NCBI GenBank assembly: GCA_033819885.1
Contig: JAQYUZ010000024.1
Coordinates: 175,974 to 239,973 of the forward strand
DNA length: 64,000 nt
Reading direction: 5' to 3'
From: Microbotryomycetes sp. JL201
Taxonomy: Eukaryota; Basidiomycota; Microbotryomycetes
A program made the position numbers and the translations under genes. The notes under the pieces are model-generated. The model worked only from the letters and a program-made list of their open reading frames with translations. It was not told the origin of the DNA and searched no databases. How positions within the stretch are numbered: position 1 is the first letter of the stretch; every line of letters starts with the position of its first letter. Positions 1-64,000 of the stretch are shown here, in pieces.

Positions 1-1
1 C

Positions 2-175
2 CCGTACTGGCTACATGTCGTTGTCGGCTTTGGTATCCTCGGTCTTGGCGCCTTGTACTGGCTCGTGTGGGCTCAGGTCTTGCCTCGGATCGGAGGATAC
101 AAACTCGCTCGTCGGAACGAGGTTGGACCGGACGGTCTTACACGCAATGTCTTTTACCACGAGAAGCAGCAATAG
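2..175 (+). CDS. Mup1-like amino-acid permease, C-terminal fragment
   Basis: The window opens inside a coding exon. Frame 2 reads 57 residues to TAG at 173-175. The fragment starts PYWLHVVVGFGILGLGALYW, a last transmembrane helix, and continues with WAQVLPRIGGYKLARR and a short cytosolic tail ending HEKQQ. The helix followed by a V-L-P-x-I/L-G-G-Y motif and a D-G-L-T/S-R segment is what I know from the C-terminus of fungal high-affinity methionine permeases (Mup1-like, APC superfamily) of the plasma membrane. Family assignment rests only on this tail, so the substrate is inferred. The start and upstream exons lie outside the window. Confidence 0.6.
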   Translation, partial: PYWLHVVVGFGILGLGALYWLVWAQVLPRIGGYKLARRNEVGPDGLTRNVFYHEKQQ

Positions 176-794
176 ATGGCAATGATCTTTCTCGCAGAGA
201 GACGGCTTTCAACAGCGAATTTTCTAGCTTTTGGCTTGGCACAGTGTATTCTCGACATGGACACTGGGATGTTGAAACGTAATGTAGACTACTAATTGAG
301 ATCTGGATGGGCGCCTGGTCATGGACGATAGACACGTATCAATGTTGCATTCAACACACTTGCAAACGAACGCTCTTTCACGACTGTACCGTCCGGTCAC
401 AATCAGCTGTGTGCTCGAGCGTCAACAAGCCCGAAATCAGTGCAATTTGTGGACTGCTGCAGATTGCGCCGTCCATATTTCTTCAGTTTCTGATCGCAAT
501 GACACTCTACAATCCCTTCTGGAACTGGACTAGGGGAGCGGATAGGAGGCGCTCTGTTGGCGAGGATAATTTTGGAGAAAGTGGCTGAGAACATAGCAAC
601 TATTCTTGCAGCTTGCCTCACGAGCGCAGCTTTCAGCTTTTGCAAAATAGTGGCGGTGTGGCCCCGTCAGCGGTCACGGCCAAGTCCGACGCGGCCCGAT
701 TGTGCACGAATACTGCATTGGGCGGCCCGACTGACGGCGGCACAAACAAGTTGAAATTTGTATCGGCATACCCGCAGTGTATTCCGCGGTGCTG
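176..794. other. Intergenic region between permease and JmjC gene
   Basis: About 620 nt between the permease stop and the first ATG of the demethylase. The short open frames on both strands show no recognisable domain. It should hold the permease terminator and the demethylase promoter. I could not point to a specific TATA box or poly(A) signal. Confidence 0.6.
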
Positions 795-5639
<4,845 letters not shown>

Positions 5640-5920
5640 GGAGTCCGGACTGGGTCATCTGTCTATGTACGGTTTTGCAGGAGATCATACCTTTCTTTGT
5701 CTTTGCACTCTGTCTCGACTTGTACTGTATACTATAGGCTCACCTTCTCTCGATTTAATTTTTGCAATTCGAGGACTCGAATTATTGATTGCCGATCAAA
5801 TATCAAGATTGTGAGAAAGACGGTATTCCATGCAAGCACAAAGAAGTGTACAACAGAGCCTGCGGCGAGAGATTACTTAATCATCGCACGATCTGCCGAG
5901 CGAAAACTCTCCCCCTGCTT

Positions 5921-7481
5921 CTAGCTAGCAGAAGCGTGTTTGCCCTGCCTAGCCTTGTTTGAACCCGAATCGAGTGTGACGACTTGTGCCTGCTCAACGT
6001 TTTCTTTTGGTGAGAACACGGCCGTCGCGATCGCGCGTTTCTTTTTTTCTTTTTTACGTTGCTCGTCGGCTTGACGCGCTGAATCAAAGTATGGTTGAAG
6101 CATTGCTTCGGCTGCAGTCAATCTTTCGTTGTGGTCGTATATGAGGAGCTACGGACGACAAGGTTAGCCGTTTTGCAATCGGACCCAAAAGTCTAATAAA
6201 CTTTCTTTATCGAGCAAGTCGATCGCTTCGTTACTCATCAGATGTTGGTTGTCTGAGCAGAGAGACGTTTTTATTCATCACGTGGACCTGCTCAAGGCGC
6301 ACAGCGTACCAGGAGTGACGGCACGTGACTGCGAGCGACTTGTAAGAAATTTGGTCTCCAACAAGCCTAGAAGCGTGGGACAAACTCACCCAAGGTCTTT
6401 TAGCATGATGTCCGACTGCAGCTTCCATCGACGGCGACAATTCGATCCGGTATCTCTGCAATACAAACATTCTGAGTGTCGTTTTTGGACATGAGTTTTA
6501 GACCTCACGTCTACAAATTTCCATAAATCTGTCGTTCCAAGCACCTTGACAATCTTCAGCAGTTGATCGAAGGCATCGTTGCCGCGGAACAGTGGCTCTC
6601 GCTGCATGAGCATGCCACCAAGAGTGCACCCAAAGCTCCACATGTCGAGAGAGTAGTTGTAAAAAGGATAATCAAGCAAGATCTCGGGAGATTTGTACCA
6701 GCGTGAAGCAACTCTGCAGTTGAGTTCGACGTTTGGATGGTAAAATTCGGCAAGGCCCCAGCTGGACAGCGTCAGAGGTGACTCGTCAGTAGGCAGTCCG
6801 TGCTGGCTAACCAGAGAAGGAGCTCACTCGATCAGTTTCAGCGTGCGCGTACTTGAATCGATCAGAATATTTAGTGGCTTGACGTCTCGATGGATAATCC
6901 CACGAGAATGGGCGAAATCGAGGGCTTTCAAAAGCTCATACGCGTAAAATTTGACGTCGCCCGATGTGAACGTCGGATACAGTAGTTTGGAATCTTGGAA
7001 ATTGATGTATTCAAATACGAGGGAGCTGACATTTGTTGCCGGATCGTGGACTGTATCCAAAAGCTTGATGATGTTTGGTCCGCCTTGCAACGCTTGCAAC
7101 ACCTTGATTTCGCGCTTGATCTTGCGCAGCTTGACGGGTTTCAGCACTTTGACGACTACTTGTTTGCATTCATCCAGCGCTGCAAACACCTCGCTGTATT
7201 TCCCACGACCGAGTCGCTAAGCGGGCGAGCGAGAGGTCGTCAGAGTGCTTGCTAAAGCGTGTTGGTGCTTCGGTCTGGACGTACTCTTGTTAGTTCGTAC
7301 TTTTCATGCGAGTGCCACTCGATGTCGAATGTGTCATAGTCAGAATGGGCGGGACCGAGCTTTGCACAAACGTCAGTGTACTGCAGCAAATTCTTGTCAG
7401 TGCGAGGCTACTTCTGCACTCTGTTTCAGCTGTGAGCCTGACGATTCGGCTCGTGGAAGCCACGGGAAGTTCAGATGTCAT
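5921..7481 (-). CDS. CKA1: Casein kinase 2 catalytic subunit alpha
   Basis: Minus-strand exons: 7443-7481, 7285-7380, 6828-7216, 6509-6761, 6390-6455, 6340-6355, 6206-6252, 5921-6148; about 377 aa. CK2 hallmarks are clear: [12 protein letters not shown] (Gly loop), [10 protein letters not shown] (catalytic Lys and basic stretch), [15 protein letters not shown] (catalytic loop), [10 protein letters not shown] (DWG in place of DFG, typical of CK2), [13 protein letters not shown], and [15 protein letters not shown] then [13 protein letters not shown]. It is a constitutively active Ser/Thr kinase, nuclear and cytosolic. The C-terminus carries an extra Lys-rich tail of about 50 residues. Two splice details are odd: a 34-nt intron (6356-6389) next to a 16-nt exon, and no GT donor at 6205, where the reading frame demands an exon end. 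Those junctions need transcript proof; the identity does not depend on them. Confidence 0.9.
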
Positions 7482-7637
7482 TCAAGTGTGTAGACACGTG
7501 ATGCGGTGGAAATTGCCGACGTTCAAAGCGAGAGCCGCGAGAGTCCTCGAGGAGTCATGCCGCAGCGGTCACGGCAAAGTCACGATCAATATGAACAGTG
7601 CAAGAGATACAATACGAAACTGAGTGGACAAGAGGGC

Positions 7638-9108
7638 CTACGCGCTTCGCGAAGCAACAAATCGCACACGCCAACCATCCCATTGGCGGTGGGCGCCCTT
7701 CTTTCGAGCAAAAACTTGCCATGTTGTGCTTGCAATCTCTGCAGAGGCACTCTGATTCTCCACCGCAATGAGCTCAAACTTGTAGTCTGTTTTTGTGCGA
7801 CCCGCCAAAATCAGGCAAATCATCCCGTTTATATACCAGTTTCGCGCACCTTCACTTTTGCCGTGCATCAGACGGATAGGCAGCGAGTATTGAAAGCCCA
7901 AGGGAGCATCGGCCAAACTAACCACTTTGTTGCGCCCAGTCATGGTAACCAATCGGTCATTGTCGTGAGCAACTGTGAAAAAAGAAAAAAAGAATACCTT
8001 TGTCAACAGACAAGGCGATGCCATCAACAAAAACGCACCAGAGCGAGCCTCGCCGTAAGCAACAGGCACCATCCTGTCCACATCACAAGCCGTCATGATG
8101 AGCACACACAAGTCGAGGGCTGAATGCGGAGGGTTTTGATATGTTGGAACAACGCTGAGACCAATTGCAAGGCGAGCGTGTTTGAAGGAGTGATTTACGG
8201 ATAGGGTCTTTAAAGTCTCTAGACTGCTCCTCGACGCGCCACTGTAGGTAATCATGACCGTTGACCGTATCTTTTCTCGACTGCTTGGATGATTCACAGG
8301 GTTCTGTGCCAGCACAACGTCCCAAACTTGGGCTTGCAAGGCAGCGACCGCAGTCATGTCTTGATTGTCGAGTTGTCGAGTGCGCCAGCGGCTTGGAAAG
8401 CCTCCAGCGGAAGAACCTTTGTGTGCGTCCTTGGTCATCAGGATTTTGACATCGTGAATCGCGCCACGCCAGGTCCATTTCTCCTCCGTTTCTTCGCCTG
8501 CGATGCTTTCACGTCAGATAAGGGCCTTGATTTGCGATGAACGAACCTCGCTTACAGATGACCTCAACTTGTTTCGATGTTTCTCCGTGCGGCAGCGATC
8601 CGAACAAGGCCTGATATGGATGTTGGCCTTTTTCACTTTTGGACACGACATTTTGTTCATTGATCCAGACTCCGGGCCCCTCCACTAAAGCAATTTGCCT
8701 CCCCTGAAGTTCGCTCACGAGCTTGCTCTCGTTCCTGCTGCGGCCGCCCTCCATTGTGTGGGCGTGGCCGGCCGACACTGTCCAGATACTTTGTGTGAGC
8801 GCCAAAAGTGTTGAATCAACTTTCTGTGCCGCTTGTAACTTTGAGCGCTCTTGCTCGCTTTCCAATAATTTGTTAAACTCGGTCCACGCCGAGCGTTCAA
8901 ACGCGCTGAGACCACCACTTCTTGGAGCAGGGTGCATATTCTGGAGCTGAATGCCGTACCTGACCAGCATAAACGCACGAAACCGATGATTCCAACTCAG
9001 ACCTGTAAGATCCTGCTCTTCCGAGTCTGGTCAAACGTCAACTGAATGCAAGCTCCTTACGGCCGAGGCCACGGGCAAGTGCTGCATCTCACCTGAGAGG
9101 CTAGCCAT
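7638..9108 (-). CDS. Uncharacterised protein, paralogue A of a tandem pair
   Basis: Exons 9093-9108, 8547-9026, 8039-8497, 7638-7972 give 429 aa with consistent phase. I do not recognise the family. It has no signal peptide or membrane helix in the spliced form. The apparent hydrophobic run read straight through 7973-8038 is a 66-nt intron with a polypyrimidine tract. Motifs shared with the next gene (9827-11286) are RFRAFM, ALVEGPGVW, YQALFGSLPHGE, KWTWRGA, ARLAIGLSVVP, HDNDRLVTM, GFQYSLPIRLMH, STTWQVF and a final DGWRVRF. Intron positions are also shared between the two genes, at the junctions before the WTW motif and before HDNDRL. The first exon (5 codons) is the least certain part. No function is proposed. 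Confidence 0.7.
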
Positions 9109-9826
9109 TCTTGTTGAGCACGTAAAGGATGTTAAAGACGTTAGAACCACCAGACAGAAAAGAATGGGATCCTCCGCGGGCCTGCAAGAGCGGTGCAGCA
9201 GGACTCAGGAGCTCGCCTGCCCTGCCTTAATCATCATTATGACCGAACTCGGGGTATTTCAGACCCGTTGCGATCATCTGAATCCCACTTGAAAGTGACA
9301 AGCTCTGGTCTTGTAGATGTAAGCCTTCGGTAGACATCCGCAGCGACCACAATTCTTCGGTCTCGTGAGAGCATACGAAACGAACTGAGAATGCAACTCA
9401 CCTGCAGCGACCAATCTTCTTCAGTCTCGTGAGAGAATACAAACGAACTCAAGGAAAGAAAGAGTGTTTGCTGCCCCAAAATCTATCAAATAGTGCAAAC
9501 TCCCGAGTGTATCCAGGAAGCGTTATCTGAGGATAACACTATTCTGAACAAAACTCCGTGCCGAGGAATGGACTTCCTCGGAGCACTCCTATGAATAATT
9601 CAACGACTGATCGCGGCTTCAATGCGCATGACCAAGTCCGACCTTAGCCACCGCCACCGCCGCCTAAGTCATGCTGACAATACTTGGCAAGTTTCTTCCA
9701 GGTTTCGTGTGCGAAACACTCTCAAATAGCGTTATGCGAATGCGTAGGACGACCGTCTTCAGCTGTGGCAGCCACAATTTCGTCCAACCACGTCACAATA
9801 TAAACACTACAAAAAGTAGCAAGGCT
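9109..9826. other. Intergenic region between the two unknown paralogues
   Basis: About 720 nt between paralogues A and B. It contains an imperfect direct repeat of about 50 nt (listed separately) and a short open frame (9237-9479, minus) that is built from that repeat and has no recognisable domain. I see no convincing gene here. Confidence 0.55.
9340..9454. repeat. Imperfect direct repeat, two copies of about 50 nt
   Basis: Copy 1 is about 9340-9389 and copy 2 about 9404-9454. Each begins GCAGCGACCA, then has TTCTTCGGTCTCGTGAGAG or a close variant, and ends with ACGAACT. A spacer of about 14 nt separates them. They lie upstream of paralogue A on its coding strand, so they could be duplicated promoter sequence. 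That role is inference. Confidence 0.7.
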
Positions 9827-11286
9827 TCAAGCAGCAAACTCTACACGCCAGCCGTGGAAATCTTCGTTGGCACCATGATGGCTGGTCACTTTCCACGTCG
9901 TGCTCAAAATCCGATCTTTCATATGGTCTGTTTCAATGTTGAGCAAGTTAAAATCATAGACTGCAAACCCGAGATCAGCGTCAATATGACTGGGGTCGAG
10001 GATGCACGTACATTGATCGCGATGCACCAGGTGCAGAGGTAAAGTGTACTGGAATCCGGCCATCTCGACAAGGCCGTTGATAGAGTGGAATGCCGGTGAC
10101 AGGACTTGGATATCGCCAGAGACTCGCATGAGCTTGTCATTATGTGATACTAATCGAATCAAGTTTGTAAATTGTAGTCCCATGTCAACTCGGTCAGCTT
10201 ACCAATAGTTGCATTGATATTGACGCTCGCGGGTATCATGCCGTCATTGTCACAGCTGCGCATAATGGCAATACTCAGGTCTCGTGGGAATCGAGGCGCT
10301 TCACGCAATTGCGGTACAACGCTGATGCCCGCGTTCAGACGAAGTTCGAGGAAAGAGTGTGCATGCAGCTTGTTGTCGTGAGCAGGCACGATTGGCAGCG
10401 ACATAACCACAGTCTTTTGCTGATGTTTCGCAGTCGTCACTGACCACACCGACAGCATTGACGTATGTACCATTAACTCGGCTCTTTTGCTCGTCCACCC
10501 GGTGACGGACCACGTCGAGCGCTTTGTTGAGCCAGTTTCGAATGCAAGGTCGAGGTCGAACCCCATGCCATGCCAGGTCCACGTCTCTGTCAAGACGTGT
10601 ATCACGACTGCGATCAACAACCTCAGCAGAGCGAGCCGCAGAGAAAGCTCACCTCCTGCGACAGAGATGCCGTGTCCACGATGTTCATCACTGTTACGCT
10701 TATTGCTGTGCTCTTCGTCACTGGAATCCTCCCCTCCTGGCAGCCAGCACAGAAGCGCTTCGTATTGAGTTGGTCTGTCCCCAACTTGAGCTTCGAGCAA
10801 AGAGTAGTGCCAGATGCCGGGTCCCTCGATCAACACAACGTCATCGCCCCCGACTCCAAGACCATTTTTCTGGACGTGACCTCGCTGCCATACGCCAGTA
10901 AGCTTCAGTTCGCTCACAAGCCAACGTTCGTGCGACAAAGCCTCAATCTTGTTCTCGTGGCTGATATTGCTGGCACGGCATCGTGATACGGGGTGGTGTG
11001 GGTCTCGATTCTTCCAGATGTGAGCATTCACTTCGAGCCCTTGCGAGACCTTCATGAATTGTCTGAAGCGCGTCGCCCAATTTGATATAGCAGAAGCTTC
11101 CTCCATATCTGCAGAATCCTCGAACGTGAGCAACCGTACAATTTCACCGCGCAATGCTTGCCTGAAAGAGACATTCTTGACGCCAGCGAGAGGGACAAAC
11201 TCAGCAGAAAAATTCTTGAAGGTCCAGCAGATGATGGTTGATCCGCGGACCGGGTGTGCGCCCTGAACTCCTAGACTGCAGCGCAT
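9827..11286 (-). CDS. Uncharacterised protein, paralogue B of a tandem pair
   Basis: Exons 10653-11286, 10203-10586, 9827-10149 give 446 aa in phase. It is homologous along most of its length to paralogue A: RFRQFM, VLIEGPGIWHY, YEALLCWLPGGE, ETWTWHGM, LRLNAGISVVP, HNDKLMRV, GFQYTLPLHLVH, STTWKV and final HGWRVEFAA. The region about 200-225 is acidic and Ser/His-rich. There is no signal peptide or membrane segment. The N-terminal 70 residues have no counterpart in A, so translation may really begin further in. The stop of the GH26-like gene that precedes it on this strand (codon 11336-11338) lies only about 50 nt upstream of the start used here, so the 5' region is tightly packed. No function is proposed. 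Confidence 0.7.
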
Positions 11287-11335
11287 TTACGCAGCCAAGC
11301 CTGAATATAGATCCCGAAGGCGTGTACATGGCAGA

Positions 11336-13022
11336 TCAGTTGCCCATTCTGGCGCCACTTTGCGAAGTGCCTGTTTGAAACCATTTCCTTGCAAACTCGT
11401 TATCGCTGTTGGATCCCTTTTTCCACAACTTGAACGCCTGCTCCTTGTCATACTGAGTGCACGAATGGTGAGTTGAGCTCACAAAACCAACGAGGTACGC
11501 ACATTGAACCACATGACTGCCGAGGCGCAAACACGTGTTATTTTCGGCGAGAACCGTTCAGTGAGCACGACTCACCACCAACAAAATTTGGCATTTGCTT
11601 GGTGACCTCTGAGGAAGTCATCTCGTCCATCCAGTCAAACTTTTCTGAAATGGGGGCTTCCCACCAAATGCCAGTCTCGCCGATGCAGAATTTGATCTTG
11701 CCTGATTGACAGTACTTGTCGTAGAACGGTTTGACATGATCAATAAAACGCTCTTGTTTCGATCGAGGGTAATAGTCAATGCTGTGACGTAACAAGGTGA
11801 GTCTCAGAGAGCGGCAGGGACGCAAAGAGCTCACCCGATCACGTGAACGCTGTCCAGGTTGTCTGGAAAGTATCTCACATAGTCGTCCAGGCTTGCCGCG
11901 ACATTGGGACAATACTGCAATACATAATCAGCATCCTTGACTGTGTGACATTATCCTAGTGATGCAGAAGCTCACAAACATGCGTATCTTTGAATTGTGC
12001 TTTACGGCTTCATACAGCGTTGCCCACGCCTCTTTAAACTCGGCCGGACCGCCGGAGTACGTGCCGTCCGTTTGGTACCAATTAACCTCGTGCGCGAATC
12101 GTAGCCACACCTCGACGCCGGCGTCAGTAAACCTTTTCATGACTTTTGCGATCGCCTTTGCTTGATAGTTGTCTTTGCGCGTCAGACCGTTCCAGCTGTG
12201 AGCAACGCTCAGTCAAGTCTAGTTTTTCGCGACCCACGGCAACCTACTTCTTGCTATTCGGCATCACCGCCGCTTGGAAAATGGCGCCACTTTTGACGAC
12301 ATCATCAAAGACCGGTCCTGACATTTGCCCGCCGTCCCATTCGCCAGATTCAGGCAATTGGGCGTACCAACCATGAAAGCTGAATTTGACGCCTAATGCG
12401 TCGTTGACCTCGCACAGTGTCTGGTCTTGGTAGTCTGGCAACAAGCCTATGCCAACGCCGTTCTTTGAGAGACCGGGAAACGTGTTCATGAAGCCTCCGT
12501 CGACATTGCTTGTGACAGATGGCGATTCAGGCTTAGCTGTCTTTGTCGATGAGATTACCGGTAAGGCTGTAGATGAGGCTGTCTCGGCAGTCTGCGTCCA
12601 GAGTTCGTCGGAATCTCCGAGCTCATCGACTCTTGAAGTCGAACCGACGGGCTTGGCATCCACTGGCGAGCTCTTTGCTATCGACGGATATTTCGATGTC
12701 TGTTGTGTAGCGTATCTGTAGAGTGAATAGCATCCGATGGCCAAGAGACAGCAGATCAACGCGATCCCAACGATGAGAATCGCCTTGTCTCGATTCGAGG
12801 ACTCGTAGAGCGTTCGCCGGCTTCTTCTCGGTCTTGGTACGTGCTCGAGTTGATCTTCGTCAGAAGCGTCCTGAATATGAACACGGGTCAGCACATCGTC
12901 TACGTATCTCGAGCTGATCTCACTTGGTTGTCCCGATACCGCTCAGCCGTATGGTATTCTTCATCACTGCTGTCCAAGGCTGCGTATATTTTACTCCCTC
13001 GTCGTGGCTTGCGGGCGCTCAT
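11336..13022 (-). CDS. Membrane-anchored GH26-like glycoside hydrolase, copy 1
   Basis: Seven exons: 12924-13022, 12248-12870, 11976-12195, 11835-11914, 11576-11781, 11503-11516, 11336-11452; 452 aa. An N-terminal Arg-rich cytosolic segment leads into one hydrophobic helix (about residues 63-84, AILIVGIALICCLLAIG), a Ser/Thr linker, then the catalytic domain from FPGLSKNGVGIG. This is type II membrane topology with the enzyme outside. VWLRFAHEVNWY supplies a GH26-style H-E-x-N acid/base (Glu277), and FCIGETG a strand-end nucleophile candidate (Glu376). GH26 enzymes usually cut beta-mannan; the substrate here is inference. Exon 6 is only 14 nt and is conserved in copy 2. Copy 2 lies directly upstream on the same strand. 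Confidence 0.78.
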
Positions 13023-13177
13023 GGTGATATATGGTCAAGAAAGATTGCAGCCCGGGTCGGAAGCCAGGACAATATCTTGGCGAAAAGAGCTCCTCGAGGA
13101 TTGCCGAGCTCGGCGTGCATTGTGGAAATCACCCTGATAGTTACACCAACAAGTCATACGCTTCCAATGACATGACT

Positions 13178-14924
13178 TCAGGCTTGACCGAAACTCGCTC
13201 CGCTTTGCGAAGTGCCGTCGTGAAACCATTTTTTGGCAAATTCGTTGTCGCTGTTCGAGCCCTTCTTCCATAACTTGTAGGCTCGCTCTTTGTCATACTG
13301 TAGTCAATCAAGTCAGAAGGGACATCTCAAAAGAGCAGCCTAGACCATACATTAAACCATGCAGCTTCAAGTTTGGCCAGCAATCTTGTCACCCTTTTAC
13401 GTGCCGCGTGTATGAGTTTTGACTCACTGCCAACATAATGGGGCATAGCCTTTGCAGTCTCTTCCGATGTCATCTGGTCCATCCATGCGAATTTGTCTTC
13501 GATCGTCTCTGGAGCCCAGTCTGTGCCAGTCTCGCCCATGGCAAACTTGATCTTGCCGTCAGAGCAATACTTGTCGTACAGCGGCCTATGTCAATGGTCA
13601 GTGCAGAACATGAGGCGTTGGTAACGGACGTACTTGACTCTTTCTAAGAACGAGTCGGTTTTTGATCGCGGATAAAAGTCTGCGGGAATCGACAAGTCAG
13701 AGCGGAGAATCAACGTAAAGTTTTGTTTGAAGCGGACCGATTCTACAGGGACGCGTTAGCAGAGCGCACGTAAGCCCCACGATTGATGACACACCCGAGA
13801 TAATGAACTGTGGAGTGGTCTTCGGGGAAATATCTGTCATAATCCGCCATGCTTCCGGCAACATTCGGAGTGAACTGCGATCATGATGTCAGCAGTTGGA
13901 CTTTGAACTGCAGTGGAGGCACAGACTGACAAACATTCTGATCTTTGGGTTATCCTTGACGGCTGCAGCTACTGTTGCCCACGCCTCTTTGAACTCGGCT
14001 GGACCGCCCGAATACGTGCCATCCGTCTGATACCAGTTGACTTCGTGCGCGAACCTCAGCCAAACATCTACGCCGGCATCAGTAAACTTTTTCATGACTT
14101 TGGCGATTGCCTTTGCTTGATAATCGTCTTTGCGTGTTAGGCCGTTCCAGCTGTAGGGTCTTGTCAGCGTCTGGGATCTCTAGCAGGTAAGCAGAATGCA
14201 TGCACTTTTTGCTGTTGGGCATCACTGCGGGCTGGAAGATGGCGCCGCTCTCGACGACGTCTTTAAACACGCTGCCCATCATCTGCGCACCGTCCCATTC
14301 TCCCGACTCGGGCAATTGAGCGTACCAGCCCATGAAACTGAATTTGACGTCCAAGCCTTTGTTCAAATCGGCCATGGTTTGATCTTGGTAGTCCGGTAGC
14401 ATTCCGATGCCGATGCCATTCTTGGACAAGCCTGGGAACGTCGGAGATGGCTTGTCACTCTTATAGTTTCCGCCGTCGCTACTGTGGGTGCCGTTGACGC
14501 TGATACCGGATGTCTGGTTTGACGTTTTTGACTGGGTGGCGGACGAGTCCGCTCCTTCAGACGATTTTCGAGCTGCTGTCGTCGTGTCATCATCACTCGT
14601 GACTCTTGTGGTGATACCAAGTGCATCCGACGCGTCTACGTCTGGCATGATGTTTGAAGGCGGCGCTGGCCCGGGGCCAGTGTCTTCGGTGGCATAGCGC
14701 CACAGCGAGTAGATGCCGATGACGAGCAGCCCGACAATGAGTGCCGTCCCAATGATCAGTATCGCCTTGTCCCTGCCAGTCAAGGGTGGCCTTGATGTTC
14801 GCCGTCTCTGCCGAGTCTGCTGAATCTCGTCTTCGTCTCGTCCTCGCCAGCGTGCCAGCTCGTCATCTTGGTCATCTTCGCTGTCAATCGCTCTGTACTT
14901 TTGTCTGCGGTTGCGAGGTGCCAT
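13178..14924 (-). CDS. Membrane-anchored GH26-like glycoside hydrolase, copy 2
   Basis: Exons 14206-14924, 13931-14150, 13795-13874, 13738-13742, 13634-13679, 13428-13585, 13351-13364, 13178-13297; 453 aa. The layout matches copy 1: charged N-terminus, one membrane helix (AILIIGTALIVGLLVIG), Ser/Thr linker, then the catalytic domain with WLRFAHEVNWY and AMGETGTDW. Exons of 220, 80 and 14 nt have the same length in both copies. Copy 2 carries two extra introns that cut what is one exon in copy 1. One leaves a 5-nt exon (AATCG) that restores the residues seen at the same place in copy 1. A simpler model uses a single 115-nt intron from donor 13792, but it loses one conserved residue. The start ATG at 14924 is supported by alignment with copy 1. 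Confidence 0.77.
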
Positions 14925-15208
14925 GGAGCGTCGGTTGTGTGGCCTGCATCGTTGCCGGCGTCGACTGCATGCTAGGAGTCTGGTCTTGTGCCGCGGACTT
15001 GGTCTCTTTGGCGAATTGGCCAAACGAGGCTTCTGAGCTGCTTGGGCACCATGAGGTCACGAGGTGTTAGAGGAGAGTCCGGGCTGCGGCTGGTCCACAG
15101 ACGGACCGGGTTGAGCTGCGGCACGTGACCGCTGATCCCTCATCATCATCTTTGACGACTTGGGCTATTCCAGCCTGTGAGGACATAACTGATTATTTCA
15201 GTGTAACA

Positions 15209-18200
15209 ATGGTCATTTTTTCAGAGCATGCATGCGACATTTTCGCGGGCGCTAGCGGCGCCTGCGGTGAGCTGGTTTGGCTGCCCTGCCTCTGCCAGGG
15301 CACTGATTGCGCTTCGGCACCAGTCATGGTCGTACCAGACTACCCAAGATTGCCACCGTCATACCGTGTGCCGTCTGATCAAAGTTATGAGTGGCCATTC
15401 GTCATCGCCGAGCTGCCGCAGCCATCAACGGGCGATGGCAGGCGATGCGAGCTCGCTGTCCGCTTGGCCTGTGCGCTCGCCCTTGGACAACATGCCGGAG
15501 ACAATACGTATTGTATCGCGCTCGAGCGAGGCGCGTCAGTCATCGAAGGCGCGATCGACTTGGAAGCGCAGACGATCGCGAGCCTGCTGACGGCCATGCA
15601 CGCGCTCAAGCAACCATCGAGCGACCCGAGACTCTCGTTCACGACATCATCGATCCCAGAGCAGGCTCAGCAGGCGACGCCTCTACGTGTGCACGCCGAC
15701 ATGACGACATCGTCCACGATCAAGCTGCGTCTGACGTTTGACGACGCGCTCGTGCCGCTCATGGAAGCACAGTGGTTCCTGTCACATGTCACGCACTACG
15801 CCAACCAGCTGCTGCGGCTGGAAAACGACAGCCTACACGCGAGCACAATCGCGCTCAGGCCTCGATCAGAGCAACAGCTGCTCGCCCAGTACACGCGCTC
15901 GCCAACGCCCCTCAAAGCATACCCAGACGACTGTACGACATTGCACTCGTTTGTGCTCCATGCGGCTCAAGAGTTCCCTGACCACATCGCCCTGGATTTT
16001 GCTTACGACGACGACTCGAGATTGCAATTGACCTTTACCGAGCTCGTACTGGTCTCTCGCCACGTCGCAGCTCACCACATCCTGCCCATCACGACTGGCA
16101 AGGCTCAAGTTGTGCCTATTTGCATCGACAAGTCTCCGGAAATGATTATCGCCATGCTCGCCGTCTTGCTCGCTGGAGCAGCCTACCTCAACCTCGAACC
16201 TGCATTCCCTCAAGCTCGCAAGCAAGGCATTCTGCAAGAATTAAGCCACTTTGGCATGCTGGGCCGAGTGGCCCTTGTACAATCGACCAACGACGAGAAC
16301 ACAAATTGGACAAGCTGGGATGAGGTCGACGAGGTCATTGACCCGGTCATGGCAGCAAAGGAGGCGCTCTCAACGGTCAAGCAAGAGGGCGGTGTCCGGT
16401 CCATGACTCGAATGCTAGACGGTGTTCAATGGCCTTGTCCATCGGAACACGACCCAGCCTATATTATCTACACATCTGGCACAACAGGCAAGCCGAAAGG
16501 GATCTGCGTCGAACATTGCAACGTGGCAGCGTTCCTCAGGTGTGCTGGGCTGCTTCTGCTTGCCTCACCGCCGCGATCTGACTTGACGACTGCTGCAGAA
16601 ATTATCGAGACGTGTTTGGTCGCGCGCCGGGAGAGAGAGTGCTGCAGTTTCCAAGTTACTCCTTTGATGTGTCTGTCATGAATATCTGGGACACGTTCGC
16701 AGTGAGCAGTCGAGCCTTCTGCGACTTTGAAAAGATCTGACGACTGGAATAGCACGGGGCGACACTCTGCATGACAACTCCCTCGTCACTCATGTCGGAC
16801 TTGGCGGGCACGATCCTCAAACTCGAATGTACAATCGTCGACCTCACACCGACAGTATCAAGCGTACTGTTCGAGTTACCAGAAACGAAACCTGTTGGAA
16901 ATGAAACGTTAGAGCAGGCATGGCGGAGAGCAGGGTTCAAAGTCAAATGGATCAATACCGGAGGCGAGAAGGTCGAAAAATGGGTCAGAGACGCATGGAT
17001 TGCACGAGGTGTAACTGTCGTGATCGACTACGGGCCAACGTGAGCCGCAACATCCACTGTTCACGATCACGTAAAGCTAATCAAGTTCATTAGCGAGACA
17101 ACGGTAGGCGTCATATCTAATCAAAGTCGAGACCTGTCCCCACCTATCGTGCCGATTGGTAGACCCACTGGCAACACACCTGTCTACATTCTTTCACCGA
17201 ATTCTCTTGAGCCAGTTCCGCTTGGCTGTATCGGCGAGATTTGCGTTGGAGGCCATCAAGTCACACGAGGCTATGTCAGAACCGAGCTCAATGCGGGTGT
17301 CTTTGTTGACGGGGGTGATCTAGGCCGAATGTACAGGACAGGAGATCTCGGTCGTTTCCTTGGAGACGGTTTCGGGAGCATCGAGTGTCTGGGTCGCAAA
17401 GACGGTCAAGTCAAGGTCAACGGTCTCAGGTAAATAGTTCCATGTCCGCAAATTTCGACAATTCTGACTCATCCCGAGGCCAGAATCGAGATTGGCGAGA
17501 TCGAGGAGCACTTGAGCGCAAAAGCACACCCAGACATTTTTCGCGGCGTAGTCGACAAGTTCGAGACTCCAGACATTCCTGCAAGTCTTGTTGCTTTGAT
17601 TGACCTCTCTGAGTCCTTCAAGGCCAAGCATGGCTCGGCGCGTGGTCAAGACGGCGACAACGTGCACGTTCTGTCCTGCTCAATGTCGGCTGAGTTTCAA
17701 GCCATTGTCGAACAAGCAAAGCGACATTTGTCGGATTCGCTACCGCAGTACATGGTTCCTAGGTACTGGCTGCCTATTAGTAGAGTACCCATGCAAGGAA
17801 TGGGCAAGACAGACCGCAAGACGCTGCGACAGCTGGCAGAGCAATTTGATTGGCGCCAGGCCCGGACTCAGGCGAGACGCCAGCCCGCAAACGGTCAAGA
17901 GTCGAACGGTGTTGCGCACAAACAGACAAAGGACGAATGGCACGATGCGGTCCGCCTTGCATGGTCAAAGGTCGTCAAGACGGACGTTGCAGAAATTTAC
18001 GACGATGATTCTTTTACAAAGCTAGGGGGCGACTCCATCGGTTTCCTCAAGGTTGTGAGCAAGCTCAAGGAGGCGGGATTCAGCGTGCACTTCAGGGACC
18101 TTGTAGAGGCGTCGACGTTGACACAATGCGCTGGGGTTTTGCGAAAGATGGCGTCAAGTTCGGCCAAGACCGACGGTCGTTCTCGACAATACGAGACGTT

Positions 18201-20103
18201 TTCCCTCATTGGTGAGAATCAAAGAGAATTGGTCTTGGCAGAGATACAAAACACCTTTTCCATCGCGGCGTCGGATGTCGAAGACGTCTATCCGACGGCA
18301 CCTTCACAAGACGCTTTGCTCGCAGCGTCCATCGACTGCACCCACTACTATGCCCAGGCTGTGTACAAACTCGACGCGACAATCGATCTCGAAAATGTCA
18401 AGCAGGCAATCATCAAGATGGTTGAACGATACGCTGTGCTTCGAAGCTGCTTCGCCGTTTTGGACAGCGCGGGCACGACATGTCAGATTGTACTCAAGGC
18501 TCGAGCCGACAGTGTTCAGCGAGCTGTCACGATAAATGTCATCGAGAGCGAGAATCTCAGCGGTTCCATCGCGGTTAGTTAGAGGTCGCGAAGTTCCAGA
18601 GTGATTGCTGAAACGCGCTACGGGCCAGACTTGGCTCGAAAAGGACAGGAACGAACACGTCTTCGCCTGGGGCAAGCTCGCTCTCTCTTTTGCCATTTTC
18701 CAGTCGTTGAACTCTGGCGAGCGAAAGCTTGCCTGGAGTATGCACCATGCCATGAGGTGAGCTTCCATTGTTTCAAATCATAATCAGGCGACTGATATAA
18801 TGGGTAGCGACGGCTGGACCTTGGAACTGCTCACTGCAGATCTGAGAGGTTTGTGTCACGGATTGAACGTTTCCGAGCGACCTCCCTTTTCGTCGGTCGT
18901 CAAATGGTGGCTGAAGGACTCGAAGATCGAACCAGAGACTGCCGAGTATTGGCACTCCTACTTGATAGGCGCCAAGCCACTGTCGTGGCCCTCCACGGAC
19001 GTACTCGGCGGACAACAGCTGTCGACTTCGACGATTCAGGCTGTGCATTGGAGTGGCGACCTTGTTGGGTTTTCAAGGAGAACCGGCATCACCCCAGCCA
19101 TCGCCAGTCGAGTTGCTGTCGCAATCGCTCTTGGGCGGCATGCCAATGCGGACGACGTAACGTTAGGTATCGTCAGATCAGGTCGAGACATTGATGTCGA
19201 CTTTGCAGCTGAAGAAGTCATCGGTCCTTGCGTGTCCGTCCTGCCGTCTCGATTTCGTTTCGACAGCTTTGCAAACTCGTCATTGCTCGACGTTCTCCGA
19301 CATGAAACGCAACAAGATTTGCAAGCGAGGTCTCACCAACATATTACATTGTCTCAGCTTGCCAACGTCTGTCAACTTGAAGGAGGTCGAGCAGACTTGT
19401 TTAATATTCTCGTGACGTATCAATCTCTCGCCGACAGAGATGACGATGCCCAGTCCTTGTCGCGACACCCTTTCCCGATTCAACAACCTCCAGAACGGAT
19501 CACGATGCCGACTTCCTACACAATGTCGTTCGAGATAACCCCCGACGCTAATGACAAGGAAAAGCTCGAGTTGGCTTGTTTCTACGATGACAGGGTTGTC
19601 AACGAGGAACGAGTCAAACAAGTTCTCAAAGACATGGCGAGGGTGATGGATTATCTGACGACCGCTCCTTGCACCAAGTTGCCAGACATTATTTTTGATA
19701 CTCGAATCAAGATTGAGACCCCCATTTCGATCAGGCATGGCGAAGCGGATGATTCGAACGGCGACGTGGACAATCAAGAGGTAGAACAAGTCATTGACAT
19801 GCTCAGAAATGTGTGGGCGTCAATTTTGAGGTTGGACAGGGACGAGTTTGGTCCGACAGACTCGTTTGCATCGCTAGGTGGCGACTCGGTCAGTCTTCAC
19901 GACCTTTTGTCGTCCGAGGGCTCTTTTGCAACACGCTAACGTGCCCGTCATTGTGATTACTTCAGATTTCAATGATGAAGATGTCGGTCAGGCTGGCAAA
20001 GGAAAATATCTCTATCCCTGTTCACAGGCTCGTCAAGCTTGGAACAATGTCGGCTCAAGCTAGATGGGTCGTCCACAATCGAGAAACCCGTGCACCACTG
20101 TAG
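15209..20103 (+). CDS. Nonribosomal peptide synthetase, A-T-C-T architecture
   Basis: Exons 15209-16539, 16599-16701, 16753-17039, 17094-17429, 17484-18573, 18629-18756, 18808-19888, 19966-20103; 1497 aa. The N-terminal 270 residues resemble the tail of a condensation domain. The adenylation domain shows [50 protein letters not shown] and a GKTDR segment. A first carrier domain has LGGDSIGF (Ser about 868), a condensation domain has HHAMSDGW (about 1087), and a second carrier has LGGDS (Ser about 1452). The protein stops without a terminal condensation, thioesterase or reductase domain. It should activate one amino acid and join two carrier-bound units. A siderophore-type product such as a hydroxamate dipeptide is possible, but I cannot read the specificity. 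The start is the first ATG in frame; it diverges from the GH26 pair with 284 nt between starts. Confidence 0.83.
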
Positions 20104-20216
20104 ACGAGAACAAATCTAGATATAGACGACGTAGCAGACATACAACAAAGGTCCATACAGATATACAGCTTGAGAAACGAAGAATCATGAAACGTCGTTG
20201 ACCCGGAGCCGAAAGA

Positions 20217-21191
20217 TCAGCAACATCGAGACTCGTTCGCGCCTTCGCTTCGGCCCAATTTCAGGCTCGGTAGACTGGATCCTCTGCCAGACGTTGCGTT
20301 CCTGCTCGGTCTAGACTCTTGTTGCCTATCATGTACTCTTCTCGTCAATGTGTCGAAAGCATCCAACACGCCTTGACCGCTCTTTGCGCTCGTTTCAACG
20401 TAGCCCGCCGTCACGTTATTGTCTCGTGCCCATTGTTCGGCTTCTTCCTTGGTGACGGCTCGATGTGTTGAATCGTCATCGTTGTCATTGATGAGATCAC
20501 CTTTGTTGCCAACCAACAAGACGACCAAGTCTGGTTCTCCCCAAGCTCTCAAATCTTCGAGCCAACTTGCGCACGAATCGAATGAGGACCTCGAAGAAAT
20601 GTCAAAGACGAGCAAGGCGCCTCCTGCGCCTCTGTAGTATGATCTCGTGATTGAACGAAAAGATTCCTGTTGAACAGATTAAATGTCCAAAGGTCAGATT
20701 TGGGTCTTGAGTTCGAGTAGCGCGCTCATCTACGCTGAACGCACTTGACCTGCCGTGTCCTGTTGGAGTACCAGAAATCGATGTATAAGCATTCAGTTGA
20801 AAGCAAGCTCGCAGACGGCTGACTGACCCAGATCTGCAGCTTGACCCGCTTGCCTCTGTCTGGACCGTCCACGAGTTCGACGACCCTCGAGCCAAATTCT
20901 ACGCCAACAGCTGTACATGTACAATGCCGGTGGGTTAGCTGATCATTTTTCTCACAGAATATAAAGGAGTAGCAGCTTGCTTGGCTCAGAGTGTTGCAAG
21001 AACCGGTCGTCGGTCAACCGAACGAGCAAAGATGATTTGCCCGTGCCAGCGTCGCCAAGCAAGATTTGCTTTTGGATCTGTCAAGGTACGGAGCAGGTCA
21101 GAAGATCAAGATTTGGTTGACAGGTGGCTCAGAACGGTGACTCGTTCCGGCGATTGATCCGCCGTGAACGTACAAAGTCCCACGTGGCCAT
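20217..21191 (-). CDS. Rab-family small GTPase (Rab4/Ypt4-like)
   Basis: Exons 21174-21191, 20981-21077, 20828-20910, 20745-20759, 20217-20666; 220 aa. It begins MATWDFIQKQILLGDAGTGK. GTPase motifs are complete: GDAGTGKSS (P-loop), PTVGVEFGS (switch I), [20 protein letters not shown] (switch II), VGNKGD (guanine specificity) and ETSAKS. The C-terminus ends RCC for geranylgeranylation. The switch II residues and the short C-terminus resemble the Rab2/Rab4 branch, so recycling or endosomal traffic is likely. Exon 4 is 15 nt and encodes only DTAGQ. Intron 20911-20980 uses a GC donor (GCAAGC), which is needed to recover the PTVGVEF motif. Confidence 0.85.
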
Positions 21192-21610
21192 CCTCTCGTG
21201 TGCAGATGTACGTTCTTGAAGCAAGAACGTGTTGTGTGCGGCGCAGTGTTGGCCACCTCGGTCTGGACAGAGAAGGAACGAGCGCGAATGACGCAATACA
21301 CGGGACAATCGAAACGACGTATCCTAGCAACGGCGCGCTGGTCGACTTGAAGAATCTCAAGAGGGGCTGATGGGAGGGTGGCACAGCCCAAGAGTAGGAA
21401 CGAACGTGTTGGTGAGAAGAAAGAGCGCGCTCAGACTTGCAGCACGATTCGTGCATGTTACAGGAATTTTGCGAGAGCTAGACACCTGTACAGGATTTGA
21501 TTTCAATCAAAGGAGACGTCCAGTCGCACGATGCTTCTATGATTGCGCTTTCGCGCTTGCCGACACGCTTTGATGAACCGAGTCCTGGAACTGTTTTGTA
21601 AGCATTCTGG

Positions 21611-22270
21611 TTATTGTGCGGCCTCGGTAGGCGGTGCGATCCATTCCTGTCAATCGCAACGAAAGCATCGTCAGCCATGCGTGCGAGTGCGGAGCGGACA
21701 TTGGAAGCTGCCGAATTGGCTCGGAAGTGCTGTGTTTCTAGCTGGGTGGTTGACTCACGGCAGTCGAGGCCTTGCCGTCTTTCCACGTTTGGAACTTGAG
21801 AGTGATGTCACCTCGGCGTTCTGCCTTGAGGCGCTCCTCCTCCTTGAGCGCTTGGCGGGTAGCGCGCGCGGCGACTTGGATGTACTTGTTGAAGCTGTCA
21901 AAGCGGTCGCAGGTGGCGCGATATGCAAAGGTGATTCGTTGATCGTTCGATTGTGAGTGTTAGATCGTGCATCAGACCAGAGACGATCATCGGCGAAAGA
22001 CGCGCGCACGAGAGACGGCGTTTCCAGCGGGGCAAGAGCGCGGTATACACAGTCGACGACAACATGAAATTGGAAATTGGGCAGTAGTGACATGCCGAGT
22101 GACGTCGTGGCAGCCGCGGGCGGGCACGGGGACCAGCAGGAAGCGAGGCAAACGAGGTGTGAAGCGTGTCAGTGCGTGTACATTGCCAGCAGCGACGCGT
22201 GTGCAGTCCCGGGGCATGCAGCCATGTTCCTATGGGCTTGGACTCACGTCAGTGTACCGCGCCAGCTCAT
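21611..22270 (-). CDS. ATP15: Mitochondrial ATP synthase subunit epsilon
   Basis: Exons 22248-22270, 21759-21894, 21611-21646 encode 64 aa. The protein begins MSWRGTLTFNKYIQVAARAT, continues RQALKEEERLKAERRGD and ITLKFQTWKDGKAST, and ends PPTEAAQ. This matches the family pattern: a Trp-Arg near the N-terminus, an aromatic-rich first turn, then a long basic helix. It belongs to the central stalk of mitochondrial F1 and binds gamma and delta. The first intron is long (353 nt) and the second 112 nt. All junctions keep phase and use GTGAGT donors and CAG acceptors. The three exons lie in different frames and are easily missed. Confidence 0.82.
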
Positions 22271-22718
22271 CGTAGAGGTTCGTTTGAGGTTGTTGCCAGC
22301 ACGCGCACGGCCGACGACGCACCTTGGACCGCTTACCCGCTCGGGCAGAGCGCAGCCGGGCCCGATCGGGTCTTGGCCAAGCTGGGGCGATCGACGCTCA
22401 GGCCCCTCCGAGACAGCTACGTGCAGCACACGCAAACCAGCAGGAACGATAGCAAGCGAGCATGCTCGGCCGCTTTGGTCTGCCAGCCAACTTGTTGTGA
22501 GTACACGGTGCATGATGAAGCAAGATTGATGCAACAAGCGCCGCACGCCGGCCAAGCGCCGAAACCAGTTGGACACATGCAACAGCAGGCAGCCGACATG
22601 CGTAGCCTTGGAAAGACACCAATGTAGCCATCACTGGAGACTGGCAGCCCGAGTCGGCCGACATTGAGCTCACAAAGCTCGCAGCAGCAGGGCTCCACAT
22701 CAATCGTGCTCGCCAGCC
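22271..22718. other. Intergenic region between ATP15 and HID1 starts
   Basis: About 450 nt between two divergent genes. It presumably holds both promoters. I see no extra gene; overlapping short frames on both strands have no recognisable content. Confidence 0.6.
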
Positions 22719-25700
22719 ATGACAAAGTTCGAGTCGCGATCAACACTAACATGTTCAAATGCTGCCTGCTCAACGTCCAGTGGTCAGGATCCACGACTCG
22801 AATTTCGCAAGCCAGGCAAAGGAGCTAGCTTGCTGCTCGGACCCGTCAGTTGCACAGATGCCCGTCATTTGAGCGAATCACTCATACATATGTCCTCCGG
22901 CCACTCTCAAGGCTATCTCTGCATCAGGTCTGTACATGCCTACCCGCTCCTCAAATACCTGCCTCAAATTGACTGAGCCCGAGCAGATTCTTATTGGAGG
23001 CAGTACTGGACCCTGTTCGAATCGGCATCCGACGTCGTCACCTTGCTGGACTCGTTCACACTTACAAAAGCTGCTCAGCAGTCTCCAACGAACCTGCACA
23101 CGCTCATCACCGTACTGTCAAACCATCTCGCATCCCTGCTCACCTTGCCGCAGTTTCCGCATTCGACGACCACAGAGTCGAATACTCGCGCTCGAAACTC
23201 GACAGCTCAAGCAAATGACCGCCAGCTGGCGAAAGAAGCGCTCAACTGCATACGCGTGCTCACCAGGGTCGTTCCGTACGTCCTCAAGCCCCAATCCGCG
23301 TACACGGACCAGCTCGAGGAAGCTATTTTCTGGACGAGCGACAAGACAAGATGTGAACGGCAATCTCAATCATTAGAAACTTTTCAAAAACCGAACGAAC
23401 ACAGCGAGGAAGAGGCCGGGCAGTTTGTGATTGACGACGAGGACGAGGCCGAAGCGAGGACGGAGGCGGCAGACCACGGCACACAGCGAGAAAATGTCAA
23501 TGATGAACACCACTGGCAGACCATACCGCCGCTAGCTGAACGTCTTCTGTCGACTTTGGTCGAGCTACTCTTCGTACCTGGGTTCACGCTATCTGAGGAG
23601 TATCGCACTACGGAGGATTCTTGCTTGTCCTACGTCATCTGGTGGGTACCTGCATGCGTGACATGGATTCGTCTTCGCTGTACGAGCTGATCGTTCCCAT
23701 CCGCAGGGAACCCGGGATCGCGCATTCGCCAGCTACGCTCCTCCCTGCAACTCCGCAACACATCCTCTACGCTCGTCTCGAGGTGCTGCGGCTCTTCAGT
23801 CTTCTACTTGCTTTGCCTTCGCTTTTGACGCCGCCACATCTTTTCCCAACGCTACCCAACAGATGGCGCGACTTGTTGGTATCGAGCACACCTGGTTCGG
23901 GCTCAGCCGCATCGTCTACGCGCATTCTCGATCGCAACGTCGTCCTCTGCCTCTTGTGCTCTTTGATCAACACATCCCTCGGAAGCTCGACTCTGCTGGC
24001 TCCATCTGCTCCGAGAGACGAAGGGCCTAGAGGGATTGCCGCCAGCTCTTTTTCTCTCGCATCTGGAGCTGCCGAAAAGCTTGGTGGAGTCGTCCTACGA
24101 AAGGAAGACATTCGCGGCCTTCTCGTGACGACGTGTCTTCAGGTGCTTGGACAATTGTTGGCCGAGCACGCCCCATCTGGAACCGACCCGACCACTCAAC
24201 AGTCCGAATCTCGTCGGTCATCCTTGGATCAGCATCCGCTCGCAACGCCCCAAATAAAACGCTCGCCGTCATATCTGGATTCGTCGAAACCTATCGCGCA
24301 GTCGAACGCTTTTGCGTACTTTATTTCGAAACTGCATAGAGCGAGCGACTTTGACTTGATTATTCGAGGCGTCCTCTCCGTCATCGAACGGACAATGTCC
24401 GCAAAAACAGAAACCATTTTGCCAGGCGTGTCGTTGCCGAGCCTGCCGACTTCCAACTCGTCTCTGGGTCATGGTGGACCAAACTCGCAAGGCCCGGCAG
24501 GATTGTTGAAAGAAGCGCTAGCCATGTTGTGGAGAACGATTGAACTCAATCGCAAGTTTGTGGCTTACCTCGTCGAGACGGACAAGGCTGGCGAGCTATT
24601 GGCTTGGCTGGTCATGATTTGTCTCGAGTTTAAAGACGACGAAGGTCAGTCTCGTTCGCATTGAGCGTGACCCGTCAGCCCTGACATTGCGCCATGAACA
24701 GTGCAATCTGGTCTTGTGCGAATGGCCGCATTCATGATGCAAACGATCTCGACAGAGAAAGGACTGTCTCATCGTCTGACGGCCCCGATTGACCTGAAAC
24801 CCTCGCTTCGAGCACGGTATGGTGTGCCTGGTACTCTGGCCGACTTTCTCATTGTCGGTCAACTGAATTGTTTACCACCGTCTCCGCGGCTTACCTCCTT
24901 TTTATATCTGCTCAGGTTTCGATCTACACTCTTATCTTTACCACGAAAGCTCGGCTGTCTTCCCTGTACCCGTCATTCATTCTCACGATCGATAATTGCT
25001 CGCCTTGCTTTAAAAATCTGTCTCAAGTTAGCGCGACGAGGCTGGTCCAATTGTTTCTGGCTTTGTCGAGCCCAGACTTCTTGCTGATGGAGGAAGGCAA
25101 TCCACGGCTCGTTTACTGTACGTATCCTATGAAACGCCGCTGCGTGTTCCACCTGACAATAGTGCTGTCGCACAGACTTGTTGGAAACGTTCAACAATGT
25201 AACTCACTATCAGCTTTCGGATGCAAGTGCACAATATTCCGGCTGAACGTCGCAAGTAGCTAATGCTTTGATTGCGCGGCAGAACCCTGAGTTGATCTAC
25301 GCACTCTTGCGCTCTCACAAGCGATTCGAGTTGCTTTCAACGTTTACGCTGGCTGGCGGGATTCGCGAAGCCAAGCGACTGAAAGATGGACGACGTCAAG
25401 ATAAGGCCAAGGTCAAACCCCGACGAGATTCGACAACGCAGAGCAGACGCGCGAGTCGAGATGACGGTGAGAAAGGAGATGAAGCTTCAGAAAAAGTAAA
25501 GGGAAAGAGGCCAGAAAGGCAAGCGGACGAATCGAGTAGGAGAAACAGTCTGGCGGCTTTATCGGTTCGAGACTTGACTTTGTCGAGCAACGACGAGGTG
25601 CAGAATCCAGTGTCTGCGGGAAGTGAAGCAAGAGGCTCGGACCAGCAGGTCGCAAGCGAAGACGCAGAGACGGTCTTTTTTGGCAAAAATGGATTCATGC

Positions 25701-26195
25701 CGACAGAAGGTTGGGTGACTAGTTGGAGAACAGGGTGAGATGGAGCATATTTGCGTCCAGGGCTCGAGCTGACTTGCTCCTCGCAGTCTGCCTCTTGATT
25801 CAATCATGATTATGCTGTCTGAATTAAGACCGCTCGTACTCGACCTCGTCAACAATCTATCAGAGTCGTCACCTCCTCTCCTCAGCACGTCGTCCCCTTC
25901 CCCGTCGTCGGCCATCTCGCTGTTGTCTTCGGCGTCACTGTCTGGGCTGCTACCGCCCGCCCCTCAACCCGTCGTTCGCAAGTTTACGTTCTCTCGACAG
26001 TCGATCACTTGGTTCGCTAGTATTATATACGGCAGCATATACCTTTCAATGCTCGAATTGTGCAGGGATGTGCCTGTCCAATTGTTTGGAGTTGCCACGG
26101 CGTCGCGAGCTAGTGGCGTGCTCGGTAGACAAGTAGGTAACCCCCTTGAGTTTGTCAGTGAAGCTACGAGAGGGCTTTTTGGAGGCTCGAGATAG
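22719..26195 (+). CDS. HID1: HID1-family Golgi trafficking protein
   Basis: Exons 22719-22844, 22912-22927, 22987-23641, 23707-24644, 24702-24853, 24916-25117, 25176-25226, 25260-25734, 25787-26195; 1007 aa. Family landmarks are LEFRK near the N-terminus, ISASDSYWRQYWTLFES, YVIWEPGIAH, a long helical body, TTKARLSSLYPSF, PELIYALLRSHKRFE, FMPTEGWVTSWRTGLPLDS and a C-terminal WFASIIYGSIYLS. HID1/ftp105 proteins are peripheral Golgi/TGN proteins needed for secretory sorting. The central part of the gene is sure. The first two exons (one only 16 nt) were found by matching the conserved FRK and ISASD-SYW segments and are tentative. One intron (25227-25259) is only 33 nt. Confidence 0.85.
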
Positions 26196-26349
26196 ATGGG
26201 TGTTGCAAAAGATGCTTTGAGCAACGGATCGTGGCGGTGCTTGACAGGAGGTCATTGTCATGTCGGAAAGAGCAGACGGGGAAAACCCCTTTGCTGCTTG
26301 CAAGTCATTTGAAAGACAATGTTCACATGGACGTGACAAGATCCCGGAC

Positions 26350-26357
26350 TGACGTCA
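26350..26357. promoter_or_regulatory. CRE-like palindrome TGACGTCA
   Basis: A perfect 8-nt ATF/CREB-type palindrome lies 132 nt upstream of the zinc-ribbon gene start and downstream of the HID1 stop. The position fits a bZIP site. An identical copy lies at 1443-1450 inside the first intron of the demethylase. Function is inference. Confidence 0.4.
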
Positions 26358-26488
26358 TAGCCAAGCGCGAGGGGATTCAAGACGCCGTCGCGCACGTCCA
26401 TACTATATCGACGCACGACAAACGGCGCTCAGCCTTTACGAACAGCTTGAGCACACTCACCGCCCAAACTCGAATACCCAACGAGGCC

Positions 26489-27088
26489 ATGTTTCTGTGC
26501 ATCCCGCTCGTTTGCGGCGTAGCTTCAAAGTGAGGTCGCACACAAGCCTGCACACCCTACTATCCAAGCTGAAAGCAGCGCAATCCGTAGACTCAAACCT
26601 CAACCTGACGACGGTTCTTTACAGCAAGTCTGTCCAGTGAGCAGTCCGAAGCGTCAATTCGTTTGATTTGAAATTGGATTAAACTGACGACTGAAAATTG
26701 CAGCGATGCCACAACAACAGGTAACGTATTTCACCGTTCCAGATTGAGTATATCGTGTACTGACTGATTCGAGGGACTCTGTTTACTTTGACGATGGCTT
26801 AGTTTACGCCTCGCCACCGAAAGCAAGCGGTTCGAGTTCTTTTGGATCCCGGTCAGCTGAAAGCGACACGAGTAGATGCACTTGTCGCTAAAGTTTACTT
26901 ATGACGTGTTTCATCCCCCCCGACGACAGTTGATCCCGCTGGGCAAAAAACATCTTGTCGTTTGTCCAATCTGTCGCTGGCAAGCTGAGCGCTCAAAAGA
27001 CGACGTCAAGAATTACGCCCAACATCAACAGCCCATGGGAGGTGGCGCTCATCCACAGAAAGGTGGATACAATGTGGCCTACCAGTGA
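26489..27088 (+). CDS. Small zinc-ribbon domain protein
   Basis: Exons 26489-26529, 26579-26636, 26704-26720, 26774-26852, 26930-27088; 117 aa. It starts MFLCIPLVCGVAS. VCPRCHNNR and HLVVCPICRWQAE provide two CPxC knuckles that flank KRFEFFWIPLIPLGKKHL. This Cys-x2-Cys, aromatic-FxxFxIPLIPxxKK, Cys-x2-Cys layout is that of a small fungal zinc-ribbon family (zinc-ribbon 15 type) of unknown cellular role. The tail is Gln/Gly-rich. Exon 3 is 17 nt. The reading was chosen because it alone keeps phase and joins the two zinc knuckles. Confidence 0.78.
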
Positions 27089-27249
27089 ACCAAGTCAAAG
27101 AACCTACATGATCGCGAGCTTTGCGTGTTGACCTGCTTGTCAATCATAACGCAATGTCTATAGTCTTTGAAAGTAAGCTTGACGATAGTGTTGCACAACA
27201 TTGTACTACTATTATAAGAATCTAGACACAGGCACTAGCATGTGCATGC

Positions 27250-30200
27250 TCATTCCTGGAATGGGTCAAGCTCGAGCAAGCGATCTTTAAGATCAGCGTT
27301 TTGCTGTCGCAGGCGCTCGACTTCAGCTTGCAATTTGGTCCAGTCAGGGTTAATAGGGCTTGATCCCGCCACCTCTCCGTTGACGTGGACGACTGCCTCC
27401 GTGGCCGCTCGGTTCGATTGATCGAGCTTACTTTCAAGAGCCCTGTGCCCGCGATCAGAACTCAACAAAGTATACAACGGCGATGATCACGTCGAGGCCC
27501 ACCTGATCTTTTGCTCGTACTCGAGCAGCTTGGCTTCCGCCGTCTCGCGAAGCAGCTCCGACTTTTTCCACTCGCGAGCGAGCTGATCCATCTGCCTCCT
27601 TTGCTCAGCAAAGTTGACAAGGTCCTCGTCACTGAGGGCGTCAAACCCATCGTCAGGTAAATGTTGACAAAGCATCAATATGCAACGAACCAGATTGCCA
27701 GCGTTTTCGTAAGTGCTTCGATCCTGCTCCGAGCCAAACACACAATGTCAGGACACATCGTAACATCCCCAAATGCAAGAGAACACGAGCCTGGCTTCAT
27801 AATCTGCAATCTTGTCAAGTTTCTCCTTGTCCATTTGCACCTGATTCTGCAAGTCGAAGAATCTGCAGCCAGCAGAAGAAAAAGAAGACGTGAGTCACTT
27901 GCAATCCTTCAACAAGCCCAAATTTGCTCACGCCGCTCCTTGTTCCTCCAAATCTTTGCAAGCCTTCTTTTCCCTCTCCCTCGCTTCGTCAACCAACGTG
28001 TTCAATTCTTTCCTTTCTTGTTCCCACTTGATTCTCGTGTCTCGCAAGTTCTTCAGCCTCTCTTTCAAGTCGTCAATGTGTGCTGTCCAATTGGCCTTTG
28101 TCGCACCCGTCTCTGATCGGATCTGGTCAAGCGAGGCTTTGGTTTGTTTGAGCTGAGCTCGCAATGTCCGAATTGTCCGGTACTGTCGATATGAGAAGAT
28201 GTCAGCGCTTTGTCTGATCGGAAAGGCCAAGCTCGGCGCTCAGAAACAAATACTCACAAGGACCTGCCTCTCTGCCTCTGCTCCACTCTCCAAAACTTTT
28301 TCACGGTGCAGAGTACCCATGTGCGCAATGTGCAATTGCTTCAAATAAGTCTGAAATGCCACTTCACCTTGGAGCAAGATGATTTCCGTTTCGAGCTTGT
28401 GTATCTGAGAGGCCGTGACTCCTACAATGCTGCCGTGCAACCCTTGCAGCAGCAGTGACGATGAAGGTCCGCCCGCGACGTTTGACACGGTCGTACCACT
28501 AGCAGCTCCTGACGTTGCGCTTGTCGCCTGAGTCGCTTTCGAGTTTGATCGTGACAAGGTAGGTTCGGCGCCGCTTGACGGCATGGTCGCCGAATGCGTT
28601 CCCAAAGGTGACATTGGCGAGTTAATGATGCTCGAAGCTCTGCTGTGAGCGCGTGAGGTAGGCGCGGACGACTCTGCGCTGGCCAGCGAGCCCTGGAAAG
28701 CAATTGGATCGAAATCCGATTGACGAAGTCGCGAGACTGATCGACCGGGGGATTGAGATGGCGAATTGGCGGAATGAAACGCCTGAAAGTTTGTGAAATG
28801 CGTGTTGGTTGGCAGAGCAGGCGTCGGAGACCTGGAGCGGGACGCTGCAGCGATTGACGCGTTGCGCGCTGTAGGTATTTGAGGTTCGGTCTGTCGTGCA
28901 CTGGTGTCGCGTGGCCTCGAGTGCGCGCTGCTCTTGCGACTGGTGCTCAATCGGAGCAGATCATGCAAGTCTTGGGCGAATGGCGTTCGTCTTTGCCGGG
29001 CGCGGGATCGCCCAGCCGCCAGAAACAATTCACCCTCTTGTGCGAGACCGTTCGGATCAACATCATCTAGATCTTGGAAATCGTCGTCATCATCGTCAAT
29101 GACGAGCTCCTGGATCAGATTACGGTGACATTCGGCCATAACGTCTGCAGTCTCTAGTTTTCGCCACCGCGTCGTATCAGTTAGCTCGCTGTTCACGTCG
29201 CCTACGAGGAGAGCCGGATGAAGGGCGTGTCTCCGGATAAGAGGCTGGCGACACGTTGTCAACAGGTTTGTGCTTTAATCTGACTTGTCCGGATGGCGCT
29301 CACGTTACTCCGCTCTCTCACGACGCCGGTCGTGAGAGACGACCCTGCCGGCGCTTTCCATTCTTTGCTTCTCAGGTACGCATTGGCATCCTTGACAAAC
29401 GCAATGAAATTGCACGGGTAGATCCCGTACAGAATCGTGAACAAGTCGAGCGGGTTCGGCGGCGGTCCGTCGAATGCTTCATCGTTGATTTTATCTATCA
29501 CAACCGCTTGTCTGCCATCAGCAAAGTACAGCAGTGGATCAAACACTTATTGCGCACCCGTTGGCTCGATACTCTCTTCGACCCCGGGCATGTCCCAGCT
29601 GACGGCTCGCGCATAGACGGCCATGATGCCGAACAGGTGATCGCCAATAATGACGGGCAGCGCGACGAGAAAGATCTGCAGGCACTTGATACCGAGCGCG
29701 ATTGATGCCGGCGACGGCGTCGTTAGACAGAAATTGATCAAGTTGGACAAGAGCGGCGTTTGAAGTACGTGATATGCTTTGCCAGAGTGGCGTGCGAGCA
29801 CGTTGAGCAAAAGTGACAGGAAAGGCATTCGCGCAGGGTTTGATGGGTCTATGAACGGGGCGCAGCGTTCAAAGTACGCCTGTGGAGTGCGATATGAGAT
29901 TGACGCAAGAGATGCATCTCGCGCCGCGTGGCCGCTCACCTGCATGCAATTCTCTGCCCACATGGCGACGCACTCGCTGATATTCCGCAAACCGTACCAC
30001 TCATCTCCGCCTCGCATGCGCGCGATGCCTCGTTTTTCAAACTCGCTTTTGACGACGTCGTTGAACGCGGGCAGTTCGTACGGTCCGCGCTCTGCCTGTT
30101 TGAGCGTCTGTGACATGCCCCAGGTGACGATTCTCATTGTCGCTGCCAGAGCCTCCCTCGAGACAGTTAGAGGTTTCTTTTGTGACGGGTCGAGCGTTGA

Positions 30201-30969
30201 GGTGGCTGCCGAATGTTTCTGATGAGCAGTCTTTGCGTCTCGACGTCGACCTCTGCGTTCGGAGCGGTCATCTGTACCAGTAGAGTCGTCCTTTGCTGTG
30301 CCGAGCAAGACACGCTTGAGCACGAGGTCCCACCAGATGTTGCCGACGTCTTCGCGCGTGACGACTGCGCTGTCGTCGTCGTCCTTGAGCGTGGCACTCA
30401 GGCGGTCGAGCAGTGACACGAACGCAGATACACGCGCGATCGCCGCTGCGTCGCCCTCGAGGCCCGGTCTAGGTTCGATCGCAGCCCACAAGTCTGCCAG
30501 CGAGTCGCGCCACCTGGTTCGTTCGCGGTCGCGCTCGTATACAGTGGACGAAGCCGGTCCTGCCTCATCCGCGCCGGCGTAGTTGGACGCAAACGACGAC
30601 AGGTACGACTCGATCATCTGCACAAGTGGCTCAGGCAGAGCAAAGTTGGGGAACGCTGATGCGGTTGATGCCGCCGGCGTTGATGTATTGACGTGCTCGT
30701 CTGGCGACGGCTGCTGTTGAGCCTTTGACGGCTGCTTGCCCGTCGACTGCAGGAAGTGGGCATGTACCTGCCGCAGCACTTCCTTGCCCGACCTGTCGAG
30801 CCGAGACCGTGTGTGTCAGCCAGTCTGGTCGCTCGTTTGGTTCTGCGCAGCCCATGTGGAGCCGGCGCGCGGCCTCGTCTGCACCGCTGCCAGAGAACTA
30901 TCGGACACTCGTGCGCCACACACAGCGCAATCGATAGACGTCAAAAGGCCGCACAACTTACGCCGACAT
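27250..30969 (-). CDS. TSC1: Hamartin (TSC1), regulator of TORC1
   Basis: Exons 30962-30969, 29558-30792, 29304-29494, 28258-29244, 27932-28182, 27787-27862, 27503-27723, 27250-27442; 1053 aa in phase. The N-terminal half is a helical repeat with typical hamartin segments: TPLLSNLINFCLTT, LFGIMAVYARAVSWD, NPLDLFTILYGIYPCNF and LIRRHALHPALL. A long acidic, Ser-rich linker follows. The C-terminal third is coiled coil (TLRAQLKQTKASLDQIR, LVDEAREREKKACKDLEE, KLQAEVERLRQQNADLKDRL). Hamartin pairs with tuberin (TSC2) as the GAP complex for Rheb and so restrains TORC1. The first exon is only 8 nt (ATG plus five bases) before a 169-nt intron. It was chosen for phase and its GTAAGT donor, so the start is the weakest point. 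Confidence 0.86.
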
Positions 30970-31833
30970 GACCTGTGCCGGGCGTGGGCCGAGGATTGAG
31001 AACAACTACGGAGACGCTCGAGATTATCTTCCACACATTCTTGTACAGTCCTTGCCATTTTCGTACTGGCTTCAATGTGTTTTGATCATATTAGATAGGA
31101 TCCATCGCTCGGAAGCGCTCTGCTTTTCGACATGGGCTTGAGCACGTGACGCCCGAGGCGTGACCTTGCAGGGTGTTTCAACTCGGACAACAATGATTCA
31201 ACGTGCGATCAAGGCAAAGGATCACTCACTCATGTTTGCCGAAGTATGCAAAGCACAGACGCGGCTAGGAGGTGTGATTGCAAAAAGCTGCTTGTGGAGG
31301 CTGATCTGCTCAGACGCCGCGAATCGCAAGCTTGCGTCACAGCAAAACACAATGCCGCGTTTACATAGGCGCTCATGAATCCAGTCAGCGGGGAGGCGGA
31401 CGCCATGTCGATATTGCAAATGGCCGCGCACGATCAAACCTTCGCGGCTGCTGCGGACGAACAAAGGTCTGCGATCTGTGCGCCAATCGCGGACGCGCGC
31501 GCGCCTGAGTCTGTGCACGACCGTTGCAAGAAAAACAAAACCGACCGTTGGCGGGAAACGCGACTGTGCGAGGCATGGCCGCTCGAGAAAACTTCTTGCC
31601 TCATGCCATCGAGATTCCCGAAGCTCAAATCGACCTGTAGCGCATGCTGAACCAAAGTCGACGAATCTCGAACAGCGCACTCGCTGAGTGGGATCATGGA
31701 AGCTTCTAGTAATGCATTGCTTGATGAGTTTTCCTGCGAGCGGGTCCAGTCAGACCGAGAGGCACGCCCACGCTCGGTCACCGCGCGCGTGCAGTATGCG
31801 CACATGCGCGATCACTAAGAGTGCACGACCCAC
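30970..31833. other. Gene-poor stretch upstream of the palindrome
   Basis: About 860 nt with several overlapping open frames on both strands of 70-150 codons. None has a recognisable domain or a convincing intron pattern. A CACGTGA motif lies at 31143-31149. I call no gene. Confidence 0.5.
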
Positions 31834-32396
31834 TTGGGTCGCCGCCGTCGTTTCATTGACCGTTCTGGCACTCGCTAGATGCAAACTGTTGAGGTTGGTA
31901 TGAAGCGAACTGTCTGCTCGATTGATCGCGACTGGCCATCTACGGTCAGATTCGCCCTTGACGAGAGGGCTGGCTGACTGCACTCTACAAGTCTCGACAA
32001 CGACGAGGCCGAGCCGATATATCGATCGAACTGCCTTTGTCAGCGTGCATCCGCTGCAAAGCTGTCCTCACTTTCGCCGTTATTGCGCAAGGCCACATTC
32101 TGTTTCGGCAGCGGGTCTGATTTGTTTGCCGGAAAGAAGGATCAACAGCCATCTCAAAGGTCTGCCGTGCTCAAACACTCTCGCCGACAGCGAGAGAGCG
32201 TGAGATCTCATCGGGTACTCAAGAAAAAGAGCAAATCTAGGTGTCTATGTCCATGCATTTAAGCGTGCTGACTCTTTTAAACCAGGGCACCTTGTGTGAA
32301 TTATCCAAACGGCAACAGATGAGGTTTTCAATGTGGGGAGGCGGGTACGGCCAACTCATCAGACTCTGGTTCGCCTTCAGGATCGATTAGGTCTGT
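31834..32396. repeat. Left arm of a 1.2-kb imperfect palindrome
   Basis: This arm (about 563 nt) is the diverged reverse complement of 32437-33018. Good anchors are the segment around GTCGTTTCATTGACCGTTCT (outer end), CTACAAGTCTCGACAACGA (middle), GCAACAGATGAGGTT and GGTCTGT (inner end). The centre between the arms is only 40 nt (32397-32436). Base changes and small indels are spread along both arms, so the duplication is not recent. Confidence 0.85.
31879..32203 (+). pseudogene. Broken left-arm copy of the palindrome ORF
   Basis: Starts MQTVEVGMKRTVCSIDRDWP, closely matching the right-arm ORF in the opposite strand. It runs into an in-frame TGA at 31975-31977, created by a small insertion. 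After the stop, the same frame again matches the right-arm protein (LHSTSLDNDE). It therefore looks like a decayed copy, unless splicing skips the stop. No family is recognised. Confidence 0.5.
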
Positions 32397-32436
32397 TCAC
32401 TTGCTCAGTCGCCTGTGCTTTGGCCGACGAGTTGGG

Positions 32437-33018
32437 ACAGACCCGATCGATCTTGCAGACGAACCTACGTACGATGAGTCTGCCGTCCCTGCCTCCCCAT
32501 ATGGAGAACCTCATCTGTTGCCGGCCGCGGTGAGCAAATTCACTCAGGGTGCCCTGGTTCGAAAGAGTCAGCACGCTCGGATGCATCGAGAGAGAGAGAG
32601 AGACAGTCGCAAACTTACTCCTGTTCTTGGGTACAAGATGATGTTTCCCGTACTCTCGCTGTCGGCGAGATCGATTGGGGACGGCAGAGACCTGAGACTG
32701 GTGCCGATTAAATTTTTGTGGGACAACAAATCTGACCCGCTGCCGGAAGAGGACATGGGCCTGCGCGAGGGTTGCGAAATCGAGCGCAGCTCTGCGCGGG
32801 ATGATACAGGCTGAAGCGGGAGTGCGATGGAAATTTCCGGCTCGGTCTCGTCGTTGTCGAGACTTGTAGAGTGCAGCCGGCCATTCCTCTCGTAAACGAC
32901 GAATCTGACCGTAAACGGCCAGTCGCGATCAATTGAGCAGGGGATGCGCTCCCTTCCAACTTCAACAGTTTGCATCTAGCGAGTGCCAGAACGGTCAATG
33001 AAACGACGGCAACCCAGG
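32437..33018. repeat. Right arm of the 1.2-kb imperfect palindrome
   Basis: Reverse-complement partner of 31834-32396. It includes a short (GA)n tract near 32588-32604 that is not matched in the left arm. The arms carry facing copies of the same small ORF, so the two copies are convergent. Confidence 0.85.
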
Positions 33019-33109
33019 ATTCGCTGGCACTGACCATGCTGTGCAGCTCCGTTCCTTTTGAAATCTCGATCTTGCACTTTTGAACGTACCCCGTACCCCG
33101 AATCAACAC
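32568..33109 (-). CDS. Hypothetical ORF in the right palindrome arm
   Basis: The minus frame from an ATG at 32975 encodes about 135 residues beginning MQTVEVGRERIPCSIDRDWP and including FTVRFVVYERNGRLHSTSLD. A candidate upstream exon (VQKCKIEISKGTELHSM) could be joined through an intron with GTCAGT donor and CTAG acceptor ending just before the ATG. The 3' end is uncertain because further exons may follow toward the palindrome centre. No family is recognised. The paired, partly conserved frame in the other arm suggests it was once coding. Confidence 0.35.
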
Positions 33110-33774
33110 TTAGATTTTGCTGAGGGCTGCCTGCGAGCGTGATACAAGTCAGTCGCGCAGGCAGCTACGGGTTTCAAGGCGACTCTGAGTCTGACAGCTC
33201 CATGAGCGAGGCAGGACTCGAATCAGATTCAGACGACAGCGAGCGTGAGCGGAACCGTCAGCGTCAGGGACGAATGCTGCGACGCCAAAAAATTTGCGCT
33301 GGAAAGAATCAGCCGTCAGCATACTTGCACTCATAAGAGACGTCGAAAAAGCTGGCGACGACGATCACATTCTGTTGGGATTCCGACATGCCGCCTCAGA
33401 AGTGCCGAGCTCGAGAATCTGCGCGAGACGCTCTTTAAAGAGGAAAGGGCGTGGCGCATACTGCACGAGCCAAAGCTCAAACTCGTGCCACAGTGTTGAC
33501 CGCACCAATCAGCAAAGGTATAGCAAACTTTTGTATCAATTAGCTGGAGCCCGCGGTGAGTTGCCCCTTTCTGCTGTTCAGCCCTTTATACATTCAAGGC
33601 GGCTTTAGATCACGTGACGAGAGCAGACAATCCTGCTGGATCAGCTCTGTTGACAAGTCTGACGTAGAGACGGTACCACAAGTCTTCCGCGTAAGGAAGT
33701 AGTAGAACTGTGCTCGCATTGTATCATCATGCTGTTTCTCTGCCGCGCGCTTCTCACTTCTGCCGCACCGCACG
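33019..33774. other. Intergenic region before the SUMO-like gene
   Basis: About 750 nt. A plus-strand Ser/Asp/Glu-rich frame (33139-33336) and its neighbours show no recognisable domain. A perfect TCACGTGA octamer at 33610-33617 lies 158 nt before the next start codon and could be a bHLH (Cbf1-type) site. Confidence 0.45.
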
Positions 33775-34533
33775 ATGGACCCGTTCGACGCGATCCAGTT
33801 GATCCGGCGTCCGACACCTCCTCCTCGTGAGCCTCCAAAACGCGAGTTTCATGCACCGTTGCGCACGTCCTCGGCTGCCGACTTGGAACAACCGCTCGAA
33901 CCCGAGCTTGATCCGACGAACCAGTTCAACCACTTGTCGTTCTTTGCCTCACCTGAACCTCTGTACATCATCCACATCCTACCTAGACCTCGACCACCTC
34001 CCTCGTCGTCGACGTCACCCGAGTCTGACGATGCAAACAGCATCAACGCAAACCGCTTGCTACCACTCAACGTCAAATTGAGACTCAAAACGCCTTTCGA
34101 AAAGGTCTTCTCGGCCTACACTTATAAAGTGAATTCGTCCACGACGACGATGACGACGACGACGACGACGACGGCTACGCCATCAGGCGATCAACAGTCG
34201 CAACGACAACGCCAAGAACCCTTGACGGCAGACATGCTCGAATTCAGTTTGAGAACGTTTCAGAACCCGGACGATGGTTTGCCATTACAAGGAAACGAAT
34301 GTCTTGGAGACTTTTTAGTGCAGGCAATAGACATTGTCTCGCCGGGAGGACAAAAAGCCGTGGCGGCAACGACGACCGGCAACGAGATGATGCTCCTCGT
34401 TTGGGTTTCGCTCAAAGAAGCCGATGCCAGAGAATACACGACAACGACGACGAAACCGCCGACGACAACAACGACAAAGAAGGATTCTCTCGTTGGAAAG
34501 CCGGTCAGAAACGGCAGATCCAGGAAAGGTTAA
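33775..34533 (+). CDS. Rad60-SLD / SUMO-like domain protein
   Basis: A single-exon gene of 252 aa, ATG at 33775. The N-terminal 90 residues are Pro-rich and acidic. From about residue 101, VKLRLKTPFEKVFSAYTYKV resembles the first two strands and helix of a ubiquitin-like fold of the Rad60-SLD/SUMO type. After a Thr-rich insert it continues LEFSLRTFQNPDDGLPLQGN and ECLGDFLV, the usual second half. The insert is coded by an ACG/ATG triplet run (about 34140-34173). The C-terminal tail is again Thr/Lys-rich with no di-glycine end, so it is unlikely to be a conjugated modifier. A role in SUMO-linked genome maintenance is a family-level guess. Confidence 0.6.
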   Translation: MDPFDAIQLIRRPTPPPREPPKREFHAPLRTSSAADLEQPLEPELDPTNQFNHLSFFASPEPLYIIHILPRPRPPPSSSTSPESDDANSINANRLLPLNVKLRLKTPFEKVFSAYTYKVNSSTTTMTTTTTTTATPSGDQQSQRQRQEPLTADMLEFSLRTFQNPDDGLPLQGNECLGDFLVQAIDIVSPGGQKAVAATTTGNEMMLLVWVSLKEADAREYTTTTTKPPTTTTTKKDSLVGKPVRNGRSRKG

Positions 34534-34633
34534 CAGATTTTCATGCACCGCTTTCGTCGACAGAGAGAATTTTCATTTCACGTTCGCTCTATCATGCGTA
34601 ATGTCATCAATCATAAATGTTCCAACTCTGAAA

Positions 34634-37600
34634 TCAAGCGAGATCAATCAGCTTCTCTACGGCAAAACCCATGGCTGAGCCGACTCGACTCACTGCTCGC
34701 CATTTGCGACCTTTGAGTTCTCTCGCTGGACCTGTGTGCGCGCGCGTGATCATGTCACCGACTACCCTCGTCCCAGTATAATAGCATCTGGCGCTCACCG
34801 TGAATTCCCCAGGCGCAAGCTCTGAACAGCCAAAACGTGCCCAAGACAGCAGTCACGACAATCGAGAAAACAATATACTTGAACTTGGTGGTCAACCTCC
34901 GAGACTTGAACACAAAATGATCGAGGAGGTGCCCGACCATCAAGACTGAAAACCAAAGCGTGGGCAGCTGTCCAAGACCATCAGTGGTCAGCAAAGCACA
35001 GTGTGACGATGGCACACATTGGACTGACGTAGTGGTGGAGGTATGTCACGCGACCCTGTCCAGAAAGGTGTCAGCCACTGAAATGAGGAGGTTCCCGAGG
35101 ACGGACCATGATCAAGAAAGGCACTGTTTCACATTCAAAGCTGTCAGCTCCAAAATTTCACGGGCCCCCAGCGGGGACTCACGGTAATGCAGAGCCCATC
35201 CCCCGAATGCAATTTTTGAAACGTAAAGGAACTGGTTCCACTCGCCTGTAGTAAGATTGCCGTAAGCACGTCAAGTGAACATTTCTTGAGAAGAGTCGGG
35301 CACACCGGGGGCAAAGTCGTTGATCTTTCGCTGGAACCGCGCGAGGTGCCACAGCAGCGTGACAGCCCACACGAGCAAACTTGTGCTAGCAAGCCACCAC
35401 GTTACCGCGTTTCCGATAAGGTAGTACTTGATTCCATTGTCGTTCCAACCGTTCATACGCATGCCGTTCCACAAGAAAGGCCATTCGAGCGGGCTAGAGG
35501 CAATCGTGTCTTCCTTGTCGGCATCGGGTACAAGTGCGTTGTTGGAGGTCATCATTGCGACGTTGAGGTGCCAGAAATCACGCCAGAAAGGTGACCTGTA
35601 TAGCTTTTGATTGCCAGCGGGTACTGTAGTGAAAGATATCAGCTCCTGCAGCATGCAGGTGACGCTCGACTCACGGCGATCGTTCCAGTGGCTCTCGACA
35701 TTCCAGTACGTGTGTTCGTCCTTGGGATTGTTGTTCTTGTCGCAAGACACTTCGACCTGTTTGAAGCCCCACTGCGGCAAAACGGCATTGGCCGCCCTCA
35801 GATAGCATCCCGAGTTTAGATGCTTGAAACGCAGCCTCGTAGACAGAGAATGAATCCTCTCAAACTTTGACCTCGAGCCGCGCAAGAAGTCGTCGACGAC
35901 TTCGACAACCCAATAGTCGTTCGAATCGCCGATGGTCGCATTGCCGTAGCAAGATACCTCATTGTTGAGCTTCGTCACGGGAGCGACGATCGGGTGCGAA
36001 TGGAGATTGCGCCCTGTCGCGGCATGAACGAGGCGAATGATATGGCCGTGCGTCAAAAAGCGGAGTTCGCCATTTGGGTCAACTTCCGGGTCTTCCCAAC
36101 GCGGAGTAATGACCCATTCATTGTTCTCGTCTTTGTAGTGGTAACACGTCACTTGCTGCTGTTGTGATCCGACGGGGTACGTTTGAACGTGTGAGTGTAA
36201 CAAACCCCCGCCGTAGCCCATATTCTTGAGCGTGACCTTGGACCCGAGAGCCGGCTCTGCATCGCGGTGTTAGCGATCATGTTGATCTCGTTCGTCGATC
36301 GTTGTTGAGCTCACCCAAAGGATTGTGTGAAAAGTCGTTGCCTCTTAGATGAGCCTGAAACAATGAGCTCATTTGCGAGTCACCCGGTCCAGAATGGTTC
36401 AACACCAAAAAATGGATTTTGAAGCACAGCGCGTAGACGCAGAAGGGAATAACGATGAGGCACAGGATTCGAGCGACCCAGTGGCGCACGTATGTTCGCT
36501 GCGAGGCACTATTGTGAGCTCAGAGCAATGAGCCGCCATTCATACGCACGAAAGGCATCTTGAGATCTCCAAACTTGTTCCATAAATCCTCTAGCGTGTA
36601 AATTCCGACAAGGGCCGTGACAAAGAAGCCGACCCATTTGACGCTGAAATTCAGTCAGCTTTCGCTGTCAGAGAATCGAGCATGGCATGTCTTACCTCAT
36701 AGCACAGCCAATCGAGATACCTGTGAGCGTAAGAAAGATCCACCAATCTTCTTGGAATGGTCTGAAGGGCGACTAAACTTGAGCCAGGGTTTACACCATC
36801 TGAACACAGGGTACTCGCCTTCGCTGCTGATTGTTGAAACAGGCCAAGAAGTACACGGTCGTGAACGTGAAGAAAAGCAAGAGCGAGTCAAGCAAGACGA
36901 ATCTGCTGATCACGAGCCAAGCAATGTCTGGCAAAAAGGGCTGGAATGAGCTTGTTGATTGACGGCGAGAAAGACTATGATTCACCCGTCAGAGCCATCA
37001 TGGTGACAATGTGCGTTGACCATCTCGAAAAGCGCAGTTCGATAGCTGTGCCCCAGGCTAGCGGCACCAAAGCAACGCCGGGCAGAGCGAGTAATATGCG
37101 CATTGCTCGGTAAGGGACATGGTCTGGGTACACTGCCCCTGACGGATAGTCGAAGGAGCCGTTGAATCCAGACAGCGCGCCTGCGAGGCCGACGAGCATC
37201 TTGCCCAGGGGCGGATGGACCTGCGGCTCGAGTTTTTAGTTGTGATCGCGCGGCGCTTTCCATAATGACGCACGTCAAAATAGAATGTTCGGTTGAGGTA
37301 ATAAGCTCCAAATTTGCCAAAATGAGCCTACGGAACGCGGCGATCAGTGAAACTTGCTTTGGTCAAGACCCGGTCGTGCTCACCTCGTCCCAGACGACCG
37401 AATTGTTGATCCCAACGTGCCACAGTCGAGTGCACAAGGACAATATTGTGTATATTATCAACGGTATCTGCCCTCGGACCTCTTTGGCAAGCTCTTGCAT
37501 CACGTTCGACTATGAATGCAAACGTCAGGTTCTCGTTCTTTTCGGAATTAAGCTCGTAGGGCTGACCCAAGTTTGCCGCTGAGCGCCCTTCTCTGGAATC

Positions 37601-38034
37601 AACTTGTCCCATTTACCGTTCCGGCTGTTGACGGGGCTGAATTCCTTCTTGCCCGAGGGTGTGATGGTCTGGGGCAGGTGCTCGTCCAAGCCGATTCCCT
37701 GGACTGGCCACGCCGACTTTTCCCCTTTCGAGTCGTCGATGCTGTCCTTGGCCTTTTGGTGTTTCGTGTCGTCTTCAGATGCCACCTTGGCGTCCGCGTC
37801 TGTAGCGTGGTGAAAGCCTTCGACAAGCGGTCCGCCGCGCCTACGCGCCGTGCTCGAGTCGACGACTTGGACGTTGTTGGACATGTTGCCACCTGTCCTG
37901 GCGGTGTACAGAGGCAGACCGCGCTCGTTTGGGGCGTACCTGTCTGGCTCGTCGAGCGGTTCGTCGTCCGAGCGGGCTCGTGCGCTGCTGCTCGTCGTCG
38001 TCGTCGTTGCAAGCCCGTCGAGCTTGTGCGACAT
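34634..38034 (-). CDS. PMT4: Protein O-mannosyltransferase, Pmt4 subfamily
   Basis: Fifteen exons: 37567-38034, 37384-37509, 37274-37327, 36986-37220, 36815-36927, 36696-36772, 36550-36643, 36315-36498, 35675-36256, 35306-35623, 35183-35245, 35107-35123, 35029-35055, 34799-34967, 34634-34731; 874 aa with phase kept throughout. A hydrophilic N-terminus precedes multiple membrane helices. [20 protein letters not shown] and DVHPPLGKML form the luminal loop with the catalytic acidic pair. MIR repeats follow (GYGGGLLHSHVQTYP, GHIIRLVHAATGRNLHSH, FKHLNSGCYLRAANA), then LYRSPFWRDFWHLNVAMMTS and LPFLIMGRVTYLHHYLPTLW. It transfers mannose from dolichyl-phosphate mannose to Ser/Thr of membrane and wall proteins in the ER. 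Exon 12 is 17 nt. The last exon replaces a short read-through end and gives a more typical C-terminus. Confidence 0.93.
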
Positions 38035-38887
38035 GGAACAGTGGACCAGTCCACTACCAGACACGCGTCAACGTTCAGAGACTTGGGCAGCAAGGTGTGC
38101 GTTTGCGCGCGCGCAGGGGACAAGAAACGCGGTGCTGCGCAACAGCTCTCGACTCGTCGTCGTGCTGCTCGTAGTCGTCGGCAAGCACACTCTTTGTGAT
38201 CCTGATTCCCTTGGGTATTCCCCTTGCATGTGTATCCCTTTGAGCCGACTAGACCTCTTACAATTCCGCGAAAAGGTGCCGCAGCTCTGCGCGCCACTGC
38301 CAATGCTCGAACCTTGTCGCGGACGGTCCGTGCACAGCAGGGTCCGGGAGTTTATTAGCTGATGCATCGAAGACGATTTGTAAGCAAAGGCGCACATCCT
38401 CAACTCTCAAGCCGATCTGCGTAAACAGTCTTACGTGAGGTCACGTGCCGGGGCGGAGTCTCCGACGTGGCTGCCGAGATTCATACCTCTGATACTGCTG
38501 TGACAGCAAGCAAGAGTCCAGAAAAGGCCAGGGCAGATCGGACTCGTGCCAATCCTCAAACAGACCTAGATACAACGTTCCCCGCTGGCGCACTGGCAAA
38601 TTTTCTGCGCTTCAAATTCTGCTGGTCTCGTCTCCTGAGTATGTGCCCCGAGTCACCGGTCCTTGTTGTCAACGTATGCGTTTGTGTTGTCAAATCCTCC
38701 GATCTTTGAAAGACTTGCGATCCGACAATCAAGCCGCCCAGTGAAACGTCATCGTTCTCAGCTCCGACGCAGGGCCCGGCCAAAAAAGACCGGGGCAAGC
38801 CAAGCGCGTCCAACGTTTCGCTTTGCAAACGCCTGTCGAGTCGATCCGTCACCATTGAAAGCTCAAGAAGGCACATCGACGAGTGCA
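38035..38887. promoter_or_regulatory. Divergent intergenic region between PMT4 and the ABC transporter
   Basis: About 850 nt separating two genes transcribed away from each other, so it should carry both promoters. A TCACGTG motif lies at 38441-38447. No gene is evident, although overlapping frames (Thr/Arg-rich) run through the PMT4 first exon on the other strand. Confidence 0.45.
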
Positions 38888-41800
38888 ATGTCTGCGCCGG
38901 CCGATTCTTCGACCATCAGCCGCCAGTCGAGCGGCGACTCGACTCGCGCGCCTTCGCCCTCAGCAGACTCGCCTCGCGACAAGCACAGCAACAAGCATGC
39001 GCGCGAGCCAGATCTTGAAAACACTGAAACTGAAACAACATTGCAAACATACAAGCGACAACTCAAGGTAGGACTCTGGTTTATCAGAAATATGAATTTC
39101 GCGAGCTCCGAAGTTTGACCCGGTTCTTTTTGCGGCAGCGATCACTCGAATTGACAGAAGCACGAGGATTAGAGCCGACAACAGCGTCTTTGTCAGTGTC
39201 ATGGAATCATCTGAGCGTGAGGGGACTTGGAGGCAGGGACGACATGATCTTTGCTCCCACGGTTGGTTCCATCCTCGCCGCACCAATCGCAGCCGCTCAG
39301 GACAAACGGCATATGCGCGCCCTCGCAGAAGCAAAGAAGCAACAAGCAAAGTCTGCCGGCCTTGTTGACGAGAACGCAGAACAGCAAGAGCAGCTAAATG
39401 CGAAAAACGACGGCAGAAAACTGAAAAAGGGTGAAAGGTTCCTGCTAGACGACTTATCGGGTATAGTCAAACCTGGAGAGGTTCTCCTGGTCGTTGGTAG
39501 GCCCGGTGCCGGCTGCACCACCTTCCTCAAGACGCTCGCCGGACTGACGCAAGGGTTTGCCGGCATCGACGGCGAGATCCGATATGGCAACCAATTGTAC
39601 AACGACGGCACGCGTCCGATAAAGAGCGCAGTCCAATTCGTGTCCGAGGTCGATATCCATGATCCAAACTTGTTTGTGGGTCGTACGATGGACTTTGCCC
39701 TAGCCAACAAGACACCAGCCCGCGCAGCCCGACCGCTGAACGATGACGAGGCAACCGTACCTTCTGCCGACGAGTACGACGAAGCAACAAAGGCATCTCT
39801 GCTCAAAATCTTTGGTCTCGAGCATACGATCAACACTCGTGTCGGTGACGAGTACGTTCGCGGCGTGTCGGGTGGCGAAAAGAAACGGACGACTCTGGCA
39901 GAAGCATTGACGACGCGCGCAGCCATTCAATGCTATGATCAACCTTCGCGTGGCCTCGACGCCAACACTGCTCTCGAGTTTGCCAAGATTGTCCGGATTC
40001 AGGCCGATGTCCGAAGGACGGCCGTTGCCATGTCGCTGTACCAAGCATCAAACGGGATCTACGATCTAGTCGACAAGGTTCTCGTTATTGCCGAGGGTCA
40101 GGTCTTGTACTACGGTCCGCGGTCGGAGGCAAAGGCCTACATGGAGGATATCGGCTTTCAGTGTCCAGGTAATCTTTAGATCGGTTCAACCGGGCATGGC
40201 GTTTGACTAAAAAAAATTCTTGTTGCAGACGGAGCAAATATTGCCGACTACTTGACATCCGTGACCGTCGCCACTGAACGCAAAATCCGCGACGGGTTTC
40301 AGGACAAGGTTCCCAAAACTATTGCCGAGTTCAGTAGACGGTACCGCGACTCTGACGTGGCACGACGCATGCGTGAAGAGCTTGACTCGTATCTATCCAA
40401 CACGGACGCGCTCGACCGCGAGACTAGGGATGCCAAGGCTGTCGTACAACGCGAGAAGCACAAGTACGCAATCAAGCGAGAGCCGCATACGACATCTTTT
40501 GCCCGCCAAGTCAAAGCTTCATTGATCCGCGAGTATCAGCAGCGCTGGGGCGACAAGTATACGTTTTGGGCTCGACAGGCAACGACGCTCGTGCAAGCTC
40601 TTGTGGCTGGCTCAACTTTTTACATGGCGCCACAGACGACTGGTGGGCTGTTCACGCGGGGTGGAGTCATGTTTCTGTCACTGCTCTTTCCTTCGTTGAT
40701 CAGTCTCGCCGAGACGACGGCGGCGTTCGAGAACCGTGCCGTCCTGTCCAAGCATAAAGCTTACAGCCTGCAGCGACCCAGTGCTGTCGTGTTGGCGCAA
40801 ACGATTGCCGACGTTCCAATCTTTTTGTGGGTGGTCTGTTGGCATGTAGCAGACAAAGCAACTAACGAGGTCTCGACGCAGTATCCAACTTGCCATCTTT
40901 TGCGTCATTGTCTACTTTATGACGGGTCTCAAAATGGAAGCAGGCGCCTTTTTCTTTTACTACCTGTTCGTCTTTATCACAACGCTGTCGACAGTCGCTT
41001 TGTTCCGATTCATTGGCAACGCCTGTTCGACCTTTAACGACGCCTCAAAGTATAGCGGTACCCTTTTCAGCATCTTGGTAACTTATGCTGGTTACATCAT
41101 TCCTACTTCTTCAATGAAGCCCTGGTTTGGCTGGTTCCGCTGGATCAACCCTGGTGAGTGTGGCGAGGGGTGGATTGTCATCGTGCCTGGCCGACTCTTT
41201 TCTCCACTGTGCAGTGTACTTCTCATTCGAAGCCTTGATGGCATCCGAGTTTCGAGGGCAAACGTTCCAATGTGTCCCGCCGCAGCTTGCGCCATACGGA
41301 CCAGGATACGACGGCCAACCTGCCGGATGCGCTGCACCGGGAGCTGCTCCGGGTGCCTTGTCGGTCGACGGCGAAGCTTATCTTGATCTGGCTCTGAACC
41401 TCGGCTTTAAGCATGCGTGGAGAAATTTTGGAATCGTTGTCGGCCTGTGGCTCGCATTTGTGGTTGCAGCCATGTATGCTGCTGAACGCATTCCGGCAGC
41501 TGGATCTACGAGTGAGCGCCCTTGCCGGATTGCGCAATCAAATATTGCTGACGTACATTTTGCAATCGCAGAGGGGTTCTTGCTGTATAAGAGAGGAGGA
41601 GGCAAGCGCTTCATCGAGCAAACCAAAGCTCAATCGGAACGAGGTGCAAGTGCAAGCAATGGTCCGGCGGGCGAGAAGGTCGAGAACAAAGACGAAAGCC
41701 GTCCTGAGGACGTGACGGCCGTCGAGACGGTGTTTACCTGGCAAAACCTGAGCTACACGGTTCATTCAGGAGGCCAGGAGCTCAAGTTGCTCGACAATGT

Positions 41801-44130
41801 GCAAGGCTGGTGCAAGCCGGGCGAATTGACAGCGCAAGCCTTTCACATCTCGTGCGATGACTGTCTCGCGACTGACGTGCTCTTTCGATCCAGCCTCATG
41901 GGATCTTCAGGCGCGGGCAAGACTACACTGATGGACGTGTTGGCACAGCGAAAGACCGAAGGCGACATCACTGGCGAGGTTTTGATCAACGGTCAATCGC
42001 TTCCGCTTGCGTTCCAGCGCACGACGGGTTATTGCGAGCAGGTAACGTTACGGTTCGATGACTCTGTAGGACCGTGATTCTGACCTTGCATTCTCGGGCG
42101 TCACGTCTCGATGGTACTTTCGTACAGCTCGACATCCACATGCCTCAAGCGACAGTCAGGGAGGCTCTCGAATTCAGTGCCTTGCTCCGTCAGCCACGTA
42201 CTTTGTCACGCAAGGACAAGCTGGCCTACGTCGACGTCATCATTGACCTGCTCGAGCTCCACGATATCGAAGATGCTCTCGTTGGCGTGCCTGGCAACGG
42301 ACTTGGCGTCGAACAGAGAAAGCGCCTCACCCTCGGAGTCGAACTCGTCGCCAAGCCGACACTTTTGTTCTGCGACGAGCCCACTTCAGGCATGGACGGA
42401 CAATCATCGTACCGCATCGCTCAATTCTTGCGCAAACTCGCCGCTGCCGGTCAATCGTGCTGTGTTGTCGTACATCAGCCTTCGGCTCAGCTCTTTTCGA
42501 TGTTTGACAACTTGCTGCTCATGAAAAAGGGCGGTAAGACTGTCTACTTTGGTCCGGTCAAAAAAGTGCCCGACTATTTTGCCAGCAAGGGCATCGAATT
42601 TCCTCGCGACGTCAATCCGGCCGAGATGATGATTGATGTTGTCAGCGGAGACCTGGCCCGCGACCGAGACTGGGCCCGGGTGTGGGACGATTCGGACGAG
42701 GCAAAAGCCGTCACGGAAGAGCTCGAGCAACTCAAACGTGACAACAAGGACAAGCCGGCCGGACGCGAAGACGATGGCTACAAATTTGCTGTGCCACTAT
42801 CTGAGCAGATCCGCCTGGTCACGTCGCGCGCAAACGTACAGATCTACCGCAACACGGACTATGTTGTCAACAAAGTCATGCTGCACATTGGCTCTGCCCT
42901 TATCAACGGTTTCAGTTTCTGGATGATTGGTAACTCTTACGCCGACCTCCAAAACAGACTGTTTACCATTTTCCAGTTTCTGTTCATCGCGCCGGGCGTC
43001 ATCGCCCAGCTGCAGCCGAAATTCCTCGCCAACCGCGACATTTACGAGAAACGGGAACGTAAGGCGGCAATTTACAGTTGGTGGGCGTTCATTGTTGGCG
43101 AGATCGTGGCAGAGATTCCTTATCTCCTCGTCTGCGCGTTCCTTTGTAAGCACGTTGGTTCTGTCGGGCTACTCTGCACTGGCTGACAGTCGGGTGGCGG
43201 TGGCGCAGACTGGGCCTGCTGGTACCCGGTTGTCGGCTTCACGTTCCGCGCGCGCGCTGTGGCACCCTTGTATCTTCAAATGACCCTCTACGAACTCGCA
43301 TACACGTCTTTGGGCCAGACGATCGCAGCCTAGTCAGTACCAAGACTCGAGATGGGCACAGAGGCTATGGGCTGACGGGGAGTGTGTTCATGACTCAGCT
43401 CGCCAAACGCCACATTTGCGGCCCTCGTCAATCCAGTCGTCATTTCGATCTTTACCATATTCTCGGGCGTCCTCATCCCGTACAGCCAGATCACCGCGTT
43501 CTGGCGATACTGGATGTAAGTGTGCGCGCGCCAGGCCAGCGCCACCGTCAAGGAAGACTTGGGCGATGAGTGCCCTAGTAGTAGATGGAGCTCCGCTGAC
43601 GTCCCCTTGACTCTGAAAACAGCTACTGGATTGACGTCTTTCACTACATCATGTCCGGTCTGCTTGTGTGGCCAATCTGGAACGAGCCAGTCGTTTGCAA
43701 GCCGGAAGAATTGGCGCGTTTCGCTCCGCCCGCAGGTCAGACTTGTGGGGCGTACATGGCCGAGTTCTTGTCGCGCAATTCCGGATATGTAGTTGACCCA
43801 GTAAGCTCAGAGAGAGAATGAATGTGCGGGCTCGGAACAGCACTGACCACAGAGCACCGCAATAGGATTCGACGAGCGAATGCGCCTACTGTGTACGCTG
43901 CGCGCGCGCTGTATTTTGCTCTCAATGCACGCTGACGGTCAGACATTGCTTGCCCCGCGCAGATCTATTCGCAAGGGTCAGAATACCTCCAGAGCCTCAA
44001 CATTTCAAAGTACTGGATCGGCTGGCGGGACATTGGCATCACGGCACTGTTTTGTGTCGGACTGTATGCCCTTGTTTTTGTTATGATGCGGCTGAGGACA
44101 AAGGCGACAAAGCGCGCGAGCAAAGCGTAG
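38888..44130 (+). CDS. Full-length Pdr-type ABC transporter (ABCG)
   Basis: Exons 38888-39067, 39139-40168, 40229-40826, 40882-41153, 41215-41511, 41572-41833, 41894-42041, 42128-43145, 43209-43332, 43399-43515, 43623-43800, 43866-43892, 43963-44130; 1472 aa. Order is NBD1-TMD1-NBD2-TMD2. NBD1 has the fungal-Pdr Walker [10 protein letters not shown] (Cys for Lys) and signature [11 protein letters not shown]2 has GSSGAGKTT and the altered signature [11 protein letters not shown]. The C-terminus carries the CAYC and EYLQSLNI motif and a final helix. It is a plasma-membrane exporter of lipophilic drugs or lipids. Intron 41834-41893 has a GC donor (GCAAGC); without it the residues before GSSGAGKTT are interrupted. 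Exon 12 is 27 nt. Confidence 0.93.
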
Positions 44131-44629
44131 TGCAGCGGACCTAAAAAGCGGTTGGGCCAAAGTGCTCGACCGCTGGGTATCGTTTTCACAGCATTTAGAT
44201 TGAAGTCACATTAGTTTCAGTAGAGCAGCTTGTGCTCAATTTGCAAAAGTTGAATCGTTCCGCACTTGAAATCGGAGGCAAGGTAGAAAAAACGAATCGT
44301 CTGCGGATCGACACGCGAGTAGGAAAAGTGTATCAGGGGAAAGCGGAGAGTGAAACAAGGGTGCCGGTAACAAGTGTAGCGCAAAGTGCTTCCATAGAGA
44401 CACCGACTAGATCATTGCCCATGGAGCTTGCCTGTGGCGGTATTGGCAATGTATCATAAGCCGTCCAATTTTACGACTGTTGTACGGTCGCCGTGATGCT
44501 CCTGTGACTCCAGCCCACTACTCTGCACCTGTTGTCCGAAGCGCGGCCTGGGAGCTGGAATAGCAAAATGCATCTCAATAATAGCTCACGGACTCCTGTC
44601 CAATACTACCGCATCAAGAAAGGAGGTTA
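44131..44629. other. Intergenic region, convergent gene ends
   Basis: About 500 nt between two converging genes. It should contain both terminators. I see no gene or notable repeat. Confidence 0.6.
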
Positions 44630-47227
44630 CTACTTTTCATGCACAGTACGCTTTCCCCATCTCTCCTTCAACTGGCCGTCTAAAAGATCCAGATCTGCTG
44701 GATCAAGAACTGCGTACAGTTGATCAACGACTGCAGCATGGCGACACTCTTGGTTCTGCAAAGCGCGAGAGATTTGGTCGGGCCGCTGCTGGAGGAGAGC
44801 GGAGACTACCCGAGCCAGCTCGGGCGACGTATTTCGTAGCCACTCGTCAAGGTGCTGTGACGATTCCAAATCACCCCATAATAATGCACGTTGGCCTGCA
44901 ATAGTCAACGTGTCGACCGTAGGGTTGTCAAACAACAGCACTTCGTTCCAGAATTCTGATTCATCCGGCGAAGCCGACAGCCGCAAATGCCACCAGACAA
45001 TTTTGAGAAAGACGTATACTGCGCTTTCCAAATCGTGCAGTAAGTCGTGGTTGAATGGAGTAGAATTCCTGGGCCGAGAATCCGCCGGTTTCAGAACAGC
45101 AATAGCCATCGTGTCGAGCGTGCCGGTGCGCTGCCGACGTTCCGCTGAGCTGTTGTCCAGCGTTTTCGCCCACGCGCAGTCCCAGTCGGTAAGCACAAGC
45201 TGACCTTGGCTATGCAAGACATTACCGATAGATATATCTCGATGCAGAACACCAGCAGCAGCCCACAACTCGTGGAGCACGACGAAAAGCTTCTTGATGA
45301 CTTTGACGAGATGACTGGGTTTGGGAGGGGAATGTCGGTCGGTCAACATCAGGATGTCAGACTATGATTGTGGGTTGCGGTACACAATGACACCTTGATG
45401 GCGCGTGATGACTGCGTGATGTTTGCTGCGATCGAAGTTGGTTTGAGCGAGGGGCGCGTGCCGTTTCAGAAACCGGTCGCAAATGAAAACTCGCTCGACT
45501 GCAGCGAGATGGGCCATGACTTCAATCGAGTCTCGAGAACTGATCCAGGTTGTCTCGCGCTCGCGATTGTAGGCGTCAATGGCTTTCCAGACTTGCGCCT
45601 CCCGGAGCTTGCGATTGTCGTCCACGTTCTGGACCTTCACCACCACGCGCTGCTCGGCAACTGAGCCTGGTGATGCAAGCTTCAGGGCAACTGTAGCGCG
45701 ACTAAAAGGACTCGATGCTGGCGAAGATTTGAATAAAACAACCACGCTTTTCGTGCTGAGCGATGTATCAGCGAGGGTAGCGTCAACCAGTCGAGCCGGG
45801 ATCCTGACAGGTATCAAACCGCGTTCAGCGTCGCATTTGAACGTGGCCAGTGGCGACAAGCCAGCATGTGATGGTGGAGTAGTGAAGAGCAGATTGACGA
45901 GGCAAGCAAATTTGACAACGTTGTCCGTCCAACAGCCATCGACGTACGCCACCATGACAACCTCGCGATCAAGCATGACAAAAGCGGCGAGCTCGTCGAA
46001 CACGCACAGTCCCAGGACAAAAGTGCGCAGGGGCTGTGACACAAGAGCGTCTCGCATATACCCAAGGCATTGCGCATATTTGTCCTGCGGAGCTTTCACG
46101 TTCAACCTTCCAACTTTTGACGTGCAAAATTCGAGCACTATAGCAACGTGCTCGAATTTGTGCTGGACTTTTGGCTCGAAGCAAGGAAATGCCAAGAAAG
46201 CATCCAGTTTGCGCTTTGATTCAATCGCGCCACGACTCAACATACGGTTTGGTGTGGCAACGAAGCACAGATTCGATTGCGACGATTCTGTCGTACTATT
46301 CGAGTAAGCAAGCTTGCAAGAAGCCTGTCAAGGCGAAATAATAGTCAGCTGATGCTGCCACGGAAGCTGAACGGTCCTTAACCTACAGTACTCGCGAGCT
46401 GCTCTAGCCAGTGAGGTTCAACTCCTTCCCCGGCGCCTACTCTGCTCTCAGCGCTAGCTGCAGCTTGGAATGCAGGAGCTTGACGGCGAATCTGCCTGCG
46501 CTGGTCGAGATTCAGAGCCTGCTCAATTGCGACCAGCTGTCGATCCAAGCCGACGCTTTCAAGCCAGGATTCGATGGTTGGCAGCACGAATGTGCGTCCA
46601 CGAATCGCCTGTTTGACGGCGGCGCGATCCAGCACCGTGTTGCTACTGAAAGAACTTTGACTGCTCTTGGCAACGACCGGTGTTGGTTCGACGACGTTCG
46701 TTCCCGACAGGCTCGAACGAGACGGAGTTTCTGGGGGAGGATTCGGTGCAGACATAGCTTGATCGGTCGACGCCGGTTTTGACAAGGTCGAGAGGTTGTT
46801 CGCTGAATCTGTGGCACCTGACCGAGAAAGACCTTGCGTGTACAAGCTACCGTTGGTTGACTGCCAAGAACAGCGCACAGGGTTACGTGAGCGGCAGCAT
46901 GGTTGATACATGCATGAATCTTCGACATACATTATAAGCTAAATTGAGATGCTGCGAAAGGTCGATGCGCTCGAGGCCTTGAGCGTCCCAGTCATGGACT
47001 ACCGATGGCAGAAGGACGGGCCGCAGCGTAGGTGACGAGTTGTGCAGATGGCTTGGTGTGACACGAAGACGAGACGAGTTTGACTTGACCACATCGTCCT
47101 CGCCGACGTTGAGCCTCTTAAGGGAGGAAACAGTCGGCGTGTCGCCTTGCGCGGCCCTGCTCCGGGCAGGACACTCATTCGAGCTCGATTCGCCCTTGAT
47201 TCGTGTCCTGCCAGACCGCAGCTGCAT
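44630..47227 (-). CDS. Fungal-type protein kinase (FunK1 family)
   Basis: Exons 46931-47227, 46387-46860, 45413-46324, 44630-45361; 804 aa. The N-terminal 250 residues are low-complexity Ser/Pro-rich. The middle carries a variant lysine strand (RVVVKVQNV). The C-terminal lobe has VLHRDISIGNVL (HRD loop) and LVLTDWDCAWA, with DWD in place of DFG. HDLESAVYVFLKIVWWHLR follows; this helix is diagnostic of the FunK1 family. FunK1 kinases expand in mushroom-forming and related fungi and have poorly known targets. The short intron 45362-45412 uses a GTCATC donor, chosen for phase and because reading through meets a stop. Confidence 0.83.
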
Positions 47228-47416
47228 CTCTCCGCTGTCAACGGTCGGGAACCCGAAAGCTGCGGCGCTCAGTTTCGGTCATTCACACCTTACACGGCTC
47301 GATGCACCTCAGTCCGCTCGTTTACTATCGGTGTCGCGCCTTCTCGAGATGAAATCACAGTCAAATCGCATGAAAGACGGCCTCGACGTATTACAACTCG
47401 GCCCTGAAGCGCATTT

Positions 47417-47761
47417 ATGCCTCCGAACCGGCCAAGACGGAGACGACGGCCCAGTGCAACGTCGCTACCTTTTAATCCTTCCATGTCAAGGTCGACGTCG
47501 AGAATCGCGTCGGGTTCGGAGACACTGACACGTCAAAATAGGGCCCGCGAGATCAGAATTGTCCAGCGTGACTTGCCTCGAGCGGGCAGTGTTGGCCTTC
47601 GCAGACAGAGACGGACTCTCTCGGGCGTCTCATACACTTTCGAGAAAACTGTCGCAATCAGCGCGCGAACCGGGCTCAGTAGTGCAAACCGTTGCCCGGT
47701 CTACGGCACTAACGCTAGACTGGCTCGCAACCACGCGAACGTCAAATCCACCAGATTGTGA
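47417..47761 (+). CDS. Hypothetical small basic protein
   Basis: An open frame of 114 codons starting MPPNRPRRRRRPSATSLPF, rich in Arg and Ser. An alternative with one intron would switch into an overlapping helical frame (RASHTLSRKLSQSA, TALTLDWLATT) that ends at about 47765. I recognise neither. The gene would converge with the minus-strand gene that ends at 47762. Low confidence that it is expressed. Confidence 0.3.
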   Translation: MPPNRPRRRRRPSATSLPFNPSMSRSTSRIASGSETLTRQNRAREIRIVQRDLPRAGSVGLRRQRRTLSGVSYTFEKTVAISARTGLSSANRCPVYGTNARLARNHANVKSTRL

Positions 47762-48416
47762 TTAGATAGGATGACCGAGGCAGCCTCGCTCATACCAGCC
47801 TTCGGCTTGCTGCTCAATAACGAGTTTCTTGTGCGGGCGCTTGGCTGCACCCGACTGCTGGGATCGCGTTGACGATCCGTCGGCGTTGAGGGTGGCGCCC
47901 GGAAGCTCAAAATCTACCGCTCGGATGCCAAGCTTACCGCTGACTTGCACCAGTTGACCGATATGCCGGTTGACTAGAATGCGTACGGCGAGTGTCGCTG
48001 TTACACGAAGCACAATGCAAAACAAGAGTTGACGCGTTGGAACTGCGGGAGTCATGCGCACTCCTGTGGCATTGACCAAATCAGCAGAGCCATGCTGCTC
48101 CTCAAAGCCGTATTGTCTCGATCCGACTCAATCGCCTTCGCTGACGTGCAGATGTCACGTTGACGCATGCACTGGATTGCGTCTGGATTGAAGAAGCTAT
48201 CAATCCGCCTCGTCGCGTCTCATATTCAGCAGGACTGTCTGCCCTCCAAGCCCGGCGCACTCGCAGAGATAGTCCCTCGATCACGACGGTGATCGTCCCA
48301 CGGTCTCGTCTACCTCTCAATTCTACCTCGCTTTCGCTTTCGAACTGTACAATAGTCGCATTGCTTAAATAGAGCAGCTTGGAATAAAAGTCTGTTACTC
48401 GGTACATGTGTTCCAT
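47762..48416 (-). CDS. Hypothetical protein, possible OB-fold region
   Basis: Model 48159-48416 plus 47762-48094 gives 196 aa with phase kept across a 64-nt GTGACA...CAG intron. It begins MEHMYRVTDFYSKLLYLSN. The part NRHIGQLVQVSGKLGI resembles the first strands of an OB fold (as in RPA14 or Ten1). A second intron removing a hydrophobic stretch near 47970-48040 would make that likeness stronger, giving a form starting MTPAVPT. I cannot choose between these, and no function is assigned. Confidence 0.35.
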
Positions 48417-48719
48417 AAACCGTTGGACCTCTTGCTACCCATAACATCGCGCGCGCGCGCACACGACCTGGGCCGCTATCCAATCGCTTGATTGAATGAG
48501 AAAAATGATCTAAACATTGACACGCAAGCAAAGATAACAGAAACGAAGAAAGTAGAATGTGAAAAAGAAAACGAGGGCAGAAAATAAGGTGTAGCGCACA
48601 ATGCTACTTTTCGAAACGGCAAGAGTGCGGAGGCGAGGCACGTGTCGAGCGCAAACTCGCCAGGACGCAGCAGTCCACTCCGCACATGTCACCCATGTGA
48701 CGATATGATAGTCACAGGC
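48417..48719. other. Intergenic region with an alternating GC tract
   Basis: About 300 nt between the uncertain minus-strand gene and the end of eIF4A. It holds a run of alternating C and G (about 48448-48460) leading into CACAC, a sequence type able to form Z-DNA. No gene seen. Confidence 0.55.
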
Positions 48720-50613
48720 TCAGATCAAGTCCTGCAAAGCGGCGAAGCGTCAGTACACTGCCCAGCCATTCGCCAGCTTTGCCCCAGCCAAACGCTCGGG
48801 TTTTCTGTTCAACTCAGATGCATGCAACTCACCGCAACGTTCATGGGCATCTCGTCAATCTGAGTGTTGTAGAAACGCTCGATATCGCGCAATGCAGGCG
48901 CATCCTCTTGGGCGACAAAGTTGATAGCAACGCCCTTGCGACCGAATCGACCGCCACGACCGATACGATGGATGTAGTTCTCGCGCGAGGTCGGCAAATC
49001 GTAGTTGATGACGAGTGAGACTTGCTGGACATCGATTCCACGCGCCAACAAATCGGTCGTGATCAACACTCGCGACGAGCCAGAGCGGAACTCCTTCATG
49101 ATGACTTCACGCTGAGCTTGCTCCATGTCTCCGTGCATGGCAGAGACGGTGAACTCCTTTTCTTGCAGCTTCTCCGTCAACCAGTCGACCTTTCTCCTTG
49201 TGTTGCAGAAGATGACGGCTTGCGTGATCGTAACCGTCTCATACAAATCAGCGAGCGTGTCGAGCTTCCACTCTTCCTTTTCAACAGCAATGAAGAATTG
49301 CTTGATACCCTCAAGCGTCAATTCCTCAGCCTTGACCAAGATGCGGACGGGGTCGCGCATGAACTTGGTTGTGACTTCAAGCACGTCGGCGGGCATGGTG
49401 GCAGAGAGCAGGACGACTTGAGTGGTAGGAGGCAAGAGCTGGAAGACATCGTAGATTTGGTCCTTGAAACCGCGCGACAACATCTCGTCGGCCTCGTCAA
49501 GGCAGAAGATCTTGATATGATCCGTGCGCAGGGCGCGGCGCTGAATCATATCGAAAACTCGGCCTGGCGTGCCGACGACGACGTGAACGCCGTCTTGGAG
49601 CTTGGCCATGGCCTCGCGGACGGGGGTTCCACCGACGGCCGAGAAGCACTCGATGTTCATGTAGTCACCGAGCGCGACGACAACCTTCTGAATTTGCTGG
49701 GCGAGCTCGCGAGTGGGGGCCAGGACAAGGGCCTGGCATTGCTTGAGCGAAACGTCGATCGACTGCAAAATTGAGACTGAGAATGTTGCGGTCTTGCCAG
49801 TGCCAGACTGGGCTTGGGCGATCACGTCGTGGCCCTGCGAGAGTATCGACGTGTCAGCGGCAATCGTCAGCGTGTCGACACAAAAACAAGGCCTTACAGC
49901 AACGACGGGCATGATGGCACGTTGTTGAATAGCGGACGGGCGCTCGAAACTGGCGACACGGCAAGGGGGTCAGAACCCCGTATAATACTTGCGAGACCAA
50001 GTGTGACCCACCCGTAGGCATAGATACCACGGAGCAGCTCGGGACGCAAGTTCATGTCGTCAAAGTTCCTGATTCATAACAGTTCGAGTCAGCGGCCGGG
50101 AGGGTGGCGAAGGTTTGCTGTGCGTTGACGTACTCGACGACCTGATCCCAGCTGCATAGAGCGAAGAAATTGGTGACCTGAAGCATCTGCAGACCATTAC
50201 AAAAACTCACTTGGACTCGATGAGGCCTTCTTCGGCATCAGCGAGGCCGCCGGCGGCAGCAGCGGGAGTGGTGGCAGGTGCCTCGCCCTCAGGCCTGCAG
50301 TAAGCAATTCAAACGTGAAAGTCAGTGTCATAGTACTGCGTCTGTGTGGCGGATGTCTCGTCGCGCCAAGTCACTAGCCCAGTGCGCGCCCAAGACAAAA
50401 ACGAGTCGTCGACGCGTGGCTCGAGCGACAGCGAGCCGCGAAAAACGCACGCCCGGCGGCGCATACAGTCGAGTAGTGCCAAAACACCTCCTCAGACCTT
50501 TCTGAGAGCGTCACAGACGCAGCGTGATGCGGGGGAGGCGTTCAAGAGGGTCGACTTTGAAAAAAACGCGAGCGCCCTGATACTCACTTGGCGGCAGGAG
50601 CAGTGGAAGCCAT
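48720..50613 (-). CDS. TIF1: Translation initiation factor eIF4A (DEAD-box RNA helicase)
   Basis: Seven exons: 50588-50613, 50211-50294, 50134-50151, 50012-50068, 49898-49949, 48833-49834, 48720-48731; 416 aa. All helicase motifs are present: [12 protein letters not shown] (Q motif), [58 protein letters not shown] and [10 protein letters not shown]. It ends [13 protein letters not shown]. It unwinds 5' UTRs as part of eIF4F in the cytosol. The first intron is 293 nt, long for this genome. The last coding exon is only 12 nt (Asp-Leu-Ile-stop). Exon 3 is 18 nt. Confidence 0.96.
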
Positions 50614-51193
50614 ATTGGATACGGGTTAAGGTGCTTTGGAAAGGTACTAGACAGACGACGAATGCGTTGTCTAGACCGGGTCGCTTGGGTTGGGCAAGAA
50701 CCTGTCACGTCGCTCTTTTTTTCGTGCCCTTGTGGCGGGCGCAACACTAGGCACAACATTTTCGCACTAGCGCAAAGCACCGTCATTAATACAAATACTT
50801 CATCTTGGAAAAAAGCGGACTCTCGATCACGCTTCCGTGCACCGGACAGGTCGGCTGTGTCGACAGGGGCTCACACGTCACGTGACATTCTGAATTGTTC
50901 CGCCATGGGATACTATAGCGATAGTTGAGCACCAACGCTGTGTTCACTTGGGCTTCCAGCCTGTCGCGCGACGGGATTGGACTCGGTTTGACTGGTACCC
51001 TCCTCTGGCGCGGTCCATGTCGCATAAGTTAGCCTACACAACACGCACTAGCACACTTTGCGGAAGACTGCAAACTTCAAAAGATATTTCTATGCTGCAA
51101 CGTCTGTATGTTTCCTGACCAGCTGCAGCCCACGGCTGATCGATCAAATGCCTGATTAGTCGCTCCCAAGTCCGCTTGATCACTGCCCACGCC
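50614..51193. promoter_or_regulatory. Divergent promoter region, eIF4A and PDX1
   Basis: 580 nt between two start codons on opposite strands. A perfect 10-nt palindrome GTCACGTGAC at 50877-50886 near the middle contains the CACGTG core bound by bHLH factors such as Cbf1. T-rich and C-rich tracts flank the eIF4A side. The regulatory role is inference from position. Confidence 0.45.
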
Positions 51194-52563
51194 ATGTTCG
51201 CCGCCGCGCGACATGTCGCACGCGCCAACACTGCCATGTTTGCTCGACAGCGTGAGTCTTGACTCGTCACCATGCATTCGATCACATTGCACGCCGTCTT
51301 TCGTTTTCGTTCGGAAACGCATGCGCTGACACCCATCCGCACCTATTGTGCTATACTAGTCCACTCGAGTCGAGTCTGCATGGCCATCTCAGAGTTTCTC
51401 ATGCCTGCGATGAGCCCGACCATGACTGAGGGTGGCATTTCGAGCTGGCAGGTCAAGGAGGGCGACAAGTTCAGTACGGGCGATGTCATCCTGCAGATCA
51501 GTACCGACAAAGCCGAAATCGACGTTGAAGCTCAGGACGATGGCGTTATGGGCAAGATCCTGGTGCGTATCCCGTCCTTGCACTAAGGTCGAGTGATGCT
51601 CGAGGCGGCGTTGGGGACGCCTAGCTCTGCGTCGACGTGTTCTTGATGTCTAACTAGCACTGGCTTCAACGCCTTCTCCACAGGTCCAGGAAGGCACGCA
51701 GAGCGTTCAAGTTGGTCAAGTCATTGCCATGCTGGCGGAGGAAGGGGACGACCTCAGCTCGATCGAGGCACCGACCGAAACTGCATCAAAGTCTCAGCCT
51801 GAGCAGAAATCGTCGTCCGCAGCGTCATCACCAACATCTTCGAAGCCTCCGTCTAACAATGAAACTGCTTCCAAATCCACTACCGACGCACCTCGGCCGA
51901 CAGACTCGCAGGCGCACGGTTCAAAACCTTCACACAAGCATCCCACGCATTCGAGACCACTGCTGCCTTCCGTCATGCGAGTTTTGATGCTGAACGGCAT
52001 TGAGGACGCGTCCGTCATCAAGGCTACCGGTTTCAAGGGACAATTGAGCAAGGGAGATGTACTCGCCCATCTTGGAAAGATTTCGAGCCCGCGCGGTAGC
52101 CTGCCAGAAGACGAAAGCCACGCTGTTGCAGACAAGCCTGCGCCAAAGCAGGTATGTTCTAGCGTTAATTTGCTTCCTGCGCACCCGAGATGACCAAAGA
52201 CTTTTCTGCCACCGATTTCTTCTCAAACAGCCTGAGCAACCCAAGCTTATCGAGCTGGACGGTCCGTCGTTCCGTCAGTTGATCGCAGCTGGTCTGCGCG
52301 ACCCGTTCAAAGCGCCCAAGCCTGTGGTGCAGGAAGTGCCGACGCCGCGATTCTCTGGTATGCAGGCCACGGCGTATTCTGCACATCCACACCAAGTTTA
52401 CTTACATTAGTGGCCCATTGCTCCATCAGGCTTCGATCTCATTCTCGACGAGTACTTGCCTGCTTCGCAGCGAACCACGACAAAGCCGAGGTTGCCAACG
52501 ACACCGAATCTCGAGACAAGGGCCGCGAAGAAAGATGTGTACGATGACCTGTTGGACATGTAG
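51194..52563 (+). CDS. PDX1: Pyruvate dehydrogenase complex protein X (E3-binding protein)
   Basis: Exons 51194-51251, 51360-51562, 51684-52151, 52231-52357, 52430-52563; 329 aa. A mitochondrial presequence (MFAAARHVARANTAMFARQ, then LHSS) leads to a lipoyl domain (MPAMSPTMTEGGISSW, with the lipoylated Lys in STDKAEID). A Ser/Pro/Thr linker and a peripheral-subunit binding domain follow (PSVMRVLMLNGIED to QLSKGDVLAHLGK). The acyltransferase domain of a true E2 is absent, which separates Pdx1 from Lat1. It tethers dihydrolipoamide dehydrogenase to the E2 core. The C-terminus ends DDLLDM. Confidence 0.88.
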
Positions 52564-52857
52564 TACAATAGACGTTCTTTTCCTCCTGCATTCTCGATAC
52601 TGCTCACGTGACTCGGGACGAGCACGCTGCCAGCCGAAAGCCGTGCACGGAGGAAAATCAGACGAGCTTCACATGTGATGATCTCATTGCTGTATATTGC
52701 CCAGCTGTGACTGTCTTTAGCAGAGCAAGCAAGCAAACACCGTCGAGGGTTTTCGAGAATTCCGGCCTCGGCTTTCGCGAAGGCCGACGCGGCTGGCGCC
52801 CTCAAGTCAGCGCGCCGATCGTCTCTTTCGCTCCCATCCTTGATCCAGATAACAAAG
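52564..52857. other. Short intergenic region, PDX1 to thiolase
   Basis: About 290 nt containing the PDX1 terminator and the thiolase promoter. A TCACGTGA octamer at 52604-52611 lies about 250 nt before the thiolase start. Confidence 0.5.
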
Positions 52858-54673
52858 ATGAGGTGCGCGACCGTTGAAGTTTGCGCATTCGAGAGTGTGA
52901 CTGACTCTCACTCCGCTTAGCTCTGCATTGAACCGTGTCCAGCAACTGGCGTCGCACATCGTTGGCACTGGCGGCAAGGACAAGATCCTGCGAAAGAACG
53001 ATGACGACGTCGTCATCTGCAGTGCCGTCCGGACTGCATTCACTCGTGGCAAGAAGGGCGCATTCAAGGTGAGCTTGCATTCGCAGTCTATCACACACGT
53101 CTCGGCGCCCTTTCACGCCGGACCCCGGTCGGTCAAACGTCACCGATCCGATGCGAGCGCTCGTGCAAAAGAGCCCAGCTCCGTGCAACGAGTCCAGACA
53201 CTTGCACACTATATTGACACTATCTTGTCCGGTCCCTCGCCGCCTGACAGGATACGTGCCCGGAAGAATTGCTGGTGCACGTCTTCAAAGCGGCCGTCGA
53301 GCGCGCAAAGTGCGACGTCAAGCTTGTTGAGGAGATCCAGGTCGGCAATGTTTTGCCTCCAGGAGGTGGTGCCACCGTTGCCCGCATGGCTCAGCTCGCA
53401 GGCAAGTCTCATTCCCTCGTTTGTCATCTCGGCCCTCGCCCCGGGTTTCTTTCGCGCCGGCTCATAATTCCCACTCCGTGCAACAGCTGGTTTCCCCGAC
53501 ACTTCTTCCATCTGCTCCTTGAACCGTCAATGCTCGTCTGGCTTGCAGGCCGTCAACAACATTGCGTTGCAGATTGCTGCCGGCCAAATCGACTGCGGCA
53601 TCGGCGCCGGTGTCGAATCAATGACGATGGGTTACGGCGCAGGTGTCATGCCCGAAAAGGTGTGATTGTCGATCCAGTCTTGATCAGAACTACAGAGCTG
53701 ACCGGATCGCTCGCGCTCGTAGATGTCTGAAATGGTTATGGAGAACGAGCAGGCTGCCGACTGCTTGCTTCCTATGGGTATCACGAGTAAGTCGTGAATG
53801 TCACCCTGCCGTGCGACTCGTCTGACAGTGCATTGTTAGGTGAGAATGTTGCTGCCAAGTACGGCATCACCCGCGAGCAGCAAGACGACTTTGCCGCAAA
53901 GTCTTTCCAAAAGGCCGCCGCGGCCAACAAGGCTGGCAAGTTCAAGGACGAGATTGTGCCCGTCAAGGTCAAGGTTGTCGACCCCAAGACTGACGAGGAG
54001 AAGGAGGTGACCGTCTCGGAAGATGAGGGCATTCGCGATGGCGTCACGAAAGAGTCGCTCAGCAAGCTCAAGCCTGTCTTTTCCAAGACGGGCTCAACAC
54101 ACGCCGGCAACGCCTCGCAGGTTTCTGATGGTGCCGCCGCCGTCTTGCTCGCCCGCCGATCGTTCGCCAAGAAGCACGGCTTGCCTGTCATCGGCAAGTT
54201 TGTCGGTACTGCCGTCACCGGTGTCGAGCCCAAACTCATGGTGAGTCTCATGCATGACGACTCAACTTTCTTGCTGACAGCGTTGGTTTCGGTCAGGGTA
54301 TCGGCCCAGCGTTTGCTATCCCCAAGATTCTTGAGAAGACTGGCTTGACCAAGGAGGATGTCGACTTGTGGGAGATTAACGAGGCCTTCGCATCACAAGC
54401 GGTCATGTCGATCGAGCACTTGAAGCTTGACTACAACAAGATCAACCCCAACGGTGGTGCGATTGCCTTCGGTCATCCGCTCGGCTGCACTGGCGCACGC
54501 CAGATTGCTACCGCACTGTCAGAGGCAAAGCGATCCGGCGCAAAGGTCATTGTGTCGTCCATGTGCATTGGCAGTGGTACGTTAGTTGAGCAACATGTAT
54601 CAGCGACTGTTGCTGACCTGTTCTCGTCTCCCTAGGTATGGGCGCTGCTGCCGTGTTTGTGAACGAGCAATAA
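52858..54673 (+). CDS. POT1: Peroxisomal 3-ketoacyl-CoA thiolase
   Basis: Exons 52858-52862, 52921-53068, 53251-53401, 53487-53659, 53723-53786, 53840-54240, 54297-54576, 54636-54673; 419 aa. The N-terminus is MSSALNRVQQLASHIVG. RVQQLASHI fits the PTS2 pattern (R-[LVI]-x5-H-[LI]), so import by Pex7 is expected. Catalytic features: CSLNRQCSSGLQAVNNIA (acyl Cys), NEAFASQAV, GGAIAFGHPLGCTGARQ (His) and CIGSGMGAAAV (second Cys). It performs the last step of beta-oxidation. The first coding exon is only 5 nt (ATGAG). Intron 53402-53486 has a GC donor (GCAAGT), and intron 53069-53250 is 182 nt. Confidence 0.94.
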
Positions 54674-55074
54674 GAAAGTTGTTTTTGTGTAACTTGTGGT
54701 GCATGTCATGCTGTGATTTCTCGAAAAGGATATGGGCAACGACCAAAAGTCTGACTTGGTCTTCTGATGAATCGGCCTGCCAGATGTATGGGACTAACCT
54801 AGTTGGCCCGTGAAAAGTATATGCTAGGGAATGATGTCGATAACTCGTGCACCGCAGCCTAATCAAAACCGCTTCCTGATCAAAAATCGAGTGATTTCTA
54901 GACGCGTCGAGTCGCGCAAAGACGACGCGCGTCCGGTTGCGCGGGGTTGGTATTCAACGAGTACCGTCTAGACCATCCACCGTCTAGCGCAGAGTACACT
55001 TTGTCGAAAAATAGTCTTGTACGCGTCAAACGTCAGAGCAAGACCGTACAGACGCCAAGGCGGCAACTGCGACG
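54674..55074. other. Intergenic region, thiolase to MCL1
   Basis: About 400 nt with no gene seen. It carries the thiolase terminator and MCL1 promoter. ACGCGT motifs (MCB-like, cell-cycle G1/S elements in yeasts) occur at about 54901-54906 and 55021-55026, the second about 50 nt before the MCL1 start. Confidence 0.5.
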
Positions 55075-58000
55075 ATGGCCGTCGACGAAGTCAAGAGTGA
55101 GATGCTCGTGCACGCGGCCGGCAAGTCATGTCTCGACTTTTCGACAGATGGACAGTCAGTGCTTGCTCCTCCCGCGCGTCGTTCCACGGGCAATGTTGGC
55201 TGACGGGTCGCGACGCGTTCATCGCTGTCCGACAAAAAGTTACCTCGTGACGGGCGGCGACGAAGGTTACATCCGCATCTTTGATATGACTTTGGAACAG
55301 CAGGCCTCGGAAGAGCGAAACAGGTGCAACGAGTACCACGAGGACGTCGTCTCGAGCGTAGCCGTTTCTGTAAGTCTTTGGGCGGTGGCTCTTGAGCAAA
55401 ATATCCTTTGCTGACGGCACAACTGATATGTACAACAGTCCGAATATATTTGCTCCGGTGGTGAATCTGGAATCGTCGCTTTGCACAAGGTGGCGCCAGT
55501 GCCCGAAAGCGAGCAAGACTCGCACGGCTTTGTCAGCTTGTTGACGAGGTGCAGCTTCCCCGTGAGGAGCATCAAATTTGACTCGAAAGGGAAACGAGTA
55601 GCTGTCGCGTCAGAGTCAGTTTATAGGCCGTGCTGATCGACTCGGATATTGACTCGTTACTTGGAATTCAGCGAGCTTATCGTCAAAGTCATTGACGTCA
55701 ACGACTCGACAAAGGTGCAGCTACTGACAGGACACAAGCAAGGCGTCAGGCAGGTCACATGGTCGCCGGACGGAGCTCTCATCGTAAGTAAAGTTTCAAA
55801 ACCGCGCCTGAAGAGAGCTCACACGACTCACCGCAGACGACGGCAACTTCGGATGGGGCGATTCGAGTGTGGGATATGAACAGCAGCGAGCCCACTTGCA
55901 TTCAAGTTCTTGAAGACTTGATTGCCGCCGCCAAACCAGAGTGAGTTGGTTATCCTAAATAGTTAAGGTCACACATTGAAGGGTGCTTGTGCAGGGACAT
56001 TGGGACTGTGGAGCCGGTGTGGCATCCGTCAGGCAAATTCCTCGTCGTGGCCACAAAGACGAACGGTCAGTGATCTCTTTAGGGTGTAGAGGTGTACGAC
56101 TGACACGATGAACACTTGCAGAGCTCGTCGTCATCTCGAGGGACACCTGGCAGAGGACGGGCGCGTTCGCAAAAGATGGCCACACGGATGTAAGTCTGCC
56201 ACTCCGGTGTGGTCTTCAGCGTTCTCATGCCATGAACCCAGGTCATTTCTGCATTCGCGTTCTCGGACAACGGACGATATCTCGTCTCGACCAGTGTGGA
56301 CGGCACCGTCCTGGTGTGGGACGTTCCAGACCGTCGCGTCATTGCTCGGTCAGTTCTCAAGTGAATCGTTGCAGGCATTTCGCTGACGTAGATCGCAGTG
56401 AGACGCATCGCAAGCCCATCACGCAGATTGCATTCAGTCCCGACCGCAACGCGAACCTGATTTGCTGGATGGACAACAACGGCTGGCTGGTTAGGTGGAA
56501 GGAGCCGATTCCGAGCAACTTGCCGGCGCCTGCTGCCCCTTTGCACGCACGTAACGCGAGTGTCGATTCTACTGCTATCGTCGACAAATCTGCACAGCGA
56601 GAGCGTGCCCAGACTGCCAAGACTAAGCCTGCAAACGCTGCTCACGCGCCAATCCCCGACGAGAGCGATGTCGGAAATGACGATGGCTTTGATGCTGACG
56701 GCTGGCTCGATGATGATGACGGCTTGCTCGCTGAAGCTGGCGTTGACGACATGGACGAAGACTCGCGGCCAAGTGGCAAAGATCGAGCTATTACCTCCTG
56801 GCTAGAGTCGGGCCACCGCAAAGCTTCTAGCAATGCCTATGGTGAGTTTGGCCGCACTCTTGCTGACTGCAGCTCCTGATGATTTTTTTGCAGTTCCTCC
56901 TGTGCCGAAAGGCCAAGAACCGTTCCAGCCTGGTTCGACACCTTTGCGCGAGCAACGACGCTACCTCGGTAAGCGCCCTGTGTATCAAGTGACTCGCGCG
57001 CCTGACTCAGTTTGACCCCGCCAGCATTCAATATGCTCGGCGTGATAAGCACTGTTGAGCGCGAGGATCACAACTTGGTCACGATCGAGTTTCATGACAG
57101 GAGCGCACACGTTGGTTCCCATTTCAATGATTCTTTTAGATTTACGCTCGGAGCAATTGGTGAGGGTCGATTGTCATGCGAGGTGAGATTCTCTGCAGAC
57201 TGACCATTCTATCTCTCAGGCCACCAGGGTTGCGCTTTCGCGTGCGGCTCTTCAGGTGATTCGCCTGGCCAGATCTACTATCGTTCCTACGAGAACTGGT
57301 CGACCGCTCAGGAATGGCAATATGAACTGCTTGCCAAAGAGAGTCCAGTCTTATTGGCCGTCGGCGGTGTCGAAGGCACGAGCGAATACGACCTCAGCAT
57401 CGCAGGCTCCGGAACCGTTATTGTCGCTACCGACAAGGGATATATCCGTTTCTTGACCGGAAGTGGCTTGCAAAAGTACCTTTGGAACCTTGGACACGAA
57501 GTTGTGACGATGGCGGCCGGAAACGAGTGGGTCGTGGTCGTATATCGAAGCATTGGAGGAGTTGTCGATGGTCGGCAAAACTTGGAGTACGCTCTGATGG
57601 ACATCGACACTTTCGAAATTGTGCAAGAAGGGTCCGTTCCCTTAGCTAAGGGTGCCCGACTCAAATGGATTGGCTTCACGGATGAGCAGGTGCGTTCCTT
57701 TCCGACCGGGATTGTTGTCGCAATATGCTCATTTTTCCCGCGTAAAGGTTCCGGCTATTTACGACTCTCAAGGCTTGTTGTCTGTGCTCGACCGGTCTCG
57801 TCGTCCTCGTCAAGCGCGCTGGGTACCTTCCCTCGACACGAACACGCTAGCCCGCCGCGAAAACAAACAAGAAGCGTACTGGCCCGTTGGCGTCACAGCT
57901 CGCCACTTGCACGCCGTGATCTTGAAAGGAGAGGAGCAGCATCCGCATTTCCCGGTGCCAGTGTTCCAAGAACTCGAGCTGCAATTGCCGTTGCTGCGAC

Positions 58001-59684
58001 TCGAGGTCCAGCAGGGCCAGATGGAGGCAAAGTGAGTCAGCCTATCAACTTGTTCGAATGCGAGCTCACTATAATCGTTGTTTGCAGGTACCTGCGCGAG
58101 ACCATGTTTGTCACGCATCGGCGAGACGGCGCCGCGCCGGATGACGAGGAATTGAAGTCGTCCATAGCACGCCAAGAGCTGGAAACCGACAAGACGGTTC
58201 TGCTACTCGTCCAGAGCGCGTGCAAAGCAGACAGGCTGGAAGCTGCCCTTGACGCCGTTCTCATGTTGTCTCAACCGGCTTCCGTCGCTGCCGCCGCAAA
58301 GATTGCTCATTTTTACAATTTGCCATCGCTCGAGGACAGGATTGAATTGGTCAAAGAGGCAAAGACGGGCATGAGGTCATTTGAGAATGACAACAAGCGA
58401 GAAGGCAAGTGGGCCCATCTGATGGACGACCGCACAATCGTCACGGCGAACCGACATGGTTCAAGAGGCGATGGCAACTTGTTTGGAGGCGGAATGGGAG
58501 GAATGGGAGGCGGCAGGCACGCGCGCGTAGATTCGAGCATGCCTCCAATGTCGTTCACGCCTCGACCGAGCTCCGTGCTCAACCGCGGACACGTCGAAAC
58601 GCCGAGGTCGACGGCCGTCAGCGTGTCCGCAGTCGAACAGGCTGATGAGGAAACATGGGATGCGGAAGGCGACGAGTCCACGAACGTCGACGATGACCAT
58701 GGTTACGAACGATCGAACGCGGCAGCCCAGTCGTCTTCGCCCAAAAGAGCGCGTTCGGCCAGTGTGGATGCTGAAGCAATGGCCGCCCCGCCGAAAAAAG
58801 GTAACCTGATCATTCATTGAGGACATGTCGCACGTGCGCTGACATCTGCCTTTTGTGCTTGTTTGCGATGACGGCAGCTGTCAATCCGTTTGCAAAACGC
58901 GCCGCTGTGCTCGCGTCCTCATCGCCTGCGAACCCTTTTGCGAGCAAGAACAAGGCCGGGGCGAAAGATTTGACACGCACCGGCAGCTTTTTCAATCGGA
59001 TAGAAGGCAAAGAGGCGCCCAAGCGTAAGCTTCGTTGCAGCTCTTCAGGTGTATTTTTGGATTGACGATGAAGGACTCGCAGCCAAAGGCAAAGAACGCT
59101 CGAGTTTGAGCAACGAGACTGCTGCAGCCAGATCTGGTACCGGATCGCGCCAGACTACTTTGTTTGGTATGGCACCTCCTGTCGCGGCTGAGGCTGGTCC
59201 GAAATCAAAGGCCGGACGTAAGCGCAAAGCTGTGACGGACAACGGCGAGACGGCTGAGGCCGAGCCGACTTCTGCGTCTGTGACGGTGCTTGCCAAGAAA
59301 CCTGTCAGTCAGGCTGACAAGGTCAAGGAACTGCCGCGTGAAGGCGAGGAATTTGAGGATACGCAAATGGAAGACACTCAAATTGACGAGACTCAGCCGG
59401 CTCAGTCTTTCGAGAAGGACGAGGTGGGCGAACGGTTGGCAGCATCTGTTTTCGGTTTGAATGTACGCTGACATTTACGTTTGTAGCAGCGGGGTAATTC
59501 GGACAAGGAGAATGTGTCTGTCTCGTCTGGTACGGCGAGCAAGCTTGCCAAGTTTCGAATGCAGCAGAATGCGCCGGAGAGTACTGTTTCGAATGCGACC
59601 ACCGAAGCTGCTCTGACGACTGAGAACGTTCGAGAAGTCGTCACTTTGGCAGATGCCGACCCGACAGAATCCGCAGAAGCTTGA
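55075..59684 (+). CDS. MCL1: Replisome adaptor Mcl1/Ctf4 (WDHD1 family)
   Basis: Seventeen exons from 55075-55154 to 59487-59684 (internal boundaries 55240-55369, 55439-55614, 55672-55783, 55837-55940, 55995-56065, 56122-56189, 56242-56348, 56399-56841, 56894-56968, 57025-57159, 57220-57689, 57748-58031, 58088-58800, 58878-59024, 59083-59423); 1217 aa. An N-terminal WD40 propeller (YLVTGGDEGYIRIFD, ITQIAFSPDRNANLICWMDN) leads via an acidic linker to the SepB/Ctf4 middle domain (FTLGAIG, GYIRFLTGSGLQ). A helical region (FYNLPSLEDRIELVKEAK) follows, then a basic tail with QTTLFGM, a short PCNA-binding-like motif. Ctf4 links CMG helicase to Pol alpha and other clients at forks. Phase agrees at all 16 junctions. 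Confidence 0.93.
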
Positions 59685-60357
59685 AATTGGCTTCGCAGCA
59701 GCTAGTCCCGTTCTTTTAGTGTTCTTTTCATGTTGTCATGGTCTGGTCCTTGTAAACTTTGTGGCTTCTCTCATTGTATCATTGCTGAATCGCCCTTGGA
59801 TCGTCACAGCACGCGACAATCAGATGCTCTAGTTTCTCTAGTTTCAATCTTGGATGAGGTCTTCTAGAGCTTCCCAAGCGATCCGTCATATGAAGATGAA
59901 TTTGTCTTTCTTTTGCGGGCAGTCCCGGCATGATGACCGAGGCGAATAGCAAGAGATGTACAGTACATACGGTTGATAGCTTCCACGGCAAATAGCCGGC
60001 ATTTAGGAATTTGATAAAACGCCCAGCCGGCCGCGGGCGTATCCTACTGCAAAGCAAGGTTTGAAAATTACCGAACGGACCCTGAATCATTCCGGTCCTC
60101 CGGCTCCGCCGAACTGTGCAATATATCTCCGCGGCGGTCGTCGGGGTCATCCGTCGGGCTGGCTTGACGACACGATGACGAAGCCGAGGGTCAGGTATTT
60201 CATGTAGATGCTCTCACTGCTCGCACGCCAACAAGACACGCGACAGAGGAGGAAAAAAAAACAAGTGCGCGCAGCAAACCTCGCGCGCGAGCGAGGACGC
60301 GAGCTGTGTGTTTTTCTGCCTTGGATAGGCTCGTGGGCAGGATTGGGCGACACGTAG
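59685..60357. other. Intergenic region, MCL1 to transcription factor
   Basis: About 670 nt with no gene recognised. A minus-strand frame (59779-60150) overlaps most of it but has no domain. An A-rich tract lies at about 60251-60261, close to the next start. Confidence 0.55.
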
Positions 60358-63300
60358 ATGGCTTTCATGCCATCTTATGAGCCGTACCGAGTACCTGGCC
60401 TGCCTGGTGAGGCTGGTGACGAGCTGACGAGCTCTGGCTCGGCGAGTTTGGCCGGCGCACCACCTCTCGCACCGCCGCCTGCGCCCACGTCGACGTACAA
60501 CAAGCAGCGTCGCTCGTCAAGAAGCTCGCTCACTGACGACGCCAGCCCCGACAAGCACTTCGGAGACCGAAGCTGCGTTCGTTGCCGGTCAGTCGCCGAG
60601 CGTGGCGCGCTTTGGCCTCTCGGCGCCGCCGCGTATTCACACAACTCGTGCACACACACACAGAGAACGCAGAGTGCGATGCGACAGGGCACACCCGATA
60701 TGTTCGCGCTGCGAGAAACGTCGAGAAGTGTGCGAGTACCCGCCTCACACAAATTTGTTAGTCATGTCCGCGCCGCAACGAGCCAGCCGCACAAGCACGG
60801 TCAAAAGTCCGCTGACCCGAGCACCCATCCAACCGGATCCAGCGATTCAAAGCAGCCAGCCCCACCAGCGAGCAAGCAAGTTCAGCAACTCGAGGCAAAG
60901 CTAGGCAAGTTTCGTCACACATTGCCTCTCTGCCACGTCGCTACGGATGCCCGCCCGGCTGCCCAGCCTCGCCCTCGCGCGCTCAAATTAAAAGTCGTCT
61001 CGCCGCGAGCACAAAGTGGCCGGCGATTGGCGCGAGGGGATAGCCGCGCGCTTACATACTTTTCGCATCGCGAGCAGTCTCGCTGACGCTTCGATCGAGC
61101 AGCCTCAGTGCAGCAGCAGCTGTCGAGCCAGTCGAGGCATCTGCCCGCTGCTGCCGCCGTCGCCGCTGCCGCAGGCCATGGACCTCATAGCGGATCGGCA
61201 TCTGCCGGTTCCTCACAGCCTCTGACAGTTGCGACGACAACAACCGCTCAGCTCGTCCTCGATAGCGTGCTGCCTACGCCATCGTCAGAACAGCTAGAGA
61301 CCGTCGCAGACTTTCTCGGCGTCGAGCTTGTCGACTGGCAGCACTCGCTCGACTGGCACACTACATCTATGGCCATTGGAGAAGCGCTTGTTGTTGCGCT
61401 CCTTGACGGTCAGTGCTTTCCGGGAACGAAACGCGCCCAAGCGGAAGGCTAATCTCGCACCTACCTCGTTTCACAGCAAGCACGCTCGTGTGTTGCGCTC
61501 GCATGCCAGCACTGCGCAATCTCGTCAGCAAAGTGGCCGTGTACAAAGCAAACCTACATGCGCTTGAAGCATCTGACCAAGTATGTTGCCTTGGGCGTGC
61601 GTCTCTCTTCGATGCTTGTCGCTGACGCCGTCTCACTAGCTGGCTGTGCTCGTCTTGTGCTCGCTTGGATGTCGTTCAACGACACGCTCAGTAAGCTGAC
61701 AGTAGCTCGAGTTTATAAGCTCCGCCGACATCCTTATTTTTTGCAGGAGCTGCTCGGGTTTCCGACGCCACCTCTCGACCCGGAAACGATGCCGCCGTCT
61801 GCCTTTCTGTCCGGCGGCGTGGCAAGAGACGCCGCGTGCGATGCCTTACGCAGGGTCATGAGGGATGTTTGTTGGACAGGCGATTTACTCCAAACTGCAT
61901 CGTGGAAATCATTGCAGAGCTTGGCAGGTTTAACAGAGCTGCTCGCTTGTAAGTCACCATGTGCACTTGCCAAATTCGAGGCTGAAAAGGCATGCACGTG
62001 CTTGCAGTTGAGGAAGTCAAGGCAAAGGAGAATCATTTCATGCTTCGAAATGCCATTGGTCTTTGGCTCGATCTCGTCAATCATCCGGACGAAGACGGCA
62101 GCAACTTGATGGTCCAGCGGATGATTGGCACTTCGCTCCTCGTGAGCGAGAGGGGAGCAGCTGGTTGAGATATGTCACTGACCCCAAGGTTTTAGATTGA
62201 CGATGCGTACATGTCAGCATTCACTCGTACGCAACCGCTTTTTCTGGACAGCCACGTGGAGCGAGAGTTGCGAGCATCTGGCATCAATCTTCCCTCTTTT
62301 CAGTCTCCTCAACGATTGGGACACATCCACGACTCGTTGATCGGGAACCAGGCTCGGGTCGACTTGGAGAGCTTCACAAAAGCGCTTGACATTGCCTCGA
62401 TATATGTGACGCAATGCTATCGCACGCTTGCAGAAATCCGTGCTTGTAAGCGCCGCACAACCACAGGCCTCTCCTTTTGCTGCGTATCCTGACAAGTGGT
62501 ATTGCCAGCTCGCGGGAACCTCAAAGACGTGGCCATGCGCATTCGCAATTTGTACGGCAACATTGACGAGACGCATGCATCAGTTCAACGCTTCCAACAA
62601 TCTTTGGTCAACCTATCGCAGCATCTTGGAGCGGCCAATGCTTACGATCCCGATGCCACAAACCATTTGATTTTGCTCGCGGTGCGACTCGATCTCGACT
62701 TGGTTGAACTCGTCAGCCACATCCATCTGTTTCTTCGAGACAAGGAGGCGATGGCGCCCCAAGACGCGCACTTGCAGCCGCAAGACGATTTTGGGAGGAC
62801 CATGGCCGAAGGAGAATTGCGTTTGCGCAAGTGTCTCCGTTTGTCAGCGTCAGTGTTAAGACCTGCTTAGCCAACAGCATGCTGAATCTCGAATTCGTTG
62901 GCAGGTTCTACGCAAAGGTTGGCCAAGCAGAGCTGCTTCTTACGATACAGCGCTGATATACCGTTCTTTCTCAGCTCTATTTGACATCAGTAGACAAGCA
63001 CGTTTTGTTTCATTTGTTCAATGCTCTCGAGCTCGTTTCAAATTGGACAACGACTGCCAATCAACGTGTCGGTTCGCCAGGCGGACCAGTCGCAGACGAG
63101 TACGAAGTGTCGTTTGAAGAGCTCGAAAAGTAAGTCTGCATTTCTGCTGCGACGTTTGACAATACTGATGTCGACAATCCAGTCTACGTCGGGCCATGCT
63201 TCTTTGTTGCTTCTATACTCCTCGCGCATTCAACCGCGTGCGCGAGCTTGGTCACTTTGACCCGGCGTCTTGGCCGCCTAATCGTCTGCGTCCGTCTTTC

Positions 63301-63864
63301 GTCTGATTTCTTGCTTCGCCTAGGCATGAATTGCTTGTGACTGACGCGACACAAAATTCCGCTGCTTCCTTTTTTTTTTGCTCTTGCTGCTTGTTGTTTC
63401 ATTACGCCTTCGCAAATTCAAACTCGGTACTTGACAAACCCAAAATCGCAACTCGAGCAGTAACGCCTGGTATGTCCAGCTTTCTGTCGGATGGGATTGC
63501 CAGCTCGAGACACCCGCATCAGCAGCCACATGTTCCGACAGGAGACGGCAGATTGTCCACGGTGGATAATTCGCGACCTTCGACCTCGACGAGCTCGGCG
63601 TACCACGATGGCGGATTCACCTCTGTTCCCGGATCTTCTCTTCCGGACGGTGCAGGAACAGTCGAGCAACCACCAGCCAACGCGTACTTTTACCCCGCAG
63701 ACGGATTGTCAAATACACTGTCTGCTTCGACTACGACGGCGAGTGGGTTCGTTGGAATGCCCAGTCAGGCTTTTCAAGTCGATCCAGAAGTCTTATTGTC
63801 GTCTCCTGCACCGGCGATCAGCTTGTCTGAACATACGATGGACGACACAGCGAGTGGTCAATGA
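60358..63864 (+). CDS. Zn2Cys6 transcription factor
   Basis: Model: 60358-60587, 60664-60756, 60843-60904, 61103-61408, 61477-61580, 61640-61690, 61747-61948, 62008-62141, 62196-62445, 62509-62848, 62905-62917, 62975-63129, 63183-63266, 63324-63864; 854 aa. CVRCRERRVRCDRAHPIC and SRCEKRREVCEYP give the full six-Cys binuclear cluster (spacing 2-6-6-2-6), split by an intron after the second Cys. VQQLEAKL starts a dimerisation coil. The rest resembles a fungal transcription-factor middle region. Intron 60905-61102 has a GC donor and exon 11 is 13 nt. The 3' end is uncertain: without the last intron the protein stops at 63304-63306, and the Ser/Thr-rich C-terminal exon depends on a 57-nt intron 63267-63323. 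Confidence 0.8.
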
Positions 63865-64000
63865 AGAGGTACGGCCGTTATTTTACTTAGCTGCGCGTGA
63901 CTCGATTCAGTCGGGAGCGTTCTATGCTCGAATGGATATACGCTTTCGTGCATCTTGAAATGCCAAATTTCTAGTCTCGTACCTGTATCTGATGAGAAAC
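63865..64000. other. Window end, possible continuation of the last gene
   Basis: The final 136 nt follow the proposed stop of the transcription factor. A GGTCAATGAAGAGGTACGG segment offers further GT donors, so more exons may lie beyond the window. Confidence 0.4.

Follow-up and report, generated by a model that had tools for sequence, protein, structure and literature searches.

A diverged 1.2-kb inverted duplication in a Microbotryomycetes genome that looks like an ageing intergenic relic

The instability of inverted repeats is lowered by divergence and by distance between the repeats, according to an excerpt of PMC3855049, which describes 320-bp inverted Alu pairs with 100% or 94% identity and a 12-bp spacer placed into yeast. 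Like these quasi-palindromes, the locus described here has imperfect inverted arms of hundreds of bases around a short centre, whereas its arms share 78% identity, its centre measures 40 nt, and it stands at its natural position. An excerpt of PMC8604942 reports that inverted-repeat arms are homogenised by template switching in yeast, with short spacers favoured, and mentions earlier reports of homogenised long inverted repeats. The Saccharomyces cerevisiae cases in that excerpt resemble our locus in that arms which differ elsewhere share patches of identity; they differ in having short arms and short spacers, whereas here the arms are long and the best patch lies at their far ends.

The locus was found in a stretch of 64,000 nucleotides from Microbotryomycetes sp. 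JL201 (the window), corresponding to positions 175974-239973 of contig C17 (JAQYUZ010000024.1) in an assembly of 17.15 Mb and 92 contigs; window position 64000 is the right end of the contig. A preliminary description had recognised an imperfect palindrome of about 1.2 kb with a 40-nt centre, and this structure is real. Its parts, in window positions, are as follows.

31844-32396, plus strand: left arm of the inverted duplication, 78% identity to the reverse complement of the right arm (repeat-finder pairs I1-I5)
31844-31892, plus strand: perfect run at the outer end of the left arm, 49 bp identical
31844-32016, plus strand: less diverged outer section of the left arm, 88% identity with 32838-33010
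32397-32436, no strand: centre between the arms, 40 nt
32437-33010, minus strand: right arm of the inverted duplication (repeat-finder pairs and refined alignment)
32838-33010, minus strand: less diverged outer section of the right arm (inverted repeat pair I1 and refined alignment)

Extent, setting and rarity of the inverted arms

Aligned as reverse complements in the refined alignment, the arms are identical at 431 of 552 bases (K2P 0.262). The 121 mismatches comprise 64 transitions and 57 transversions, and the alignment holds six gaps of 1, 3, 2, 10, 6 and 1 columns (23 columns), four of which are not multiples of three; blastn gives 74% identity over the whole arms. On the arm limits of the preliminary description, the global score of 279.5 far exceeds that of every one of 200 shuffles (mean -70.5, SD 8.2, maximum -44.5), placing the alignment well above those of shuffled sequence. 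The core of those limits held, whereas the outermost 10 bases on the left and 8 on the right lie beyond clear homology, and the flanks outside the arms gave a local score of 15, which 23 of 100 shuffles equalled. Adjacent inverted arms homologous beyond chance are what defines a diverged inverted duplication, or quasi-palindrome. Had sequencing or assembly produced the palindrome as a foldback artefact, its arms should be near-perfect, unlike those seen here.

The palindrome is intergenic, with one open reading frame on each side.

29547-30617, minus strand: TSC1-like ORF with a weak Hamartin/TSC1 match (17 bits against a cut-off of 25.9)
33775-34533, plus strand: right-hand neighbour ORF, without a confident family

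Several of the first ten window ORFs scanned match the Hid1, protein-O-mannosyltransferase, PDR-type ABC transporter, DEAD-box helicase and Ctf4 families, the DEAD-box helicase being eIF4A-like, as confirmed by a solved-structure search. Structured RNA families gave no Rfam match over the whole window at gathering scores or over 31500-33800 at E <= 1, and a tRNA scan run with the bacterial code found none. Other repeats in the window include a CGA/GAC-type run at 34127-34190 within the right-hand neighbour ORF, which also carries a threonine-rich stretch, and a 45-nt element at 9335-9443 in two copies, 82% alike, that start 64 bp apart. Direct repeats at 11349-14441 (three longer pairs of 72-82% and a 34-nt pair of 85%, spaced 1845-1958 bp) probably reflect two paralogous genes in tandem.

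DNA searches of the 17.15-Mb assembly, which scored the best candidates only, returned the two arms and no further copy of either. A blastn self-comparison (E <= 1e-5, low-complexity filter on, pairs spanning stretch borders missed) of the window and 20 sampled 10-kb stretches gave no other inverted pair. Four of the 20 stretches had been picked for other reasons (the window flank and the Argonaute, Dicer and RNase III loci), and one lacked any G or C and was taken as masked, so that about 254 of 264 kb were really examined. The palindrome being the sole inverted pair in this small and partly chosen sample, such features do not appear to be common here. The locus is named in no title or abstract opening that we found in the literature, where it might nevertheless have been published.

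Reading frames within the arms

The preliminary description saw in the arms the same unknown ORF twice, the copies facing each other, both starting MQTVEVG and lying on opposite strands (start positions 31879 on the plus and 32975 on the minus strand).

32568-32975, minus strand: MQTVEVG open frame of the right arm, 135 aa, probably not a gene
31879-31977, plus strand: matching MQTVEVG frame of the left arm, stopped in frame by TGA at 31975-31977

The two copies stand as reading frames, one open and one interrupted as had been noted, but are not supported as genes, for which codon-position bias and a Pfam match (up to E = 1) were both wanting. An inverted pair of protein-coding genes, with the right copy alive and the left a pseudogene, would account for this asymmetry and for the more A+T-rich, CpG-poor left arm, and yet we regard it as unlikely on the pattern of substitutions. 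Mismatches in the ORF part fall on codon positions one, two and three at 31/131, 36/132 and 28/129, respectively; over the whole arms they are spread near-evenly across codon positions in all frames, and the synonymous-biased divergence by which a gene pair might be recognised was not seen. In simulations that took the right arm as the start, split the change equally between the arms and ignored gaps, a third-position count as low as the observed 28 of 95 never occurred in 400 runs with both copies constrained. It occurred in 1% of 400 runs with an omega of 0.2 on the right and a neutral left arm, in 2.75% of 400 with a right omega of 0.4, and in 20% of 400 when both arms were neutral.

At -0.044, the codon score of the MQTVEVG ORF falls slightly short of the lowest among 8 reference exons (range -0.025 to 0.186) and sits among those of 11 spurious ORFs (9 lower and 2 higher; range -0.293 to 0.046), which speaks weakly against its being a gene. 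No relatives were found in bacterial/archaeal or viral contigs at E <= 1e-3, and within the same genome nothing but the other arm gives a real match at the protein level. A match on contig C78 (E = 0.93, 29%) was taken as chance.

Two opposite-strand frames of the right arm stay open over roughly two thirds of its length, which counts against a non-coding reading, and a plus-strand codon-usage signal of 0.17-0.22 near 32460 and 32700 might be read in favour of a gene pair; signals of similar size, however, appear opposite real exons. The plus-strand frame is likewise without codon-position bias, and the ATG-started part of it, 77 aa long, gave nothing in Pfam. Codon usage was set aside as a coding test because it is weak.

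Hairpin folding and the silencing machinery

Hairpin-derived small-RNA loci share the long-foldback geometry with the palindrome, which differs from them in showing no pairing-preserving substitutions. The plus strand is predicted to fold as one long hairpin of -787.6 kcal/mol (a bare value, with no shuffle comparison at that length), in agreement with the earlier proposal that a read-through transcript would fold back on itself, and the arms could still pair perfectly over runs of 49 and 30 bp. RNA silencing from the palindrome is possible in terms of the predicted fold and of the Argonaute and probable Dicer described below. If the palindrome were a natural hairpin (hpRNA) locus, transcription through both arms would give a long duplex for Dicer to cut, and Argonaute would use the resulting small RNAs. 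We consider this reading of the palindrome improbable, although the persisting duplex runs and the single predicted hairpin would suit it, since the substitutions do not follow pairing: 33 of the 64 transition differences would be G-U-compatible in a plus transcript and 31 in a minus transcript, an even split with no excess and no sign of selection for hairpin pairing. Nor does the locus have an Rfam match.

The genome offers part of the machinery that such a locus would need. An Argonaute Piwi domain lies in two exons at G000:C2:417186-418224, and Dicer_dimer matches over the cut-off at G000:C20:103872-104170 mark a probable Dicer-like gene. The domain picture of this gene is incomplete: RNase III fragments near the Dicer_dimer match score below the cut-off, the frames scanned on this contig hold no helicase domain, and the contig is not among the matches listed in a genome-wide RNase III search. 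The RNase III match on contig C24 may instead represent mL44, a mitochondrial ribosomal protein (scores below the cut-offs). The genome search gave no RdRP candidate, a weak negative, as control genomes gave no match either; if it holds, foldback transcripts could matter more, which would count in favour of a hairpin locus. Argonaute and a probable Dicer-like gene without a detected RdRP would be an unusual set if the RdRP negative is correct. Loss of RNAi in fungi affects Ustilaginomycotina species among others, as an excerpt of a review states (PMC7763443). What speaks for silencing from the palindrome is its foldback geometry together with one certain and one probable gene of the pathway. 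The more specific proposal that the palindrome is a retained hairpin locus supplying Argonaute with small RNAs in a genome with Dicer and Argonaute but no RdRP, with the outer 49-bp duplex as their conserved source, seems to us very unlikely.

Divergence of the arms and their origin

The two arms are unequal in composition. Where they differ between A/T and G/C, the A/T lies in the left arm at 59 positions and in the right at 35 (p = 0.017), and CG on the right faces TG/CA on the left 9 times, against 2 the other way. The left arm, being poorer in G+C and CpG, might thus have decayed faster than the right, a direction that composition weakly suggests. A two-piece match to the DNA methylase family, above the cut-off, lies at G000:C8:158447-159602, which makes CpG decay of the left arm possible.

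Divergence is also uneven along the arms, with 20 mismatches in the outer 172 aligned columns and 101 in the remaining 380. The longest identical run, of 49 bp, starts at the outer ends (p = 0.00055), and the low mismatch count of the outer 172 columns is also rarely matched when mismatches are permuted (p = 0.0001; 20,000 permutations for each), or with any 172-column stretch allowed (p = 0.0017; 3,000 permutations). Such significant clustering makes strictly uniform neutral decay a poor fit. What kept the outer 170 bp or so alike might have been a subsequent template switch or conversion between the arms, or else some constraint there. Because template switching is reported to prefer short spacers, its action would be expected mostly near the centre, and it would explain a patch at the outer ends poorly.

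Outer ends that are the best conserved part of a palindromic form could also point to a transposon of the foldback or MITE-like kind, now decayed, whose terminal inverted repeats are long. The 17.15-Mb assembly returned none of the dispersed copies that a mobile element would lead one to expect, and when the ends were shifted by as much as 12 bases, one exact 5-mer and three 4-mers appeared as candidate target-site duplications, about the level of chance (some 0.6 five-mers expected, by our own estimate). A decayed target-site duplication could have escaped notice, but a transposon origin appears very unlikely.

The palindrome probably represents a single old inverted duplication of non-coding intergenic DNA, in agreement with the old inverted duplication first proposed, which the 22% divergence of the arms supports. 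A segment of about 560-570 bp would have been copied once, inverted, beside itself, leaving the 40-nt centre; the simplest mechanism would be template switching by the polymerase, or foldback repair, in replication. Both arms would then have drifted as non-coding DNA, presumably under little or no selection, to their present divergence, and this drift would also have lowered the instability of the original palindrome. Judged from sequence features, the locus looks like an ageing relic, decaying largely neutrally, rather than a gene pair.

As the evidence stands, the palindrome is mostly ordinary. It provides an example, from a compact fungal genome, of a 1.2-kb palindrome persisting after the divergence of its arms. 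Should this fungus indeed lack RdRP, the locus might be a possible site at which to ask whether foldback alone feeds silencing.
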